Below are positions 1 through 64,000 of a stretch of DNA of 64,000 bases, piece by piece. Each line of letters begins with the position of its first letter. The first letter of the stretch is position 1. A program made the translations under genes and the position numbers. The stretch is from Henriciella sp. (lineage in GTDB: Bacteria > Pseudomonadota > Alphaproteobacteria > Caulobacterales > Hyphomonadaceae): the NCBI GenBank assembly GCA_013214545.1, contig JABSQB010000004.1, forward strand, positions 1-64,000, read 5' to 3'. Under the pieces are notes generated by a model. It saw only the letters and a list, made by a program, of their open reading frames with translations. It ran no database searches and was not told the DNA's origin.

Positions 1-1093
1 CGCTGTCGGATTCGTGACCCTGTTGCTGGCGCGCATGCTGGTCGGGATCGGGGAAGCGGGGTGTACGCCGCCCGCCAATTCCATGATCAGCGACTATTAC
101 GCCCCCTCTGCCCGGCCAACGGCGCTTGGTATCTATGCCATGGGGGTGACCGCCGGCGGGGTGTTGGCACAGGTGTTTGGCGGCTTCATCCTCGACATTT
201 TCACCTGGCGCGAGGCGTTCATCTTTGTCGGCGCACCGGGCATATTGCTGGGGATCATCTTCCTGCTCACGGTGAAGGAACCGCCGCGCGGTTATTCCGA
301 CCCACCGGGCACCGCCAAACTCGAGCGGGCAGGTTTCAAGGAAGCGATTGCCGAGATCTTCTCCAAGCGCACCTTCTGGGTGATGACGACCGGAGCGACG
401 CTGGCCGCCTTTGCTGGTTACGCGCTGGTTGGCCTCCAGCCGCAACATGTCGTTTTTACGCAAGGATTCACGCCGGCTGAAACGGCCTTGATGTTCATGG
501 CCCCGGTCGGGCTGGCTGGTACTTTGGGGGCCTTTCTTGGCGGTTATCTGACCGAGCTCGCTTCGCACCGCTCTGAAACAGCGGCGACCTGGGTGCCGGG
601 CATCGCGTTCCTGTGCTGCGCCCCGATCTATGCGTCGGCCTTCCTAGTTGGCGACAGCACCCTGATGCTGGTCCTGCTGATGATTGCCAGCATGCTGCAA
701 TATTTCTATCTCGGCGCGCAGTATAATATCGCCCAGGTCGTGGTCAGCCTGCGGGTGCGGGCAACGTCCGTGGCGATTCTGCTCTTTATCGTCAATCTGA
801 TTGGCTATGGTATCGGGCCGCCAGCACTTGGTATTGTTGCCGATACATTGTCGACGAATTGGATCAATGCCAGCAGCTTTGCCGGACAGATTACCGCGAC
901 CTGCAGCCTTACCGATCCGAGCCTAACCGAGGAGCTGGTCAGTGCCTGCCGCGAAGCCCGTGCCTATGGCGTGAAATGGGCCTGCGTGGTGGCGACCAGT
1001 CTGTTCGTGTTTGCCGGGCTCGCCTTCCTTCTGTCAGGACGGTCGTTTGTGCGCGATCTCTTCGTCAATCAGAAAGCGGCTACAGCGAGCTAA
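1..1093 (+). CDS. MFS transporter, 5' end cut by the window
   Basis: Secondary transporter of the major facilitator superfamily acting in the inner membrane; the substrate cannot be told. The reading frame is open from base 2, so the N-terminus (probably the first one or two helices) lies outside the window. The visible part starts in the region with ARMLVGIGEAG, a typical MFS TM4 signature. It continues with repeated hydrophobic segments and a charged central loop near residues 90-115 (VKEPPRGYSD), and ends with a short basic tail. About ten membrane segments remain of the expected twelve. The glycine-rich GIGEAGCTPPANS stretch resembles the Spinster/anion-symporter-like branch, but this is only a resemblance. 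It converges with the next small gene, with a 6-base gap. Confidence 0.85.
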   Translation, partial: AVGFVTLLLARMLVGIGEAGCTPPANSMISDYYAPSARPTALGIYAMGVTAGGVLAQVFGGFILDIFTWREAFIFVGAPGILLGIIFLLTVKEPPRGYSDPPGTAKLERAGFKEAIAEIFSKRTFWVMTTGATLAAFAGYALVGLQPQHVVFTQGFTPAETALMFMAPVGLAGTLGAFLGGYLTELASHRSETAATWVPGIAFLCCAPIYASAFLVGDSTLMLVLLMIASMLQYFYLGAQYNIAQVVVSLRVRATSVAILLFIVNLIGYGIGPPALGIVADTLSTNWINASSFAGQITATCSLTDPSLTEELVSACREARAYGVKWACVVATSLFVFAGLAFLLSGRSFVRDLFVNQKAATAS

Positions 1094-1099
1094 ACCAGC

Positions 1100-1372
1100 C
1101 TAGACCGGCTCGACCTCCTTAGGGACGGAGGCTTTCTTCCGCACCGCCTCTTTGCGCGGCTTGGGCAGAAGGCGGAAGCGGGTCTGGCACCAGGCAAAAC
1201 CGACGCCGACATCGAGCAGTGCATCGCCGCGGCCGCAAGGGCAATCGAACGGCAATATGCCCCAGACGGTGTAGGTCTCACCCTGCACGAGCGGCACTTC
1301 TTCGCCGGTCACATGATTGGGCGAAGCATCAACGCACAGCACCAAATCGCCGGATCCAACATCATAACTCAT
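1100..1372 (-). CDS. Small hypothetical protein with CPCG motif
   Basis: A 90-residue protein of unknown function. I chose the ATG at 1372 (MSYDVGSGDL) over the longer frame to 1495, because the family-like part begins there and the longer version would run into the leader of the divergent lipoprotein gene. The sequence reads as a compact beta-rich domain (LVLCVDASPN, GETYTVWGI). A CPCG motif follows in the middle, then a basic, alanine/lysine-rich tail. Small proteins of this kind (a short 'CVDAS...G..Y.V' domain) are common in alphaproteobacteria and uncharacterised. It converges with the MFS gene and is divergent from the DUF1254-type gene. Confidence 0.55.
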   Translation of the reverse strand: MSYDVGSGDLVLCVDASPNHVTGEEVPLVQGETYTVWGILPFDCPCGRGDALLDVGVGFAWCQTRFRLLPKPRKEAVRKKASVPKEVEPV

Positions 1373-1495
1373 GACGCGGAGCTGTATCACAATCAGCCAT
1401 GCCCGACAAAGACCCTGCCGCGACGGCGTGAATGGACGTTCGTCAATGCGATCCTTAAACCTGCCGGTCAGGGGAGGTATGGGAGAGATTATCAA

Positions 1496-2923
1496 ATGAA
1501 ACGCATCAGCAGCGCCGCAATCCTATCACTGGCGGGCCTGTTGGCCGCTTGCGGCGGACCACCCACCCCCGAAACCAGTGAAACCGCGGCGATAGAGAGC
1601 GAGGCGAGTGCGCCGATATCGATGGCTGAAGCTGAGGCGATTTTCGATTATGCCTATCCGCTCGTGATCATGAAGATCAGTCAGGACCTGATGCTGACGG
1701 TCCCTTTGCGACCGCGCACGGACCCCAATCATTTCATCCACTTCCGGCGCCTGGCACAGCCCGAGCAGCGCGCCGTTGTGCTCGGCAATCGCAACACCTT
1801 GTACAGCGTCGGCTGGCTCGATCTCAGCCAGGGGCCGGTGGTGTTTCAGATCCCCGATATGGGCGAGCGGTATTATGTCATGCCGCTGCTTGATGCCTGG
1901 ACCAATACGTTTGAGAGCCTCGGCTCGCGCACCACCGGGCAAGGCCCTCAAAGCTATCTGATCGCCAATGCAGCTTATGAGGGCGACGTACCAGATGGCA
2001 CCACTCTGATCACCAGCCCCACTAATATGGTCTGGATCACTGGCCGCATTCAGGCAGATTCAGCTGAGGACGCGGTGTCTGCTGCGCAGCTGCAGGATCA
2101 GTATGTCCTGATGACGCTGAAAGAGGCGACCTCGGGAACCGACCCTTTTGCGGACTTTGAGCCTGATTTCACCTTCGCCAAGGTCGGCCTGCCCGTTCCA
2201 TACTCTCTGCGCATGGAGGCGGCAGAATTCTACGATACGTTTCTGAAGATGTGGGCCAAAAACCCAGGCCCTTCGGACGATCAGGAGATGACGGCACTGA
2301 TGGCCAGTGCAGGTCTCGCCCTCGGGGAGACCGCAAACTTCTTGGACTTGCCTGAGGCGACACAGACTGTTCTTGAGCAGGGTTTGAAAGCCAAGCAGGC
2401 GGCCTATTCAAAAGCCTTTTACGAGGGCACCGCGCAGACCGAAGCCTGGCTATTCAATATCGATCCCGCCATGGGCAATTGGGGGACAGACTTCGACCGC
2501 CGCGCCTATTGGGCGATGTGGGGCCTCGGCACGAATATTTCACAAGATGCCGTCTATGGCGTCACGCAGCTGGATTCCGACCTTGCCCCCTTGAACGGGC
2601 AGAACACCTACCAGATCCGCTTCGAGTCTGGCGACGTGCCGCCGACCAATGCGTTCTGGTCGGTCACCAATTATGACGCTGAAGGCTATCTCGAACGCAA
2701 TGCGGAAGATCGATATTCTCTAGGCAGCAATCACGCGTTGAGCTTCAATCCGGATGGGTCACTCGATTTCTATCTGTCAAACACCCAACCAGAGATTGAA
2801 AACGTAAACTGGGTGCCAGCCCCCGCCGGCGACTTTAAGACCCTGCTGCGGATCTACTGGCCGCAAGACGACGTGCTGGATGGCACCTGGTCACTTCCGG
2901 ACGTTCAGAAACTCGAACAATAA
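1496..2923 (+). CDS. DUF1254/DUF1214 domain lipoprotein
   Basis: Exported lipoprotein of the DUF1254/DUF1214 family, function unknown. The ATG at 1496 is chosen because it begins a clean lipoprotein signal (MKRISSAAILSLAGLLAACGG, lipobox LLAAC, Cys about residue 20) and follows a purine-rich ribosome site (gggagag). The longer frame from 1313 would place the signal internally. An acidic linker of about 20 residues follows. The DUF1254 part (EAIFDYAYPLVIMK, then GNRNTLYSVGWLDLS and YYVMPLLDAW) comes next, and the DUF1214 part with TNAFWSVTNYD and a terminal IYWPQDD lies at the C-terminus. Length (475 aa) is normal for the family. It is followed by a terminator shared with the convergent peptidase gene. 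Confidence 0.85.
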   Translation: MKRISSAAILSLAGLLAACGGPPTPETSETAAIESEASAPISMAEAEAIFDYAYPLVIMKISQDLMLTVPLRPRTDPNHFIHFRRLAQPEQRAVVLGNRNTLYSVGWLDLSQGPVVFQIPDMGERYYVMPLLDAWTNTFESLGSRTTGQGPQSYLIANAAYEGDVPDGTTLITSPTNMVWITGRIQADSAEDAVSAAQLQDQYVLMTLKEATSGTDPFADFEPDFTFAKVGLPVPYSLRMEAAEFYDTFLKMWAKNPGPSDDQEMTALMASAGLALGETANFLDLPEATQTVLEQGLKAKQAAYSKAFYEGTAQTEAWLFNIDPAMGNWGTDFDRRAYWAMWGLGTNISQDAVYGVTQLDSDLAPLNGQNTYQIRFESGDVPPTNAFWSVTNYDAEGYLERNAEDRYSLGSNHALSFNPDGSLDFYLSNTQPEIENVNWVPAPAGDFKTLLRIYWPQDDVLDGTWSLPDVQKLEQ

Positions 2924-2945
2924 AGGCGCTTTGATCGAAACAAAA

Positions 2946-2971
2946 AAGCCGCTCCTGGATAGAAGCGGCTT
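2946..2971. terminator. Bidirectional intrinsic terminator
   Basis: Perfect 8-bp stem (aagccgct / agcggctt) with a 10-base loop lies between two convergent genes. An A-run precedes it, which reads as a T-run for the minus-strand peptidase gene. A pyrimidine-rich tail follows for the plus-strand gene. Confidence 0.8.
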
Positions 2972-2996
2972 CTCTGTTCTCGCATGGCGGAAAGGT

Positions 2997-5183
2997 TTAG
3001 CCTTCGCCTTCTTCGCCGGTTTCGAAACCGCGAATGCGCAGCAGCGGTTCAATGGTCGGGTCAGAGCCGCGGAAGTTGCGGTAAAGCTCATCCGCGGGGC
3101 GCAGGCCGCCTGACTCATAGACCCAAAGCTTCAGGCGCGCGGCGAGTTCCGCGTCCCAGATATCGCCCGCTTCGCGGAAGGCGGTGAAGCCGTCAGCGTC
3201 GAGAATTTCTGACCACAGATAGGCATAATAGCCAGAGCTGTATCCGCCCGCGAAGATGTGGCTGAAATACTGACTGCGATAGCGCGGCTCAATCTCTTCG
3301 ATCAGGCCATAACCTGCGAGCACTTCCTGCTCGAAGGCGCGCGCATCGGTGATCGCCATGGCCTCATCGTGGCTGAGATTGTGCCACGCCAGATCGAGCA
3401 GCGAGGCGGCAATGAACTCCGTCGTGCGGAAGCCCTGATTGTGATTGGACGCTTCGCGCATCTTCTCGATCAGTTCGAGCGGAATGGCTTCGCCGGTTTC
3501 ATAATGCAGGGCGTATTCCGCCAGCATTTCCGGCGCGCCAGCCCAATGCTCCAGGATCTGAGCCGGGAATTCGGTATAGTCGCGCGGACCATCAACCCCT
3601 GAGAAGTTGGAGTATTTGATCTGCGTCAGCAGGCCATGCAGACCGTGGCCGAACTCGTGGAAGAAAGTCTCAACCTCATCGAACCGCATCAGGGTCGGGC
3701 CGTCGCCAGCTGGCGTGATCAGGTTCAGATTGTTGGTGATGATCGGACGAACTTCGTCAGCATCATCATAATTGGTTGAGTTGCGATAGCTGCTCATCCA
3801 GGCGCCGCCGCGCTTGGAATCGCGAGCGTACATATCCATCATGAACAGACCGAGATGCTCACCGGTTTCAGCGTCCTTGACGTCATAGGAGGTGACCACC
3901 GGGTTCCAGCCGTCAATGTCGACATCTTCCAGCGTGACGTTGAACAGGCGCTCAGCCATGGTCCAGGCGCCTTCGCGAACAGCGCTGAGCTCAAAATAAG
4001 GCTTCAGCACATTGTCATCGAACGCATATTTGTCCTGGCGAACTTTCTCGCTGTAATGCCACCAGTCATGACCTGCGAAGGTGAATTCGTCACCGATCAT
4101 GGCCTGCATTTCATCACGCTCTGCCTTGGCTTGCGCGAGCCCTGGTTCCCAGACGCGGACGAGGAAGTTCTCAACCGTCTCTGGCGTGCGGGCCATATTG
4201 TATTCCAGCGTGTAGGCCGCGTGCGTCGGGTAGCCGAGCAGCTCGGCGCGCTCTGCCCGCAACTGAGCCAACTTGATCGCGATCGGGCCATTGTCGAACT
4301 CGCCGCTATTGGCGCGCAGACGGTAACCGTCGAACATTTGCGCCCGCAGATCGCGGTTTTCCGATTGCGTCATGAAGGTCTCATAGACCGAGCGATCGAC
4401 GGTCAGCGTCCAGGTGTCGCCCTCCTTCAGCGCCGCTTTGAAATCTTCTGACAGGCCAACCAGTTCAGCTTCGTCCGTGATCTCCAGCTTGAACGCTTTG
4501 GTCGAGGCCAGCAGGTTCTGAGCGAACTGCGTGGTCAGGCTGGAAATCTCTTCATTGATCGCCGCGACCTGTTCCTTGACCTCTGGGCTTTGGGTCGCGC
4601 CAGCGCGCTCAAATCCGCGATAGGTCAGCTCGATCAGGCGCAGGTCCTGCTCATCGAGATCAGTCAGTGTCGGCGCCGCATCGTGCACCGCCTTAACCCG
4701 GGCGAACAGCGTTTCGTTGAAGTTGATCTCATTCTGCACCGCAGTGACTTTTGGCCAAATCTGGGTTTCCAGGTCCGCCAGCGTGTCATTGGTATCGGTA
4801 TTGGTGATGTTGGAGAATACGAGTGCAACCTGGCTCAGCATGCCGCCTGCCTTGTCGAGGGCGACAATCGTGTTTTCGAAAGTTGGATCTTCCTCATTGT
4901 CGGCAATCGCTGCGATTTCGGCCTGAAGCTCGGCAATCGCGAAATCGATGGCTGGCAGGTAATCCTCATCTGCAATCTCGGCAAAAGGCGGTACACCGTA
5001 AGGCGTATCCCAGTCCTGAAGCAGCGGATTCTCCGCGAGGGCCGCCTCATCGACGGCAGCTGTTTCGACTTCGGTCGTGTCTGTCGCCGCGGTATCGCCG
5101 CTTGGCGCACGCTCGACATCACAGCCAGCGAGGATCAAAGCAAGCGCTGCTGCGCCGCCATAGAGGTAAGATTTTGCAATCAT
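2997..5183 (-). CDS. dcp: M3 family zinc metallopeptidase, lipoprotein (peptidyl-dipeptidase Dcp-like)
   Basis: Thimet-oligopeptidase-family zinc peptidase, probably cleaving dipeptides or short peptides in the periplasm. The N-terminus is a lipoprotein signal (AAALALILAGC, lipobox LAGC). An acidic Thr/Glu/Asp/Ala linker follows, then the helical M3 domain. The catalytic motif HEFGH is at about residues 509-513, inside FFHEFGHGLHG, the exact M3 signature. Length 728 aa fits Dcp/OpdA plus an export segment. A good ribosome site (aaaggtga) lies 4 bases before the ATG at 5183. Export as a lipoprotein differs from cytosolic E. coli OpdA. Dipeptidyl carboxypeptidase specificity is inferred from family only. 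Confidence 0.9.
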   Translation of the reverse strand: MIAKSYLYGGAAALALILAGCDVERAPSGDTAATDTTEVETAAVDEAALAENPLLQDWDTPYGVPPFAEIADEDYLPAIDFAIAELQAEIAAIADNEEDPTFENTIVALDKAGGMLSQVALVFSNITNTDTNDTLADLETQIWPKVTAVQNEINFNETLFARVKAVHDAAPTLTDLDEQDLRLIELTYRGFERAGATQSPEVKEQVAAINEEISSLTTQFAQNLLASTKAFKLEITDEAELVGLSEDFKAALKEGDTWTLTVDRSVYETFMTQSENRDLRAQMFDGYRLRANSGEFDNGPIAIKLAQLRAERAELLGYPTHAAYTLEYNMARTPETVENFLVRVWEPGLAQAKAERDEMQAMIGDEFTFAGHDWWHYSEKVRQDKYAFDDNVLKPYFELSAVREGAWTMAERLFNVTLEDVDIDGWNPVVTSYDVKDAETGEHLGLFMMDMYARDSKRGGAWMSSYRNSTNYDDADEVRPIITNNLNLITPAGDGPTLMRFDEVETFFHEFGHGLHGLLTQIKYSNFSGVDGPRDYTEFPAQILEHWAGAPEMLAEYALHYETGEAIPLELIEKMREASNHNQGFRTTEFIAASLLDLAWHNLSHDEAMAITDARAFEQEVLAGYGLIEEIEPRYRSQYFSHIFAGGYSSGYYAYLWSEILDADGFTAFREAGDIWDAELAARLKLWVYESGGLRPADELYRNFRGSDPTIEPLLRIRGFETGEEGEG

Positions 5184-5252
5184 AAGGTCACCTTTGAGTG
5201 GAACGTTGCCGTGTTTAATCAGATTTTAGATGAGACGCCTAGTGTTGCTCTG

Positions 5253-6191
5253 TCACATTTGTAGCTGGCTCAGGCGCGCCACCGTGGCGTCGAACTGCGC
5301 CATGGTCTCGTTTAGAATATCAGCGACCGGGCGTACGCCCTTGATTCGACCGGCAACTTGCCCGGTCAGCGCGATCCCGGCTTCGAGGTCGCCGCCAAAG
5401 TAAACCTGCTGCGTGCCAGCGAATTCGCCGAAAATATTCTCAACGCCGTCCTGCTCGATCCGCGTCGTGCGCTCCGTTCGCAGCGCCCGCAGCGCCGGGC
5501 CCGGGCCGTCGCGATTGAGGAAGACGGTATCGGTCGCGTCCGCATCGACAATCGCCTGTTTCCAATTGTCATGCACCGGGCTCTCAGCTGAAGACAGGAT
5601 CCGCGTGCCCATCAACACGCCCTCTGCGCCAAGCGAGAACGCCGCCGCCATGGTGGCGCCATCCATGATGCCGCCAGCCGCAACCACTGGCACTTGCACC
5701 GCTTCACAGACTTGCGGGATCAAGACCATCGATGCGACATCTTTGGGGTTCTTGAAACCGCCGCCTTCGCCGCCTTCGACAATCAAGCCATCCACCCCGG
5801 CATCAATCGCCCCGAGCGCCGCTTTCAGGCTCGGCACCACGTGGAACACGGTGAGACCGGCTTCTTTCAGTTGACCCGTATACTTCTTCGGGTTGCCGGC
5901 AGACGTGGTGACGAACTTGATGCCCTGATCGATCACGAACTGCACAATGTCAGGATCGCGCACAAAAGCCTGCGCCACATTTACCCCGAACGGCTTGTCG
6001 GTGAGGTCGCGCATCTTGAGGATCTCCGCGCGCACTGCGTCCAGCTCGCCGGAGCTGGTCTCGATGATGCCCATGCCGCCCGCGTTCGAGAACGCAGAAG
6101 ATAGCTGCGAGCGGGCGATCCAGCCCATAGCCGCCTGAATAATCGGCTTTTCGATTTCGAGCATCTCGGTAATGCGGGTCTTGAGCGCCAT
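5253..6191 (-). CDS. Nitronate monooxygenase / NPD-family flavoprotein
   Basis: FMN-dependent TIM-barrel protein of the 2-nitropropane dioxygenase/FabK superfamily, 312 aa. Visible signatures: IIQAAMGWIARSQL at the N-terminus, the GGMGIIE turn, and EGGEGGGF (about residues 139-146) followed by PVVAAGGIMDG and GAEGVLMGTR, the FMN-phosphate-binding part. These are the family's defining blocks. The catalytic histidine usually found in true nitronate monooxygenases is not in the usual GHAGG context: the sequence has EGGEGGG. A different oxidoreductase role is therefore possible. It is followed on the same strand by the Bcr/CflA pump gene only in map position (67-base gap, separate starts). Confidence 0.8.
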   Translation of the reverse strand: MALKTRITEMLEIEKPIIQAAMGWIARSQLSSAFSNAGGMGIIETSSGELDAVRAEILKMRDLTDKPFGVNVAQAFVRDPDIVQFVIDQGIKFVTTSAGNPKKYTGQLKEAGLTVFHVVPSLKAALGAIDAGVDGLIVEGGEGGGFKNPKDVASMVLIPQVCEAVQVPVVAAGGIMDGATMAAAFSLGAEGVLMGTRILSSAESPVHDNWKQAIVDADATDTVFLNRDGPGPALRALRTERTTRIEQDGVENIFGEFAGTQQVYFGGDLEAGIALTGQVAGRIKGVRPVADILNETMAQFDATVARLSQLQM

Positions 6192-6258
6192 GATTTTTCC
6201 TGTCTTTGTCAGTGTTTGAGCGCAGCTAAACCCCGCTATCGCTGCGGAAGCGCAAGGC

Positions 6259-7500
6259 CTAGCGGGTCTGGAACAGTTTGAACCGCTCCGTCATCAGAAT
6301 AATGCTGAGCGACCCGACGCCGAGGGCGACGAAGCCCCACATGAACGGCGCAACGGTGCCATCGAACTGACCAGCGACCAGATAGCCGAAAAAGCTCGCC
6401 ACCGTCGTTGATGCAAAGCCATAGGCCGCACTCGCGGTGGCTGCAATCTTGCCCTGCGGCTCCATGGCCAGCGCTGTAAAGTTCGCGCCGAGCATGCCGA
6501 AACAGGCAAAGGTCAGGCAGAACAGAGGATAGAACAGCCATAGCTTCTCGCCGACCAGATGGAGTGTCACCGCATTGATCAGCGCCAGCGCAATGAACAG
6601 GAGCAGCACGCTATGACTGATCCGGCGCATCCCGAACCGCTCAACCATGCGCGAGTTCATGAAGTTCGCCACCGCGAGCGCGCCGGCGACGCCAGCAAAC
6701 CAGATCGTAAAGGTCTCATGCTGTTGAAACACATCGGTGAAGATCTGCTCCGACGCCGCCACAAAAGCGAACAGCGCGCCAAAGATCACGCCGCTGGCGC
6801 ACATATAGCCGACCGTGATGCGGGTTGTCAGGACCTGCCAGTAGGCAGCGCCGCTTTGTTTGACGCTTAATGGCTGTCGCGCCTCTGCGGGCAGGGTTTC
6901 AGGCAACCGGACTTGAATCCAGATCAGGTTCAGCACCGCTGTCAGACTGAGCACACCAAAGGTCCATTGCCACGGCGCGACCAGCATCACAGCTGCGCCT
7001 ATACTCGGCGCGAGGATTGGCACAACCATGAACACCGTCATCACCAGCGACATAATACGGGCCATAGCCCGGCCGGCGAGCAAGTCCCGCACGATCGAGA
7101 CCGCGATGACGCGCACGCCGCTGGCGAACATGCCCTGGATGAATCGGGCGAGCAGCAGGGTCGTGAACGAGGTGGTCAGAATGCATGCCACCCCGGCAAT
7201 CGCATAGGCAATCAGGCAGAGGCTCAGCAGGCCCTTGCGGCCAAAGCGGTCTGAAATCGGTCCGAAGATCAGCTGCGGTGCCCCGAAACCGGCAATGTAA
7301 GCAAAGATGACCAGCTGCTGATCATTTTCGCGGCTGAGACTGTAATGCTGGGAAATATCGCTCAGCGCGGGCAGCATGATGTCGATCGCCAGCGCATTCA
7401 GCGACATCAGAGCAGCCACCATCGTCACCAGTTCCCATTGCGGCATGGGAAGTCTGGGCGGCTGCGCCTCTTCCATTGCGGCGTGTTCGGAACTGCTCAC
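6259..7500 (-). CDS. Bcr/CflA family drug:H+ antiporter
   Basis: Twelve-helix MFS multidrug efflux protein (413 aa). After a short Pro-rich cytoplasmic lead comes NALAIDIMLPALSDI, the family's hallmark first helix. GPISDRFGRKGLL is the MFS motif A in loop 2-3 at about residues 80-92, and ARFIQGMFASG is motif B in helix 4. The rest consists of hydrophobic helices ending in a short basic tail. Motif A plus the 'D-x-x-L-P-A-L' first helix place it in the DHA1 Bcr/CflA group (chloramphenicol/bicyclomycin-type export). The actual substrate is unknown. Confidence 0.88.
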   Translation of the reverse strand: MSSSEHAAMEEAQPPRLPMPQWELVTMVAALMSLNALAIDIMLPALSDISQHYSLSRENDQQLVIFAYIAGFGAPQLIFGPISDRFGRKGLLSLCLIAYAIAGVACILTTSFTTLLLARFIQGMFASGVRVIAVSIVRDLLAGRAMARIMSLVMTVFMVVPILAPSIGAAVMLVAPWQWTFGVLSLTAVLNLIWIQVRLPETLPAEARQPLSVKQSGAAYWQVLTTRITVGYMCASGVIFGALFAFVAASEQIFTDVFQQHETFTIWFAGVAGALAVANFMNSRMVERFGMRRISHSVLLLFIALALINAVTLHLVGEKLWLFYPLFCLTFACFGMLGANFTALAMEPQGKIAATASAAYGFASTTVASFFGYLVAGQFDGTVAPFMWGFVALGVGSLSIILMTERFKLFQTR

Positions 7501-7669
7501 GGGATCTGCCCTCGATTAACCAAGGCGCGGGTTGTGCGCCTCTCAACTCAGCCGCGCAAGCTTTTTCTGGGACATTTTTTGGCTTTGCAGCACTGGATGA
7601 TTGAGTCCGCCCGGATTTTCAGGCACAGCGCGGCAACGCGCTGATGCCGACGCAACCGGACTATTGAAT

Positions 7670-8377
7670 ATGGCTGACCCGAAATCCCGCTTCGCTGGTG
7701 GACCGCTCAAAACATTCGGACGGCGTGGAGGGCGCCCGCTTTCCGGCCGCCAGCGCGTGTTGATGGATGAGCTGCTGCCAAAACTCAGCGTGCCAATCGA
7801 GGCTGGAGCCGCGCTTGATCCGGCAGATTTGTTTTCACACGCAGATGAGATCTGGCTCGAGATCGGCTTTGGCGGCGGCGAGCACGTCAGCGGACAAGCA
7901 GCTGCGCACCCGCAAGTCGGCATTCTTGCCAGTGAAGTATTCTTTGAGGGCATCGCCAAACTGCTCGGCCAGATTGAGGACGACAAGATCGACAATGTCC
8001 GGATCTGGCCCGAGGATGCGCGCGAGATGGTCGATGGGCTGGCCAATGACAGCATCGACCGCGCGTTCATTCTTTTCCCCGATCCATGGCCGAAAGCGCG
8101 GCATCAGAAGCGGCGCATCATCCAGCCAGATTTCCTGGAGGCGCTCGCCCGCATCATGAAACCCGGCGGTAAAGTGCGGTTTGCCACCGACGTCCGGTCC
8201 TATGCAGATGAGGCGCTAGAGCGGTTTTTGGCGCACCCTGCCTATGTCTGGACTGCCGAGAGCGCGGATGATTGGAGCAAGGCCCCCGGCGATCATATTC
8301 AGACCCGCTATCAAATGAAAAAGCTCGGCGATGTCGCGCCGGTTTATTACGACTTTACCATCTGCGAAGGAAGCTGA
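7670..8377 (+). CDS. trmB: tRNA (guanine-N7)-methyltransferase
   Basis: SAM-dependent enzyme that makes m7G46 in tRNA variable loops. The ATG at 7670 (MADPKSRFAGG) is preferred over the TTG at 7601, giving 235 aa, normal for TrmB. Basic N-terminal segment, then the SAM site LEIGFGGGEH. The TrmB signature PDPWPKARHQKRR starts at residue 137, followed by KPGGKVRFATD. No obvious ribosome site precedes either start. The next gene starts 50 bases downstream with its own ribosome site. Confidence 0.93.
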   Translation: MADPKSRFAGGPLKTFGRRGGRPLSGRQRVLMDELLPKLSVPIEAGAALDPADLFSHADEIWLEIGFGGGEHVSGQAAAHPQVGILASEVFFEGIAKLLGQIEDDKIDNVRIWPEDAREMVDGLANDSIDRAFILFPDPWPKARHQKRRIIQPDFLEALARIMKPGGKVRFATDVRSYADEALERFLAHPAYVWTAESADDWSKAPGDHIQTRYQMKKLGDVAPVYYDFTICEGS

Positions 8378-8427
8378 TTGACCCTGCAACCCGGCCCCGC
8401 CTATCGTGGCCGCAGAAGGAGCCACCG

Positions 8428-9339
8428 ATGCGGATTCTGATTAGCCTCTGCTTGTTCTGGATGAGTGCTGCACTCTGGCACGCGGCAAACGCGCAGGTCT
8501 CCGACGCAGAAATCAGCGCAGCAAGAGTGGAACTCGTGTCCGACCCTTCGGTCGAGGCGCGAGACCACCTTTATGGACTATTGTCCCGCCAATCCGGGCC
8601 GCCCAGCGTTGAATCCGTAAGCGCTTATATAAGCCTGTTGGCTTTTGATCAGCGCCAGGAGAACAATACAAAGCTGTTCAATTCCGCCTCCGCCGCGGCG
8701 ACGCATTTCGAACCGGCTGCAGAGATCATCACGAAACCCTATCTGGAGGCTCGCTTCCTGCAGGCCGTGGCGCGCTTCAACCTTGAGCGCGCCCCGCAAG
8801 CGATGATCGAGATGGCGCATGTCGAAGGCCAGGCGCGTGCCTTCCAGACCCATATTGGCGAGCAACCGCAATGGGCGCTCAATCTGAAATGGAAGGCCGA
8901 CGCCTGGGGCATGGCCATGAACGCCTATTTCGAGAGCGAGAAGGAATTCCATCCCACTGATGAGGAAATTCAGACGGTTTTGGCGCTCTACGAAACCGAC
9001 ATCGCTGCGCGTAATGCCAGAGCGGCGCGCTCGCTCGACGAAAATGGCCTGCCCTTTTGCGCCGGACGGATGATCCAGCGCCCTGCCATGCGGTTTCCGC
9101 GCGTCCAGAATATGCGGGACCTGTTCGGCGCCGTCATTGTGTCCTTCGATCTTGATGGAGAAGGCAATGTCCTCAACCCAGTTGTGCTTGCCTCAGTGCC
9201 AATCGCGACCTTTGATGAGGATGCTGTCAGCACCGTGGAGAAGTGGCGGTTTCGACCGGATCGGCCGCGCGATGTCGGTCAGGTGTGCCGTCTGAACCGG
9301 TCATCCGTTGTGCAACCGCTGGTTTTCCAACTGCGCTGA
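8428..9339 (+). CDS. Exported protein with TonB C-terminal-like domain
   Basis: 303-aa secreted or periplasmic protein. The ATG at 8428 is supported by the ribosome site aaggag 8 bases upstream and by the cleavable signal peptide (residues 1-22, ending HAANAQ). The middle is helical, without a recognisable motif. The last 90 residues form a TonB_C-type domain: FGAVIVSFDLDGEGNV, then VLASVPIATFDEDAV and VEKWRFRPDRP, the conserved 'W-x-F-x-P' end. There is no proline-rich TonB spacer and no membrane anchor besides the signal. It is therefore probably not a classical energy transducer; TonB_C domains also occur in envelope proteins of unknown role. Confidence 0.75.
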   Translation: MRILISLCLFWMSAALWHAANAQVSDAEISAARVELVSDPSVEARDHLYGLLSRQSGPPSVESVSAYISLLAFDQRQENNTKLFNSASAAATHFEPAAEIITKPYLEARFLQAVARFNLERAPQAMIEMAHVEGQARAFQTHIGEQPQWALNLKWKADAWGMAMNAYFESEKEFHPTDEEIQTVLALYETDIAARNARAARSLDENGLPFCAGRMIQRPAMRFPRVQNMRDLFGAVIVSFDLDGEGNVLNPVVLASVPIATFDEDAVSTVEKWRFRPDRPRDVGQVCRLNRSSVVQPLVFQLR

Positions 9340-9396
9340 TCCGGTTTTGCTTGACCGCGGACCCAGAATATGTGCCTGCTCCCGCTATCGAATACG

Positions 9397-9431
9397 GCCG
9401 GTCTGCAATGAGAAGACCCCGCCAGACCGGC
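9397..9431 (+). other. Hairpin downstream of the TonB_C gene / csp leader
   Basis: Perfect 9-bp inverted repeat (gccggtctg / cagaccggc) with a 17-base loop lies between the TonB_C-domain gene and the cold-shock gene. It lacks a T-run, so it is either a Rho-dependent 3' end structure or part of the long csp leader. Confidence 0.45.
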
Positions 9432-9475
9432 GGTTAATGAATGTCCCTACCTCCCCGTAATCGACCTCGCGACCT

Positions 9476-9490
9476 CCTGCACGGTGCAGG
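9476..9490. promoter_or_regulatory. Palindrome in the cold-shock gene leader
   Basis: cctgcac-g-gtgcagg is a perfect 7-bp-arm palindrome 30 bases upstream of the csp start. Its size and symmetry suit a dimeric repressor site. It could also be structure in a cold-responsive mRNA leader. Confidence 0.4.
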
Positions 9491-9520
9491 GTCGGCGCGG
9501 CGCAACGGAAAAGGGCTCAC

Positions 9521-9730
9521 ATGGCCACCGGAAAAGTAAAGTGGTTCAACGCCACAAAAGGATTTGGATTCATCGTGCCTGACGAAGGCGGCAAGGACGT
9601 GTTTGTGCACATCTCAGCCGTTGAAAAGTCTGGCCTGCAAGGGCTGCAGGACGATCAGCCGATTGAGTATGAACTCTATCATGATGAGCGGCGGGGCAAG
9701 ACCTCTGCGGTCGACCTGAAACTGATCTAG
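9521..9730 (+). CDS. Cold-shock protein, CspA family
   Basis: 69-aa single cold-shock domain that binds single-stranded RNA/DNA and acts as an RNA chaperone. It begins MATGKVKWFNATKGFGFI and carries both RNA-binding motifs, RNP1 (KGFGFI, residues 13-18) and RNP2 (VFVHIS, about residues 28-33). Alphaproteobacterial Csps often carry two fused domains; this is the short single-domain form. It is preceded by about 180 bases of leader with two dyads and followed by a terminator-like hairpin, so it looks monocistronic. Confidence 0.95.
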   Translation: MATGKVKWFNATKGFGFIVPDEGGKDVFVHISAVEKSGLQGLQDDQPIEYELYHDERRGKTSAVDLKLI

Positions 9731-9778
9731 ACAAACCGGCAATTTGCGCCTATCTAGGCGCCAAGTCGAAACATATCG

Positions 9779-9810
9779 GCGGCGGTTCCGGGAACGGGGC
9801 CGCCGCTTTT
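9779..9810 (+). terminator. Intrinsic terminator after csp
   Basis: Stem gcggcgg / ccgccgc encloses an inner ttcc-ggaa pairing and is followed by TTTTCTTT. It ends the csp transcript 22 bases before the rimP start, so it may also attenuate read-through into the nusA operon. Confidence 0.75.
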
Positions 9811-9831
9811 CTTTGTCTGAAAGCCCGCCCT

Positions 9832-10428
9832 TTGATCACGATCAGTCCACAGGAAGACCGTATCCTTGCCATGGCGCAGCCGCTTGCCAGCGAGCTGGGC
9901 CTGGACATTGTGCGTATTCGCATCATGGGCGGGAAGCGGCCGCTGCTGCAGATCATGATCGAGAAAGAAGGCGGCGCGCCCACCGATGTTGAGGATTGCG
10001 CCTCCCTGTCGCGAAACCTGTCACCGGTGCTGGAAGCGGAAGACCCGATCTCGGAAGCCTACCGCCTGGAGGTCTCGACCCCTGGCATTGATCGCCCGCT
10101 GACCCGGGTGGGTGATTTTGGCCGCTGGGCCGGTCATCTTGCCAAGGTTGAACTGACCATGCCGCTGGATGGCCGGCGCCGCTTCCAGGGCATCATCCAG
10201 CGCGAAGACGATAATGGCGTTGCCATTCTGCTGGATGATGAAAGCGAGCTGGTCGCGCAGGTCCATGAGATGAGCAAAGCCAGCCTCGTCCTGACCGATG
10301 AGCTGATTGATGCCGCCACCGATGATGGCAGCCTGCCGCCGCAACCCGGCGATGAAGACTTTGAAGGCTTCGAGACGGATGAAGCCGAAACTGATACAAT
10401 TGAAGATAATCTAGAGAGTGGAGCCTGA
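9832..10428 (+). CDS. rimP: Ribosome maturation factor RimP
   Basis: 30S subunit assembly factor, first gene of the rimP-nusA-infB operon. Starts with TTG at 9832; no ATG is available nearby. Core motifs are present: LASELGLDIVRIRI, GAPTDVEDCASLSR and YRLEVSTPGIDRPLTR (about residues 74-89), the RimP hallmark. Length is 198 aa. The last about 40 residues form an acidic, low-complexity extension (DEDFEGFETDEAETD) beyond the E. coli protein. Its stop overlaps the 5' end of the nusA frame. Confidence 0.93.
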   Translation: MITISPQEDRILAMAQPLASELGLDIVRIRIMGGKRPLLQIMIEKEGGAPTDVEDCASLSRNLSPVLEAEDPISEAYRLEVSTPGIDRPLTRVGDFGRWAGHLAKVELTMPLDGRRRFQGIIQREDDNGVAILLDDESELVAQVHEMSKASLVLTDELIDAATDDGSLPPQPGDEDFEGFETDEAETDTIEDNLESGA

Positions 10429-10432
10429 AGCC

Positions 10433-12247
10433 ATGTCTAATGTTGGCGTTTCCGCAAACCGGCTGGAAATCATGCAGATCGCGAAAGCGGTCGCTGAGGA
10501 AAAAGCCATTGATCGCGCCATCGTCATTGAGGCGATGCAGGAAGCGATCGAGAAAGCCGCGAAATCTCGCTACGGCCAGGAGCATGATATCCGCGCCGTT
10601 ATCGATCACGAAACCGGTGAACAGAGCCTGTGGCGCATCCAGACCGTCGTCGCTGACGAAGAAATGGAAGACGCAGCCCAGCAAATCACGCTGAAAGACG
10701 CCAAGAAGATCGATGCCAGCCTTGAGCTTGGCGACGAGATCAAGGAAGAGCTTCCGCCCTTCGATTTTGGCCGTGTTGCCGCGCAGACCGCCAAACAGGT
10801 GATCATGCAGAAAGTGCGCGATGCTGAACGGCAGCGCCAATATGATGAGTACAAAGACCGCGAAGGCGAGGTCATTAACGGCATCGTCAAGCGGGTCGAA
10901 TATGGCCACGTCATCGTCGACCTGGGCCGCGCCGAAGGCATTATCCGCCGCAATGACGGTATTCCGCGTGAGAACTTCCAGCCGAATGATCGCGTCCGTG
11001 CGTACCTGTATAAGGTCAGCCGCGAGATCAAAGGCCCGCAAATCTTCCTGTCGCGCGCGCATCCTGAGTTCATGGTCAAGCTATTCGCGGCCGAGGTTCC
11101 GGAAGTTTATGAAGGCGTTATCGAAATCCGCTCCTGCGCCCGTGACCCAGGGTCTCGCGCCAAGATTGGTGTGATTTCCAATGATAGCTCAATCGACCCG
11201 GTCGGCGCCTGTGTGGGTATGCGCGGCGCGCGCGTTCAGGCCGTTGTCGGCGAACTGTCGGGCGAGAAGATCGACATCATCCCATGGAATTATGATGATG
11301 CGACCTTCATCGTGAACGCGCTGCAACCGGCTGAAGTGTCGAAAGTGGTGCTCGACGAAGATGAACATCGCGTCGAAGTGGTTGTCGCTGATGATCAATT
11401 CCCGCTGGCGATTGGTCGCCGCGGTCAGAATGTGCGCCTCGCCTCACAACTGACCGGCTGGCAGATCGACCTCGTCACCGAGAGCGACGATTCTGAGCGT
11501 TATCAGATCGACTTCCAGCGCCGCACGGAACTGTTCATGACGGCGCTTGACGCTGACGAGACGCTGGCCCAGCTGCTCGCCTCTGAAGGCTTCGGTGAAG
11601 TTGAAGACATCGCCTATATTGCTCCGGAAGAGTTCATGCAGGTTGAAGGCTTTGACGAAGAAGTCGCTGCCGAGATCCAGGAACGCGCCCGCGAATATCT
11701 TGAGAAGCTCGCCGCTGAACAGGACGCCCGCCGCCTCGAGCTCGGCGTTGAGGACGCGGTCATGGAGCTGGACGGCATGTCACCCGGCTTCGCCGTCAAG
11801 CTTGGTGAGAATGAGGTTAAATCCGTTGAGGATGTCGCTGGCCTGGTGCCGGACGATCTCACTGGCTGGCGCGAGAATAATAAAGAAGGCAAGCCTGTCT
11901 GGCAGGACGGCATTCTGAAGAAGGGCGAGATGCGCAAGGATGACGCACAGCTCTTCATCATGAAAGCCCGCGTCATTGCTGGCTGGGTCGAGCCGGAAGC
12001 CCTAGAGCAGCTGGAAGCCGAAATGGCCGCCGCAGCTGCGGGTGAAGAGCCACAAGACCTGACCGAAGAAGAGCGCGCATTGCTGGCGCTTGGTGAGCTT
12101 GGCAAGTCTGACGACACGACTGAGGAGGCAGCGGTCGAAGAAACCCTGGATGTCAGCGATGAAGACATCCTGGCCGAATTGGAAGGCCTCGATCTCGACG
12201 AGGAACTTCTCATGGAGGGCGGCGATGAAGCCGCAGAGCCTCAATGA
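10433..12247 (+). CDS. nusA: Transcription termination/antitermination protein NusA
   Basis: RNA polymerase-binding factor controlling pausing, termination and antitermination. The ATG at 10433 (MSNVGVSANRLE) is chosen because the alphaproteobacterial family starts here. A GTG at 10418 is the alternative. Order: N-terminal polymerase-binding domain (residues 1-130), S1 domain (GEVINGIVKRVEYGHVIVDL), two KH domains (DPVGACVGMRGARVQAV; FPLAIGRRGQNVRLASQL), then helix-hairpin-helix/acidic repeats and a very acidic C-terminus. 604 aa, usual for the class. It overlaps the downstream ylxR-like gene by 23 bases. Confidence 0.97.
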   Translation: MSNVGVSANRLEIMQIAKAVAEEKAIDRAIVIEAMQEAIEKAAKSRYGQEHDIRAVIDHETGEQSLWRIQTVVADEEMEDAAQQITLKDAKKIDASLELGDEIKEELPPFDFGRVAAQTAKQVIMQKVRDAERQRQYDEYKDREGEVINGIVKRVEYGHVIVDLGRAEGIIRRNDGIPRENFQPNDRVRAYLYKVSREIKGPQIFLSRAHPEFMVKLFAAEVPEVYEGVIEIRSCARDPGSRAKIGVISNDSSIDPVGACVGMRGARVQAVVGELSGEKIDIIPWNYDDATFIVNALQPAEVSKVVLDEDEHRVEVVVADDQFPLAIGRRGQNVRLASQLTGWQIDLVTESDDSERYQIDFQRRTELFMTALDADETLAQLLASEGFGEVEDIAYIAPEEFMQVEGFDEEVAAEIQERAREYLEKLAAEQDARRLELGVEDAVMELDGMSPGFAVKLGENEVKSVEDVAGLVPDDLTGWRENNKEGKPVWQDGILKKGEMRKDDAQLFIMKARVIAGWVEPEALEQLEAEMAAAAAGEEPQDLTEEERALLALGELGKSDDTTEEAAVEETLDVSDEDILAELEGLDLDEELLMEGGDEAAEPQ

Positions 12248-12899
12248 TAGCGACAAGCGCCTAGAGGCGCCTCAGAACTCGCGCGCTGGCAGATCCGTCC
12301 GTCAGTGTGCGGTGACGCGCGAGCGGCTGGCGCCGGACGCGTTGATCCGCTTTGTCCGTAGCCCGGACGGCGTGGTTGTGCCGGACGGGTTCGGAAAACT
12401 TCCCGGGCGTGGCGCCTGGATCACAGCTGATCGCGAAACCCTGCAAACAGGGCTCGCATCGGACGTGTTTTCAAAAGCCTTCAAAGCCAAATCGCGTCCC
12501 ATGGACGAACTGGCAAAGGAAGTGGAACGCCAGCTCCTGCAACGCTGTATCGGCTTGCTGGGCATGGCGAAAAAGAGCGGCGTGGCGGTGCTTGGATTCG
12601 ACCAGGTGCGCGACTATATCCGCAAACAGGAGCCTGGCTTGCTGCTCGAAGCGAGCGATGGTGCAGAAGATGGCCGTAACAAGGTTCATTTTCTTGCCAA
12701 GGCGATATATGAAGACGTCGAAGTCGCGGGCGCACTGTCGTCTGCTGAATTGGGCATGGCCTTTGGGCGGCAGCATGTGGTACATGCGCTGCTTGAATAC
12801 GGTTCTCTTGCGGATGCCTTCTCAGTCGCCTATCGGCGGCTGACAGGATTCCGCGATGCGCCTGAGACAGGCTGGTTCTCCGGCGGGCAAAAAGAATGA
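12225..12899 (+). CDS. ylxR: RNA-binding protein, YlxR (DUF448) plus L7Ae-like domain
   Basis: 224-aa protein between nusA and infB, as in most alphaproteobacteria. The start at 12225 has the ribosome site ggagg and gives a protein beginning just before the YlxR domain. That domain carries [10 protein letters not shown], then [19 protein letters not shown], the GRGA(W/Y) motif being the DUF448 hallmark. A second part from about residue 105 ([18 protein letters not shown]) is the L7Ae/YlxQ-like fold that in Firmicutes is a separate gene. Likely binds rRNA or tRNA; the precise role is unknown. It overlaps nusA's end by 23 bases and runs to 52 bases before the infB start. Confidence 0.85.
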
Positions 12900-12951
12900 T
12901 AAGGGGGCGGAGCTTTCCGCCTCGAATGAAAGGTTAAACACCAGGGTACGC

Positions 12952-15522
12952 ATGAGCGACACGAAAGACAAAGGTTCAACTGGCGGACGCAAGCCACTCA
13001 CTGTTTCACGCGGATCAGGATCCGGCACCGTGAAGCAGACCTTCAGCCATGGCCGTTCGAAACAGGTTGTTGTCGAAACCAAAAAGCGCCGCACAGTCGG
13101 GGCGCAGACCAAGCCTGGTGCCGCCAAGGCGCCAGCCGGGGGCAAGAAAGCGCCGCCTGCTGGGAAACCGCAATCCAAACTCGCCGCAGCCGCTGCAAAA
13201 CTCGGGATCACCGAAGAAGAGCTGATCCAGCGCCAGAAAGTGCTGATGCAGCGCAAGAAGGCAGAAGAGTCGCGCAAGGCTGAGCAGGAAAAGCAAAACG
13301 CCCGCACCAAGGCCCTCGCTGAGAAACAAGCGGCGCAAAAGCAGAAAGAAAAAGAACGCGAAGAAGCCGAAGCCCGTCGCAAGACGGAAGAGGCCGAGCG
13401 TAAGAAGGCAGAAGCGGAAGCCAAGCAGAAGGCTGACGATGATGCCAAGGCCTCTCGCGCTGATCGCGGCGGCAAGAAGCGCGACGCTGCGCCGAGCCAG
13501 GCCGATCTTGAGGCCGCTGCCAGCTCAGCCGGCGGTCGTCGTAAAGGTGGCCGCAACGATCGCGATGATCGTGGACGGCGCGATCAGGGCGGCGGACGCG
13601 GAGGACGCGGGGGCGACACGAAACGACGCCGCGGCAAGCTCACCATCGCTTCGGCGCTCGGCGACGATGGCGATCGCCAGCGTTCCCTCGCTTCGGTGAA
13701 GCGGGCGCGCGAACGCGAACGCGAACGCCGTATGGGCAATGAGCAGTCGGAAAAAGTTTCTGTCGAAGTCACGCTGCCAGAGACAATTACGTTGCAAGAC
13801 CTTGCGGGCCGGATGAATGAACGCGTCGCCGACGTGGTGAAATTCATGATGCAGCAGGGCGAAATGCTGCGCGGCAATGACATTATCGACGCCGACACCG
13901 CTGAACTGATTGCCGAGGAATTCGGCCACACCGTTAAGCGCGTTTCGGAAGCCGACGTGGAAATTGGTCTGGAAGGCGCGGACGATGATCCAAAAGATCT
14001 CGAAGGACGCCCACCCATCGTGACCATTATGGGCCACGTTGACCATGGGAAGACTTCGCTTCTGGATGCGCTGCGCTCGACAGACGTAGTTTCAGGTGAA
14101 GCTGGCGGGATTACCCAGCATATCGGCGCTTATCAGGTACAGCTGAAATCCGGCGACAAGATCAGCTTCCTCGACACTCCGGGCCACGCGGCCTTCTCGG
14201 CCATGCGCGCCCGCGGTGCGAACGTGACCGATATCGTTATTCTGGTTGTTGCAGCCAATGACTCGGTCATGCCGCAGACTATCGAGGCGATCAAACACGC
14301 CAAGGCAGCGGAAGTGCCGATCATCGTGGCGGTCAACAAGGTCGACCTCCAGGATGCCGACGCAAATCGCGTTCTGACAGATCTGTTGCAGCATGACATT
14401 CAAGTCGAAGCGATGGGCGGCGACGTTCAGGCGATCGAAGTGTCAGCGCTGAAGAAAACGGGCCTGGATGATCTGACCGAAGCGATCACCCTGCAGGCGG
14501 AGCTGCTTGAACTGAAAGCCAATCCGAAGCGCGAGGCTGATGGCATCGTGGTTGAATCTCAGCTCGATAAGGGCCGCGGTCCAGTGGCGACGGTTCTGGT
14601 CAAGCGCGGTACCCTGAAGCGCGGCGACATTGTTGTGGCCGGTGCCCAATGGGGCAAGGTTCGCGCCCTCGTCAACGAGCGCAACCAGCAGATGAAAGAG
14701 GCGTTGCCGTCTATGCCTGCTGAGATTCTCGGCCTCGATGGCACACCGGAACCCGGTGACGCCTTCAACGTGGTCGACAATGAAGCCCGCGCCCGTGAGA
14801 TTACGGAATATCGTCAGCGCATGAAGCGCCAGAAGCAAGGCGTCGCCACCCAGCGTGCGTCTCTGGAACAGTTCATGACCAGCCTGAAGGACGGCTCGGC
14901 CGATACCAAGGATCTGCCCATCGTCCTCAAAGGCGATGTACAGGGTTCGGTCGAAGCGATCACGCAATCGCTGGAGAAACTCTCGACCGACGAAGTTCGC
15001 GCGAATGTCGTGTTCGGCGCTGCTGGTGGTATTTCGGAGAGCGATATCCTGCTGGCCCAATCTTCGGGCGCGCCAGTCTTTGCCTTTAACGTTCGCGCCA
15101 ACAAACAGGCGCGCGAACTGGCCGAGAAAGAAGGTGTCGAGATCCGCTACTATTCGATCATCTATGAGCTGATCGATGATGTGAAGGCGTCGCTTTCCGG
15201 CATGTTGGAGCCAGAGAGGAAAGAAACCTTCATCGGCTATGCGGACATTCTGGAAGTCTTCAACATCACCAAAGTCGGCAAGGTTGCAGGCTGTAAGGTG
15301 ACCGAAGGCGTGGTTAAACGCGGCTGCGGTGTCCGTCTGCTGCGCGATGATGTGGTCATCCATGAAGGCATGCTGAAAACCCTGAAACGCTTCAAGGACG
15401 AGGTTCCGGAAGTCACCAACGGGATGGAATGCGGCATGGCATTCGAGAAATATGAAGACATCCGCGAAGGTGACCGGATCGAGTGTTTCGAGATTGAGAT
15501 GATTGCCCGCTCGCTGGAATAG
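12952..15522 (+). CDS. infB: Translation initiation factor IF-2
   Basis: GTPase that brings initiator tRNA to the ribosome. Start at 12952 ([12 protein letters not shown]) chosen by family; an in-frame ATG at 12856 would overlap ylxR. 856 aa. The N-terminal third is a Lys/Glu/Ala-rich coiled region followed by a Gly/Arg/Asp-rich stretch ([15 protein letters not shown]). The IF-2N domain follows ([22 protein letters not shown]), then the GTPase with G1 GHVDHGKT, G3 DTPGHAAF and G4 NKVD, and then IF-2 domains II-IV ending EGDRIECFE. It is followed by a strong terminator. Confidence 0.98.
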
Positions 15523-15545
15523 GCGCTACACAAAACAAGATCGAG

Positions 15546-15575
15546 AAGGCCGCGCAAAATTGCGCGGTCTTTTCA
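15546..15575 (+). terminator. Intrinsic terminator after infB
   Basis: Stem ccgcgcaa / ttgcgcgg extended by a G-T pair, a G-C pair and A-T pairs, then TTTTCATTTTT. It separates infB from the YcxB-like/rbfA genes, which therefore probably have their own promoter or rely on read-through. Confidence 0.85.
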
Positions 15576-15630
15576 TTTTTATCGATTGAGTTTTCGAATT
15601 TCCAAACTCTTTGCGTTAGCGCTGGAGGCG

Positions 15631-16182
15631 ATGGGACATAGCTATTCAATCCAGGGCTCGCTGAGCAAACGTGATGCCCGGCGCATGACCAAGGCCATCC
15701 GGACCGGCACAGTCGGTCCGACCACGCTGTATTATGCCGGTGTCACAGCCCCGATCATTGGTGCCAGCATGGCGCTCGTTTCGGAAGGCGCGCTCTCACA
15801 TATCAACTTCTCGCCCTATTGGACGATCATGCTTTCGGCGATTGTGGCCTGTATGGCGGGTATCGCCTGGTATCTGATTTTCATGCGCTGGGCCTATCGC
15901 CATCAGCATGGGCGCGCCGCGGAGATGGACCAGACAACCGAGGTACGACTGGAAGATGATCAGCTGATCATCCGCCGGGACCTGGTTGAAACCCGGGTTG
16001 ATTGGGAAGCGATCAGCGAGATCAACTCGAAGCGCAGCTATACCCTCATCCTGTTCGATGGCGCCGACCCCCTGATGCTACCGCATGACTGGTTTGGCGA
16101 AAAAACTGCGTGTGAGATCTTTATGAGACGGCTCGGGCAGGGCAGTAAGGGCGCATGGCCCGAAACCGAAAAGCAAACCTGA
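15631..16182 (+). CDS. YcxB-like membrane protein
   Basis: 183-aa protein with two transmembrane segments and a C-terminal YcxB-like domain. Start ATG at 15631, right after ggagg; a TTG at 15586 would add 15 residues inside the terminator region. Visible: SLSKRDARRMTKAI, hydrophobic helices at about residues 40-60 and 68-88, then a beta-rich part with VRLEDDQLIIRRDL, VDWEAISEINS and HDWFGEKTACEIFMRRL, as in YcxB proteins. Function unknown. It overlaps rbfA by 28 bases, which suggests translational coupling. Confidence 0.7.
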   Translation: MGHSYSIQGSLSKRDARRMTKAIRTGTVGPTTLYYAGVTAPIIGASMALVSEGALSHINFSPYWTIMLSAIVACMAGIAWYLIFMRWAYRHQHGRAAEMDQTTEVRLEDDQLIIRRDLVETRVDWEAISEINSKRSYTLILFDGADPLMLPHDWFGEKTACEIFMRRLGQGSKGAWPETEKQT

Positions 16183-16577
16183 GCGCTCACGCTCCCTCCC
16201 AACGCCAACTCCGCGCCGGAGAACTGGTGCGTCATGCCCTGGTCGAAATTCTCGCCCGCGAGGAGTTTCGCGACCCGGCCTTGCGAGGCGTCGCGATTAC
16301 GATTGGTGAGGTGCGCAGCTCTCCGGACTTGCGGCATGCCAATGTATTTTGTTCGGCGCTCGGCAAATCCGGCAAAGCGGAAATGGAAGAGATCGCCAAA
16401 GCGTTAAATCGCGCGGCGGGGTTCCTGCGCGGGCGCTTGGGTCGCGAGATCGAGATGAAGTTCACGCCTCAGCTGCACTTCATCGCCGACCTGTCCTACG
16501 ATGAAGCCGCCGACATGAATGCCGTCTTCCGCCGCGCCGAAGTGGCCCGCGATCTGGATCCTGAGGACGACCAGTAG
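16155..16577 (+). CDS. rbfA: Ribosome-binding factor A
   Basis: 140-aa KH-like cold-adaptation and 16S rRNA maturation factor acting on the 5' helix of 16S rRNA. Motifs: SQRQLRAGELVRHALVEIL at the N-terminus, RDPALRGVAITIGEV (about residues 39-53), then DLRHANVFCSAL and GREIEMKFTPQLHFIAD. These match the family along its length. It begins inside the upstream YcxB-like frame and is normally the last gene of the nusA-infB cluster. The convergent HxlR gene ends 2 bases after its stop. Confidence 0.95.
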   Translation: MARNRKANLSAHAPSQRQLRAGELVRHALVEILAREEFRDPALRGVAITIGEVRSSPDLRHANVFCSALGKSGKAEMEEIAKALNRAAGFLRGRLGREIEMKFTPQLHFIADLSYDEAADMNAVFRRAEVARDLDPEDDQ

Positions 16578-16579
16578 CG

Positions 16580-16918
16580 CTAAGCCTGTGTCGGGCGACG
16601 TACGGGCAAGTGTTTCTTGCCCCAATCCTTGAACGCAATCAGCGCCGGGGCGAATTCCTGACCTTTCTCGGTCAGTTTGTATTCGTAGCGCTTTGGCCGA
16701 TCGGAATAAGCCAGTTTCTCGAGAATACCCGCCTCGACCAGGCGCTTCAGCCGGTCCGAAACAATGTGCCGCGTTGCGCCGGTGCTTTCGGCAAACTGGT
16801 CGAACCGCGACAGGCCAAGGAAGCAATCGCGCAGGATAAGCAAGGTCCAACGGTCACCAACAAGCGAAAGCGTGCGGGCAACCGGGCACCAATTATCGTC
16901 TAAATCTGTCCACTTCAT
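16580..16918 (-). CDS. HxlR-family transcription regulator
   Basis: 112-aa winged-helix repressor. The ATG at 16918 (MKWTDLDDNWCPVARTL) is preferred to the longer frame start at 16954. It opens with the HxlR signature CPVARTLSLVGDRWTLLILRD. The recognition region (ATRHIVSDRLKRLVEAGIL) and the wing (RPKRYEYKLTEKG) follow. The cysteine at residue 10 is the one many HxlR proteins use to sense electrophiles or redox state. It is divergently transcribed from the isomerase-like gene at 17006; a dyad between them is its probable operator. Confidence 0.88.
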   Translation of the reverse strand: MKWTDLDDNWCPVARTLSLVGDRWTLLILRDCFLGLSRFDQFAESTGATRHIVSDRLKRLVEAGILEKLAYSDRPKRYEYKLTEKGQEFAPALIAFKDWGKKHLPVRRPTQA

Positions 16919-16944
16919 ACTTGTCAGCCTAACCTGATTTGCAC

Positions 16945-16965
16945 TAAGTTCCAAATAAGAACTTA
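16945..16965. promoter_or_regulatory. Probable HxlR operator
   Basis: Perfect 7-bp inverted repeat taagttc / gaactta with a 7-base AT-rich spacer in the 87-base gap between divergent promoters. Position and size fit autoregulation plus control of the divergent gene. Confidence 0.6.
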
Positions 16966-17005
16966 TATGGCCTGATTTTCAGGTCACAGATGCTGGAGCG
17001 CGACC

Positions 17006-17608
17006 ATGGCCAAGACCCTTGAATTTTACTTCGACTATATGAGCCCAACCTCATTTCTGGGCTGGGCCGTCGTAAGAGGTGTCATAGAGCGCACCGGGGC
17101 AGAGTTGAAGATCAAGCCGATGTTTCTGGGCGGCGTCATGAAAGCCACTGGCAATCAGCCACCAGCCACCGTGCCAGCAAAAGGCAAATATATGCAGCAG
17201 GACATGGCCCGCTGCTGCAAACGCCATGGCATCGAGATTTTTTCAAACCAGCATTTCCCGCTGATGAACACGCGGCCGCTTACCGGCGCCACGATCCGAC
17301 TAGAAGACGATCCGGAGCAGCAATACAAGCTGCTCGACGCGGGCTTCAAACATGTCTGGGGCCGCACAGATGGCGGCGTAAATACTGGCGACGAGGCCGA
17401 GTTCAAAGCGGCCTTTGATTCAGAAGGGTTCGACGCGGACAAGCTTTGGGCCCTCGGAAATGACCCCGAAACCAAAGCCATGCTGCGCGCCAATACTGAA
17501 GAGGCTGTCGCGCGCGGGGTGTTTGGCGCACCGACCTTCTTTGTCGGCGACCAGATGTTCTTTGGACATGACCGCCTGGATTATGCCGAAGAGGCGCTTC
17601 TCGCCTAA
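17006..17608 (+). CDS. 2-hydroxychromene-2-carboxylate isomerase / DsbA-family (GST kappa-like) protein
   Basis: 200-aa thioredoxin-fold protein of the HCCA isomerase family, which uses glutathione in naphthalene-type pathways but also has many members of unknown substrate. Visible: FYFDYMSPTSFLGW (the family's Ser-containing N-terminal motif in place of CxxC), KPMFLGGVMKATGN, then KYMQQDMARCCKRHG. Near the C-terminus is RGVFGAPTFFVGDQMFFGHDRLDY, the GAPT-F cis-Pro motif. Divergent from an HxlR regulator, which suggests induction by an electrophile. Its last 4 bases overlap the convergent PfkB gene. Confidence 0.85.
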   Translation: MAKTLEFYFDYMSPTSFLGWAVVRGVIERTGAELKIKPMFLGGVMKATGNQPPATVPAKGKYMQQDMARCCKRHGIEIFSNQHFPLMNTRPLTGATIRLEDDPEQQYKLLDAGFKHVWGRTDGGVNTGDEAEFKAAFDSEGFDADKLWALGNDPETKAMLRANTEEAVARGVFGAPTFFVGDQMFFGHDRLDYAEEALLA

Positions 17609-18603
17609 GCGTTGATCCCGGCCGCCTTGGCGAGCGCTTCAAGCGACACTTCCGGGCGCGGGCCATAGTGCGAGATCACTTCCGCCGCAGCGATGTGCCC
17701 GAGATGTGCGCAGGTCGCGAGCGGCAGGCCGCGCGACACACCGTACAGGAATCCAGCGGCATACTGATCGCCTGCCCCGGTCGTATCGATCACTTCGCTG
17801 ATGGGCTCGGCCGGCACAACAATCGGATCGCCGTCACCGATGACGACCGATCCTTTTTCGCTTCGCGTCACAGCGGCGATCGCTGTATCGGCGCGCAATT
17901 GCTCCACAGCTTCATCGAAATCGCGGGTCTCATACAGGCTGAGCAGCTCTTCCTCATTGGCGAACAGAATGTCTACCTGAGTCCGGATCAGCTGGCGGAA
18001 ACTGTCCCGGTGGCGATCGACGCAGAAACTGTCAGACAAAGTGAGTGACACTTTTCGTCCCGCCGCGTGTGCGATTTCGGCGGCGTGGACGAAGGCGGCC
18101 TTGGCCGCTTCCTTGTCGAACAGATAGCCCTCCAGATAGAGAATGCCACCCGCTTCAACGGTCGCCCGGTCCACATCGCTCGGCGAAAACTCGACCGATG
18201 CGCCGAGGAATGTGTTCATGCTGCGCTTGCCATCCGGGGTGACGAAAATGATCGACCGCGCGGTGGCGGGACCCTCAGAGAGCGGCGCCGTCGGGAAGGG
18301 CACGCCGACACTTTCCATATCGGACTTGAAGACGCCGCCGAGCCGGTCGTCCGCGACTTTGCCGATATAGGCCGCCTTGCCACCGAAGCTTGCAATCCCG
18401 GCAATCGTATTGGCGCCAGACCCGCCAGAGGTTTCCAATGCATCGACAGAAGCCTTGGTCAAAAGGTCGGCGCGATCTTCTTCGATCAGGTTCATCGCAT
18501 CCTTGTTGATGCCCCATTTTGTCAGGAAGGCATCATCCTGGCGTGAGATCACATCGACAATCGCATTGCCAAGCCCAACCACATCGTAAAGCGCTGTCGT
18601 CAT
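17605..18603 (-). CDS. Adenosine kinase-type PfkB-family kinase
   Basis: 332-aa ribokinase-fold sugar/nucleoside kinase. N-terminal VVGLGNAIVDVISR, then GGSGANTIAGIASFGGKAAYIGKVADDRLG (PfkB signature 1 region, about residues 59-88). The catalytic block is DTTGAGDQYAAGFLYG (signature 2, about residues 272-287; D of GAGD is the base). The NAIVD opening and overall layout match alphaproteobacterial adenosine kinases, making AMP from adenosine. A fructokinase or other sugar specificity cannot be excluded. Monocistronic by appearance, overlapping the upstream convergent gene by 4 bases. Confidence 0.85.
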   Translation of the reverse strand: MTTALYDVVGLGNAIVDVISRQDDAFLTKWGINKDAMNLIEEDRADLLTKASVDALETSGGSGANTIAGIASFGGKAAYIGKVADDRLGGVFKSDMESVGVPFPTAPLSEGPATARSIIFVTPDGKRSMNTFLGASVEFSPSDVDRATVEAGGILYLEGYLFDKEAAKAAFVHAAEIAHAAGRKVSLTLSDSFCVDRHRDSFRQLIRTQVDILFANEEELLSLYETRDFDEAVEQLRADTAIAAVTRSEKGSVVIGDGDPIVVPAEPISEVIDTTGAGDQYAAGFLYGVSRGLPLATCAHLGHIAAAEVISHYGPRPEVSLEALAKAAGINA

Positions 18604-18689
18604 TGCGTTTTGGTCCTGTAAAAACTACCGGTGCGCTGTGCCAGATGTAGGTGGTAGACGCAACCATTCAGGCCAGTTATGGCGGGGCT

Positions 18690-19562
18690 ATGATCAAGAT
18701 TGCCTATCTCGCATCCAAAAAGACTCTGCCAGGGTCGCCGCTGCGCCGCTCTGATGCTTTTGAACACGACCGGATGATGTACGCCTTGCGCGCGCCGTTT
18801 GCCGAGCTTGGCATGGAAGTAATCGATGTCGACTGGGCGGATGAGACCCAAAACTGGGCCGAATTTGACGCCGCCATCATCGGCACGACCTGGGACTATT
18901 GGGATTATGCCGAACAGTTTCTGGAGACGCTCGCATCCATTGAGCAGGTGACGCCCCTCTTCAATTCGGCGGACCTGGTCCGTTGGAACAGTCATAAAGG
19001 CTATCTCGAAGATCTTGCCAAGAAAGGCGCGCGCCTGATCCCGACGCTGTGGATTGATGAGGTCGACGACGCCGCATTTGCCAGCGCGTTCGAAACCCTG
19101 GGCAGCGATGATCTGGTCTTCAAGCGCCAGGTCGGCGCCAGCGCCGATGGGCAGTATCGTCTGTCTCCATCCGATCCTCGCCCCGACATGCCCTATCCAA
19201 TGATGGTGCAACCCTTCCTGTCCAGGATCCAGGAAGAGGGCGAGTATAGCTTCATCTTTATTGACGGGGATTTTTCGCACGCCCTGCTCAAACAGGCCAA
19301 GGCCGGCGACTATCGGATTCAATCGTCTTATGGCGGGATCGAAACCAAGATTTCGCCAAGCGCCGAGGACCTGGCAGATGCGAAATCCGTTCTCAACACG
19401 CTGGATGCGCCGCCCCTCTATGCCCGGGTCGACATGCTGCGCGGCGAAGATGGCCGCTTGTTGTTGATGGAGCTGGAACTAATCGAGCCGTATCTTTATC
19501 CGCTCGAAGGCGATCAGCTTGGGCCGATAATGGCCGCCGCCATCAAAGCCCGGCTCGGCTAG
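18690..19562 (+). CDS. ATP-grasp family ligase-like protein
   Basis: 290-aa protein with an ATP-grasp layout, possibly making an amide or ester bond on an unknown substrate. The ATG at 18690 (MIKIAYLASKKTLPG) is chosen for its purine-rich leader; an upstream start at 18651 would add 13 atypical residues. Features: Rossmann-like start, GTTWDYWDYAEQF (about residues 66-78), WNSHKGYLEDLAKKG, the nucleotide-binding strand LVFKRQVGASADG, EGEYSFIFIDGDFSHAL, and the metal-binding end LMELELIEPYLYP. This arrangement is like glutathione-synthetase-like proteins and the cycloserine-pathway protein DcsG. The assignment to DcsG-like is inference. It overlaps rlmB's end by 4 bases (convergent). Confidence 0.65.
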   Translation: MIKIAYLASKKTLPGSPLRRSDAFEHDRMMYALRAPFAELGMEVIDVDWADETQNWAEFDAAIIGTTWDYWDYAEQFLETLASIEQVTPLFNSADLVRWNSHKGYLEDLAKKGARLIPTLWIDEVDDAAFASAFETLGSDDLVFKRQVGASADGQYRLSPSDPRPDMPYPMMVQPFLSRIQEEGEYSFIFIDGDFSHALLKQAKAGDYRIQSSYGGIETKISPSAEDLADAKSVLNTLDAPPLYARVDMLRGEDGRLLLMELELIEPYLYPLEGDQLGPIMAAAIKARLG

Positions 19563-20323
19563 CGCGCCGCGGCATAGAAGGCGATCGCTGCCGCATTCGA
19601 AACATTCAGACTTTCCATCTCCGACGCGATCGGAATACGGGCGAGTTCCGCGCAGGCTTTCGCAACCCCCGGCCGCAGACCGGGGCCTTCGGCGCCGAGG
19701 ACGATGGCCAGTTTGTTAGAGCCGGACACGGCGGCCTCGATCGTCGCTTCACCTTCGCCTGCAAGACCGACCGTGTGATAGCCAGCGTCGCTTAAAGCCT
19801 CGAGCGCGCGAGCAATATTAACCACCCTGCACTCCTGTACGGTTTCTATCGCGCCGACAGCGGATTTCGCCACGATACCCGTGATTGCTGGGGCGTTGCG
19901 GGTTTGCAGGATCAGCGCACCGAATCCGAACGCCGCGGCCGAGCGAAAAATCGCGCCCAGATTATGCGGATCGCTAACCTGATCGAGCACGGCCACACGC
20001 TGGATTCCTGCGCCGACTATCTCGTCCAGATGTACAGGTTCCAGCGGTTCGAACTGAGCCGCCAACCCCTGGTGAACAGCATCGCGCGGCAGCAAGGCAT
20101 CGATCGCGGCAGGCTCCAAAACCTCGCTTCGCGAGACTTGTGTGCCGAGTCGATCAAGCCCGTTCCGGGTTCCGACAAGGCGTTTCAATCTACGCTTCGG
20201 ATTGGCCAGCGCGGCACTCACCGCGTGGACGCCCCAAAGCCAGTTTTCGCCGCTGCCCTGCGGGCGGCCAGACATTTTTCGTCTGTGTGAATTAGGACGG
20301 TTGCGTGGGCGGGGCTTGCTCAT
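19559..20323 (-). CDS. rlmB: 23S rRNA (guanosine-2'-O-)-methyltransferase RlmB-like
   Basis: SpoU/TrmH-family SAM methyltransferase, 254 aa, probably for Gm2251 of 23S rRNA. A basic N-terminus of about 25 residues precedes the substrate-binding domain (WLWGVHAVSAALANPKR). The SPOUT knot then carries VLDQVSDPHNLGAIFRSAAAFG (motif 1, about residues 125-146), LGAEGPGLR (motif 2) and IPIASEMESLNVSNAAAIAFY (motif 3). All three motifs are intact. Divergent from the tRNA-Tyr/tRNA-Gly pair. Confidence 0.92.
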   Translation of the reverse strand: MSKPRPRNRPNSHRRKMSGRPQGSGENWLWGVHAVSAALANPKRRLKRLVGTRNGLDRLGTQVSRSEVLEPAAIDALLPRDAVHQGLAAQFEPLEPVHLDEIVGAGIQRVAVLDQVSDPHNLGAIFRSAAAFGFGALILQTRNAPAITGIVAKSAVGAIETVQECRVVNIARALEALSDAGYHTVGLAGEGEATIEAAVSGSNKLAIVLGAEGPGLRPGVAKACAELARIPIASEMESLNVSNAAAIAFYAAAR

Positions 20324-20418
20324 TATAAGGCCGGTTTCCGGTTGAAAGGCGGAGGTGTCAAAACCCCCTAATGACGGTCGGAATGAGCGACGTCAAATGG
20401 CGTTGTGCAAGACCCTTC

Positions 20419-20503
20419 GGAGGGGTGGGAGAGTGGTTAAATCCACCAGACTGTAAATCTGGCCGCTTTGCGTACACTGGTTCGAATCCAGTCCCCTCCA
20501 CCA
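20419..20503 (+). tRNA. tRNA-Tyr (anticodon GTA)
   Basis: Seven-base acceptor stem ggagggg / cccctcc, discriminator A and an encoded CCA. Anticodon arm ccaga-ctGTAaa-tctgg reads UAC/UAU. A long variable arm makes it a class II tRNA, as expected for bacterial tRNA-Tyr. The T-loop is ttcgaat. Confidence 0.97.
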
Positions 20504-20552
20504 CTTGCACAATTCCGGCGAGAGGCCCATCTTAAAGGCGTCGCACCCGTGA

Positions 20553-20626
20553 GCGGGTATAGCATAGTGGTAATGCACCAGCCTTCCAAGCTGTGTAGCT
20601 CGGTTCGATTCCGTGTACCCGCTCCA
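20553..20626 (+). tRNA. tRNA-Gly (anticodon TCC)
   Basis: Acceptor gcgggta / tacccgc, encoded CCA, anticodon loop ctTCCaa within cagcc...agctg, T-loop ttcgatt. It follows tRNA-Tyr by 49 bases, so the two are probably cotranscribed. A T-run right after the CCA could end the transcript. Confidence 0.97.
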
Positions 20627-20643
20627 ACTTTTTTCTCTAAAGG

Positions 20644-21744
20644 CTAGTATTCGTCGGCGGCAAACATCGTCGCGAGATGATCGATTTCTGGTGTTTCCGT
20701 GTATCCATGCACGGAAAACCTGAAGCCTTCCTTGCGTTCATCGCTGCGAATATTGGCGGCGGCCAGCGCCGACCGTAGTCCGTCGCGGTCCGGCGGATCG
20801 ATGACCAGCGTTCCGCCCCGCGCCGCGCGATCGCTCGGAGACACGAGCCAATTGGCAGGCACTGACGCACACAAAAGATCCAGATGTTCCTGGATTTTCG
20901 TGTGCACTCGTTCCGGCCCGACCCGATCCCAAAGATCCAGCGCCGCATTCGCCATTGCGAAAGGCGCCGGTGATGGTGTGCCGCCGAAGAAGCGCACGGC
21001 CGAATCGGCATAGCGAAAATCGTGGATATCCATTTCGAACGGGTCTTCATGCGAGAACCAGCCGACATCGAGCGGCTGGCTGGTCTCGATCATCTCGTCG
21101 GACGCGTAGAGGAAACAGGCGCCCGGGCCGAAACAGAGAAATTTCACGCCGGTACCGAGCGTAAAATCCGGACGCCACTTGCTAAGGTCAACCGGGATGG
21201 CGCCCGCTGATTGGGCAATGTCGACGACACTGATCGCGCCCCGTTCACGCGCGAGAGCACAAAGTTCACCGACCGGCGCCAGCCGGGACGTGTTCGAAAA
21301 TGCGTGGGTAATGTGGACGAGACCGACCTCACCGTCCCAGGCCTGAGCCCAGGCGTTCATGTCCGTGACATCGCCGCGCATGAACCGGACGCGCCACCCC
21401 ATTCGCTCGGCTTGTTTGAGAACGAAACCGATGGTCGGGAAATCTTCTGCCGAGCAGAGGATCGTGCTTTTATCGGAGCGATCTGGCAAAGCGTAGAGCA
21501 GTTTGGTCAGGCCGCTCGAAACGTTGGTCTGCGGACAAAGATTGCGCGCCGGGCTGCCGAGCAAAACCCCAAGCCGGGTCCGAAATGTATCGAGCACGTC
21601 CAACCAGCCCGGCCAGGCATCACCGCCGAGGGCTTTCCAGGGCTCAAAATAGGCCTGGTCTAATTCGTCCGGAACGCTTTTCGGCAGACACCCAACCGAG
21701 TGCGACAGGAAGTAATTGTCCGGAACGTGGAAGTGCTCACGCAT
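20644..21744 (-). CDS. Class V PLP enzyme, kynureninase-like
   Basis: 366-aa fold-type I PLP enzyme. Predicted Schiff-base lysine is K201 in TLGTGVKFLCFGPGACFLY, laid out as in kynureninases (…KYLNGGPG…). The cofactor-ring aspartate is D175 in VVDIAQSAGAIPVDL. A helical start (YFLSHSVGCLPKSV) replaces the usual longer kynureninase N-terminus; kynureninases are commonly 400+ aa, so this one is short. It overlaps the 3' end of the upstream dioxygenase-like gene by 8 bases and is therefore translationally coupled to it. With that partner, a role in cleaving an N-formylkynurenine-like product is plausible, but the specific reaction is inferred from context only. Confidence 0.7.
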   Translation of the reverse strand: MREHFHVPDNYFLSHSVGCLPKSVPDELDQAYFEPWKALGGDAWPGWLDVLDTFRTRLGVLLGSPARNLCPQTNVSSGLTKLLYALPDRSDKSTILCSAEDFPTIGFVLKQAERMGWRVRFMRGDVTDMNAWAQAWDGEVGLVHITHAFSNTSRLAPVGELCALARERGAISVVDIAQSAGAIPVDLSKWRPDFTLGTGVKFLCFGPGACFLYASDEMIETSQPLDVGWFSHEDPFEMDIHDFRYADSAVRFFGGTPSPAPFAMANAALDLWDRVGPERVHTKIQEHLDLLCASVPANWLVSPSDRAARGGTLVIDPPDRDGLRSALAAANIRSDERKEGFRFSVHGYTETPEIDHLATMFAADEY

Positions 21745-22483
21745 CCGTCTTTGGCTCGAGCTTGTCGCGTTTCACGCCATAAGACGCGCTCCAGCGATCG
21801 GTCATTTCGGCCCGAACGCGCCACAGATCAGGGAAGAATTTCTGCTTCAATCCGGTATTCAGAATCTCCACCGGCCGGCCCTTGAGCGAGTTCGCGGCGA
21901 CCCCGATGGAGCGATAAATGAGCTGCATATGCGCGTTGCGGAACTTCTGAAATTGCTCGTCGAATTCCGCCAATGCCTCGGCCACCATATAAGCTTCATC
22001 ATGCGAATACTCGCTGTCATAGACCTGCTCCAGCGTCCGCTTGCCGCCTTCGAGATAGACCTCGGTGAAGGTCGCCCAAAGATCGGTCGGCATTTTCAGA
22101 AGCACACGAAAGCCCGGACTTTCCTGGCCACTTCCATTACCAAGCAGGAGCCGGATTTCCTGATAATCCTTCGGAGACATGGTCTCTAAAAGGGCCAGCT
22201 GAGTGATCATCATTTCCTGGCAGATATGCACCCGGCGAAACAAAGTGAGCGCTTTCAGAGTCCGTCCGGCCCGCATTTCATCATTGATGTCGAGCAGGGT
22301 CGTGCCCATCAGTTTCATCCACAATTCTTCGACCTGGTGGACGATCATGAATTGCAGTTCGTCGGGATTGCACAAATCTTCGGGCTCTTTCTGACAGGCC
22401 AGAAGTCGCTCCGTGTTGAGATAAATTTCATAGTCGAGCTTGCCCGCTCCACGCATCATTTCGAGATAGTCTTTTCGGTTCAT
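21737..22483 (-). CDS. Tryptophan 2,3-dioxygenase-like heme protein (divergent)
   Basis: 248-aa member of the TDO superfamily. Start ATG at 22483 with ribosome site agaggaa; the longer frame to 22519 lies in a dyad. Retained family features: YLNTERLLACQ, DELQFMIVHQVEELWMKL (active-site His H49), an arginine in GSGQESPGFR (R126), and a probable heme-ligand histidine H185 in FRNAHMQLIYRSIG. Not retained: the GTGGS loop that holds the substrate amino acid in canonical TDO. At that place the sequence is ANSLKGRPVEIL. It is therefore a TDO relative whose substrate may not be free L-tryptophan. It is first in an operon with the kynureninase-like gene; no kynurenine formamidase is nearby. Confidence 0.75.
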   Translation of the reverse strand: MNRKDYLEMMRGAGKLDYEIYLNTERLLACQKEPEDLCNPDELQFMIVHQVEELWMKLMGTTLLDINDEMRAGRTLKALTLFRRVHICQEMMITQLALLETMSPKDYQEIRLLLGNGSGQESPGFRVLLKMPTDLWATFTEVYLEGGKRTLEQVYDSEYSHDEAYMVAEALAEFDEQFQKFRNAHMQLIYRSIGVAANSLKGRPVEILNTGLKQKFFPDLWRVRAEMTDRWSASYGVKRDKLEPKTDA

Positions 22484-22493
22484 CGCTTTTTTC

Positions 22494-22524
22494 CTCTTTT
22501 GAATTGTCGGCAAATTCAAAAGAG
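22494..22524. promoter_or_regulatory. Long dyad overlapping the ribosome site of the TDO-like gene
   Basis: Perfect 12-bp arms (ctcttttgaatt / aattcaaaagag) around a 7-base spacer, starting 11 bases before the start codon of the TDO-like gene. In the mRNA the downstream arm contains part of the ribosome site (aaaagagg). The dyad could thus be either a DNA operator for a dimeric regulator or an RNA hairpin that masks translation. Confidence 0.6.
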
Positions 22525-22663
22525 AAATCAGCTGTGTCCTGTCAGCCAGTCGCGCAGGACGTGTTCCGCCAAAAGAATGATCGGATCGCGGTGCATGCCG
22601 CTTCCATATCAGCGCGCGGCGCGGGCGTACAGCCCCGGCAAGATTCGCGAAAAAATGGACGCC

Positions 22664-23998
22664 TTACTTTGGATGGCAGACCACGGGCATCCAGGAATAG
22701 CCCTTCACAAAGCTGCTGGACACGCGGCTGGGTTCATCAAGCAGTTCCACATGCTCGAATCGCGCAAGGATTTCCTCCCACAGGATCCGTAATTGCAACT
22801 CAGCCAGGCGATTTCCGACACATCTATGGATACCAAAGCCGAAGGACACATGATTTCGGGCTTGCTTCCGGTCGATGATGAGCCGGTTTGGATCCTCATC
22901 CCAGAACGTTTCGTCGCGATTGCCGGAGACATACCACATCGCCACTTTGTCGCCTTTGCGAATGGTCTTGCCATGCATCTCGACATCTTCAAGCGCGGTG
23001 CGCCGCATATAAGCGAGCGGCGTTTGCCAGCGGATAATCTCCGACACCATGTTCGGGATCAGGCTGTGATCTGCTTTCAGTTTCGCATACTGATCCGGGA
23101 ATTTGTTCAGCGCATAGACGCCGCCGGACATGGAATTGCGGGTCGTGTCATTGCCGCCGACGATGAGCAGAATCACGTTGCCCAGCATCTCACGCGGATC
23201 CATATTGGCAGTCGCTTCGCCATGCGCGAGGAGACTCATCAGGTCACCTGCCGGTTCCGCATTCTTCCGGCCCTGGAAAATCTCCCAGAAGACTTGCGCG
23301 CACTGCGTGAGTTCGGCCCGCCATTGCTCCATTCCTCCAGGACAAATGTCCGGGTCGGTTGGATTGGTCGTGACATCGGACCAGCGCGTCAATTCACGGC
23401 GCCGCTCCTGCGGGTAATTGAACAGGGTCGCGAGCATCATCGCCGTCAATTCGATGGAGACATTGTCGACCCAATCGAACGGCTCACCAACCGGCAAACC
23501 ATCAAGGACCGCTTGGGTGCGTTTGCGGATGAGCGGCTCATAAGTCTTTAGTGCGGTCGGCGCGACGGCGGGTTGCGCGGTTTTCCTTTGCGCCGAATGC
23601 TCAGGCTCATCGGCGGTGATGAAGCTCCGGCCAACCAGACTCTCGGTCATGTTGCTGAGCGTGATTCCCCCTTGCGAGGATTCCGAGGAGAAGCGCTTAT
23701 GATCGGAGTCGATCGCAACAATGTCGCGATGCCGGGTGATCGACCAATACGGCCCGAAGAAACTGTCGGGCGTATAATGCACCGGGTCTTCTTTGCGCAA
23801 CCGCTCAAACCGATCCCACATTTTGTTCTGGCGCCAGACTTCGACATCGGCGAGATCTATCGTTTCGAGATCAAGCTCGCTCGCCGGCGGCACAGGATCG
23901 CCGCGCTTGAGATAATGCGGGAGAGATGGCTCGCGATAAGAGAGCACCGGTCGCTCTAGCGTATTGGGTCCCTGATAATGCGTGTCGGCCATGATCAT
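22664..23998 (-). CDS. Cytochrome P450, CYP153-like
   Basis: 444-aa soluble bacterial P450. Heme-binding block is SFGFGIHRCVGNRLAELQLRI (Cys near residue 395). The oxygen-activation helix is LIVGGNDTTRNSMSGGVYAL, and the ExxR helix is MVSEIIRW. The N-terminal part has DPVHYTPDSFFGPYWSITRHRDI, and the C-terminus has the 'WEEIL.RF' and 'FVKGYSWMPV' segments. These resemble CYP153 alkane/fatty-acid omega-hydroxylases. The subfamily is inferred from motif memory, not an alignment. No ferredoxin or ferredoxin reductase gene is next to it, so redox partners must be elsewhere. An imperfect dyad (agtct-gcgct / agcgc-ca-agact, 24007-24035) sits just upstream of its start. Confidence 0.85.
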   Translation of the reverse strand: MIMADTHYQGPNTLERPVLSYREPSLPHYLKRGDPVPPASELDLETIDLADVEVWRQNKMWDRFERLRKEDPVHYTPDSFFGPYWSITRHRDIVAIDSDHKRFSSESSQGGITLSNMTESLVGRSFITADEPEHSAQRKTAQPAVAPTALKTYEPLIRKRTQAVLDGLPVGEPFDWVDNVSIELTAMMLATLFNYPQERRRELTRWSDVTTNPTDPDICPGGMEQWRAELTQCAQVFWEIFQGRKNAEPAGDLMSLLAHGEATANMDPREMLGNVILLIVGGNDTTRNSMSGGVYALNKFPDQYAKLKADHSLIPNMVSEIIRWQTPLAYMRRTALEDVEMHGKTIRKGDKVAMWYVSGNRDETFWDEDPNRLIIDRKQARNHVSFGFGIHRCVGNRLAELQLRILWEEILARFEHVELLDEPSRVSSSFVKGYSWMPVVCHPK

Positions 23999-24149
23999 TC
24001 ATCCAAGTCTGCGCTGCTTGTGAAGCGCCAAGACTAGGCATTTTTGTGGGGGCGTGAATACGTCACTCGACGACAAGCCGCACTTCATCCCGCGTTGCCG
24101 TGGCCGCACCACACCGCCAGAACCAAAATTATATATTCTTTTCAGTGCT

Positions 24150-25079
24150 TTATGAGCGTTTCGCCGTTAAACGCCGGCACAATTCGTCCAATTGTTCGAG
24201 ATCGCCATACTTGATCCGAAGCTCACCGCCTTTGGCGCCTTGGCGAATATCAACTTTCAAGCCGAGCACACGCGCCAGGTCACTCTCGAGCGCTTCAGTA
24301 TCAACGTCCTTGTCGATCGCATTGACCTTGCTCGCGACCGTATCGAGCGCGTTGCCATCTTTCAGGCGCTTCACCAGCGCTTCAACTTCGCGCACCGACA
24401 TAGATTTCGCGACCGCCATGTCGACCACTGGATCAGGATCCGGCGCGCCGAGCGCGGCACGAGCGTGACCCGCAGAAATCCGGCCTTGGCGCAAATGCTC
24501 CCGCGCCGTCTCGCCGAGATTGAGAAGACGCAAAGTGTTGGCGATATGCGCCCGCGATTTGCCGACGCTTTCGGCAAGGTTTTCTTGCGTCCTCCCAAAT
24601 CGCTTGATCAGCGCGCCATAGGCTTCGGCCTCTTCAATTGGATTGAGATCTTCGCGTTGGACGTTCTCGATGATGCCGACTTCGAGAAGTTGTAACTCGT
24701 CCATATCGCGAACGATGGCCGGAATGGTTTTCAGGCCCGCCCGCTGCGCCGCCCGCCAACGCCGTTCGCCGGCAACAATCTGATATTTATTTGGCGCATC
24801 CGGATCCGGTCGCAGGATGATCGCTTGCAAAACGCCTCGTTGTTTGATCGAGGTCGCAAGTTCATCGAGTTCTTGTTCGGAAAAAGTCCGCCGGGGCTGG
24901 GCCGGGTTCGGACGGATGTCCGCGATCTGATATTCATCGACCGGCGATCCACCCGAAGTCGTCGAAGACGGTGACGCAGACGAGGAATCTTCCGGGGTCG
25001 CAAGGCCGACCCCTTCAACCTCTCCGATCAGAGCCGACAGCCCTTTTCCAAGACGGCTTTGTTTAGCGGGAGGGGTCAT
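24150..25079 (-). CDS. parB: Chromosome partitioning protein ParB
   Basis: 309-aa CTP-dependent DNA clamp that loads at parS and spreads, organising the origin. N-terminus KQSRLGKGLSALIGEV is the ParA-stimulating segment. The CTP-binding domain includes IRPNPAQPRRTF, GERRWRAAQRAG (C-motif region, about residues 104-115) and ENVQREDLNPIEEA. The helix-turn-helix is ENLAESVGKSRAHIANTLRLL. The C-terminal dimerisation domain ends LDELCRRL. A Ser/Thr-rich linker separates residues 30-45. ATG start is 3 bases after the parA stop; cotranscribed with parA. Three perfect cognate sites lie 1.4-3.7 kb upstream in this operon. Confidence 0.97.
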   Translation of the reverse strand: MTPPAKQSRLGKGLSALIGEVEGVGLATPEDSSSASPSSTTSGGSPVDEYQIADIRPNPAQPRRTFSEQELDELATSIKQRGVLQAIILRPDPDAPNKYQIVAGERRWRAAQRAGLKTIPAIVRDMDELQLLEVGIIENVQREDLNPIEEAEAYGALIKRFGRTQENLAESVGKSRAHIANTLRLLNLGETAREHLRQGRISAGHARAALGAPDPDPVVDMAVAKSMSVREVEALVKRLKDGNALDTVASKVNAIDKDVDTEALESDLARVLGLKVDIRQGAKGGELRIKYGDLEQLDELCRRLTAKRS

Positions 25080-25082
25080 AGA

Positions 25083-25895
25083 CTATCCTCGCAGCGCGCG
25101 TTCGCGCTTCAACATTTCAGACGCCAGGCGGATGTACGCCTCGCTGCCGGGGCAACGATAATCATAAAGCAAAGCCGGTTTGCCGAAGCTTGGCGCTTCC
25201 GACAGACGCACGTTTCGCGGGATCACGGTATTGTAGACTTTCGCGCCGAGGACAGAGCGCACCTCATCGGCGACCTGGTCGGACAGGTTGTTGCGGCGAT
25301 CATACATGGTCAGCACCACGCCCTGAATATCGAGATCCGGATTGAGACCGCTGCGGACCAACTCGACGGTTTTCAAAAGCTGGCTCAGACCTTCAAGCGC
25401 GAGGAATTCACACTGCAAAGGCACCAATAAGGAGTCGGCCGCCGTCATCGCGTTGATCGTGAGGGCCGAAAGCGAAGGCGGGCAATCGATCAGGATATAG
25501 TCATACTCAGTCAGGCCTCGGCCACCGGCCTCTTCGACATATTTGCGAAGCGCGTTGCGCAAACGGTAGGACCGATGCGGGTCGGTCGAAAGCTCAGTTT
25601 CCACACCGGCGAGGTTCTCATCACCCGGGACGATATCGAGGCGCGGGACGAGCGTGTTCAAAACCGCATCGCCGAGAAATTCGTTGTGGACAACCACATC
25701 ATAGGTCGTCAGCTGACGCTCTGGGCGGGTAATTCCGAGTCCGGTTGAGGCATTTCCCTGCGCATCGAAATCGATGACAAGGACTTTTCGGCCGACCGCG
25801 GCGAGCGCGGTTCCGAGATTGATTGAGGTGGTCGTCTTCCCGACACCGCCTTTCTGATTGGCGATCGCGAGTATGCGTGTGTTAGCGTTCGACAC
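25083..25895 (-). CDS. parA: Chromosome partitioning ATPase ParA
   Basis: 270-aa Walker-type ATPase that moves ParB-parS complexes. Deviant Walker A is KGGVGKTTT (residues 15-23). Walker A' is VIDFDAQGNASTGLG and Walker B is YDYILIDCPPSLSALT. Starts with GTG at 25895 ([14 protein letters not shown]), overlapping the 3' end of rsmG by 14 bases. Its start codon lies inside a partial parS match (cacgtgaaac). Short, chromosomal (Soj-type) ParA without the N-terminal HTH found in plasmid type Ia proteins. Confidence 0.97.
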   Translation of the reverse strand: MSNANTRILAIANQKGGVGKTTTSINLGTALAAVGRKVLVIDFDAQGNASTGLGITRPERQLTTYDVVVHNEFLGDAVLNTLVPRLDIVPGDENLAGVETELSTDPHRSYRLRNALRKYVEEAGGRGLTEYDYILIDCPPSLSALTINAMTAADSLLVPLQCEFLALEGLSQLLKTVELVRSGLNPDLDIQGVVLTMYDRRNNLSDQVADEVRSVLGAKVYNTVIPRNVRLSEAPSFGKPALLYDYRCPGSEAYIRLASEMLKRERALRG

Positions 25896-26514
25896 GTGAA
25901 ACCTCCGAGATTTTCAAAACAGCCCCATCCCCGCTCACGCTGGGAATCGCTTCATAGGCGAATCTCCAAGATTCCAAGGCATCCGTCAATTCCTCTTCCC
26001 AGCGTCTTCCTTTCGGAATCACCCCATAAGCGCCCTGGGCGAACCAGGGCTCGGCATATTCGATTAATTTCGGCAACGGCGCGAAGGCGCGCGCCGTTAT
26101 ACAATCGGCATGAACGGGCTTAATCGCTTCAACCCGACCCTGGATGACTTTTGCGGGTAAATCGGCCGCCTGAATGGCCGCGCGAAGGAAGGCGCATTTC
26201 TTTCCGACACTCTCCACCAAGGAGAATCTCGCGTCAGGGTCAGAGGCGCATGCCGCCAGGATCAAAGCCGGAAATCCAGACCCGGATCCAAGATCGATCG
26301 TATGTCCCGTGGCCGGAATATGCGGCTGAAGCTGAATCGAATCGAGGACGTGCCGGCGCCAGACGCGGCCAAATTCTGCCGGACCAATCAGATTGGTTTT
26401 GCGGCGCCAGCCATCGAGCTCGCCAACAATGATCTGAAGTCGGTCGAGTGTTTCACGTGAAACATCGACATAGTCCTTCAGGTCGTCTGGGCCGAACCCA
26501 TCCTCGTCACGCAT
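25882..26514 (-). CDS. rsmG: 16S rRNA (guanine-N7)-methyltransferase RsmG
   Basis: 210-aa SAM methyltransferase for G527 of 16S rRNA (loss gives streptomycin resistance in other bacteria). The ATG at 26514 is preferred over 26550 because the longer form intrudes 44 bases into mnmG. Motifs: [22 protein letters not shown], then [18 protein letters not shown] (SAM site, about residues 76-93). Contains a perfect parS site near its 5' end, which reads VSRETL in the protein. It overlaps mnmG by 8 bases and parA by 14 bases. Confidence 0.95.
26449..26464. promoter_or_regulatory. parS: parS site 1 (in rsmG)
   Basis: tgtttcacgtgaaaca, a perfect 16-bp palindromic parS, the ParB loading site. It lies in the 5' part of rsmG and encodes VSRETL. 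Confidence 0.95.
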
Positions 26515-28387
26515 TCGCGGTTCGCTTTCGATTTGGGCGGCGGCGAACATAAGCGAGCAGCGCCGTCAGAGCGCCGGGGGTCATACCCTCGATCCGACCG
26601 GCCTGCCCCAAAGTCGCAGGCCGGATCAGTTCGAGTTTCGCGCGCACCTCATTGGTCAGACCGCCAACCGCCGCATAATCGAGATCGCCAGGGAGCTCCA
26701 AAGCCTCTTCGCGGCGAAGCGCTTCGACATCATCTTTCTGCCGCTCAATGTATCCGGCGTACATGGCTTCGATCTCGAGTTGGGATTTGATCGCCTGATC
26801 TAGCGCCGCCACCTCCGGGAATGCGGATTCAACATCCATCATCGTGATGCTCGGATAGGCGAGATAATCCCAGGCGCTTCGACGCTGGCCATCCTGATTG
26901 ACTTTCCATCCCAGTTTCTGGGCTTCGTTCGGAGTCATTGCGACCGATTGCATGACCGCTCGCCCGGATTTCAGCGCATCTTGTTTCACGTGAAACACAT
27001 CGGCGCGCTCCGGACCGACCAGTCCGAGATCGATCCCGCGTACCGTCAGGCGCTGATCGGCATTGTCCGATCGAAGCGACAGCCGGTATTCGGCCCGCGA
27101 CGTAAACATGCGATACGGTTCGGTGACCCCGCGGGTGACCAGATCATCTATCAAAACACCGATGTAAGCTTCGGCCCGATCAAAAAGCGCATTCGCTTCA
27201 CCGCGGCCAAAGCGCACCGCATTCAATCCAGCGACCAGGCCTTGTGCGCCCGCTTCTTCATATCCCGTGGTGCCATTGATCTGTCCGGCGAGGAAAAGTC
27301 CGGGAAGCGCTTTCACCTGAAGTCCGGAATCCAAAGCGCGCGGATCGACATAATCATATTCGATCGCATAGCCGTATTCGAGGATCTCGACCTTCTCGAG
27401 CCCTTCGATCTTGCGGATAAATTCGTCCTGAACCTCGCGCGGCAAAGATGTTGCGATGCCATTTGGGTAGACGGTTGGATCGTCCAAGCCTTCTGGTTCG
27501 AGGAAGATTTGATGGCGCGTCTTCTCGGCGAAGCGATGGATCTTGTCTTCAATCGACGGACAATAGCGAGGGCCGCGTCCGGCAATGGCACCGGAATAGA
27601 CCGCCGACTGTTTGAGATTGTCCGCAATAGTCTCGTGCGTATCAGTATTGGTGAACGTGATGCCACATGAAACCTGCGGGACTTCGATCTGGTCCGTCAG
27701 ATAAGAGAATGGGATTGGCGCCTCATCCGCGGGTTGCATTTCCAGACGATCCCAATCGATCGTCTCACCATTAAGGCGCGCGGGCGTCCCGGTTTTCAAT
27801 CGCCCCATCGGCAAATCGAGCGCGTAAAGCCGGTCCGACAAACCGATTGCTGGTTTCTCGCCAACCCGGCCGGCAGGAATTCGCTCGGCGCCGCGATGGA
27901 TGATGCCTTTAAGAAAAGTGCCGGTGGTGATGACCACAGCTTTTGCGGCATAGGCGTTTCCGGACTCGCCAATCACGCCGGCGACTTTCTTATCTTCGAC
28001 GATCAGATCTTCGACGCCGTCTTGGATCACGGTCAGATTGGCATGATGGAGGATCTCTTCCTGCATCGCCTCGCGATAGAGTTTTCGATCAATCTGCGCG
28101 CGCGGCCCCCAAACCGCAGGGCCTTTGGACCGGTTGAGCATCCGAAACTGGATGCCGGAGCGATCCGCAACCCGGCCCATCAATCCGTCGAGCGCGTCGA
28201 TCTCGCGAACCAAATGCCCCTTGCCCAATCCGCCAATCGCCGGATTGCAGGACATTTCCCCGATGGTTGAAATCTTGTGCGTGATCAGCGCCGTGCGCGC
28301 ACCCGTCCGCGCTGCCGCAGATGCCGCCTCGCATCCGGCATGGCCGCCGCCAACCACAATCACATCGAAATTCAAATCGTCTTGCAT
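26507..28387 (-). CDS. mnmG: tRNA U34 carboxymethylaminomethyl synthase subunit MnmG
   Basis: FAD-binding partner of MnmE that installs the cmnm5 group on U34 of certain tRNAs. The ATG at 28387 ([15 protein letters not shown]) is chosen; 626 aa. FAD site [19 protein letters not shown] (residues 9-27). The GidA signature [16 protein letters not shown] follows, then the catalytic-cysteine region CGITFTNT and the C-terminal MnmE-binding helices ([32 protein letters not shown]). Carries a parS site in codons reading VFHVKQ. Lies in mnmE-mnmG-rsmG order, with a 54-base gap from mnmE. Confidence 0.97.
26982..26997. promoter_or_regulatory. parS: parS site 2 (in mnmG)
   Basis: Second perfect tgtttcacgtgaaaca, 533 bases from site 1, in the 3' half of mnmG. 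It reads VFHVKQ in the protein. Confidence 0.95.
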
Positions 28388-28441
28388 CGCTCGCGCCTTC
28401 ACTCGAAGGCCTCATATAATATTCAGCGCCGCAGAAACAGA

Positions 28442-29764
28442 CTATTTGCCGATACAGAAGGAAGAAAACACAGCGCCGAGCACCGACTCCGGATCAACAT
28501 GGCCCGTGAGGGTTCCGAGTTCGCGGCTCGCCAAACGCACATCTTCGGATACAAACTCGGCGCCGATTCCACTTTCGAGATGTCCGAGCGCGGACTCGAG
28601 ATGGCTCAGCGCGCGTTCAATCCCCTGGCGATGTCGGGCCCGAGTGATGATTGGTGCGCTGACATTTTGGGTGAGCGAACCCAGTCGCTCAATAATTGCT
28701 GCCTCGACTTTGTCGATCCCGGATCCATCTTTCGCGGTAATACTGAGTGTTTCACGTGAAACACTTTCTGGGTCCACCAGGTCTGACTTGTTGGAAATTA
28801 TCAGATCCCCGGGACGGACCTGGTCAGACTGGAAACTCTCGCGCGCGTCATAGAGCCAGATCCGGATGTCGGAGTCTTCGGCGGCTTTCAAAGCCCGGCG
28901 AACGCCCTCCGCCTCGACGACATCTTGGGTCTCGCGGAGTCCAGCCGTGTCAGATACCCAGACCAAATAACCGCCCATTGTAAGTCTGACTTCTACCACG
29001 TCCCGGGTCGTACCTGGTATGTCGGTGACGATCGCCGCTTCACGCCTGGCAAGTTGATTGAGGAGGGTGGATTTCCCAGCATTCGGCTTTCCCAGGATCG
29101 CGACTTTGAAGCCATCGCGGATCCGCTCGGTGATATTGCCATCGGCAAGCGCCTGAATGAGATCAGATTTGAGGACCCCAAGTTTTTCGCGAACCGGCGC
29201 ATCGACCCGTTCCGGTGCATCCTCTTCATCGGGAAAGTCGATGCTTGCCTCAAGGAGGGCCAAAGCCTCCGTCAGATCCTCGCGCCAACCCGAATAGAGA
29301 GTCTCCAGCGCGCCATCCATCTGCTTCAGCGCTTGTCCGAGTTGCGCCTCGCTTTCCGCATCGATCAAATCGGCAACCGCTTCCGCGCGGGTGAGATCGA
29401 GCTTGCCAGCTTCGAAGGCGCGGCGGGTGAATTCGCCAGGCTCTGCGATCCGGGCGCCCGCTGACATGATCGACTTGAGCGCGAGCTCGGTGATCATCCG
29501 GCCGCCATGCAGGGTGATTTCGAGTGTGTCTTCGCCGGTATAGCTCGCCGGCCCCGGCATAAAGATGGCGAGACCTGAATCGATCAGGTCTCCGTCCTCG
29601 GAATGAAGGTCCACGAGGGTTGCGTGGCGGGGCTTCAGCTTGGCGACTGAAAGCCTGCGTTCTGTAATATCTATTACAGCTGGACCAGACATCCGGATGA
29701 CGGAAATCGCCGCGGGTGGCAGGCCGCTCGCCAGAGCACAGATCGTGTCCCGGCGGATGGCCAT
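28442..29764 (-). CDS. mnmE: tRNA modification GTPase MnmE
   Basis: GTPase partner of MnmG, 440 aa. N-terminal folate-binding domain (TICALASGLPPAAISVIRMSG; TGEDTLEITLHGG). A helical domain follows, then the G domain with AILGKPNAGKSTLLN (G1, about residues 218-232), DIPGTTRDVVE (G2), DTAGLRET (G3) and ISNKSDL (G4). It ends in FCIGK, the invariant C-terminal cysteine motif. Contains the third parS inside the G-domain region, as VSRETL. Starts 2 bases after the rho stop, so they are cotranscribed. Confidence 0.97.
   Translation of the reverse strand: MAIRRDTICALASGLPPAAISVIRMSGPAVIDITERRLSVAKLKPRHATLVDLHSEDGDLIDSGLAIFMPGPASYTGEDTLEITLHGGRMITELALKSIMSAGARIAEPGEFTRRAFEAGKLDLTRAEAVADLIDAESEAQLGQALKQMDGALETLYSGWREDLTEALALLEASIDFPDEEDAPERVDAPVREKLGVLKSDLIQALADGNITERIRDGFKVAILGKPNAGKSTLLNQLARREAAIVTDIPGTTRDVVEVRLTMGGYLVWVSDTAGLRETQDVVEAEGVRRALKAAEDSDIRIWLYDARESFQSDQVRPGDLIISNKSDLVDPESVSRETLSITAKDGSGIDKVEAAIIERLGSLTQNVSAPIITRARHRQGIERALSHLESALGHLESGIGAEFVSEDVRLASRELGTLTGHVDPESVLGAVFSSFCIGK
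28748..28763. promoter_or_regulatory. parS: parS site 3 (in mnmE)
   Basis: Third perfect tgtttcacgtgaaaca, 1766 bases from site 2 and about 4 kb from the putative oriC. Encodes VSRETL within the MnmE GTPase domain. Confidence 0.95.
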
Positions 29765-29766
29765 GC

Positions 29767-31062
29767 TTAGTTTTTCATTGCCTCGAAGAACTCGTCATTC
29801 GTCTTCGTTTGCTTGAGTTTATCAAGCAGGAAGTCGATGGCGTCCGAGGTGCCCATTGGATTCAGAATACGGCGCAGAACGTAAATTTTCTGGAGCTGAG
29901 CCTTGTCCGTAATCAGTTCTTCTTTCCGCGTGCCTGACTTCATGATGTCGATCGCCGGGAAGGTTCGCTTGTCGGCGACTTTCCGATCAAGAACGATTTC
30001 AGAGTTACCGGTGCCTTTGAATTCCTCGAAGATCACTTCGTCCATCCGCGAACCCGTATCAATCAGCGCCGTAGCGACAATCGTCAGTGACCCGCCATTT
30101 TCGACATTCCGCGCGGCGCCGAAGAATCGTTTCGGACGTTGCAGCGCGTTCGCGTCGACACCACCGGTCAGAACTTTACCGGAGCTTGGAACCGTCGTGT
30201 TGTACGCGCGGCCGAGGCGGGTGATCGAGTCGAGCAGAATGACAACATCGCGGCCATGTTCGACCAAGCGTTTCGCTTTTTCGATGACCATGTCGGCGAC
30301 CGCAACGTGGCGGGAAGCCGGTTCGTCGAAAGTCGAAGAAATGACTTCGCCCTTCACCGACCGCTTCATATCGGTCACCTCTTCCGGGCGTTCATCGATG
30401 AGCAGAACCAGGAGGTAACATTCTGGGTGGTTCTCTTCGATCGCCGCAGCAATATTCTGGAGGAGCACGGTCTTACCGGTTCGCGGCGGCGCCACGATCA
30501 GGGCGCGCTGACCTTTACCGATTGGCGAAACAATATCGATGACACGGCCTGATCGATCCTTCTTGGTTGGATCCTGGCTCTCCATAAGGAGGCGTTCTTC
30601 CGGATAAAGCGGGGTCAGATTGTCGAAATGAACTTTCTGCCGGGCTTTCTCTGGGTCCTCGAAATTGATCGAGCTTACATCTGTGAGGGCAAAATAGCGT
30701 TCATTCTCGCCAGGTTCGGCAATTGGACCCTCGACCGTATCACCGGTCTTGAGGCCGGCCTTCTTCAGAACCTTCGGGCTGACATAAATATCATCCGGTC
30801 CGGCGAGGTAATTGGATTCCGGCGAGCGCAGGAAGCCAAATCCATCAGGAAGAACTTCGACCACGCCGCGGCCAATAATCTGAACTTCCTGCTCCGCCAG
30901 TTCTTTCAGGATGGCGAACAGCATGTCTTGCGTCCGCAATGAGGACGCGTTCTCAACCTCAAGCATCTCTGCATAGGCGAGCAGTTCAGTGGGAGACTTT
31001 GCTTTCAGTTCGCGCAGATAGACTTCGGACGGAAGATCGATTTCGGGTGCAGTATCAGGCAT
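29767..31062 (-). CDS. rho: Transcription termination factor Rho
   Basis: 431-aa hexameric RNA helicase ending Rho-dependent transcripts. N-terminal helix bundle [19 protein letters not shown], then the cold-shock-like RNA-binding fold ([30 protein letters not shown]). Walker A is [11 protein letters not shown] (about residues 192-202); Walker B is [17 protein letters not shown]. The Q-loop and R-loop regions follow ([20 protein letters not shown]), and it ends in [14 protein letters not shown]. Full length with no insertions. Follows hemJ by 129 bases, which gives room for its own promoter and leader. Confidence 0.97.
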
Positions 31063-31191
31063 AGGGTGCCGGGTTCCAGATTTTCAAAAATGGGAAAGTG
31101 TGGACTTGAAAAAGGTCCGCGCGCCGGACGGCGACTTCCTCCGCATATGCGCATAAGCGACGCCGCGGTCAAGGGCGGCAACTGTGAAGGC

Positions 31192-31623
31192 TTAGAAAGG
31201 TTTCCCCACCGCGAGGATGACGACACCAATCATGATCAGGAACGGCACTTCATTCAGCATCTTCAGAGTCTTCGATGTCGGCGCCACGTCACCTCGATCA
31301 ATTTTCTTACCCATTGAGATGAAATAGCCGTGCAATCCACTGAGGATCAAAACCAGGACTAGCTTGGTGTGCATCCAGCCCTGACTGAGCAGACTCTGGT
31401 TGAGATAAAGCATGGTCAGGCCCAGCACCCAGACCAGGATCAGCGCTGGATTGAGAATGATCTTTCGCAAGCGATTCGACGCATCCTTCATTGTCTCGAA
31501 CAATTCATCGCCCGGTTTTGAGCTGAGCTGATGCAGTTTGTAGCGCGGATAGATGAGAAGACCCGCCATCAAAGCGATGACGAAAATGATGTGCGCGGCC
31601 TGGACCCAGAGATAAAGCGTCAT
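31192..31623 (-). CDS. hemJ: Protoporphyrinogen oxidase HemJ
   Basis: 143-aa integral membrane protein of the HemJ (CopD-like, UPF0093) family, which oxidises protoporphyrinogen IX to protoporphyrin IX. Four hydrophobic helices. The N-terminal WVQAAHIIFVIALMAGLLIYPR carries the conserved His (residue 11). The block SNRLRKIILNPALILVWVLGL follows, then GWMHTKLVLVLILSGLHGY with a conserved Lys. Its ATG abuts the hemE stop directly, and both belong to heme synthesis, so they are coupled. Confidence 0.92.
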   Translation of the reverse strand: MTLYLWVQAAHIIFVIALMAGLLIYPRYKLHQLSSKPGDELFETMKDASNRLRKIILNPALILVWVLGLTMLYLNQSLLSQGWMHTKLVLVLILSGLHGYFISMGKKIDRGDVAPTSKTLKMLNEVPFLIMIGVVILAVGKPF

Positions 31624-32667
31624 CTAAGTCGCCCCCTCGCGCACCAGTTCGACCACCCGCTCGACATGCGCAATCGGAGTTTCCGGTCGGACACCATGCC
31701 CGAGATTAAATATGTGTGGTCGCCCGGAATAGGCTTGCAACAGTTCTCGCACGCGCGCGTCCATGGCGTCGCCACCTGCGATGAGAAGCAAGGGATCGAG
31801 ATGACCTTGCACCGCCATCGTATTCGGTACAGCCCCGGCGACATGTGCCGGGTTTATTGCTGTATCGAGGCCAACGCCATTGACTGCCACTTGTGACGTA
31901 TACGCTTCGAGCATGGTCGCTGCTCCGCGAGGAAATCCAATGATTGGCACGGTTATGTCCATCTCGCGCAATCGATTGACCAAGCGTGCGTTTGGCTCAA
32001 CCACCAATGATTGGAATAGATCAGATGGCAGGCCTTCGGCCCAGGATTCGAAAATCATCAAAGCATCGGCGCCGGCTTTGACTTGTTCCGACAGATATTG
32101 AGCGCTCGCCTCGATCAGCAGATCCAGGAGCTTATTCATCAGGTCTGCATTGGTGTAAGCCCAGCTTCGCGCCGTGCTCTTATCGGTGCCACCTCGACCT
32201 TCAATTGCGTAAAGCGCAACCGTCCAGGGCGCGCCGCAAAATCCGATCAGCGCTTTATTACTATCTAGCTTAGACCGCACCCGGTCGACGGTTTCATAGA
32301 CAGGGGACAGGCGTTGAACCGCCTTTTCCATAGGCACCCGGTTGAGATCGCTCTCATCATTCACAGTTTCGACGATAGGTCCCACGCCCTTTTCGAACCG
32401 AACATCTAGACCAATGGCATCCAAGATCAGCAATATGTCAGCGAAAAGGATGGCGGCATCCATGTCATATCGCCGGATCGGTTGAAGCGTTGCTTCAGCT
32501 GCCATTGAGGGAGAATAGCAAAAATCGAGAAAGTCTTTCGCCTGGGCTCTCAGCTCCAGATATTCAGGCAGATGCCGCCCGGCTTGTCGCATCATCCAGA
32601 TGGGAACTGGGGACGAAGGGGTGCCAGAAAGAACTTGTAGAAAACGTGACGAAGGAGTCTCAGCCAT
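31624..32667 (-). CDS. hemE: Uroporphyrinogen decarboxylase
   Basis: 347-aa cytosolic enzyme turning uroporphyrinogen III into coproporphyrinogen III. The ATG at 32667 (MAETPSSRFLQVL) is chosen over a TTG at 32685. Signatures: PIWMMRQAGRHLPEYLELR (URO-D signature 1), AAILFADILLILDAIGLDVRFEKGVGP (catalytic Asp region), GFCGAPWTVALYAIEGRG (signature 2) and NLGHGVRPETP. First gene leftward from the putative origin; hemE beside oriC is the known Caulobacter arrangement. Confidence 0.97.
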   Translation of the reverse strand: MAETPSSRFLQVLSGTPSSPVPIWMMRQAGRHLPEYLELRAQAKDFLDFCYSPSMAAEATLQPIRRYDMDAAILFADILLILDAIGLDVRFEKGVGPIVETVNDESDLNRVPMEKAVQRLSPVYETVDRVRSKLDSNKALIGFCGAPWTVALYAIEGRGGTDKSTARSWAYTNADLMNKLLDLLIEASAQYLSEQVKAGADALMIFESWAEGLPSDLFQSLVVEPNARLVNRLREMDITVPIIGFPRGAATMLEAYTSQVAVNGVGLDTAINPAHVAGAVPNTMAVQGHLDPLLLIAGGDAMDARVRELLQAYSGRPHIFNLGHGVRPETPIAHVERVVELVREGAT

Positions 32668-32789
32668 AAGAAATTTCAAACCCAAAACCTAATTCGAGAC
32701 GACTTATCATTATTAAGGCAGGAGTCTCGTGGAAAACATCAGATGAGGTCATTTGTCCCTATAAATTCCACAGCCTGTCCCCAGCTCTG

Positions 32790-32845
32790 TGCAAAGTTAA
32801 CGCTTTATTAACGGACTGAAAAAATTGTAAATAATTGGTTAACCA
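32790..32845. other. AT-rich candidate unwinding element
   Basis: The AT-richest part of the putative oriC, containing TTAACGCTTTATTAA and an A-run followed by ttgtaaataattggttaa. It overlaps both CtrA-type boxes, so a bound regulator could block opening. Confidence 0.6.
32797..32811. promoter_or_regulatory. CtrA box in oriC
   Basis: ttaa-cgcttta-ttaa is a perfect TTAA-N7-TTAA, the full consensus for the cell-cycle response regulator CtrA, which silences oriC in Caulobacter. Confidence 0.75.
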
Positions 32846-32853
32846 AGGGTTGA
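32839..32853. promoter_or_regulatory. Second, one-mismatch CtrA box in oriC
   Basis: ttaa-ccaaggg-ttga matches TTAA-N7-TTAA at seven of eight fixed positions and lies 42 bases (four helical turns) from the first box. Confidence 0.55.
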
Positions 32854-32883
32854 AACGGATGTCTGGAACAGGCTGGAAACGAC

Positions 32884-32926
32884 CAGAGTCAGATTCGTTC
32901 ACTTGTGCGATTCAGAGTCGGATTCG
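32884..32926. repeat. Two 14-mer direct repeats packed with GANTC sites
   Basis: cagagtcagattcg (32884-32897) and cagagtcggattcg (32913-32926) differ at one base and start 29 bases apart. With the bases between them they give five GANTC sites (32886, 32892, 32909, 32915, 32921), the target of the CcrM cell-cycle methyltransferase. Confidence 0.75.
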
Positions 32927-32939
32927 GATCACAAACCAC

Positions 32940-32959
32940 CTATCCACAATTCATCCACA
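32940..32959 (+). promoter_or_regulatory. Tandem DnaA-like boxes
   Basis: ctatccaca (32940-32948) and tcatccaca (32951-32959) each match the DnaA consensus TTATCCACA at eight of nine positions. They start 11 bases apart, on the same face of the helix. The second also resembles the Caulobacter weak 'G-box' (TGATCCACA). Confidence 0.7.
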
Positions 32960-33011
32960 GGGCTTGTCGAATTCATGTCCTTCCGGCACAGGACATGTGA
33001 ATTAAATCAGG

Positions 33012-33842
33012 ATGATCATGCGGCTCTCTATCTATTTCAATGTGCATCTGGTCTCTGACTCGACGGGCGAGACTCTGAATGCGGTGATGCGGGCGGCAGC
33101 TGCGCAATTCGATCGAACGATTCCGCTTGAACACAATTACTATCTGGTCAGGTCTGAGCGGCAGCTCGATCGTGTCATGGCCGAGATTGAAGCGGCTCCC
33201 GGTGTGGTCTGGTACACGATCTCGGACGACAATTTACGGCGGAAGCTGGAGCAGTTTTGCGGTCAGCGCGGGATCCAGACTCTGCCCGTGCTTGATCCGT
33301 CTATCCATATGCTGTCGCGCCATCTCGGGATTGCCGCGAGCGAAAAGATAGCCAGCCAGCACGCCCTGAACGAAGACTATTTCAAACGCATTTCGGCCAT
33401 CGATTTCGCCCTCAACCATGATGATGGCCAGAACGTCACCGGATTGGTCGATGCAGACGTAGTCTTGTTAGGCGTGAGCCGGACATCAAAAACACCGACT
33501 TGTGTCTATCTCGCCAATCGCGGCGTCAAAGCCGGAAACATTCCACTGGTCCCCGGAATTCCATTGCCGGGCCTGGTTGAGGAATTGAAACATCCCATGG
33601 TGGTCGGATTAAAGATCGGTGTGGAACGATTGCTTCAAATTCGCAGCCAGCGATTGATGTCGCTGAATGAGCAAACGAAAACCGACTATGTCGATGAAGA
33701 AGCAGTCCGCGCGGAAGTGACGGAAGCCAGCCGTCTGTTCCAGCGTAATAAGTGGCCCGTCATCGACGTCTCTCGCCGCAGTGTTGAAGAAACAGCTGCC
33801 GCGATTCTGAACAAGTTGAATGAACGCCGGGGCTTTGTCTGA
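33012..33842 (+). CDS. ppsR: PEP synthase/pyruvate phosphate dikinase regulatory protein (DUF299)
   Basis: 276-aa bifunctional ADP-dependent kinase and Pi-dependent phosphorylase that switches PEP synthase or PPDK off and on. Motifs: FNVHLVSDSTGETLNAVMRAA at the N-terminus, LDPSIHMLSRHLG, and the P-loop-like GVSRTSKTPT (residues 154-163). ANRGVKAGNIPLVPGI and RAEVTEASRLFQRNKWPVIDVSRRSVEETAA close the protein. First gene rightward of the putative origin, orthologous to the Caulobacter gene flanking oriC. Whether the target here is PPDK or PpsA cannot be told from the window. Its last base is the first base of maf. Confidence 0.93.
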   Translation: MIMRLSIYFNVHLVSDSTGETLNAVMRAAAAQFDRTIPLEHNYYLVRSERQLDRVMAEIEAAPGVVWYTISDDNLRRKLEQFCGQRGIQTLPVLDPSIHMLSRHLGIAASEKIASQHALNEDYFKRISAIDFALNHDDGQNVTGLVDADVVLLGVSRTSKTPTCVYLANRGVKAGNIPLVPGIPLPGLVEELKHPMVVGLKIGVERLLQIRSQRLMSLNEQTKTDYVDEEAVRAEVTEASRLFQRNKWPVIDVSRRSVEETAAAILNKLNERRGFV

Positions 33843-34435
33843 TGACGGACGTCATTCTAGCTTCCGGCAGCGCCAGTCGGCGCGCCCTCCTTTCTGGCGC
33901 TGGTGTTGAAGCGGTATCGATCAAACCGAATGTTGACGAAGACGCTGCGAAAGCTGCGATGCGCGCTGATGGTATGAGCGTGCGCGATCAGGCCATGCAA
34001 CTCGCGGAAATGAAAGCCGTCAAAGTCTCCCGCACGAATCCGGGCCTGGTCATTGGCGGCGATCAAATGCTCAATCTGGACGGCGAAGCGTTCGACAAAC
34101 CAAACAATCTCGATGCCGCAAGAGACCATTTGCGCAAGCTTTCAGGTAAATCTCACCACCTTGAAACAGCGATCGTCATTGCGGAATATGGCGAACCGGT
34201 GTGGCGACATCTGGCTCGCCCCAAACTGTCGGTCCGTACACTGAGTAATGAGTTTGTTGACGCTTATGTTCAGGCTTGCGGCGATGCCCTCCTGTCGACA
34301 GTTGGCGCCTACCAGCTTGAAGGGCGCGGGGCGCAGATCTTCACGCAAATAGAGGGCGATTATTTCTCAATCCTCGGCCTGCCATTGCTGCCATTGCTCG
34401 ACTATCTACGAGTGCGAGGAGTGTTGATGTCATGA
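33842..34435 (+). CDS. maf: Maf-like nucleoside triphosphate pyrophosphatase
   Basis: 197-aa house-cleaning enzyme that hydrolyses modified nucleotides (YceF branch m7GTP, YhdE branch dTTP/UTP). The signature ILASGSASRRALLSGAG opens the protein. GLVIGGDQMLNLDGEAFDKP carries the catalytic aspartate, and CGDALLSTVGAYQLEGRGAQIF, then GDYFSILGLPLLPL, complete the Maf fold. Start overlaps ppsR by one base and the end overlaps aroE (ATGA), showing a tightly coupled operon. Confidence 0.9.
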   Translation: MTDVILASGSASRRALLSGAGVEAVSIKPNVDEDAAKAAMRADGMSVRDQAMQLAEMKAVKVSRTNPGLVIGGDQMLNLDGEAFDKPNNLDAARDHLRKLSGKSHHLETAIVIAEYGEPVWRHLARPKLSVRTLSNEFVDAYVQACGDALLSTVGAYQLEGRGAQIFTQIEGDYFSILGLPLLPLLDYLRVRGVLMS

Positions 34436-35244
34436 CCAAGCTGCTCGGGGTGATTGGAGATCCGATCGCGCACTCTCTTTCCCCATTAATACATAATGGC
34501 TGGCTTAGAGACATGGGCTTCAATGCAACCTATGAAGCGATGCATGTGCCGGCTGGCGAATTCCATAATGCTCTGAAAACCCTGGAAAAGCGGGATTGTC
34601 TGGGGGTTAATGTCACCCTGCCGCACAAGGCTGCTGCGCTAGCTGAGGCAAGCGAAGCGAGTGAGTCGGCGGAGAAGATTGCTGCGGCGAACACGCTCAT
34701 TCATTTGGGCGATGGATCATGGCGCGCAGATAATACAGACGCGCCGGGATTCATCGAGGCCTTGGGCGGACTAAACCCACACGAAGATCGTGTCCTCCTC
34801 CTCGGGGCTGGTGGATCTGCCAGAGCGATCGTACACGCCCTATCTGTATACGGAATAAATCTAGTAATCCTTAATCGAACGGCATCAAGGGCAAGAGATC
34901 TCGCGGAACAACTCGGCACCTCCGATACCCAGTCCGACAACATTATTCAGTATAAAGACTATATCGAAACTGCAACAATCGTCATCAATACAACCAGTAT
35001 GGGCCATCACGGAGCCGTGCTCGATTTACCGGACGGTTCTGATCGTTTGTTCTTCGACATATCCTACGGCAAGATTTCGGAGCCGCAGCTAAACCATGCC
35101 GCGGATCGTGGGTGGCGCGTCAAAGACGGTTTGACCATGTTGGTGGCGCAAGCCGCTTTCAGTTTTGAAATCTGGTTCGGCGAGCTGCCGGACATGGCGA
35201 CCGGTTTGAAACGGTGCAGAGCAGCTTTGGAGGCAGCATCATGA
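34432..35244 (+). CDS. aroE: Shikimate dehydrogenase
   Basis: 270-aa NADPH enzyme converting 3-dehydroshikimate to shikimate. Substrate-binding DPIAHSLSPLIHN (residues 12-24), catalytic Lys in GVNVTLPHKAAAL, NTDAPGF with the catalytic Asp, nucleotide site LLLGAGGSARAIVHAL, and NTTSMG. All expected motifs are present. The 5' end overlaps the maf stop by 4 bases and the 3' end overlaps coaE by 4 bases. Confidence 0.96.
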   Translation: MTKLLGVIGDPIAHSLSPLIHNGWLRDMGFNATYEAMHVPAGEFHNALKTLEKRDCLGVNVTLPHKAAALAEASEASESAEKIAAANTLIHLGDGSWRADNTDAPGFIEALGGLNPHEDRVLLLGAGGSARAIVHALSVYGINLVILNRTASRARDLAEQLGTSDTQSDNIIQYKDYIETATIVINTTSMGHHGAVLDLPDGSDRLFFDISYGKISEPQLNHAADRGWRVKDGLTMLVAQAAFSFEIWFGELPDMATGLKRCRAALEAAS

Positions 35245-35846
35245 TTATCCTGGGTTTGACCGGATCAATCGGAATGGGAAAAACTGCGACCGCAGCGATA
35301 TTCTCTGCCGCGGGCCTGCCGGTCTATGACGCTGACGCTGCCGTACATGCGCTTTACGAAAAAGGCGGTGCAGCCGTTGGACCTCTGTCCGAAAGGTTTG
35401 GCGATATTCTCAAGAATGGCGCTGTCGATCGTGCCGCTTTGCGGGCAAAAGTTGTAGATGATCCGGACGCGATGAAAGATCTCGAGGGCATTGTTCATCC
35501 CCTGGTCGGGCAAAGCCAGTTGAACTTTCGCCAGCAAGCCCTTGAAAGCGAGTCAAAAATTGCGGTGCTCGATATCCCGCTTTTGTATGAGACGGGCGGT
35601 GATCAACGCTGCGACTATGTTGGGGTCGTCACCGCGCCCGCTGAGATGCAAAAAGCCCGCGTCCTGGCCCGCGGCGAGATGAGCGAGGAACAGTTCGAGC
35701 AGATCCGGGCCAAACAAATGTCCGACGCCGACAAACGGGCGCGGGCAGACTTTGTCATCAGCACCGCTTTTGGCTTTGACTTCACCCGCGCACACGTTCA
35801 AGCCATAGTAGAGCTTCTAAATGGCCTGGACCTGAATGATGACTGA
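35241..35846 (+). CDS. coaE: Dephospho-CoA kinase
   Basis: 201-aa P-loop kinase for the last step of coenzyme A synthesis. The ATG at 35241 (MIILGLTGSIGMGKTATAA) overlaps the aroE stop as ATGA; a start at 35214 would lie in aroE. P-loop GLTGSIGMGKTATA (residues 5-18), YDADAAVHALYEKGG, and DIPLLYETG, the CoaE lid motif. Standard length; part of the maf-aroE-coaE-dnaQ operon. Confidence 0.95.
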   Translation: MIILGLTGSIGMGKTATAAIFSAAGLPVYDADAAVHALYEKGGAAVGPLSERFGDILKNGAVDRAALRAKVVDDPDAMKDLEGIVHPLVGQSQLNFRQQALESESKIAVLDIPLLYETGGDQRCDYVGVVTAPAEMQKARVLARGEMSEEQFEQIRAKQMSDADKRARADFVISTAFGFDFTRAHVQAIVELLNGLDLNDD

Positions 35847-36537
35847 GACCGTGCGGGAAATCGCTTTCGATACAGAGACGACAGGTCTCGAATGGGACAA
35901 GGATGACCGGATCATCGAACTTGGCGCGGTCGAACTGATCAATCATGTGCCCAGTGGCAAGACCTTTCAGACGTATATCAATCCTGGCCGCCCGGTTTCT
36001 GAAGCGACAATCCAGATCACCGGGATCACGGATGATGACCTGGTCGATAAGCCCGGCTTTGAGGACCCTTCCATTGTCGACGCTTTTTTGGAGTTTATCG
36101 GCGATGCGACTCTGGTGGCGCACAATGCGAAGTTCGATCGCGGGTTTTTGAACATGGAGTTGCAGCGCTGCGGGAAGCCTATCATTCCTGAAGAGCGATG
36201 GGTCGATACGGTTGCGATTGCCCGCAAGAAATATCCAGGTGCGCCAGCAAGTCTCGATGCCTTGTGCAAGCGCTTCGACGTCAATTCGGAAGCGCGGACC
36301 TTTCACGGCGCGTTGCTCGACAGCCAGTTGCTGGCCGAGGTGTATCTCGAATTACTCGGGGGGCGGGCCCGCAAGTTTGATTTCGGTGGAAAGACTGGCG
36401 CTTCGATGGGAGAGCGCGCCCCCGCGGCGCAACGCCCTGCCCCGCTTGATCGCGAAATCCCGGATCAGGATCAGGCAACCCACGCCGAGTTCGTCGACTC
36501 GCTCGGCGAAGATGCAATCTGGAAACGTTACGCCTGA
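35836..36537 (+). CDS. dnaQ: DNA polymerase III epsilon subunit
   Basis: 233-aa 3'-5' proofreading exonuclease of the replicase. ExoI motif EIAFDTETTGLEW carries the metal-binding D11 and E13. ExoII is ATLVAHNAKFDRGFLN, ExoIII includes TFHGALLDSQLLAEVY. The C-terminus (AEFVDSLGEDAIWKRYA) is the segment that contacts the polymerase alpha subunit. Two adjacent ATGs (35836, 35839) are possible. Overlaps the coaE stop and converges onto secB with a 10-base overlap. Confidence 0.95.
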   Translation: MMTETVREIAFDTETTGLEWDKDDRIIELGAVELINHVPSGKTFQTYINPGRPVSEATIQITGITDDDLVDKPGFEDPSIVDAFLEFIGDATLVAHNAKFDRGFLNMELQRCGKPIIPEERWVDTVAIARKKYPGAPASLDALCKRFDVNSEARTFHGALLDSQLLAEVYLELLGGRARKFDFGGKTGASMGERAPAAQRPAPLDREIPDQDQATHAEFVDSLGEDAIWKRYA

Positions 36538-37052
36538 GGCTCAGTCGGCTCGCTTGGAGGTGGTGCCGCCTGTTGCTGAGCGGCAGCTTGGGCCGCGCGC
36601 TGCTTTTGCGAATTGTACAAGGCGCCAAAGTCGACCGGATCAATGCGCAGCGGCGGGAAGCCGCCCTCAGCTGAAATGTCAGCAATAATCCGACGCGCAA
36701 ATGGGAACAGAATGCGCGGACATTCAATGAGAAGAATTGGCTCCATGTCAGCCTGCGAGAAGCCTTGCAGTTGGAACAAGCCGGCATAGTCCATTTCGAT
36801 CAGGAACAATGCGGTGGTTTCCGTGCCAGCTCTGGCTTTCAGTTTCAGCGTGACTTCAAACACACCGTCCTGGCCCTGGCGCGGGGCGGCGCCGACATCG
36901 ATGCTGAGTTCAATGTTCGGTTGATCCTGCACAGCGGCGCCTGGATTCTCGAAGGACAGGTCCTTGATGTACTGGCTAAGGACGCGAATAGCGGGCCCTT
37001 GTTGAGGGGCATTGTCTTGCGGCTGAGTTGCCATATCTGGGGTGTCGGTCAT
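36528..37052 (-). CDS. secB: Protein-export chaperone SecB
   Basis: 174-aa tetrameric chaperone that holds preproteins unfolded for SecA. Core: IRVLSQYIKDLSFENPGA, the hallmark SecB N-terminal block. FEVTLKLKARAG, YAGLFQLQGF and LLIECPRILFPFARRIIADISAEGGFPPLRIDPVDFGALY follow. The C-terminal 25 residues are a Gln/Ala/Pro-rich tail, longer and more repetitive than in E. coli. Convergent with dnaQ, the usual alphaproteobacterial arrangement. Confidence 0.96.
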   Translation of the reverse strand: MTDTPDMATQPQDNAPQQGPAIRVLSQYIKDLSFENPGAAVQDQPNIELSIDVGAAPRQGQDGVFEVTLKLKARAGTETTALFLIEMDYAGLFQLQGFSQADMEPILLIECPRILFPFARRIIADISAEGGFPPLRIDPVDFGALYNSQKQRAAQAAAQQQAAPPPSEPTEPQA

Positions 37053-37176
37053 TGAAATTCACTCTAAGACTAAGATGACACGCGCGTAACATGTGCCACA
37101 ATGTGGCGCAACGGTGGGTGGCACTTCGGCGAAAGCGCCTATATGACACTGAGCAAGACAAAAGAAAGAGTCATAC

Positions 37177-37791
37177 ATGTCTTCATCCATGATCGAATTT
37201 CTGCTCCTTGCAGGCATCGCCCTGTTTATTGGCTGGCGGCTATTCGTGACGCTTGGCCAGGATGATGGTCCGCCGGATGGGCGCAACCGGACGCCAACAC
37301 CAAGCCCGAGCCCAGTTCCGACCGAGCAGGCGCCGGCGAGCGGTGATGTGGTTCAGATGCGCCCAAACTTTACCGGTCCAGCCGCAGCCGGGATGGAAGC
37401 CATTTATGATGCTGATCCAAGCTTTGAGCCGGTTGGCTTCATGCGCGGCGCGCGCGGAGCATATGAAGTGATTGTCGGCGCATTTGGCCGCGGCGATCGT
37501 GCAGCGCTGAAGCCATTGCTCGATACCGATGTTTATGAAGCCTGGGACGCCGCCATCACGGAACGCGAAACGACCGGGGCCGAAGGCCTGCAACTCCTGC
37601 GAATTCGCAAAGCCGAAATCACGGATGCCTCACTTGATGAGACGGGAATGGCTCGCGTGACTGTGCATTACGAGTCTGAACTCGGCGATGGTGAGACCAC
37701 GACCAAGGCCAGCGAACTCTGGACGTTTATGCGCCAGACCAGTTCGTCGGATCCGAACTGGTTGCTGGATGATGTCGATACCGCGGACTAG
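37177..37791 (+). CDS. timA: Tim44-like (TimA) membrane-anchored protein
   Basis: 204-aa protein of the Tim44 family, related to the mitochondrial import motor's membrane anchor. N-terminal transmembrane helix MIEFLLLAGIALFIGWRLF (about residues 5-23), a Pro-rich linker (PTPSPSPVPTEQ), then the Tim44 domain. That domain has FEPVGFMRGARGAYEVIVGAFGRGDRAALKPLLDTDVYEAWDAAI, its most conserved portion. The bacterial role is not settled; it sits between secB and mltA as in other alphaproteobacteria, suggesting an envelope or export link. Confidence 0.88.
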   Translation: MSSSMIEFLLLAGIALFIGWRLFVTLGQDDGPPDGRNRTPTPSPSPVPTEQAPASGDVVQMRPNFTGPAAAGMEAIYDADPSFEPVGFMRGARGAYEVIVGAFGRGDRAALKPLLDTDVYEAWDAAITERETTGAEGLQLLRIRKAEITDASLDETGMARVTVHYESELGDGETTTKASELWTFMRQTSSSDPNWLLDDVDTAD

Positions 37792-37854
37792 TCGCCGCGA
37801 AAGATCACCAATCGTAACTTGAGCCGTCGGGACTTTCGCGCCTAGACTCAGGCC

Positions 37855-39087
37855 ATGCGAATCATTGGCCTTTTGTTCAGCGCCCTGCTCGTTCTGTCAG
37901 GATGCGTCTCCAATTCGCCGCGGCGCGCGCCGCCGCAATCGGTGCAAGTCCAGCCACAGCCGCCGGTTGATCCAAGCTTGTGGGACTCCCTGCCCCGGCC
38001 GGTGGCTTATGACAGCCTGCCCGGATGGCAGACCGCCGATCTCGCGCCCGGCCTTTCTGCGCTCACCCGAAGTTGTGAGGTCTTTGCGGTGCGGGCGCCC
38101 CAAAGTCTGATTTCCAATCGCGCGCCTTGGGCCGGCCGGCATGATGATTGGGCGCCGGCCTGCGCAGCTCTCGATGTCATCGGCGATGCCCAGAGCGCAC
38201 GTGCGGTGATGCAGGCGCTGTTCACGCCTGTTGAAATTGTGGCGCCGGATGGTCAGTCGCGGTTCACAGGCTATTTCGAACCGACCTATGAAGCCCGGCT
38301 TTATCCAGAGCCGCCGTTCACTGAACCTGTTCCGGGCCGCCCGAGTGACCTCATCACCTCGTCTGGAAAAGTCTATCAGACGCTGCCCGATGGAACCCGC
38401 CGCGAATATCCGATCCGGGCAGAGATCACCAGAAACGGCGTCCGGCCCCTGGCCTACGCGCATCCGGCCGACGTCTTCTTCTTGCAGATTCAGGGCTCGG
38501 GCCGCTTGATCTTGCCGGATGGGCGCACCTTGCGGGCGGTTTATGCCGCGAATAATGGCCAGCCTTTCAGGTCGACCGCAAACTGGCTGTTGGAGCGCGG
38601 GTGGATTTCGCGCGGTGAGGCCAGCATGACCGGTATTCGCGCTTGGATGGATCGCACGACGCCCGAGCGCGCACGCCGTGCCATGAACGCTAATCCGCGC
38701 TTTGTCTTCTTTGATATCGAACCCGAAGGCGATCCACGCCTTGGGCCAAAAGGCTCGTTCGGCGTTCCTTTGACGCCTCTAGGATCGATGGCTGTGGACC
38801 TAGATTACCATGCGGGCGGCGTCCCGATGTTTGTCCAGACGACCGCACCAGGCCTCGGCGGCAACTGGTCAGGCCTTGTCGTTTCACAAGATACAGGCGG
38901 CGCCATCAAAGGCGCTGTGCGCGGCGACCTCTATTTCGGAACCGGCGCGAATGCCGGGGCGCGGGCTGATACGGTCAACGCACCCGGCCGGATGTGGGTG
39001 CTGCTGCCGCGCGCAGTTGCTGAGCGGATTCGGATGAACAGCGCCGCGCGCACAAGCAGTACTGGACCTGTCATCTTATCGCCCTAG
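37855..39087 (+). CDS. mltA: Membrane-bound lytic murein transglycosylase A
   Basis: 410-aa outer-membrane lipoprotein cleaving glycan strands of peptidoglycan. Lipoprotein signal with lipobox VLSGC (Cys about residue 17). The MltA fold follows: FTGYFEPTYEARL, then DVFFLQIQGSGRLILPDGRTLRAVYAANNGQPF. The 3D domain carries PGLGGNWSGLVVSQDTGGAIKGAVRGDLYFGTG, with the catalytic aspartate region D-T-G-G-A-I-K-G. Followed after 10 bases by the Smr-domain gene, a conserved pair. Confidence 0.95.
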   Translation: MRIIGLLFSALLVLSGCVSNSPRRAPPQSVQVQPQPPVDPSLWDSLPRPVAYDSLPGWQTADLAPGLSALTRSCEVFAVRAPQSLISNRAPWAGRHDDWAPACAALDVIGDAQSARAVMQALFTPVEIVAPDGQSRFTGYFEPTYEARLYPEPPFTEPVPGRPSDLITSSGKVYQTLPDGTRREYPIRAEITRNGVRPLAYAHPADVFFLQIQGSGRLILPDGRTLRAVYAANNGQPFRSTANWLLERGWISRGEASMTGIRAWMDRTTPERARRAMNANPRFVFFDIEPEGDPRLGPKGSFGVPLTPLGSMAVDLDYHAGGVPMFVQTTAPGLGGNWSGLVVSQDTGGAIKGAVRGDLYFGTGANAGARADTVNAPGRMWVLLPRAVAERIRMNSAARTSSTGPVILSP

Positions 39088-39097
39088 AACGCAGGGC

Positions 39098-39580
39098 ATG
39101 AGTGGCCGCGACCTGACAGACAAAGACAAGCGCGCCTGGGCAGCGGCGACACGAACTGTGAAACCCCTGTCGGGACGTCGCGGGACTCCGGCAGGAACAT
39201 CGCGCCCACAGGAAGCGGATCGTCCGCTCCAGCCACCAAGACTCAGAAACCGTCCTTTGCCAGCCCCGCAAAACCGGCAGAATGAGCGCGCGGTCCGGCG
39301 CGGAAAGCAGGCCATCTCGGCGAGCTTCGACTTGCATGGACATACGCGCGAGAGTGCATTTCAGGTGCTGCCCCGCTTCCTTCGGCTCGAACAAGCCAAA
39401 GGATCTCAATGCGTGATCGTCATCACAGGCAAGGGCAAGCGCGGCGAAGGCATTTTGCGCCAGAGCTTTTTACAATGGCTGGAAATGCCGGAAGCGCGCG
39501 CCTTGATCAGCGGTTATGCGCCAGCCCATGCCCGGCATGGTGGCACCGGTGCCTGGTACGTGTTCTTGAGACGTCGCTGA
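39098..39580 (+). CDS. Smr-domain DNA/RNA nuclease-like protein
   Basis: 160-aa protein with a basic N-terminal half and a C-terminal small MutS-related domain. Signature LDLHGHT appears here as FDLHGHTRESAF (about residues 79-90), followed by VIVITGKGKRGEG and APAHARHGGTGAWYVFLRR, which complete the Smr motif set. Smr domains nick or cleave nucleic acids; in this stand-alone alphaproteobacterial (SmrA/DUF-type) form the target is unknown. Probably cotranscribed with mltA. Confidence 0.85.
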   Translation: MSGRDLTDKDKRAWAAATRTVKPLSGRRGTPAGTSRPQEADRPLQPPRLRNRPLPAPQNRQNERAVRRGKQAISASFDLHGHTRESAFQVLPRFLRLEQAKGSQCVIVITGKGKRGEGILRQSFLQWLEMPEARALISGYAPAHARHGGTGAWYVFLRRR

Positions 39581-39603
39581 GCTTGAGATCCAGGCAAATG
39601 AAA

Positions 39604-39626
39604 AGGGGCAGCCGGAAGCCGCCCCT
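39604..39626 (+). terminator. Hairpin after the mltA-smr genes
   Basis: Stem aggggc / gcccct with an inner ggc-type pairing, 23 bases after the Smr stop. It lacks a strong T-run; a second hairpin follows at once. Confidence 0.5.
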
Positions 39627-39635
39627 GAACACTCA

Positions 39636-39658
39636 ACACACTCTACTTGTGAGTGTGT
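39636..39658. terminator. Second hairpin between smr and mscL
   Basis: Perfect 8-bp stem acacactc / gagtgtgt with a 7-base loop between convergent genes. It may serve as the mscL terminator on the minus strand. Confidence 0.5.
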
Positions 39659-39680
39659 ATACGCCGTCAGTATTAATGAA

Positions 39681-40097
39681 TTACGACTGTTTTGCGAGGA
39701 GATTACGAATTTCCTCGAGCAGTACTTCCTGACGTGGCGGGGCTGGCGGTTCGGCCGGCGCTTCTTCTTCCTTTTTCATCATGTTGTTCATGCCCTTGAT
39801 GATCAGGAACATCACGAACGCGACGATGAGGAAGGAGATGACGGCGGAAATGAATTCGCCGATCTTGATGCTGACGGCCTCAGTGACAACTGATCCGTCT
39901 TCGGCAAGCACGGCTGGCGCCATAACATATTCCCAGCTGCCGAAATCAAGTCCGCCCAGAACCGGGCTGAGCGCCGGTAGAAATACGCCTTGAATGAAGG
40001 CTGTCACCACAGTGGCAAATGCGCCGCCCATGACGAAGCCAACCGCCATGTCGACGAGATTGCCCTTCATGGCAAACTCTTTGAATTCATTGAACAT
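39681..40097 (-). CDS. mscL: Large-conductance mechanosensitive channel
   Basis: 138-aa pentameric safety valve of the inner membrane that opens on hypo-osmotic shock. N-terminus FNEFKEFAMKGNLVDMAVGFVMGGAFATVV is the amphipathic helix plus TM1 with the constriction residues. A periplasmic loop (residues 45-70), TM2 (ISFLIVAFVMFLIIKGMN) and the C-terminal charged bundle EEIRNLLAKQS follow. Length matches the family. Confidence 0.96.
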   Translation of the reverse strand: MFNEFKEFAMKGNLVDMAVGFVMGGAFATVVTAFIQGVFLPALSPVLGGLDFGSWEYVMAPAVLAEDGSVVTEAVSIKIGEFISAVISFLIVAFVMFLIIKGMNNMMKKEEEAPAEPPAPPRQEVLLEEIRNLLAKQS

Positions 40098-40200
40098 ATC
40101 GAACCCCTTTCATGATCCAGACCCCCTAAAAGGTCATGTCATAGACTGTTGGAATTCCGCAAAGCGGTCAATTCCCTGAAACATTAAGGATTACAGAGGG

Positions 40201-40500
40201 TTATCTAGACTCTGGGTCGACGCCGTCATTCACTCTGGCGCGCAATTCCTTGCCAGGCCGGAAGAATGGGACGGACTTTGCCTCTACCTCAACCGACTCG
40301 CCGGTGCGCGGGTTACGGCCTTTACGGGCCTTGCGGTGGCGTACCGAGAAGGCGCCAAAGCCACGCAACTCCACACGGTCGCCGCGCGCCAGCGCTTCGG
40401 CGATCTCGTCGAGAATGACACCGACAACCTTTTCGAGGTCTTCGGGGCGCAAATCGGGATTCTCATCCGCAAGCTTCGCAATCAGTTCGGATCTCAGCAT
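40201..40500 (-). CDS. ihfB: Integration host factor beta subunit
   Basis: 99-aa DNA-bending protein of the HU/IHF family, working as a heterodimer with IHF-alpha. N-terminus [33 protein letters not shown]. The beta-arm consensus is [26 protein letters not shown], and [17 protein letters not shown] completes the fold. The RNPRTG tip contains the conserved intercalating proline. Downstream of rpsA, as in many proteobacteria, but a hairpin terminator lies between them. Confidence 0.95.
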
Positions 40501-40523
40501 GTCTTTGAACCTAAACGAAAAAT

Positions 40524-40548
40524 GCGCCGGAGACTAGGCCTCCGGCGC
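40524..40548 (-). terminator. Intrinsic terminator between rpsA and ihfB
   Basis: Perfect 9-bp stem gcgccggag / ctccggcgc with a 7-base loop. On the minus strand it is followed by ATTTTTCG. It lies 47 bases after the rpsA stop and just before the ihfB start. Confidence 0.8.
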
Positions 40549-40595
40549 AAAATACTTGTCCATTACCAGAAAGTTAGGTGCGGACTTGAACTGAA

Positions 40596-42473
40596 TTAGG
40601 CGTCATCACCTTCTTCGGCTTTTTTCTTCTTTGGAGCTGCCTTCTTTTTCGGAGCCGCCTTTTTCTTCTTAGGCGCCTCCTCAGCTGCAGCTTCTGCCTC
40701 AACCTCTACCTCGGCTTCGGCCTCTGGTTCAGCTTTGGCTTTCGCTTTGGCTTTAGGCTTCGCCTTTGGTTTGGCTTCTTCTTCAGCAGGAGCGTCGCCA
40801 GTTGCGAGGGCTGCACCCAGGATGTCGCCCAGAGATGCGCCGCTATCGGCTGAACCGTATTGTGCGACAGCCTCTTGCTCTTCAGAGATCTCCAGCGCCT
40901 TGATCGACACAGAGATACGGCGAGATGAGCGATCGACTTGCGTTACCTTGGCGTCGACTTTGTCGCCAACTGCGAAACGCTCAGGGCGTTGTTCGCTGCG
41001 GTCGCGCGACAGATCAGAACGACGGATGAAGGCTTTGACGGCTGGATCGCCGAATTCAACCTCGATACCGCCAGACGCAACTTCAGTAACCGTACAGGTC
41101 ACGATGGCGCCGCGCTTGACGCTTGCATTGTCAGCGATTGGATCGCCGCCAACTTGCTTGATGCCGAGCGAAATACGCTCTTTCTCAGTGTCGACGTCGA
41201 GGACGCGTGCAGTAACCGTGTCACCTTTCTGGTAGTTCTGGATCGCTTCCTCACCAGACTGTTCCCAGGAGATGTCGTTGATGTGGACCATACCGTCGAG
41301 GTCTGGGCCGAGGCCAACGAACAGGCCGAACTCAGTGATGCCGCGGACTTCACCTTCAATGTCGGTGCCGACCGGATGCTCAGCCATGAAGGCTGACCAA
41401 GGATTGTCCTGAGTCTGCTTGAGGCCAAGAGAGATGCGGCGCTTCTCAGAATCGACGTCGAGCACTTCGACGAGGACTGCCTGAGAGGTCGATACGATCT
41501 TGCCAGGGTGAACGTTTTTCTTGGTCCAGCTCATTTCAGAAACGTGGATCAGGCCTTCAACACCGTCTTCCAGCTCAACAAATGCACCATAATCGGTGAT
41601 GTTCGTGACCTGACCAGACATGCGTGTGCCGATGGTGTACTTGCTCTCGATATCGTCCCAAGGATCGCTTTCGAGTTGCTTCATACCAAGGCTGATGCGC
41701 TGGGTCTCCGGATTGATCTTGATGATCTGAACTTTGACCGTGTCGCCAACATTGACGACTTGGCTTGGGTGATTGACCCGCTTCCAGCTCATGTCGGTGA
41801 CGTGCAGGAGCCCGTCAATGCCGCCCAGGTCAACGAACGCACCGTAATCGGTGATGTTCTTGACGACGCCTTCGCGGGTATCGCCTTCGTTCATGTCGCC
41901 AACGATCTCGGCGCGCTGTTCGGCGCGGCTCTCTTCAAGGATGGCGCGGCGAGAGACAACAACGTTGCCACGGGCACGGTCCATCTTGAGGATGGCGAAA
42001 GGCTGAACTTCGTTCATCAGCGGGCCAACATCGCGGACGGGGCGAATGTCGACTTGCGAGCCAGGCAGGAAGGCATTGACGCCGCCAAGGTCGACAGTGA
42101 ATCCGCCTTTGACGCGGCCAACAATTGCGCCTTTGACAGGCTCTTCCTTGTTGTAATTGTCTTCGAGACGGATCCAGCTTTCTTCACGGCGTGCTTTGTC
42201 GCGTGACAGAACAGCTTCGCCCATCAGGTTTTCGATCCGGTCGAGATAAACTTCGACAATATCGCCGGCTTCTGGCTGCTTCTCTTCAAGCAGGAATTCT
42301 TTGGCTGCGACACGGCCTTCGGTTTTCAGGCCAACGTCGAGCACGAGAAAATCGCCATTGTTTGAAATGACGGTGGCTGGAACAACCTTGCCCTCTTGCA
42401 GGGTGGCGGCGCCAGCGCTTTCCTCGAACATAGAGGCAAAATCCTCAGTCGAGGGGTTCATTGATTCAGTCAT
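40596..42473 (-). CDS. rpsA: 30S ribosomal protein S1
   Basis: 625-aa mRNA-binding ribosomal protein. Six S1 domains follow one another; the last four are the best conserved (GDTREGVVKNITDYGAFVDLGGIDGLLHVTDMSW; GTRMSGQVTNITDYGAFVELEDGVEGLIHVSEMSW; and so on). From about residue 560 there is an extra about 60-residue tail of alternating Lys/Ala/Pro and Glu/Val/Ala blocks, ending KKKKAEEGDDA and absent from the E. coli protein. Start at 42473 (MTESMNPSTEDFASMFEES), with an alternative Met at residue 5. Lies downstream of cmk (113-base gap), the usual cmk-rpsA pair. Confidence 0.96.
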   Translation of the reverse strand: MTESMNPSTEDFASMFEESAGAATLQEGKVVPATVISNNGDFLVLDVGLKTEGRVAAKEFLLEEKQPEAGDIVEVYLDRIENLMGEAVLSRDKARREESWIRLEDNYNKEEPVKGAIVGRVKGGFTVDLGGVNAFLPGSQVDIRPVRDVGPLMNEVQPFAILKMDRARGNVVVSRRAILEESRAEQRAEIVGDMNEGDTREGVVKNITDYGAFVDLGGIDGLLHVTDMSWKRVNHPSQVVNVGDTVKVQIIKINPETQRISLGMKQLESDPWDDIESKYTIGTRMSGQVTNITDYGAFVELEDGVEGLIHVSEMSWTKKNVHPGKIVSTSQAVLVEVLDVDSEKRRISLGLKQTQDNPWSAFMAEHPVGTDIEGEVRGITEFGLFVGLGPDLDGMVHINDISWEQSGEEAIQNYQKGDTVTARVLDVDTEKERISLGIKQVGGDPIADNASVKRGAIVTCTVTEVASGGIEVEFGDPAVKAFIRRSDLSRDRSEQRPERFAVGDKVDAKVTQVDRSSRRISVSIKALEISEEQEAVAQYGSADSGASLGDILGAALATGDAPAEEEAKPKAKPKAKAKAKAEPEAEAEVEVEAEAAAEEAPKKKKAAPKKKAAPKKKKAEEGDDA

Positions 42474-42586
42474 GGGGTCTCCAATAACGCAGCAAATACG
42501 GGGCTCACCGCCAGATGCACCATGCCTCTGGTCAGACGTCGCTGCGATGTCAGGGATAAGCTTGTGAGGGCTTTTAGATTTGGGCC

Positions 42587-43234
42587 TTACGGACCAGAGC
42601 TCTCAGGTTTTTGGGCGATCACGGCCTCAACCGCTGCCCGCACTTTATCCACAGCCGCGTCTATAGTCAGGTGAGTGGTATCGATCAAGACTGAATCTGC
42701 GGCTGCAATCATCGGTGCATCTTGCCGATTGCGGTCACGCTCATCGCGCTCTTTGAGCTGGGCGATCATATCTTCCAGAGAGAGCGTTTCGCCCTTCTCG
42801 GTCAGTTCTTTCCAGCGACGGGTCGCGCGCCGCTCAACCGATGCATCGATCCAGAGTTTTACATCTGCATCGGGGCACACCACGGTTCCGATATCGCGGC
42901 CATCCAGAACAGCGCCCTTCGGTTGATGCGCAAAGGCGCGCTGTAATTCCAACAGGGCGGCGCGCACCGCCGGGATGGCGGCCACTTTCGACGCAGCCTG
43001 ACCGGCCTCGGCCGTCCGCAATAGTGCTTCCTCATAATCGTTCAGGTCGAGGCTGCGCGCGACTTCTGCCAATGCGTCAGGATCGTCAAAGTCGGCGCCC
43101 TTATTCATGGCCGCGACGCCGGTGGCGCGGTAGAGCCGCCCGGTGTCCATATGCGGCAGCCCGTACCAGCGCGATAGGCGCCGTGCGATGGTGCCTTTCC
43201 CAGAGGCGAGGGTGCCGTCGATTGCGATAATCAT
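42587..43234 (-). CDS. cmk: Cytidylate kinase
   Basis: 215-aa kinase phosphorylating CMP and dCMP. P-loop is IAIDGTLASGKGTIARRL (residues 3-20), a slight variant of the usual GPxGSGKGT. The substrate region is MDTGRLYRATGVAA, then LDGRDIGTVVCPDADVKLWIDAS, and ERDERDRNRQDAPM, the CMP-kinase-specific segment. Normal length. In most alphaproteobacteria aroA directly precedes it; here an S9 peptidase gene lies between. Confidence 0.95.
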   Translation of the reverse strand: MIIAIDGTLASGKGTIARRLSRWYGLPHMDTGRLYRATGVAAMNKGADFDDPDALAEVARSLDLNDYEEALLRTAEAGQAASKVAAIPAVRAALLELQRAFAHQPKGAVLDGRDIGTVVCPDADVKLWIDASVERRATRRWKELTEKGETLSLEDMIAQLKERDERDRNRQDAPMIAAADSVLIDTTHLTIDAAVDKVRAAVEAVIAQKPESSGP

Positions 43235-43296
43235 GGCTGCGGCGATGCGGGATCAAGGCCCGGAAGTCAACGCCTCAATCTGCGCGCAAAGAAAAC

Positions 43297-43320
43297 CGCC
43301 GCCCGAAGCGACGAGCGGCG
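43297..43320 (-). terminator. Terminator after the S9 peptidase gene
   Basis: cgccgc / gcggcg stem with additional internal pairing. On the minus strand it is followed by GGTTTTCTTTG. It separates the peptidase from cmk-rpsA. Confidence 0.75.
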
Positions 43321-43348
43321 ATCTTGTTTTGACGATCAGGTGCCAGAC

Positions 43349-45457
43349 TTACTCTGCGACCTCTTCCTGAGGCATCGCGGCGATCGCATCAGCCACGCCC
43401 GCGACATAGTCAGCCCCGTGCAGGACTTGCACAGACGACCCGTCAAATGCAGTGCCGATCGGCTCGGCCTGCCCGCCCAGGCATCCGGCCAGGAAGCCCT
43501 CCATGACGGAATAGAAGGCCAGGCGATTTTCTGGCCGCGCAAATCCGTGCCCTTCATCGGGGAAGTTCACATACGTAACCGGCAGGCCTTTCTCGGCCAT
43601 CACTTCAACCAGCTGGTCAGATTCAAGCTTGGTCACGCGCGGATCATTTTCGCCTTGCCCGATCAGCAGCGGTACAGAGATATTGTCCACTTTGGTGATA
43701 GCGGAGCGGGCCAGCATGTCGGCACGGTCTTCTTCATTGGCCGGGTCGCCGACATATTTGAACCAGGTGCCCTCTAGGAACGGCTTCCAATATTCCGGGA
43801 AGCTCTCGACGAGAGTGACGAGGCTTGAGGGGCCGACAATATCGACGCCGCAGGCAAAGGTGTCCGGCGTGAAGGTCACACCAATCAATGTGGCATAACC
43901 CCCATAGGATCCGCCGGCGATTGCGACTTTGTCTTCCTGCGCGATGCCTTCGGCCACCGCCCACTCAACGCTGTCGATCAGATCGTCATGCATCTTACCA
44001 GCAAATTCCTTTACCGCTGCGTTGACGAAGTTCTTTCCGAAGCCGGTTGAGCCGCGATAATTGACCGACAGGACCGCATAGCCGCGATTGGCCATCCACT
44101 GGTGCCAACCATTATAGCCGTAATTGTCTCGCGCCCAGGGGCCGCCATGCACGGCGAGGACCATTGGAACAGGTGATTCCGGACGGCCATCACCATCTGC
44201 GTCAGAGCCAGGTGGCAAGGTCAGGTACGAGACCAGGGTCAAGCCGTCGCGCGACTGGATCTCGAGCGGATGCATGGGCTGCAAAGGCGCCTCTGCGAGT
44301 TCCGGACGCGTCGCGAACATCTCGGTCAGCGCATCATTTTCGCGATCATAGACATAGTAGACGCCGGGCGCTTCGGCGGACTCTGAATAGACGATCGCTT
44401 TGGTGAGGTCATCGGTCGAAGCAAGAATTTGCAGATCGCCGCTCAACTCCCCTTTCAGGAAGGCAAGATCTTCTGCGGTCTCGTCACTCAAGGGTGTCCA
44501 CTCGCTGCGCAGGTAATCGGTGGCATAGGCGAGCAATTCGTAGGTTTCAGGATGGATCAGCACATTGCTGATATCGGCTTTGTCATTCTCAGCCAGAACC
44601 TCGACACTACCGTCTTCGGCGCTGATCTTTACCAGGGCTGCCGTATCGCGGCCGCGGCTGTCGACCGCATACATATGCGTATTGGCCTTGTTGAAGCCGA
44701 AAGTGTTGGTCGTCAGGAAATCCTCCGCCGGGATCGACATCAGGACATTTCCCTCCATGTCGACAATGTCGGAACCACCGCCCGCCGTCTGAACAAGCCC
44801 AAAGCGGGGGGTGAGATTATTGTCAATCACCCAACCGGCATAGCCGGGGTTTTCCTTGACCAGTTCGCGTTCTCCGGTTGAGGCATCGACCAGATACAGA
44901 TCGAAGATCTGCGCATCGCGTTCATTCAGACCGACCAGGATATGATCCGGCTTTTCAGCCGATACGCCTTGAATCGTCGCGCGGACGCCTTCGCCCACCG
45001 GCGTCAGGTCTTTCACTTCACCCGTTTCCACGTTCGACGCATAGACATGGAAATTCTCGTTCCCGCCATCATCCTGCGTGTAATAGATGAATTGGGAGTT
45101 CGGGGCCCAGAAATGGCTTCGGATGCCGCGATACGTATCATTGGTAACTGCCTTGGCGGCGCTTGGGTCATCTGCCGGGGCGACCCAGACGTTTAGCACG
45201 CCATCGACGGGGGCGATCCAGCTTATGTATGCGCCATCCGGGCTAATCCGCCCTTGCGTCCGTTCCGGGTTTCCAAAAATGGCGACCCGCTCAATAATCG
45301 GTGCGGCCTCTTCCACAACTGCTTCAGTGACTGTTTCGACCACCTCCACAGCCTCGGTGACAGTGGCGTCGACGTCCGCTGTTTCGGTTTCGGGTACCAG
45401 TGTTGTACAGGCGCCGAGCGCCAGCGCGCTCGCCCCCGTGATCAAGGTCAATCGCAT
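43349..45457 (-). CDS. S9 (prolyl oligopeptidase) family serine peptidase, lipoprotein
   Basis: 702-aa exported serine peptidase (dipeptidyl-peptidase/acylaminoacyl-peptidase-like). The ATG at 45457 gives a lipoprotein signal (LITGASALALGAC, lipobox ALGAC) with ribosome site agggaa. A Val/Thr/Glu-rich linker follows, then a beta-propeller part with repeated 'DGAYISW / APNSQFIYYTQDD / SNVETGEVKDLT' blades. The alpha/beta-hydrolase domain has nucleophile Ser in AGGSYGGYATL, acid Asp in GENDPRV and base His in DEGHGFARPEN. Sits between aroA and cmk, splitting a usual gene pair. A small dyad (tatcga / tcgata, 45478-45492) lies upstream of its start. Confidence 0.9.
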   Translation of the reverse strand: MRLTLITGASALALGACTTLVPETETADVDATVTEAVEVVETVTEAVVEEAAPIIERVAIFGNPERTQGRISPDGAYISWIAPVDGVLNVWVAPADDPSAAKAVTNDTYRGIRSHFWAPNSQFIYYTQDDGGNENFHVYASNVETGEVKDLTPVGEGVRATIQGVSAEKPDHILVGLNERDAQIFDLYLVDASTGERELVKENPGYAGWVIDNNLTPRFGLVQTAGGGSDIVDMEGNVLMSIPAEDFLTTNTFGFNKANTHMYAVDSRGRDTAALVKISAEDGSVEVLAENDKADISNVLIHPETYELLAYATDYLRSEWTPLSDETAEDLAFLKGELSGDLQILASTDDLTKAIVYSESAEAPGVYYVYDRENDALTEMFATRPELAEAPLQPMHPLEIQSRDGLTLVSYLTLPPGSDADGDGRPESPVPMVLAVHGGPWARDNYGYNGWHQWMANRGYAVLSVNYRGSTGFGKNFVNAAVKEFAGKMHDDLIDSVEWAVAEGIAQEDKVAIAGGSYGGYATLIGVTFTPDTFACGVDIVGPSSLVTLVESFPEYWKPFLEGTWFKYVGDPANEEDRADMLARSAITKVDNISVPLLIGQGENDPRVTKLESDQLVEVMAEKGLPVTYVNFPDEGHGFARPENRLAFYSVMEGFLAGCLGGQAEPIGTAFDGSSVQVLHGADYVAGVADAIAAMPQEEVAE

Positions 45458-45541
45458 GAGTTCGTTCCCTTTCTGCTTATCGAAAATCGATATATACAAA
45501 AAAGTTGGGATTGCAAGTGTTATGGTTAATGAATCGCAAAT

Positions 45542-46861
45542 TCACCCGGATCGGAGGTCGCCGCCGAGCTCCTTCATATGCTCCATAAAGTCGGGATAGC
45601 TGGTGGCAATCATACTGGCATCGTCAATGCTGACGGGCCTCTGGCTAGCAGTACCCATGACCAGGGCGCTCATGGCGATGCGATGATCGTGATGAGTTTC
45701 GACCAGTCCGCCGCCTGGGATCGCGCCGGCGCAGCCCTGGACGATGAATCCGTCCTGCGTTTCTTCAACCTCAACGCCATTCACGCGCAGCATGTTGACG
45801 ACGGCCGCGATGCGATCACTTTCCTTCACCCGAAGCTCTTCCGCGCCCTTAACCACAGTGACGCCCGAAGCCTGGGCGGCGAGTACAGCGAGGATCGGAA
45901 ACTCGTCAATCATACTCGGGACGAGCTCGATCGGAATTTCGGTGCCTTTCAGATCAGCGCTTTCGAAGCTCATATCGATCAGGCGCTCACCGGCGGCGTC
46001 GCCGACATCTTCGGCGCCGACATGCGCGCCCATGAGCGCGGCGGCGCGGTAGAAGCCATCACGGGTATCGTTTGACATCATCCCTTCAACGACAATCCCG
46101 CCGCGACCCGATATCATCGCTGCGGCAGCCAAGAATGCTGCGGAACTTGGATCCCCCGGAACAACTGTTTCTTGCGCGCTGAGACTTTGCCCGCCGCGAA
46201 TGGTCACCACATTAGCGGCGCCGTCGCGTTTCGATACCACCTCCGCGCCAAAGCCGCGCAGCATGCGCTCTGAATGGTCTCGAGTGAGCCGCTTCTCGCG
46301 AACCTTGGTTTCGCCGTCCGCATTGAGACCGGCCAGCAGGATACAGGATTTGACTTGGGCAGAGGCGTGTGGCGGCTCGTAATCAATCGCCTGTAGATCG
46401 TTTTTGCCTGTGAGGATCAGCGGCATCGTTTTGCCGTCGCTGGCCTCAAACCTCGCGCCCATTTCTGCTAATGGATCCAAGACACGCCCCATGGGCCGAC
46501 CCGACAGGCTGGCATCGCCAATAAACCGAGCTTCGATCGGATAGCCAGCGACCACTCCCATCATCAGCCGTGATCCGGTTCCTGAATTGCCGAAATCAAG
46601 ATCCACATTTGGCGTTTTCAAGCCAGCAGGGCCAACACCCGTGACCCGCCAGGCGCCATCACCAACGCGTTCTACCTTGGCGCCAAGGGCGACCATAACG
46701 CGTCCAGTATTGAGAACGTCTTCGCCTTCGAGCAAGCCAGAAATTTCAGAAGTGCCAGCAGCCAAGCCACCGAGAATAAGCGCGCGGTGCGAGCACGACT
46801 TGTCGCCAGGCGCACGCAGGGTTCCGGTGATCTGTGCCACCGGATGGGAAGTCCACATCAT
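45542..46861 (-). CDS. aroA: 3-phosphoshikimate 1-carboxyvinyltransferase (EPSP synthase), class II-like
   Basis: 439-aa enzyme joining shikimate-3-phosphate and PEP in the shikimate pathway. Motifs characteristic of class II (CP4-type) enzymes are all present: GDKS (residues 19-22 region), SAQVK, RDHSE and NDTR. GLLEGEDVLNTGRVM and GDPSSAAF also fit. The PEP-site segment reads GNSGTGSR, with Gly at the place where CP4 has Ala (GNAATGCR). Other blocks: PSMIDEFPILAVLAAQASG, LRVKESDRIAA, HHDHRIAMSALVMG. Starts MMWTSHPVAQ. Precedes the S9 peptidase rather than cmk. Confidence 0.96.
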   Translation of the reverse strand: MMWTSHPVAQITGTLRAPGDKSCSHRALILGGLAAGTSEISGLLEGEDVLNTGRVMVALGAKVERVGDGAWRVTGVGPAGLKTPNVDLDFGNSGTGSRLMMGVVAGYPIEARFIGDASLSGRPMGRVLDPLAEMGARFEASDGKTMPLILTGKNDLQAIDYEPPHASAQVKSCILLAGLNADGETKVREKRLTRDHSERMLRGFGAEVVSKRDGAANVVTIRGGQSLSAQETVVPGDPSSAAFLAAAAMISGRGGIVVEGMMSNDTRDGFYRAAALMGAHVGAEDVGDAAGERLIDMSFESADLKGTEIPIELVPSMIDEFPILAVLAAQASGVTVVKGAEELRVKESDRIAAVVNMLRVNGVEVEETQDGFIVQGCAGAIPGGGLVETHHDHRIAMSALVMGTASQRPVSIDDASMIATSYPDFMEHMKELGGDLRSG

Positions 46862-46967
46862 ATTTGTGGGTCCTTGAGTTACAGTACCTCGCGAAAAGCG
46901 CTTTGACAGGCGCGAGCGTTTCTGGCAAGCGCGCGGGCAACGATTTTCTCACCGATGGACGAAAAAC

Positions 46968-47495
46968 ATGGCTGATCCGGAACTGGGTACCAAACAGGTT
47001 TGCCCGAGCTGCGAGGCAAAATTCTACGACCTGAACAAGCGCCCGGCGACTTGCCCGAAATGCGGACACTCTTTCGACCCGGCAGACGAAACTGTCCAGG
47101 CGACCAAGACCAAGGTTCGCACCGCAGCCGCTAAAGAGGCGGTGCCGGAGGACGAAGACGAAGAGCTGGAAGAAGAAGAGGCCGCCAAAGCCGCGGCCGC
47201 TGCAACGGATGAGGATGAAGAAGAGTCCTCTGAAGACCAGGCCAAAGAGCTTGGCGGTGACGAAGATGAGGTCGTCCTCGATATGTCTGGCGGCGATGAT
47301 GATGACGAAGCGCCTGGCAAAATGCCGGCCGGCTTCAGCGAAGACGGCGTCGATTCAGACGAAGAAGACGATGACAGCGACGATATCGATCTCGATGAAG
47401 AGTTCGATCTCGGCGGCGATATTGATCTCGACGATAACAATGAACTCGGCGAACCCGACGCGGACGACATTGAGCCGGAAGGCGATGATAAATAG
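46968..47495 (+). CDS. TIGR02300 family zinc-ribbon protein with acidic tail
   Basis: 175-aa protein of the alphaproteobacterial TIGR02300 family, function unknown. The N-terminal 45 residues form a zinc ribbon, CPSCEAKFYDLNKRPATCPKCG (two CxxC pairs at about residues 11-14 and 29-32). The remainder is almost purely acidic (runs of Asp/Glu), with short 'LDMSGGDDDDEAPG' and 'FDLGGDIDLDDN' segments, so it is probably disordered. Divergent from aroA and followed by a terminator and tRNA-Ala. Confidence 0.9.
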   Translation: MADPELGTKQVCPSCEAKFYDLNKRPATCPKCGHSFDPADETVQATKTKVRTAAAKEAVPEDEDEELEEEEAAKAAAAATDEDEEESSEDQAKELGGDEDEVVLDMSGGDDDDEAPGKMPAGFSEDGVDSDEEDDDSDDIDLDEEFDLGGDIDLDDNNELGEPDADDIEPEGDDK

Positions 47496-47509
47496 GGCTT
47501 GATTGCTCG

Positions 47510-47534
47510 GGCGGGAAACTCTATTCCCGCCTTT
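47510..47534 (+). terminator. Terminator after the TIGR02300 gene
   Basis: Perfect 8-bp stem ggcgggaa / ttcccgcc with a 6-base loop, then TTT. It lies 14 bases after the stop and 10 bases before the tRNA. Confidence 0.75.
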
Positions 47535-47543
47535 CCCACAGAT

Positions 47544-47623
<80 letters not shown>

Positions 47624-47664
47624 CATCGTGATTTGCGTAGCAAAAGGCGTCGAGCAGATCTGCT

Positions 47665-48243
47665 CTAGGGCCGCATGCCTGCAAACAGCGCATCGATCGA
47701 AGCCGCAAGTGTCGGGACGGAATCGCGCCCTGTGCGCAGATCGTACAACCCTGCTTCTGCGACCAGTGCGTTCAGGAAGGCTGCGATCAGCTTCGGGTCG
47801 GCGGCGGCCAGTTCTCCTGCGGCGATAGCTTCGGCGAGCAGCGCCTCGATCCGGTCCAGACTGTTTCGGTCTTCGATCTCTTTTGCCTTTCGCGCGCCGA
47901 GCGCCGCCGGGCCGATTTCGAAAATGATCTTTGAGATATCCGGCGCCCGAACCTCGCGGGTCCAGTCGAGACAGGCTGAGCGCAAGCGATTGAGAGGCGA
48001 GGCCGTTGGGTCCACCTGGTTCATCACCCGATCAATCGTGCTGCGCGACTCATGCTCGAACAGCGCTTCAATGATTTCTTCCTTGCTGGTGAAGTGGTGA
48101 TAGAGCGCGCCTTTGGAGAGGCCGGTCTGATCCAGAACATGCTTGACCGTGGTCGCTGCATAGCCGCGCTCCAGGAAAGATGTCCGAAACGCATTTAGCA
48201 GTTTCAGTCTCGTCTCGTCAGATCGCTGCTTCTGAGTCGCCAT
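47665..48243 (-). CDS. TetR-family transcription regulator
   Basis: 192-aa repressor. The N-terminal HTH occupies residues 10-57: DETRLKLLNAFRTSFLERGYAATTVKHVLDQTGLSKGALYHHFTSKEEII, the YHHF-x-SKEE signature. The C-terminal ligand domain is less conserved, with a TetR_C-type helix set ending LAASIDALFAGM. Divergent from a SnoaL/NTF2-like gene; a perfect dyad lies between them. Confidence 0.92.
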   Translation of the reverse strand: MATQKQRSDETRLKLLNAFRTSFLERGYAATTVKHVLDQTGLSKGALYHHFTSKEEIIEALFEHESRSTIDRVMNQVDPTASPLNRLRSACLDWTREVRAPDISKIIFEIGPAALGARKAKEIEDRNSLDRIEALLAEAIAAGELAAADPKLIAAFLNALVAEAGLYDLRTGRDSVPTLAASIDALFAGMRP

Positions 48244-48279
48244 GGCCTCCCTTTACAATGCGAGACTCTTCTTGTAAAC

Positions 48280-48296
48280 AAACCGTCGGTCGGTTT
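48280..48296. promoter_or_regulatory. Probable TetR-family operator
   Basis: aaaccg-tcggt-cggttt, perfect 6-bp arms with a 5-base spacer inside an AT-rich flank. The 'ACCGNCNGTCGGT' style is typical of TetR operators. It lies in the 80-base gap between the divergent starts. Confidence 0.7.
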
Positions 48297-48323
48297 ATAA
48301 GTTTATACACAAGGAGACCTGAA

Positions 48324-48686
48324 ATGACGGCTTACATGGACAGTCTGGAAAAGATGATGGCGGTCTGGAACACAGAGGACGCCGCCGAACAGCGCGCTCT
48401 GGTCGACGCAGCGATGGAGCACAATGTCCATTTCGTTGACCCGAACCACAATATCATTGGGCGGGATGCGTTCCTAAAAATGGTCGAACTGGTGCAGAGC
48501 CAGATCCCCGGCGCGGTCTACTCTCGGGCCAGCGAAGTCGATATCCAGAACAATTTCTGCCGCTATCACTGGGCCATTCACCTCGATGGCAAGCTGATCA
48601 TGCCCGGCTTTGACGTCACCGAGGTCAATGATTGCGGGAAAATCGTGAAAGTAATCGGCTTCTTCCAGCTGCTCGAGCGAACTTAA
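48324..48686 (+). CDS. SnoaL/NTF2-like fold protein
   Basis: 120-aa small alpha+beta-barrel protein. The ATG at 48324 has ribosome site aaggag 8 bases upstream; the longer frame is not supported. Features typical of SnoaL-like or ketosteroid-isomerase-like domains: VWNTEDAAEQRALVDAAM, HVHFVDP-type segment NVHFVDPNHNIIGRDAFLKMV, and GKLIMPGFDVTEVNDCGKIVKVIGFF. Possibly a small isomerase, lyase or ligand-binding protein. Regulated by the divergent TetR gene, so probably induced by an unknown small molecule. Confidence 0.75.
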   Translation: MTAYMDSLEKMMAVWNTEDAAEQRALVDAAMEHNVHFVDPNHNIIGRDAFLKMVELVQSQIPGAVYSRASEVDIQNNFCRYHWAIHLDGKLIMPGFDVTEVNDCGKIVKVIGFFQLLERT

Positions 48687-48768
48687 TCTTGCCTGGATTG
48701 CTCTAATCCGTGCCCGAAAACCCGGCAGTGGTTCAGTTTTCTTAACAACTCAATGTGAACATGGTCGC

Positions 48769-48799
48769 CTTGAAGGTGACAAGGTCGAAACCTAGATTC
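48769..48799 (+). promoter_or_regulatory. Possible heat-shock (sigma-32) promoter
   Basis: cttgaa (48769-48774) followed after 17 bases by cctagatt-like bases approximates the alphaproteobacterial heat-shock promoter. It lies 95-125 bases before the DUF1150 gene. The fit at -10 is weak. Confidence 0.3.
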
Positions 48800-48893
48800 A
48801 ACCTGACACCGAACCTCTATCGGCGGGGCTGCCATGATGGGGCCTCCGGAGGAAAAGGTGTTCTGGTCCTGTCTGAAACGGAAGGAGTAGACC

Positions 48894-49136
48894 ATGACTG
48901 ACATGACGAAACTGACCGCTGAGACACCTGATTTCAGCCGATTTGTTTACTTCCGCGAGATCAATGAACGTGAGCTCGCCGAATTGCCCCCGGAAGCTCT
49001 GCGCTCGATTGATGATGTCGAAGACCTGGTTGTTGTGACCAATGGCGAAGGTCAGAAACTGGCCATCATCGAAGGTCGCGAAGCGGCCGAAGCCGCGGCT
49101 GAAGCGTATAAGCTGGAAGCTGTCAGCGTGCACTGA
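48894..49136 (+). CDS. DUF1150 family protein
   Basis: 80-aa protein of the DUF1150 family, function unknown. Ends of the family pattern are visible: FSRFVYFREINERELAELPPEA, DDVEDLVVVTNGEGQKLAIIEGREAAEAAA. In alphaproteobacteria such genes often sit next to small heat-shock proteins; none is present here. Start ATG at 48894 with ggagtag upstream. About 200 bases of non-coding sequence precede it, holding the weak promoter-like pair noted separately and nothing else I recognise. Confidence 0.85.
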   Translation: MTDMTKLTAETPDFSRFVYFREINERELAELPPEALRSIDDVEDLVVVTNGEGQKLAIIEGREAAEAAAEAYKLEAVSVH

Positions 49137-49201
49137 GCCTTGCACGGCGGTGAGGCGCGCACTTGGAGGCGCGCTCAAAGCTGCATTGGCGGTACAATTG
49201 T

Positions 49202-50188
49202 TTAGAGAATTGCTGGAATGACGCGATCGGGTGGGCGGTGCCCATCGGCGAAGGTCTTGATGTTGATGATCACCTTCTCGCCCATTTCGACGCGGCCTTC
49301 CACGGTGGCTGACCCCATGTGCGGCAGCAGGATAACATTTGGCAGACCGACGAGATCAGGGTTCACCGCTGGTTCCCGTTCGAACACGTCGAGGCCGGCG
49401 CCAGCCAGCTTGCCATCCTTGATGGCATTTGCGAGGGCTGCTTCATCAATCACCTCACCGCGCGCTGTGTTGACGATAAAGGCGTCTGGTTTCATCAGCT
49501 CCAATCGGCGCGCGTTCAGCAAGTGATAAGTCGCAGGCGTGTGCGGGCAATTGACCGACACAATGTCCATGCGCGCTAGCATTTGATCGAGGCTGTCCCA
49601 GAAGGTCGCGTCGAGCTCTTCCTCAACCGGGCGAGAGACCTTCTTGCGATTATGATAGTGGATTTGCAGGCCAAAGGCTTTGGCTCGGCGCGCCACAGCC
49701 TGACCGATCCGTCCCATGCCGATAATGCCGAGCCGTTTACCGGACAGGCGGCGGCCCATCATCCAGGTCGGCGCCCAGCCATCGAACTTTCCTGCATCCA
49801 TCAGCTCGATGCCTTCATGCAGGCGCCGCGGCACGGCCAGAATCAGCGCCATGGTGACGTCTGCGGTATCATCGGTCAGAACGCCGGGCGTATTGGTCAC
49901 GGTAATGCCGCGCTCTGAGGCGGTCTGGACATCAATATTGTCCACGCCCGCGCCGAATTGCGCGATCATCTGCAATTGTTCGCCAGCCTTGGACAGCACG
50001 CGTCCATCCACCTGATCAGTCACTGTCGAGACGAGCACATCGGCGCGCTGCACCGCATCAACCAGCTGGTCCGCAGAAAAGGCTTCATCGGATTGGTTGA
50101 GTTCAGTGTCAAAAAGCTCTTTCAGGCGCAGTTCCACCGCATCGGGCAGGCGGCGGGTCACGATCACCTTCAGGCGCTTGTCTGACAT
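49202..50188 (-). CDS. D-2-hydroxyacid dehydrogenase (glyoxylate/hydroxypyruvate reductase-like)
   Basis: 328-aa NAD(P)-dependent dehydrogenase. The ATG at 50188 (MSDKRLKVIVTRRLPDAV) has ribosome site gagga; the longer frame is rejected. Signatures: IAQFGAGVDNIDV, nucleotide site LGIIGMGRIGQAVARRAKAFG (about residues 155-175), SVNCPHTPATYHLLN, catalytic Arg in IVNTARGEVIDE, catalytic Glu in DVFEREP and His in LLPHMGSATVE. Probable role in glyoxylate or hydroxypyruvate reduction, giving glycolate or glycerate; exact substrate unknown. Divergent from the SH3-domain gene. Confidence 0.9.
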   Translation of the reverse strand: MSDKRLKVIVTRRLPDAVELRLKELFDTELNQSDEAFSADQLVDAVQRADVLVSTVTDQVDGRVLSKAGEQLQMIAQFGAGVDNIDVQTASERGITVTNTPGVLTDDTADVTMALILAVPRRLHEGIELMDAGKFDGWAPTWMMGRRLSGKRLGIIGMGRIGQAVARRAKAFGLQIHYHNRKKVSRPVEEELDATFWDSLDQMLARMDIVSVNCPHTPATYHLLNARRLELMKPDAFIVNTARGEVIDEAALANAIKDGKLAGAGLDVFEREPAVNPDLVGLPNVILLPHMGSATVEGRVEMGEKVIINIKTFADGHRPPDRVIPAIL

Positions 50189-50285
50189 TTGTCCTCGCTT
50201 TCTGGCCCCGCGCTTAGCAGAGCAATTGCAGATCGCCAATGCACTGTTTTACCGACGATTCACCTCAATCGGTAAAAAAGCAGGA

Positions 50286-50807
50286 ATGACAGCCTTTTTT
50301 TCACGCCTGCTGCTTTGCTTCGCCCTGTTGGGCGGACTTGGCGCGCTTGCCGTGGAAGCCCGTCAGGAAGCCCAAACGATAAAGATCAGTCGGTTCTCGG
50401 GCAAGCCTTTGCCGCGTTTTGAATCGCTCCGTTATTCAGCTGTACATGGGCGTCAGGGCCCGAATCTCGATCACCCGATCCTTTGGCGCTATGAGCGCGA
50501 GGGCCTGCCAATGCTGGTGGTGCGCGAAACCCATGGCTGGCGCCGGGTGCGTGATCCGGATGGCGACGAAGTCTGGATGCAGGCCCGTATGCTATCGGCG
50601 AACCGCACAGCACTGATTACCCGCGATGTTGAGTTGAAACGCCGTCCGGGGGTGGATTCCCCGGCGCGGGCACGCCTGAAGCCCGGCGTGATAGTTGAGC
50701 TAGGCGAGTGTGATCAAGGTTGGTGTGAAATCGAAATCGGCCGCGATAATGGTTGGGTCGCCAAGTCCGATCTGTGGGGCGCAGAGATCGCTACCGGTAA
50801 ACTCTAA
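50286..50807 (+). CDS. Exported SH3-like domain protein
   Basis: 173-aa secreted or periplasmic protein. Start ATG at 50286, opening a signal peptide (MTAFFSRLLLCFALLGGLGALAVEA). Two bacterial SH3-type repeats follow. The first has FESLRYSAVHGRQGPNLDHPILWRYEREGLPMLVV and WRRVRDPDGDEVWMQARM. The second has RTALITRDVELKRRPGVDSPARARLKPGVIVELGECDQGWCEIEI and GWVAKSDLWG. Such proteins are thought to bind peptidoglycan. Typical alphaproteobacterial neighbour of hydroxyacid dehydrogenase genes. Confidence 0.8.
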   Translation: MTAFFSRLLLCFALLGGLGALAVEARQEAQTIKISRFSGKPLPRFESLRYSAVHGRQGPNLDHPILWRYEREGLPMLVVRETHGWRRVRDPDGDEVWMQARMLSANRTALITRDVELKRRPGVDSPARARLKPGVIVELGECDQGWCEIEIGRDNGWVAKSDLWGAEIATGKL

Positions 50808-50903
50808 GCCCGCAAAGCTTGCAGCCTTGCCGCCAAGCGGTTAACAGGCGCGGCACCTTATTCGCGCGGATGTCGCGCGTTCTCAAACAGCGAGGTTGAA
50901 CCC

Positions 50904-51443
50904 ATGAAGGGACCGCACGAATTTCACACCCCGCAGCCATCCTACAGCAAGGAAGACTTGCTGAAGTCAGGCGCTGGCGAACTCTTTGGCCCGGGCAATG
51001 CCCAGCTGCCGATCCCGCCCATGCTGATGATGGACCGGATTACCGAAATCTCTGAAGATGGCGGCGAGTATGGCAAAGGCCACGTGATCGGAGAATTCGA
51101 TATCCATCCCGACCTCTGGTTCTTTGAATGTCATTTCCCGGGTGACCCGGTCATGCCTGGCTGTCTTGGCCTTGATGCGATGTGGCAGGCGGTTGGCTAC
51201 TGGCTGGGCTGGAGCGGATCCTACGGAAAAGGTCGCGCACTTGGGGTTGGTGAGGTCCGCTTCACAGGCGAGATCACGCCCGATACCAAGCTCGTTCGCT
51301 ATGAGATTGACATGAAGCGCGTGCGTCGCGGCAGGCTCATCCTCGGGATTGCGGACGGGCGCGTCTACGCCGACGAAGACAAGATCTACACGGCTAAGGA
51401 CATGCGGGTTGGACTGGTCGATAAGCTCGGCCTGAAATCCTAA
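50904..51443 (+). CDS. fabA: 3-hydroxydecanoyl-ACP dehydratase/isomerase
   Basis: 179-aa hot-dog enzyme making the cis double bond for anaerobic unsaturated fatty-acid synthesis. Active-site His is H77 in [16 protein letters not shown] and Asp is D91 in [18 protein letters not shown]. Also [16 protein letters not shown] and [11 protein letters not shown]. Complete and family length. In most alphaproteobacteria fabB and fabI follow; here two exported-protein genes on the other strand lie between fabA and fabI, and fabB is not seen. Confidence 0.97.
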
Positions 51444-52294
51444 GGCACATAAACCGTATAAACGACTTCCACCTGGAAGTCGAAGGTGCCGAGCGACAGA
51501 TCATAGCCGTTCAGGTTGGCGGCTGAGATCGAGTATTCCGCATCGAAGCGCACCGACTGGTCCGCAATTGAACCCGGCGCACGGGCCGTGCGCTGGTTTC
51601 CGGTAAACATGTTGCGGGGATTGCGCAGATCCCAGAGCCGCAGGATCGGCGAAAATCCTGAAGTGGGTCCGCCTGAATGCGGGAGCTGCGCGCTCGCCCC
51701 AAACGGCAGGCCGTCATCTCCGCTCGCCGTCGCCGATAGCTGCACTCGGGTAATCAGCAACAGGATGAACTCGGTGAACGTGCTCGGCGTGAACGCCTGC
51801 GCATCAATCGCGAACGGAACATTGGACGCGACGTAGAAGCTCGAATTCTGCCGTACAGCATCGACGCGCGCATCAGTGATGTTTTGCAGACCGAAAGGCG
51901 TGAAGGAGTCGGCGCCGTTAACAATTCCGTCGCCATTCGTGTCCGTCGAGATTGTGCCGCGATCTGTGTTGGTCAGCAGGAATGGCATTCCGCCGGTTGC
52001 ACTGGCGACGCCGCTCTGGGTCGGGACCAGGGTTCCGGTCACAACCGTATGCGCGTCGGTCGAAATCAGGTCGAGGTCACCTGAGGTGGCCGCTGTGCCG
52101 CCGGTGCCGGTATCAATAATGAAATCTGAAACAACGGGCGCATTGCTGGCGCCATCTGCGCCCCAGACGATGACCATGCCTCTGACTTTGAAATGCGGGC
52201 GATCGACCAGCTCGGCTTGCGCCGTCACTGCCCCGAGCAGCATAGCTGCGCCGGTTCCCAGAGCTGGGAGAAAATACCGAAAAGCCCGTTTCAA
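51440..52294 (-). CDS. Exported protein of unknown function
   Basis: 284-aa protein not recognised as a known family. A TTG start at 52294 opens a signal peptide ([27 protein letters not shown]). The mature part is Thr/Ser/Gly/Asp-rich and beta-looking, with low Lys. One stretch, [18 protein letters not shown] (about residues 118-135), resembles a calcium-binding EF-hand/dockerin loop (DxNxDG). The C-terminus is rich in aromatic beta strands ([13 protein letters not shown]). No catalytic motif is visible. Overlaps the fabA stop by 4 bases (convergent) and lies next to a second exported gene on the same strand. Confidence 0.7.
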
Positions 52295-52360
52295 GCCGTC
52301 AAGGTTAATCGGCGAAGGCTAAGAACCGCTTAAGCCGAGTGGCAGCGGGCTTGATCAAGG

Positions 52361-52846
52361 TTAATCGGCGACGATGAGCAAAGGCGGCGCGGTATCACCG
52401 GACCAGGTAATTTCAAGCTCGATCGCCTGGCTTTCTGGTGCGCCCGGCCGGATCGCGGTTTTCGACGCCTGTCGGAACCCAGTCCCCGCTGCCGGAACCG
52501 CGCTCGCTTCGCCATTCTCGCGGATGCTGAGCACGCGGACAGAGATATCGCTCGTGTCGCCAGATCGTAGAGAGAATGCTGTGTTGCTTGCGACGGAAAT
52601 GGTGCGCAGCCCGGTCGCGGCGTCTTGGACAGGCAGCAATTCTCCGGCGCCGATCAAGGGCTGGTCTTGCGCGCCGAGCGTTTGACCCAGCTCAATGCGG
52701 TCGCCACGCGCGATTAACTCGCCGTCTTCCCAGACCAGGATTTGCGCAGGCTGAACGAAGCGCACATGATGCACCGTGCCCGCAAATGCGGACCCACTGG
52801 ATCCGGCGGCCAGCACCCATAGCAATCCTTGCCTTACAGCCCTCAT
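52361..52846 (-). CDS. Exported protein of unknown function
   Basis: 161-aa protein. The ATG at 52846 (MRAVRQGLLWVLAAGSSGSAFAG) gives a signal peptide; the longer frame to 52999 runs into the fabI promoter region. The mature part is small and beta-rich: FVQPAQILVWEDGELIARGDRI, then TISVASNTAFSLRSGDTSDISVRVL, and a tail with AIELEITWSGDTAPPLLIV. Not a family I recognise. Same strand as and probably upstream partner of the exported protein gene that begins 66 bases downstream of its stop. Together they split fabA from fabI. Confidence 0.65.
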   Translation of the reverse strand: MRAVRQGLLWVLAAGSSGSAFAGTVHHVRFVQPAQILVWEDGELIARGDRIELGQTLGAQDQPLIGAGELLPVQDAATGLRTISVASNTAFSLRSGDTSDISVRVLSIRENGEASAVPAAGTGFRQASKTAIRPGAPESQAIELEITWSGDTAPPLLIVAD

Positions 52847-53010
52847 TCTAAGCGCCTGTTTACGGTTAATCTCCGTTAACTTTTTCCTAGGCCATGAAAT
52901 CTCCTTCGACCAGAGCCTTATCTGCGCCGCTCCGTCAGCCGATTGCTTGACGCGGCCAGCGCGCCCGAATAGCCCTCTCTTCAACGACGATATGAGCAAG
53001 GAGCCAACAC

Positions 53011-53826
53011 ATGGCCGATTACGGAGACATGCCGACCGGAAACCTGATGGCGGGCAAGCGCGGCATCATCATGGGCGTGGCGAACAAGAATTCGATTGCC
53101 TGGGGCATTGCCCAGCAACTGGCTGCCCAAGGCGCAGAAATCTGTTTCACCTATCAAGGCGAGAGCCTGGAACGCCGGGTCCGTCCTCTGGTCGAGAGTA
53201 TCGACATGGACTTCATGCTCGAGGCCGACGTGACCAATGATAAGAGCATGGACAAAGCTTTTGCCGCGGTGAAGGAAAAGTGGGGCAAGATCGATTTTCT
53301 GGTCCACTCAATCGCTTTTGCCGGCAAGGATGAATTGATGGGTTCCATGGTCGCCAACACGTCGCGCGAAGGCTTTCGCCGGGCCATGGATATCTCGGTC
53401 TACAGTTTCATCGATGCGTCGCGCCGCGCGTCAGAGATCATGCCGGATGGCGGCGCGATTATCTGCATGACTTACCTCGGCGCTGAGCGGACGGTGCCAA
53501 GTTATAATGTCATGGGTGTCGCCAAAGCTGCGTTGGAAGCGTCGACCCGGTATGCCGCGCGGGATCTTGGGACACAGGGCATTCGCGTGAATGCGATTTC
53601 GGCTGGTGCCATGCGGACGCTGTCGCTCGCGGGCATTCGCGGCGGAAAGTCTCTGATGGGCACCGGCAAGGACTGGTCGCTGCTTAAGGAAGACACGCGT
53701 ATGGAAGGCGTCGCGGGCTGCGCGCTTTATCTGCTATCCCCGCTCGGGCACTCGATTGCTGGTGAAGTCCTGCATGTCGATGCGGGCTTCCACGCGGTCG
53801 GTGTTCCGGACCTGCCAGAGGAGTAA
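53011..53826 (+). CDS. fabI: Enoyl-ACP reductase (NADH) FabI
   Basis: 271-aa enzyme reducing the enoyl-ACP at the end of each elongation cycle. Start ATG with ribosome site aaggag 8 bases upstream. Cofactor site GKRGIIMGVANKNSIAWGIAQQL, typical of FabI. SIAF is the conserved Ser-Ile-Ala-Phe. Catalytic pair is Y-x6-K in SYNVMGVAKAALEAS, and GIRVNAISAGAMRTLSLAGI completes the fold. Full length. Followed 3 bases later by a flavodoxin-fold gene. Confidence 0.96.
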   Translation: MADYGDMPTGNLMAGKRGIIMGVANKNSIAWGIAQQLAAQGAEICFTYQGESLERRVRPLVESIDMDFMLEADVTNDKSMDKAFAAVKEKWGKIDFLVHSIAFAGKDELMGSMVANTSREGFRRAMDISVYSFIDASRRASEIMPDGGAIICMTYLGAERTVPSYNVMGVAKAALEASTRYAARDLGTQGIRVNAISAGAMRTLSLAGIRGGKSLMGTGKDWSLLKEDTRMEGVAGCALYLLSPLGHSIAGEVLHVDAGFHAVGVPDLPEE

Positions 53827-53829
53827 GTC

Positions 53830-54417
53830 TTGGCCAGAAAGATCTTCATCTGGGTCGGGCATCCGAATGAAACCTCATTGAGCCATGGGCTCGCGGATGC
53901 GTATCAGCGCGGCGCGGAGGCGGCTGGCGCGGACGTGCGGCGGATGAATCTGCATGACATGACGTTCGATCTTGATCTGACCTACGGATACAAGAAGCGC
54001 AAAGATCATGAGCCCTGTCTCACCGAGTTTCTTGAGAATACGAAATGGGCCGAAAACCTGGCATGGTTTCACCCGCTCTGGTGGGGCGGCATGCCGGCTA
54101 AGATGCAAGGCGCGATTGATCGGACATTCTTGCCTGGCATTACGTTTGACTATCACGATGACGATCCGTGGTGGGACAAGCTGCTGGAGGGTCGGGCCGC
54201 CGACGTATTCGTCAATGCCGATACGCCCGGCTTCTTCATCAAATGGATGTATGGCAACCCGCACAAGAATCGGATGACCAAGCAAATCCTCGGCTTCACG
54301 GGCGTAAAGGTGAAAACCTACACCCACCTCGCGCAGGCCAAGACTGCCGACGAGAAGAAGATTGCGAAATGGCTGGCTCAGGCTGAGAAAATCGGCAAAG
54401 AGGCTGCGCGCAGATGA
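53830..54417 (+). CDS. NAD(P)H dehydrogenase (quinone)-like flavodoxin-fold protein
   Basis: 195-aa protein of the Fldfold-2/NQO1-like family (KefF/MdaB-type). TTG start at 53830. Features: [37 protein letters not shown], then [31 protein letters not shown] (the WPLWW-x-PA-K motif of quinone reductases), and [19 protein letters not shown]. Likely reduces quinones or nitro compounds with FMN/FAD. Overlaps the downstream nitroreductase gene by 4 bases and sits tightly behind fabI. Confidence 0.85.
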
Positions 54418-55097
54418 AAACAACGACTGAAACGCACGTTCCGCTCAGTGCGGATTTTCCGCATTATCCTGAGGCTGAGATGCAGGCTCGCGCTGTCGCA
54501 TATCATCAGCAGATGCAGTCGCGGCGGTCGGTGCGATCCTTTTCTTCGAAAGCGGTTCCGCAGGACATTATCGAGCAGTGCGTGCTCACCGCCGGGTCGG
54601 CCCCAAGCGGCGCCAATCACCAGCCCTGGTACTTTGCCTGCGTTGGGTCCAACGCGAAAAAGAAAGAAATTCGCGAGGCCGCTGAGGCGGAAGAGCGGGA
54701 GTTCTATTCCGGGCGCGCGGCGCAGGAATGGATCGATGCATTGGCCCCGATCGGAACCGATGCCGACAAGCCCTACATGGAGATTGCGCCCTGGCTGATC
54801 TGTATCTTCGCACAACGCCGCGGCGGCATCCGCGAGGGCGAGGATAAGAAGAATTATTATATTCATGAAAGCGTCGGCATCGCAACGGGCATGCTAATCT
54901 CAGCCTGCCACAATGCAGGTCTTGCGACGCTGGTGCACACGCCCAACCCGATGAAGTTCCTGAACGGCATTTGCGGGCGACCTGAGACCGAGAAACCATT
55001 CCTGATCCTGGTTGCGGGCTATCCGGCAGACGACGCCATGGTGCCCAACCATGCGCTGGTCAAAAAGCCGCTCGGTGAGATTGCTAGCTTCCTGTAG
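54414..55097 (+). CDS. Nitroreductase-family flavoprotein, iodotyrosine deiodinase-like
   Basis: 227-aa FMN protein. Motifs: [15 protein letters not shown] (FMN phosphate site), [14 protein letters not shown], then [18 protein letters not shown]. The substrate residues that define iodotyrosine deiodinases (Glu-x3-Tyr, then Lys 21 residues after the Tyr) are all present: E and Y in EEREFY, K in [20 protein letters not shown] and [21 protein letters not shown] complete the fold. Bacterial members dehalogenate halogenated tyrosines. The specificity is inferred from this spacing, not proven. Overlaps the flavodoxin-fold gene (ATGA), so the two are coupled. Confidence 0.85.
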
Positions 55098-55995
55098 CGG
55101 GCAGGATTTCAATCGTTGGGCCGGATGGGTAGATCCAGGTCACCAATGTGCGTGTGATCGGTCCTTCCTCGAATTCCTGACTGACTTCAGCGCGAACGCT
55201 GAGCCCGCTTTGCCCTGAGAGGCCGGCGGGTATCCGTCCCATGTCGAGATCAATGGTTTCTTCGCCGTGGGCGAGAGCCAGGTTGGCAACGTCCCAGCCC
55301 GGCACGCTGGCGACCAGGGTCAGTCTTTGAGAAACTTCTGCCGTCAACGGCGCGGGGCGAGATAGATTTCCGAGCACATCCGCGAAGAGTTGCGTGACAT
55401 GGAATCCCGTCTCGGTCCGCGCGACACCGACTGCAATGTGCGACATGTCGGGGTCGAGAATGTTTCGGCGATGGCCTTTACTCTCCATCAGTCGCTGATG
55501 CAGATCCCGAACGACTTTGCTCCGCTCAGGCGGCCGGAAGCCGCGCACCAGAGTGCAAGAGACCTCGCGGTCGCGATAATCGACGCAAACAGAGGGCCCA
55601 AACTGGGCGAGGTTTTCGGCGGTCCCTTCGGCAAGCAAGGTGCGGTCAAACGCGGCGATCCTTGCTGCATGAGATCGGCCGTCCGGCGACTCATGGCCAA
55701 AGAAGTCATTGAGCCCCATATCGAGACTGTGAAATCTCGCGGATGGTCTCAGCTCGTGTCGTGTGCGCAGGCGCTCTAGTCCATGATCTGCGCGCGCTTG
55801 ATTGACCAGATCGACAAAAAGTCGTTCTGCTTCAAGGTCAAAGCGAAAATCTGCGGGTGGCGCGTTCAGGCACGCCTCGCCGTTGATGACATAGTTTGCG
55901 AGTGCCTCTGAGCGGCTATCCGTCCGCATATCGCAGGCCAAGGCGGCAGAGGGCAGTAGAGCCAGAGCAGAAAAAAGAGTCAGAACACGCAGCAT
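55084..55995 (-). CDS. CAP/SCP-domain extracellular protein
   Basis: 303-aa exported protein. The ATG at 55995 begins a signal peptide ([20 protein letters not shown]). The CAP domain follows: [51 protein letters not shown], then [10 protein letters not shown] (the ENxA motif), and [23 protein letters not shown] (SxGHRxNI). Both CAP signatures are present. The C-terminal 110 residues form a beta-rich region of unknown type. Role unknown in bacteria. Overlaps the nitroreductase 3' end (14 bases, convergent). Confidence 0.88.
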
Positions 55996-56021
55996 AACGA
56001 AGGAGTCTAACCGCAAATGCG

Positions 56022-56708
56022 TTAAAGCACACCTTCTGCGCGCAATCGGCCAATGATTGGCGCCATCATGCGGGCGATGGCTGCGTTGCTCGGGCGGACC
56101 TGGCCATAGGCGGGCAGGCCCTCATCGGCGATCACCAGATCCGCTTCGAACTTGGCGGGGAATGTGTGGCGATAGTGCGCCGCGCGCACGGTGCCAAGAT
56201 ACTGTGCGAGCACGCTTTCGACGCTCCGACCCCGCTCAACGACATCGCGGCGGATACGGCGGGCCAGGCGCAGATCATCCGGCGTGTCGACATAGATCGA
56301 GAGGTCGATCAATGGTTTCACTTCGGGGACTGAAAGCGCGTGGATTCCTTCCAATATGATCACCGGGGCGGGCTTGATGGTCAGGGTCTCAGTCTTGCGA
56401 TCGTGCAGGTCATAATCATAGATCGGCTGTTCGATCGTGACGCCGGCTTTCAGGTCCGCCAGCTGCCGTGCCATCAGGCTGGTCTCCTTCGAGACCGGGT
56501 CATCATAATTGACTTTTGCGATGATCGCCTGGCGCAGCTCTTCGGTGTCGGCTGGGCCGTAATGCGCCATTGGCCAGTAATATCCATCTTCGTGAAAGAT
56601 CACGACTCCAACATCCTGGCACGCTTCTACCAGGGCTTCTGCAACAGTGGATTTTCCCGATCCGGACCCTCCGGACATGGCGATCAGGAAGGGGGCTTCG
56701 CGTGCCAC
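56022..56708 (-). CDS. udk: Uridine kinase
   Basis: 228-aa phosphoribulokinase/uridine-kinase-family enzyme salvaging uridine (and cytidine) to UMP/CMP. GTG start at 56708. P-loop GGSGSGKSTVAEAL (residues 13-26), VIFHEDGYYWPM, then NYDDPVS, and ILEGIHALSVPEVKPLIDLSIYVDTPDDLRLARRIRRDV. All family blocks are visible. Starts 5 bases after the fur stop, so it is cotranscribed with tsaB-rimI-fur. Confidence 0.92.
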   Translation of the reverse strand: MAREAPFLIAMSGGSGSGKSTVAEALVEACQDVGVVIFHEDGYYWPMAHYGPADTEELRQAIIAKVNYDDPVSKETSLMARQLADLKAGVTIEQPIYDYDLHDRKTETLTIKPAPVIILEGIHALSVPEVKPLIDLSIYVDTPDDLRLARRIRRDVVERGRSVESVLAQYLGTVRAAHYRHTFPAKFEADLVIADEGLPAYGQVRPSNAAIARMMAPIIGRLRAEGVL

Positions 56709-56713
56709 CGGAC

Positions 56714-57130
56714 TTAGTCTTCGCCGTCTTTCAGCGGAACGGCGTAGAGCTCGAGGCGATGATCCACCAGGCGATAGCCATGCTCGCGCGCAATCTCTTC
56801 TTGCAGGCGTTCAATCTCTTCGTTGTGGAACTCGATCACCTTGCCGGATTTTACATCGATCAAGTGGTCATGGTGCTCGTCTGGAACCTCTTCGTAACGG
56901 GCGCGGCCATCACCGAAATCGTGGCTTTCGATAATCCCATACTCTTCGAATAGCTTCACTGTACGATAGACAGTTGCCAGTGAGATGTTCTTGTCGACTG
57001 CATTGGCGCGCCGATGCAGCTCTTCTGCATCCGGATGATCGTCCGCGAGAGACAGAATGCGGGCAATGACCTTGCGCTGCTCGGTCATGCGGAGGCCTTT
57101 TTCGGCGCAGAGTTTTTCCAAACGATCCAT
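56714..57130 (-). CDS. fur: Fur-family metal regulator
   Basis: 138-aa dimeric repressor of the Fur family. N-terminal winged helix: LCAEKGLRMTEQRKVIARIL and NAVDKNISLATVYRTVKLFEEYGII, the ISLATVYRT recognition helix. Metal-binding DEHHDHLIDVKSGKVIEF (HHDHL at residues 86-90). No CxxC zinc sites: the only cysteine is near residue 8. Could be Fur or a manganese/iron-heme variant (Mur/Irr); the HHDH arrangement favours Fur. Third gene of tsaB-rimI-fur-udk. Confidence 0.9.
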   Translation of the reverse strand: MDRLEKLCAEKGLRMTEQRKVIARILSLADDHPDAEELHRRANAVDKNISLATVYRTVKLFEEYGIIESHDFGDGRARYEEVPDEHHDHLIDVKSGKVIEFHNEEIERLQEEIAREHGYRLVDHRLELYAVPLKDGED

Positions 57131-57147
57131 GACGCTCCTGTAGCCCT

Positions 57148-57639
57148 TTAAGTTGCGGCCTGTCTAGCCATTGGCTTGGACATCAAGATGGCGTCTACGC
57201 GATTTCCTTCAAGGCGCTTATAATAGTTCGGACGCCGCCCGTCTGACTTGAAGCCCAAGGATTGGTAGAATTTCACCGCGCCGAGATTGTCCTCTGCAAC
57301 TTCCAGCCACCAATTGACCACGCCCTCGCGCATCAAACGGTTTTCCGTGTCCGCCAGCAGGGCAGATGCGAACCCTTGTCGCCGCGCCGATGGAGCTGTC
57401 GCAATGGTGAGGATCTCCACCTGATCCACCGCGATCTGAAACAGCACAAAAGCTTGGATCGCGCCGCGCTCAGCGATCCCGCGGGCGCGAATGCTGGTTT
57501 GATTTAGAAGATCTTCGAATTGCTGCGCGCTCCAGGCCCGATCGCCGGAAAATGCCGCACGATGAACGTTCGCCATGCGCGCGCTGTCTGCCAGGCCGAG
57601 GTCGACGCTTTGGTGAGGCTCGTCGTTCTGACGGGTCAT
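57148..57639 (-). CDS. rimI: Ribosomal protein S18-alanine N-acetyltransferase RimI
   Basis: 163-aa GNAT acetyltransferase. Acetyl-CoA site VEILTIATAPSARRQGFASALLADTE (about residues 74-99), then WWLEVAEDNLGAVKFYQSLGFKSDGRRPNYYK, the standard RimI C-terminal motif. Start overlaps the tsaB stop by 4 bases. RimI and TsaB are neighbours in most proteobacteria. Confidence 0.9.
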   Translation of the reverse strand: MTRQNDEPHQSVDLGLADSARMANVHRAAFSGDRAWSAQQFEDLLNQTSIRARGIAERGAIQAFVLFQIAVDQVEILTIATAPSARRQGFASALLADTENRLMREGVVNWWLEVAEDNLGAVKFYQSLGFKSDGRRPNYYKRLEGNRVDAILMSKPMARQAAT

Positions 57640-58283
57640 GTCATTGGCGCGGATTGAGGCAGTGCGGCGTCCGGCGCGCGCGCATAGGTGGGGCGTGCCG
57701 GGTGAAGATCAGGATCTAAAGTGGTAGCCACCTGGGCCGCGCGCGCAGCGGTGGGGCGGGCGGTGTGTACGGTAAGATCAGGCAGCTTGGCCTGGAGCAT
57801 CTCGGCGTCGCCATAAACCATGTGCGGATGGCTGCTTAGCAGATCCGCGAGTGTTTCGAGGGTCATCTCGCACGCTTCATCGGTTGCGGTGCCGGATCTG
57901 AATGTCTGGGTCCAATAGGTGATATCAGGCGGGCGTTTCTGGGCGGGAAGAGCCACGATTGCAGAGCCTTGCTGCCCGGCGGGCAAGGCAGCTTCAAGCG
58001 TCGTAATGCCGAGACAGGGGGCTTTAGTCGCCAGCGCCAAGCCGCGGGCGAACGCGACGCCTACACGGATCCCGGTAAAACTTCCGGGCCCGGTCACAAC
58101 GGCAAATCGGTCGATTTGATCCAGTGAGAGTTTAGCTTTTGAGAGCAGCGTTTGTGTCAGTCCAGGCAACCGAGCGTCTTGCCCGCGCTGCATGGGTTCA
58201 CGCAATTCGCCTATGACCTTGCCATCTTGCGTCACTGCCAGTTCGCAAGCTGGTCCGGCTGTATGAAACGCAAGAACAATCAC
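57636..58283 (-). CDS. tsaB: tRNA N6-threonylcarbamoyladenosine biosynthesis protein TsaB
   Basis: 215-aa partner of TsaD for t6A37 modification of ANN-decoding tRNAs. GTG start at 58283. ILAFDTAG-type opening MIVLAFHTAGPACELAV, then VVTGPGSFTGIRVGVAFARGLAL (the GPGSFTGLR hallmark), and ALPAQKRPPDITYWTQTF. Length matches TsaB. First gene of the tsaB-rimI-fur-udk operon. Confidence 0.93.
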   Translation of the reverse strand: MIVLAFHTAGPACELAVTQDGKVIGELREPMQRGQDARLPGLTQTLLSKAKLSLDQIDRFAVVTGPGSFTGIRVGVAFARGLALATKAPCLGITTLEAALPAGQQGSAIVALPAQKRPPDITYWTQTFRSGTATDEACEMTLETLADLLSSHPHMVYGDAEMLQAKLPDLTVHTARPTAARAAQVATTLDPDLHPARPTYARAPDAALPQSAPMT

Positions 58284-58292
58284 GCGTCGACC

Positions 58293-58898
58293 CTAGAGCA
58301 CCAGGCAGGCGTCTTCAAAACTCAGCCGCGGGCTGCGCTCGAAAATCGTGCTGTCATCGCCGTGCCCGATATTGCAAAGCCAGTTCGAGCGCCAGGTCTT
58401 GGTTGCTTCATCGCCGAGAAAGAATTCTTCATCCACGCCGGCATTATTAAAGCCCGACATCGGACCGCAATCGAGGCCGAGTGCGCGAGCCGCCAGCATC
58501 AGATAAGCGCCCTGCAGCGTACCATTGCGGAAGGCCGTCAGATGACGATTTTCCTCATCCGCGAACCAGTCCTTGGCGCCTGGATTGTGGGGAAAGAGCT
58601 CTGGGATTTTCTCATGGAATTCCAAGTCATGTGCTATGATCACGACCCATGGCGCGGCGAGAGTCTTGTCGACATTTCCTTCCATCAAATGTGGCTTGAG
58701 CCGCTCTTTCGCCTCCGAAGAGTGGAGGAAAACAAACCGTGCCGGCGAGCAATTCGCGCTCGTCATGCCCATTTTTGTGAGATCATAAGTCGCCCGGATC
58801 AGAGTTTCAGCCACATGATCGGACGTCCAGCCATTATAGGAACGGCCATTCCGCCAGATTTGATCCAGCGCTGCATCATTTACGGGGGATTTAGTCAT
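58293..58898 (-). CDS. RutE-like nitroreductase (malonic semialdehyde reductase type)
   Basis: 201-aa nitroreductase-fold protein of the RutE/HadB group. Opening AALDQIWRNGRSYNGWT resembles RutE, and MGMTSANCSPARFVFLHS with GTLQGAYLMLAARALGLDCGPMSGFNN are its fingerprints. RutE reduces malonic semialdehyde in pyrimidine catabolism; no other rut gene is present here, so a general enal/nitro reductase role is equally possible. Complete. Confidence 0.85.
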   Translation of the reverse strand: MTKSPVNDAALDQIWRNGRSYNGWTSDHVAETLIRATYDLTKMGMTSANCSPARFVFLHSSEAKERLKPHLMEGNVDKTLAAPWVVIIAHDLEFHEKIPELFPHNPGAKDWFADEENRHLTAFRNGTLQGAYLMLAARALGLDCGPMSGFNNAGVDEEFFLGDEATKTWRSNWLCNIGHGDDSTIFERSPRLSFEDACLVL

Positions 58899-58982
58899 CT
58901 TCAGCTCCAGCCAGTTCGCGTCTCCGCGTTACTTAAGCTGGAACTGAGGGAAGGGAAACGCTAACGCGCAGAGTTTCCGGTC

Positions 58983-59456
58983 TTAAGCGCGCGGCTGATT
59001 GATCTGGATCGACCAGATAACATCCATGGCGGCGACTTCGCGATCCTTGGAATCGTGCAATGTGACGTCGACTTCAAACGTCACACGGCCTTCCTTATTG
59101 AACTCAGCGAGAATGTCTGCGCCCGGACGTCGCAGCAGGCCAGTTGCTCGCACGACACCGCGTGCGGCTTTCTGGTATCGGATCGTCGCTTCGGTGATCG
59201 CGGCTTTGACCATCAGAACCTTGTCAGCGAACAGCGACACCATGGCCGCGCCAGAGGCGGCTTCCGCGAGCGTAAACAGGGCGCCAGCGTGCTGACTGCC
59301 CATATGGTTTTGCGTTTCTTTCCAGTCAGGAAGCTGCGCCGCACCGCGACCGTCTGCAATCTCAAGTAATTCTATACCACTATGCTTAGCGTATGGAACA
59401 TTCTCCTCGAAGAATGTTTTCATCATCATGTATACTTGTTCGTTTGCTTCTATCAC
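58983..59456 (-). CDS. PaaI/DUF4442-type hot-dog thioesterase
   Basis: 157-aa single hot-dog domain protein. SQHAGALFTLAEAASGAAMVS is the thioesterase core, and YQKAARGVVRATGLLRRPGADILAEFNKEGRVTFEVDVTLHDSKDREVAAMDVIW is the second half. Probably an acyl-CoA thioesterase or related function; substrate unknown. Starts with GTG at 59456, or with an in-frame ATG at 59429 (MMM stretch). About 230 bases of AT-rich non-coding DNA separate it from the next gene, holding promoters for both directions; nothing else is recognised there. Confidence 0.75.
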   Translation of the reverse strand: MIEANEQVYMMMKTFFEENVPYAKHSGIELLEIADGRGAAQLPDWKETQNHMGSQHAGALFTLAEAASGAAMVSLFADKVLMVKAAITEATIRYQKAARGVVRATGLLRRPGADILAEFNKEGRVTFEVDVTLHDSKDREVAAMDVIWSIQINQPRA

Positions 59457-59688
59457 GGATTTCTTCCCACTAGTTTTATTTCAATGGAGCACGGGGCCTT
59501 ACAACCGTCAATTGTCTATTGAAATGTGAAGGAATTCGTAAAAATTATCGCTGCGTCTCAGTGAAGTTTCAACTTGGTCCTGCGCGTTAACCAAGTCGCA
59601 AGGTTGATTGATCGTTTCTAAATATCATGAACGCAGATTAACGAGCACCGCGACCAGTTTTTCAAGACATGTATGATTATGTGCGGGC

Positions 59689-61374
59689 ATGCGCATCACC
59701 ACTCGAACCATGTTCAACAGCATCGTGCACGGCAAGACCGAGCTCCCTGAAGGGGACTTGCGTCAGCTGGTGCTGCGCGAATTGTTCGATCAATTGGCTG
59801 CGGTGATGAAGCCCCTGTCGCTGATCACGGCGATCAATGGCACAGTGGTAACGCTGATCTTTGCGCAATTTACGGAGTGGTGGCTGGCGCTGATGTGGTG
59901 GGCGCCCATCGCTTACTTCTCGTATTTCCAGTATATCGGCGCCAAGGCGATGGATGCGGTGCCGAAAGATGCCAAGCTTTCAGGCGGCTTCCTCAAGAAG
60001 GGTGCCCGCAATAATTTCCTGTTCGGAGCGTGGTGGGCCCTGAGCTGTATCATCTTCGCTGGTCCAGACCCCGCCGCGAACATCACGCTCGCGGCGCTGT
60101 CGACCGGCATGTGTGCTGCGGCAGCAGCCTGCCTCGGTTCGAATGCTGCGATGTCAGCGCGTTTTCTCGCTGGCGCCCTTCCGGTCACGATCTTTTCCCT
60201 GACCTTCATCGACGGCGCGGCGGCCGTCATTACCGCTGCTATGGGTGGGACGCTCGGCGTGACAATGGTCTACATGGCGCACCTGAAATACAACGAGACT
60301 GTGGAGATGCTGCGCGTTCGCCTCGGCCTGCAATTGTCCAAGGGCCGTCTTGAATCGGCGGTGCGTACCCTCGGCATCGGGCTCGAAATCCAGGATAGCT
60401 CCGGCGAAGTCGTGTTCTGCAACGCGACCATGGAGAAGAACCGCGAAGCTCTGACGCAGGGCGGGCGCACGCGTGAGGGCTTCTACTTCTGGGAAGGTCA
60501 GTATTACCGCAAGACCGATTTCAATGGCGTCGCCGGCGATCAGATCGAACTGATCGAGAATGTCAGCTCTCTGGTCGAAAGCCAGCAGACCATTCTGGAA
60601 TCACGCCAGCAAGCCGAGCAGGCGCTGCAAACCAAGTCGGCCTTCTTTGAATCGATCTCTCGCGAAGTGATTTATCCGATCAAGACCATCCGCAAATATG
60701 CGCGGCTATTGCAACCAGACTCGCGCATCCAGTTCGATGATCAAGAACTTGGTAATCTCGCCAATCTGATCATGAACGCCTCAAAAGACCTCGAGGGTCT
60801 GATGTCGTCGATGACGCGTCACTCGCTGGACGATAACGCACACTTGGTCGACGCTGAAGCCGTGCGCCTGCGCGAAATCTTCGCTGAAGAATTCGCCCAG
60901 ATGGCGCAAAACGATCTTTCCGATGCAACGATTGGCGCCTTGGTCAGGGCTATTCCAGAAGACCTTCTGGTCAAATCATCGGCTAGCGGATCGCTCACGC
61001 GCGCGCTCGGACAAATGTGCCTGAAAGCGCATCGCACCGTTGGCAATACAGGCCGGTTGTCGCTCTATGTCCGCGCCATGACTGATGGCTCAAGCTCGAT
61101 CTGCTTCATCGTTCGCGGCGCCTACGCCGCCACCACGACCTTCGAGAAGGAGGTCGTTACCGAGACGATTGAAACGTCTGACGGCTCTGAAGTGACGCTG
61201 GACGAGTACGCCTCTTACATGTCTGAAACTCACATCGCGAACCTGGGCGGACAGTACAAAGAGAATCTCAGCGGCGACAAATCGGTGAACCTGGTCGCGA
61301 TTATTCCAGGCGATCACGTCTACAGCACTGGGCAGGACCTTAAGGTGCTACCTTTGCAATCAGCTGTTCGTTAA
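59689..61374 (+). CDS. Membrane-bound pseudo-histidine kinase
   Basis: 561-aa protein. Residues about 40-205 hold five or six transmembrane helices. A PAS-like segment follows (LGIGLEIQDSSGEVVFCNATM, residues about 224-250), then a dimerisation region resembling HisKA: AFFESISREVIYPIKTIRKYARLL. Here the phosphoacceptor His is replaced by Arg (about R325). The ATPase region (GSLTRALGQMCLKAHRTVG) keeps a degenerate N-box but no clear G1 or G2 glycine motifs. It should therefore be inactive as a kinase and act as a sensor, scaffold or signalling partner. It converges with and overlaps the FAD oxidoreductase by 35 bases. Confidence 0.75.
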   Translation: MRITTRTMFNSIVHGKTELPEGDLRQLVLRELFDQLAAVMKPLSLITAINGTVVTLIFAQFTEWWLALMWWAPIAYFSYFQYIGAKAMDAVPKDAKLSGGFLKKGARNNFLFGAWWALSCIIFAGPDPAANITLAALSTGMCAAAAACLGSNAAMSARFLAGALPVTIFSLTFIDGAAAVITAAMGGTLGVTMVYMAHLKYNETVEMLRVRLGLQLSKGRLESAVRTLGIGLEIQDSSGEVVFCNATMEKNREALTQGGRTREGFYFWEGQYYRKTDFNGVAGDQIELIENVSSLVESQQTILESRQQAEQALQTKSAFFESISREVIYPIKTIRKYARLLQPDSRIQFDDQELGNLANLIMNASKDLEGLMSSMTRHSLDDNAHLVDAEAVRLREIFAEEFAQMAQNDLSDATIGALVRAIPEDLLVKSSASGSLTRALGQMCLKAHRTVGNTGRLSLYVRAMTDGSSSICFIVRGAYAATTTFEKEVVTETIETSDGSEVTLDEYASYMSETHIANLGGQYKENLSGDKSVNLVAIIPGDHVYSTGQDLKVLPLQSAVR

Positions 61375-62608
61375 AGCTGGAAATCGTCGACACCGCTTCA
61401 TGCGAAAAGCTGGCGCCGGTATGGAAGGTGCGGTTCTCGCCCTGCATCGCGGACATTGCCGATAGCAGCCCATCGCGCACGGCCTGCGCCTTATAGGTTG
61501 GCATATAGGACCATACGATTTGCTGCATCATGCGCGGGTCGATGGCGCCGCGATCACGGGCGCTGAATAAGGCGAGCTCCGTCAATTCGTCGAGAGAGTA
61601 AGCTGACGAGAGCTGACCAACAGTGAATAGGTCCCGTTCCATCTCGTCCGGGCATTCATAGCGAGAGAATAGGATCTGCCCGTCATTTGCGTCTGTGGCG
61701 CAAGTATCACTCCAGGAGTTTACGGGTGCTTCGTGCGGCCAATCGGCCACCGACAGTAAGGAGGTCGTATAGCCGCCCCAGTCGATCGCGTCGGCAACTT
61801 TGGATTCGCTTTCGGTCGGGTCTGTCAGTTTACAGAATACATCCATCGGCAGGGTGTTGATCAGGCGCTCAGCGCTAAATTCACTGCCGTCGGCGGTTTC
61901 GACACGCACACCATCGCCGTCGCGGCGGATCGCGGTCGCGGCTTCGTTTACGCGAACGTCCAGATCTTCAGAAAAACGGTCCCAGAAATGCTGCCAGCCG
62001 CCTTCCGGCATCACCGTGAACTTCAGCAAGCCAGTGACCATCATATTGAAATCAACCCAGCGGAATGCATGGATGAGCGGCAATCGGTTCAGATAGCCAT
62101 ATCCGATCGAGGTCACGACCCGGTGCATCATGTTTTCGATCTTGCCAAGATTGTTGGCGCGGAGCCATTCGCTGGTCGGCTGAGACAGGATGGCATTGGT
62201 CTCAGAATCGTTTGCTTCCGCGCGGGCGATCAGGCGTTTGCGCAGCCTCAAATATTTCAGAACTTGCCAGAGAAAGCCCGGCCCTCCGCCATCGCGGATA
62301 TAATCCATAAGCTCACGATCATCGATCCGTTGAGCCCGCAGGAACTTGCGTTTGATGCCCAGCTTCTTCATCTGTTTGAGGATGTATTTGTGCGACCAGA
62401 TCGCATAGCATGTGCCGAATTCAACGATGTGGTCGCCAATCTCGGACGACAGGCACTTTCCCCCAACTTTCGAAGACGCCTCCAGCAAGATGACGTCCTT
62501 GATGCCGCGATCGCGCAGCATCTTGGCCATGGTCAGGCCAGCGGGACCGGCGCCCAGGATAAGGTGGCTGGCGTGAGTTGAAGGGATCTGACTGGGTTCA
62601 GGGGTCAT
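61340..62608 (-). CDS. FAD/NAD(P)-binding oxidoreductase, amine-oxidase-like
   Basis: 422-aa flavoprotein. Rossmann FAD site SHLILGAGPAGLTMAKMLRDRG (residues 15-36), then LLEASSKVGGKCLSSEIGDHIVEFGTCYAIWSH (a GG-doublet). The substrate domain has WHFWDRF-type segments and RVNEAATAIRRDGDGVRVETADG, and ends in a second FAD contact. Related to protoporphyrinogen-oxidase/amine-oxidase-like enzymes; the substrate is unknown. Divergent from the hot-dog gene at 62698; a dyad lies between them. Confidence 0.8.
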   Translation of the reverse strand: MTPEPSQIPSTHASHLILGAGPAGLTMAKMLRDRGIKDVILLEASSKVGGKCLSSEIGDHIVEFGTCYAIWSHKYILKQMKKLGIKRKFLRAQRIDDRELMDYIRDGGGPGFLWQVLKYLRLRKRLIARAEANDSETNAILSQPTSEWLRANNLGKIENMMHRVVTSIGYGYLNRLPLIHAFRWVDFNMMVTGLLKFTVMPEGGWQHFWDRFSEDLDVRVNEAATAIRRDGDGVRVETADGSEFSAERLINTLPMDVFCKLTDPTESESKVADAIDWGGYTTSLLSVADWPHEAPVNSWSDTCATDANDGQILFSRYECPDEMERDLFTVGQLSSAYSLDELTELALFSARDRGAIDPRMMQQIVWSYMPTYKAQAVRDGLLSAMSAMQGENRTFHTGASFSHEAVSTISSFNEQLIAKVAP

Positions 62609-62637
62609 TTAACGCAGTATAAAAATTAACATTGTAA

Positions 62638-62655
62638 TTGATATAAAAATATCAA
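62638..62655. promoter_or_regulatory. Dyad between the FAD oxidoreductase and hot-dog genes
   Basis: ttgatat-aaaa-atatcaa, perfect 7-bp arms with a 4-base spacer, in the AT-rich 89-base gap between divergent starts. Candidate operator shared by both genes. Confidence 0.5.
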
Positions 62656-62697
62656 CCTTGAGTGTCCCCCAACACTCGATTATAGATTGAGTTTAGT

Positions 62698-63249
62698 ATG
62701 GATCTGTTCTTTAGCCTTTTGTTAACTGTTTTTCGGACCTACCTTGGTCCGCGTGATGCAAATGTTTGGGATGGCACGCGCCATCACTTCAAGCCGAAGA
62801 TTTGGGACCGCACAAGCAGCGGCCAGTTGTTTCCCTCTAGAATCCCTTCTTTTATCGATATTTCCCTTATCAATTTCTTTATTGGAACCCGGATGTCTGC
62901 GGTCGTTCGCCGCAATGGCTGGATCCCGATTGTGATTAGCTCGGCGCAAACTCGTCAGCAATCAGCCATCCCGAACGGTGAGCTTGAAATTCACACGCGC
63001 GTCGTCGGCTGGGAGGATCAATATGTCGAGATCGAACATACCTGGTTTGATGAAACTGGCGCGGAAATCCTGAACTCGGTTTACCTCACGCGTGTCACTC
63101 ATGCTGGTCGAGACAAGATCACTGGCGCCGACATGCTGCGCGAACTTGGCGAGCCGCATGTTGAAAAACCCCTATCGCCGGTCGCGAGAGGGCTTCTGGA
63201 AGAGTATTTGCGGGTCAAAGACGCCAATCAGGCGCTAAGTCTTGCCTAA
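62698..63249 (+). CDS. Acyl-CoA thioesterase-like hot-dog protein
   Basis: 183-aa protein with a short hydrophobic N-terminus (MDLFFSLLLTVFRTYLGPRD) and a 4HBT-type hot-dog domain resembling THEM6/thioesterase-like proteins. Features: FIDISLINFFIGTRMSAVVRRNGWIPIVISSAQTRQQSAIPNGELEIHTRVVGWEDQYVEIEHTWFDETG. The catalytic residues of well-studied thioesterases are not obvious. Divergent from an FAD oxidoreductase and followed by a fatty-acyl-CoA ligase gene, which suggests lipid metabolism. Confidence 0.65.
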   Translation: MDLFFSLLLTVFRTYLGPRDANVWDGTRHHFKPKIWDRTSSGQLFPSRIPSFIDISLINFFIGTRMSAVVRRNGWIPIVISSAQTRQQSAIPNGELEIHTRVVGWEDQYVEIEHTWFDETGAEILNSVYLTRVTHAGRDKITGADMLRELGEPHVEKPLSPVARGLLEEYLRVKDANQALSLA

Positions 63250-63343
63250 TCGTTTCCAGTCCATCAACAAATTCAAAACACAACTGTAACGAGATTCAAA
63301 GCTTGCTTCGCTAGGGTCGGTCTTTCCCAATCTGGAAAGCACC

Positions 63344-64000
63344 ATGGCTGTCTCAACTGTTTCTCAAATTGTCCCAAATCACGACCTCTCCATCGCCCTC
63401 GAGCCTGGTCGGCTGCATGAAAAGATCTTCGAAGCGGCAAGCGCCTATGGCGACGCGCCGTTTCTGACGACGGCCCTGCCAAATGGTCAGTCACAGACCA
63501 CCGATTTCAAGACCGCGATCCAGGCTGCGCAGAAGCTCGCGCGCCACCTTCGGGAAGATCTCGGTTATGAACAAGGCGATGTCGTGGCGATCCAGTCGCC
63601 CAATTGCACGTCCTACATTGTCAGCCTGCTCGGCGTTTATCTCGCTGGCCTCACCATAACCAATGTGAATCCGCTCTATACCGCTGCTGAAACGCGCCGG
63701 CAGCTTAAGGACAGCAAGGCGCGGTGTCTGATCGGGTCGACAATCTTTTCAGAGATGATGGAAGACGCGATTGAAGGCACGAATGTCGATCAGGTGATAT
63801 CCATCTCGCTGACAGATTTCTTCAGCCCGCTGAGCCGTAGCTTCCTCGATTTCATGCTGCGCCGGGTCAAGAAATTGGATCGACCCTTTGTTGGCAATCA
63901 TGTCCGCCTGACCGAGATTCTCGCCGCTGAAGCGCCGCATCGCGTTCGATATGTCGACACCCTCGAGCCGACGCGCGACACGATCTATCAGTATTCCGGC
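63344..64000 (+). CDS. Long-chain fatty-acid-CoA ligase, 3' end cut by the window
   Basis: N-terminal 219 residues of an ANL-superfamily acyl-CoA synthetase, in frame to the window end without a stop. Start ATG at 63344 (MAVSTVSQIVPNHDL) with ggaaag 7 bases upstream. Visible: LGYEQGDVVAIQSPNCTSYIVSLLGVYLAGLTITNVNPLYTAAETRRQLKDSKARCLI, the FadD substrate/AMP-domain start. The last residues, IYQYSG, lead into the expected YSGGTTG AMP-binding motif. Likely activates fatty acids for beta-oxidation; the rest lies beyond the window. Confidence 0.88.
   Translation, partial: MAVSTVSQIVPNHDLSIALEPGRLHEKIFEAASAYGDAPFLTTALPNGQSQTTDFKTAIQAAQKLARHLREDLGYEQGDVVAIQSPNCTSYIVSLLGVYLAGLTITNVNPLYTAAETRRQLKDSKARCLIGSTIFSEMMEDAIEGTNVDQVISISLTDFFSPLSRSFLDFMLRRVKKLDRPFVGNHVRLTEILAAEAPHRVRYVDTLEPTRDTIYQYSG

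Follow-up and report, generated by a model that had tools for sequence, protein, structure and literature searches.

A highly probable Caulobacter-type replication origin in a Henriciella-type genome carries an array of GANTC (CcrM) sites

The non-coding gap between hemE and ppsR in a 64-kb stretch of DNA (hereafter the window; part of contig C73 of genome G000, whose assembly comprises 3.57 Mb in 138 contigs) is almost certainly the Caulobacter-type chromosomal oriC of a marine bacterium of the Henriciella type, and five GANTC (CcrM) sites are packed into 40 bp of it, between the CtrA boxes and the DnaA boxes. The origin itself is ordinary and expected, extending the Caulobacter layout to Henriciella. 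Its loading with GANTC is less expected and is the part worth following: the loading is real, conserved within several genera and uneven between genera. The best explanation of the gap as a whole, which we hold to be very likely correct, is an oriC with CtrA boxes and a CcrM-site array that may serve as a mark of an origin that has already fired.

Results

Position of the origin

The original prediction had placed the chromosome origin in a non-coding gap whose flanking genes point away from it, and this is the arrangement found, the gap being enclosed by a minus-strand hemE and a plus-strand ppsR (Table 1). The ATG of hemE lies at 32665-32667 on the minus strand; for ppsR, the alignment of the genus indicates that the true start may be, and likely is, the ATG at 33018. 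The gap measures 344 bp between the flanking genes as listed, and 368 bp under the rule applied to all gaps in this study. Of the 99 matched genomes of the family, G031 and G054 (contig starts) were left out and G070, which we take to be H. neptunium, was added; 96 family loci were examined, with L089 lost to a contig end. A divergent hemE adjoins ppsR in 95 of the 96 fetched loci and in G070, that is, in 96 of 97. Of 59 loci from four further families of the order, 56 show the hemE pattern inside the kilobase that was fetched; three loci without the hemE pattern and six without the ppsR pattern were dropped, and 50 were used. The hemE/COG1806 arrangement is reported as a known origin layout of Caulobacter and Rickettsia (PMC1914354).

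Because our assembly is in 138 contigs, GC skew was followed in G038, a member of the same genus whose chromosome is a single contig and whose ppsR is 96% identical to that of the window. Twenty 20-kb samples gave 11 positive values (from 3.06 Mb round to 1.26 Mb), 8 negative ones (1.44 to 2.70 Mb) and one near zero (0.0027, at 2.88 Mb). With 16 further stretches filling 2.72-3.06 Mb, the cumulative skew (10-kb steps, 2.70-3.08 Mb) has its minimum at 2.910 Mb (-2339), about 4 kb from the start of ppsR at 2.9139 Mb; the value at 2.890 Mb is nearly equal (-2323), which puts the resolution at some tens of kb. The skew check proposed with the original prediction thus places the minimum beside ppsR in G038, whereas our own 144-kb contig has several shallow minima, none of them clear. 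The skew pattern of G070 is not clean, and skew inside the 64-kb window is too noisy for placing an origin. For H. neptunium, GC skew and other markers were likewise reported as unclear, and marker frequency was used, with a peak close to hemE (PMC6650430).

The gap could also be no origin, merely a promoter region between two conserved divergent genes: the motifs are by themselves short, and the hemE/ppsR adjacency could have another cause. We regard this as very improbable in view of the skew minimum beside ppsR in G038, of three perfect parS sites at 3.9-6.2 kb from the gap with parAB beyond them at 6.8-8.5 kb, and of the marker frequency and CtrA ChIP data from H. neptunium (PMC6650430, PMC7200025). 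With the synteny added, the same observations support the gap as the chromosome origin, and as far as sequence permits the predicted origin can be taken as confirmed.

Table 1 Features of the putative origin region and its surroundings (positions in the window; strand given where it applies)
Feature	Position	Strand	Remark
oriC (almost certain), non-coding gap hemE/ppsR	32668..33011		divergent flanks, synteny, G038 skew minimum
hemE (uroporphyrinogen decarboxylase), flank	31624..32667	-	PF01208 361 bits; TIGR01464 379 bits
ppsR (Kinase-PPPase, COG1806), flank	33012..33842	+	PF03618 301 bits; NF003742 320 bits
Further single GANTC in gap	32722..32726		letter match
TTCCACA, DnaA-type half-box	32766..32772	+	kept in most of genus
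TCCCCA, Caulobacter W-box-like	32778..32783	+	letter match
Least stable 60 bp of gap, possible unwinding element	32793..32852		overlaps CtrA boxes
Exact CtrA box TTAA-N7-TTAA, TTAACGCTTTATTAA	32797..32811		sole exact copy in 64 kb
One-mismatch CtrA box	32828..32842		exact in many congeneric relatives
One-mismatch CtrA-like box	32839..32853		overlaps box at 32828..32842
Array of five GANTC (CcrM) sites	32886..32925		starts 32886, 32892, 32909, 32915, 32921
TGTG, reverse DnaA-type half-box inside array	32904..32907		in at least 90% of genus gaps (alignment consensus)
GANTC triplet, 6-bp spacing, 17 bp, GANTCNGANTCNGANTC	32909..32925		sole place in 3.57-Mb genome
DnaA box CTATCCACA	32940..32948	+	one mismatch from TTATCCACA
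DnaA box TCATCCACA	32951..32959	+	one mismatch from TTATCCACA; 11 bp downstream of first box
Perfect parS in mnmE	28748..28763		exact match
Perfect parS in mnmG/gidA	26982..26997		exact match
Perfect parS in gidB	26449..26464		exact match
parA	25083..25895	-	PF13614
parB	24150..25079	-	PF02195, PF17762, PF23552

CtrA boxes, DnaA boxes and unwinding region

The CtrA box and the one-mismatch box named in the original prediction were both recovered, the first exact at 32797 and the second at 32828, and a further one-mismatch box was found at 32839. TTAA-N7-TTAA is expected 0.11 times in 64 kb (at least one in 11 of 100 shuffles), and at least one exact box arises in 31 of 5000 dinucleotide shuffles of the gap. 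Exact boxes are present in 73 of 95 family gaps (0.01 per gap expected); when up to one mismatch is allowed, 92 of 96 family gaps and 39 of the 50 gaps from other families have a box. The genome codes for a CtrA ortholog (NF045991, 414 bits, cut-off 350), and ChIP-seq of CtrA in H. neptunium is reported to show binding at a site beside ori (PMC7200025). In Caulobacter, lowering the binding of CtrA at all five origin sites is reported to perturb the replication programme only mildly (PMC4468827). As to the prediction that CtrA control of initiation is conserved here, the boxes, the ortholog and the ChIP data from a relative are in its favour; on this basis CtrA probably controls initiation at the gap.

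The tandem DnaA-like boxes, said to lie on one helical face, are borne out by two ATCCACA cores starting at 32942 and 32953, whose 11-bp distance places them on the same face of the helix; two or more ATCCACA occur in 15 of 5000 dinucleotide shuffles of the gap. The exact Caulobacter G-box, whose letters we take to be TGATCCACA with GATCCACA as its core, was not found in the gap, the nearest match being TCATCCACA at 32951, with one mismatch. The core occurs 0.00 times per gap in both groups of Henriciella (clades A and B, which are a split of the alignment and not of a tree). The W-box letters matched by TCCCCA at 32778 are likewise those we presume for Caulobacter.

The stability of the gap depends on the length considered. 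Only 0.14% of the 60-bp windows across 64 kb are less stable than the one starting at 32793, and the CtrA boxes are also the site of the least stable 30 bp of the gap; over 100 bp, stability is lowest at 32668-32767, on the hemE side. The predicted AT-rich block is present in the gap. The most AT-rich stretches of the window lie elsewhere, at 59-62 kb. For IHF, there is a single one-mismatch match in the gap (32828-32840), one of 18 such matches in the window on both strands.

Positions 399 and 432-435 of DnaA are reported as base contacts (PMC5043019). The DnaA of Henriciella (L255 of G000, L254 of G038 and L252 of G044) has the base-contact signature KKKDHTTV or CKKDHTTV, in place of which the seven other DnaA sequences compared have G-x-R-DHTTV. 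The position of E. coli R399 is K in the five Henriciella and g5 genomes compared and R in the five others. This lysine was considered as a cause of altered boxes and set aside as a weak lead, since chain 3pvp, presumably from M. tuberculosis, also has K in the alignment. In 7 of 10 genomes compared there are also short open frames of 114-155 aa that match DnaA domain IV above the cut-off, the copies in G000 being at C35:13702-13866 and C118:508-672; such frames could compete with DnaA for boxes.

The GANTC array of the window

The five GANTC sites form two groups at 6-bp spacing around the conserved TGTG, and make up the densest GANTC cluster of the window, in which the best 50-bp stretch elsewhere has three. 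Their clustering within 40 bp was reached in none of 5000 shuffles of the gap, while the total count is modest, with six or more sites in 35 of 5000. The sites at 32886-32925 had no part in the reasoning behind the original prediction.

The triplet GANTCNGANTCNGANTC is found in G038 at a single place, homologous to that in the window, and the homologous cluster is the densest GANTC of 720 kb at scales of 45, 100 and 350 bp. Across the genus, GANTCNGANTCNGANTC is present in 10 of 29 genomes and lies at oriC in nine of those, three of which have one extra copy elsewhere; the tenth (G034) has it only elsewhere. A reversed control of the same sequence is present in 5 of the 29.

Two other stretches of the gap are conserved. 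At 32703-32717, close to hemE, the sequence CTTATCATTATTAAG hardly varies within the genus, and a related stretch occupies the equivalent position in g5. The other is GGAACA (32865-32870), immediately upstream of the array, which is kept across the genus and to which GAAC corresponds in g5; no match to any known motif was found for it.

GANTC loading across relatives

The 95 family gaps contain on average 6.62 GANTC sites against 1.80 in shuffles, or 3.7 times the expectation, a statistic which ignores the kinship of the gaps and so overstates the number of independent cases. Within Henriciella (g1), the 12 gaps of clade A have 6.5 sites (1.9 expected) and 2.5 tandem sites (0.017 expected), against 4.3 sites (1.6 expected) and 0.12 tandem sites (0.008 expected) in the 17 gaps of clade B. 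Loading is also strong in g4 (12 gaps, 10.2 vs 2.7 expected), g5 (37 gaps, 8.4 vs 1.7), g6 (3 gaps, 5.0 vs 1.3) and the single gap of g10 (12 vs 3.1). The values are 3.0 vs 1.2 in the single gap of g9 and 4.0 vs 2.5 in that of g7, and there is little excess in g2 (2 gaps, 1.5 vs 1.1), g3 (7 gaps, 1.7 vs 1.5) and g8 (3 gaps, 2.3 vs 1.8). As clade B is almost free of tandem GANTC and g2, g3 and g8 show little excess, an origin of this type can work without an array.

Outside the family, f2, which is probably Caulobacteraceae judging in part from its GATCCACA content, has 2.94 sites against 2.47 expected in 18 gaps (1.2 times); the values are 2.8 vs 1.5 in f3 (19 gaps), 2.9 vs 1.9 in f4 (7 gaps) and 2.7 vs 2.0 in f5 (6 gaps). 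Strong GANTC loading is mostly a trait of the Hyphomonadaceae, and in some genera only. Among the matches listed in a search of the open-access literature, no title dealt with GANTC arrays or GANTC/DnaA composites in the oriC of Hyphomonadaceae.

Composite sites in g5

In g5, which we take to be probably Hyphomonas (37 gaps, 36 of them distinct), ACA comes directly after 156 of the 617 oriented GANTC sites. The resulting sequence, GANTCACA, is a GANTC site fused to a DnaA-type CACA half-box, and every one of the 37 gaps has three to five copies, where 0.069 per gap are expected. Four aligned composite places span about 180 columns from first to last. In whole genomes of g5 (41 examined), GANTCACA occurs 29 to 134 times on both strands, on the whole no more often than its reversed control; in G070, 5 of 38 copies are inside the 368-bp gap. 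The composite was also looked for in the window itself and is absent from it, none of the 156 oriented GANTC sites of clade A being followed by ACA, so that the composite belongs to g5 and not to the window.

At the place of the second DnaA box of the window, which reads CTATCCACAATTCATCCACAGGGCTTGTCG here and CTATCCACAGGCGAGTCACAGGTCTTGTG in G097 of g5 (L093), most g5 gaps read GANTCACA, and GANTC is present there in 32 of 37. The simplest reading of these alignments is that the g5 composites are DnaA-type boxes whose 5' half may have been turned into a CcrM site. On a tree built from the remaining alignment columns, the N of the four GANTCACA sites changed 4, 5, 5 and 5 times and their other letters 0-2 times; background columns average 3.32 changes, and 76 of the 309 are unchanged. 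This pattern suggests selection on the GANTC letters at the composites. Three other conserved GANTC columns of g5, without ACA after them, do not share the pattern: the N changed 4, 0 and 1 times and the other letters 0-3 times. The five-column stretches of g5 with four fixed letters and a free centre are two GANTC and one AANTC.

The same data bear on the alternative that the repeat is the site of another origin-binding protein, or of DnaA, with GANTC incidental and methylation irrelevant. The N letters of the clade A array are nearly constant, as they would be in a fixed protein site, and the g5 columns without CACA do not all have a free N. The N is nevertheless the sole freely varying letter of GANTCACA in g5, which is unexpected for a methylation-blind protein site unless N is uncontacted. 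We regard this alternative as possible but not favoured; in clade A, where the N letters hardly vary, a methylation site and the site of another protein are indistinguishable.

CcrM, GcrA and the possibility of a promoter role

The genome has an open reading frame of 367 aa for a CcrM-type methylase with N6_N4_Mtase and RAMA domains; its best NCBIfam model, NF050803, scores 609 bits, below the cut-off of 830. A lack of CcrM was considered as the cause of the GANTC-poor genera and rejected, since 99 of 101 family genomes have the CcrM-type RAMA domain, and so do 10 of 10 genera. For GcrA the count of family genomes is 96 of 101. In 7 of 12 clade-A genomes there is a second GcrA match, short and interrupted by a stop codon (G000:C85:14738-14926).

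With both proteins present, the gap might be an ordinary Caulobacter-type oriC in which GANTC serves transcription, at a GcrA/CcrM-controlled promoter of ppsR, of hemE or of an origin transcript, and not initiation. Binding of GcrA at methylated GANTC promoters is reported (PMC3667746), the divergent hemE and ppsR need promoters, and two promoter-like matches are found in 32500-33100 (0.6 expected, sd 0.8), both of them, however, outside the array. YGAKTCG, described as the extended motif of GcrA-activated promoters (PMC7987155), is enriched in g4 (1.00 vs 0.32 expected per gap, 10 of 12 gaps) and in g6 (1.00 vs 0.13, 3 of 3 gaps), for which a promoter role is possible. It is, on the other hand, absent from the gap of the window, not enriched in Henriciella (0.17 vs 0.23 in clade A, 0.00 vs 0.17 in clade B) and only slightly more frequent than expected in g5 (0.35 vs 0.18), where the sites moreover run into a DnaA-type CACA at four positions of the alignment. 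The reading of the array in the window as a GcrA promoter was rejected on the absence of YGAKTCG from its gap and the lack of excess in Henriciella gaps, and we consider it unlikely that the GANTC sites in general serve transcription. A promoter and terminator scan gave nothing useful, nor did an RNA family scan, with one match far below the cut-off of its family.

Discussion

Proposed mechanism and role of methylation

From the layout of the gap, initiation would proceed as follows. DnaA would occupy the tandem boxes on the ppsR side, probably together with weaker ones elsewhere in the gap, and would open the unstable DNA, most likely at 32793-32852. Phosphorylated CtrA would bind its boxes in this unstable DNA and block opening in non-replicating cells. 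The CcrM-site array, for its part, would remain hemimethylated for the greater part of S phase and could flag an origin that has already fired. This last expectation is based on Caulobacter, oriC being copied first and CcrM acting late; GANTC near the origin is reported to be hemimethylated in about 80% of Caulobacter cells, with early copying and late CcrM as the cause (PMC3973325).

As judged from sequence comparison, we lean slightly towards the view that the GANTC sites owe their retention at the origin to a role related to methylation; the three g5 columns without ACA and the YGAKTCG counts in g4 and g6 weigh against it. That such a role would consist in direct control of DnaA binding is doubtful. 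Equally tentative, and rather unlikely as it stands, is the broader proposal that in several Hyphomonadaceae genera oriC is under direct CcrM control, with GANTC sites placed within the DnaA boxes or next to them, and with hemimethylation lowering or altering the binding of DnaA until re-methylation. Were it true, a chromosomal oriC of the DnaA/CtrA kind would have a SeqA-like lock that allows one firing per cycle; Hyphomonas would have arrived at it through DnaA-box/CcrM composites, and one group of Henriciella through a tandem array. It would also explain the negative CcrM result of Caulobacter by an origin not loaded with GANTC.

In C. crescentus, replication control is reported to be normal after deletion of ccrM, and several GANTC motifs are reported in the origins of this species and close relatives, the latter with reference to a 2009 comparison (PMC3973325). 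Since the probable Caulobacteraceae origins of our set are hardly enriched in GANTC, the negative result for C. crescentus may not carry over to the Hyphomonadaceae. Relatives of the genome studied here, some of them in cultured genera, have origins in which CcrM sites are about 2.6 to 5 times as numerous as expected, which makes the question of CcrM and initiation directly testable in a more suitable organism than C. crescentus.

Comparison with known systems

The origin shares with the Cori of Caulobacter crescentus, as described in PMC1914354 and PMC4468827, its flanking genes, the TTAA-N7-TTAA CtrA boxes, the DnaA-type boxes and an AT-rich block. It differs by its shorter gap (368 bp in the window and 362-436 bp in the family, against a mean of 544 bp in f2), by having one exact and two one-mismatch CtrA boxes where Cori has five sites, and by the absence of GATCCACA and the presence of the five-site GANTC array. 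If g5 is Hyphomonas, the origin of H. neptunium differs from that of the window in having GANTC joined to DnaA half-boxes (GANTCACA) and not a tandem array. The two share their surroundings, that of H. neptunium being reported near hemE by marker frequency, with parAB and parS nearby (PMC6650430), and with a CtrA ChIP peak beside ori (PMC7200025); the main text of the latter paper nowhere mentions GANTC or methylation.

The repABC origins, including ori2 of Agrobacterium tumefaciens, are also reported to be GANTC-rich (PMC6090056), and for ori2 a hold by hemimethylation has been proposed and likened to SeqA (PMC11514494). That CcrM might control an alphaproteobacterial origin is thus, as a general idea and going by that proposal, already in print. 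Those are, however, RepC-driven origins of plasmids and chromids and not DnaA/CtrA chromosomal oriC, and the binding of RepC in vitro is reported to be independent of methylation (PMC6090056). The likeness to E. coli oriC with Dam and SeqA would be one of working principle only, methylation sites being clustered beside initiator boxes in both, with a different methylase and site (CcrM and GANTC vs Dam and GATC). The Dam/SeqA-like features present here are the enrichment of methylation sites at the origin and the CcrM-type methylase in the genome.
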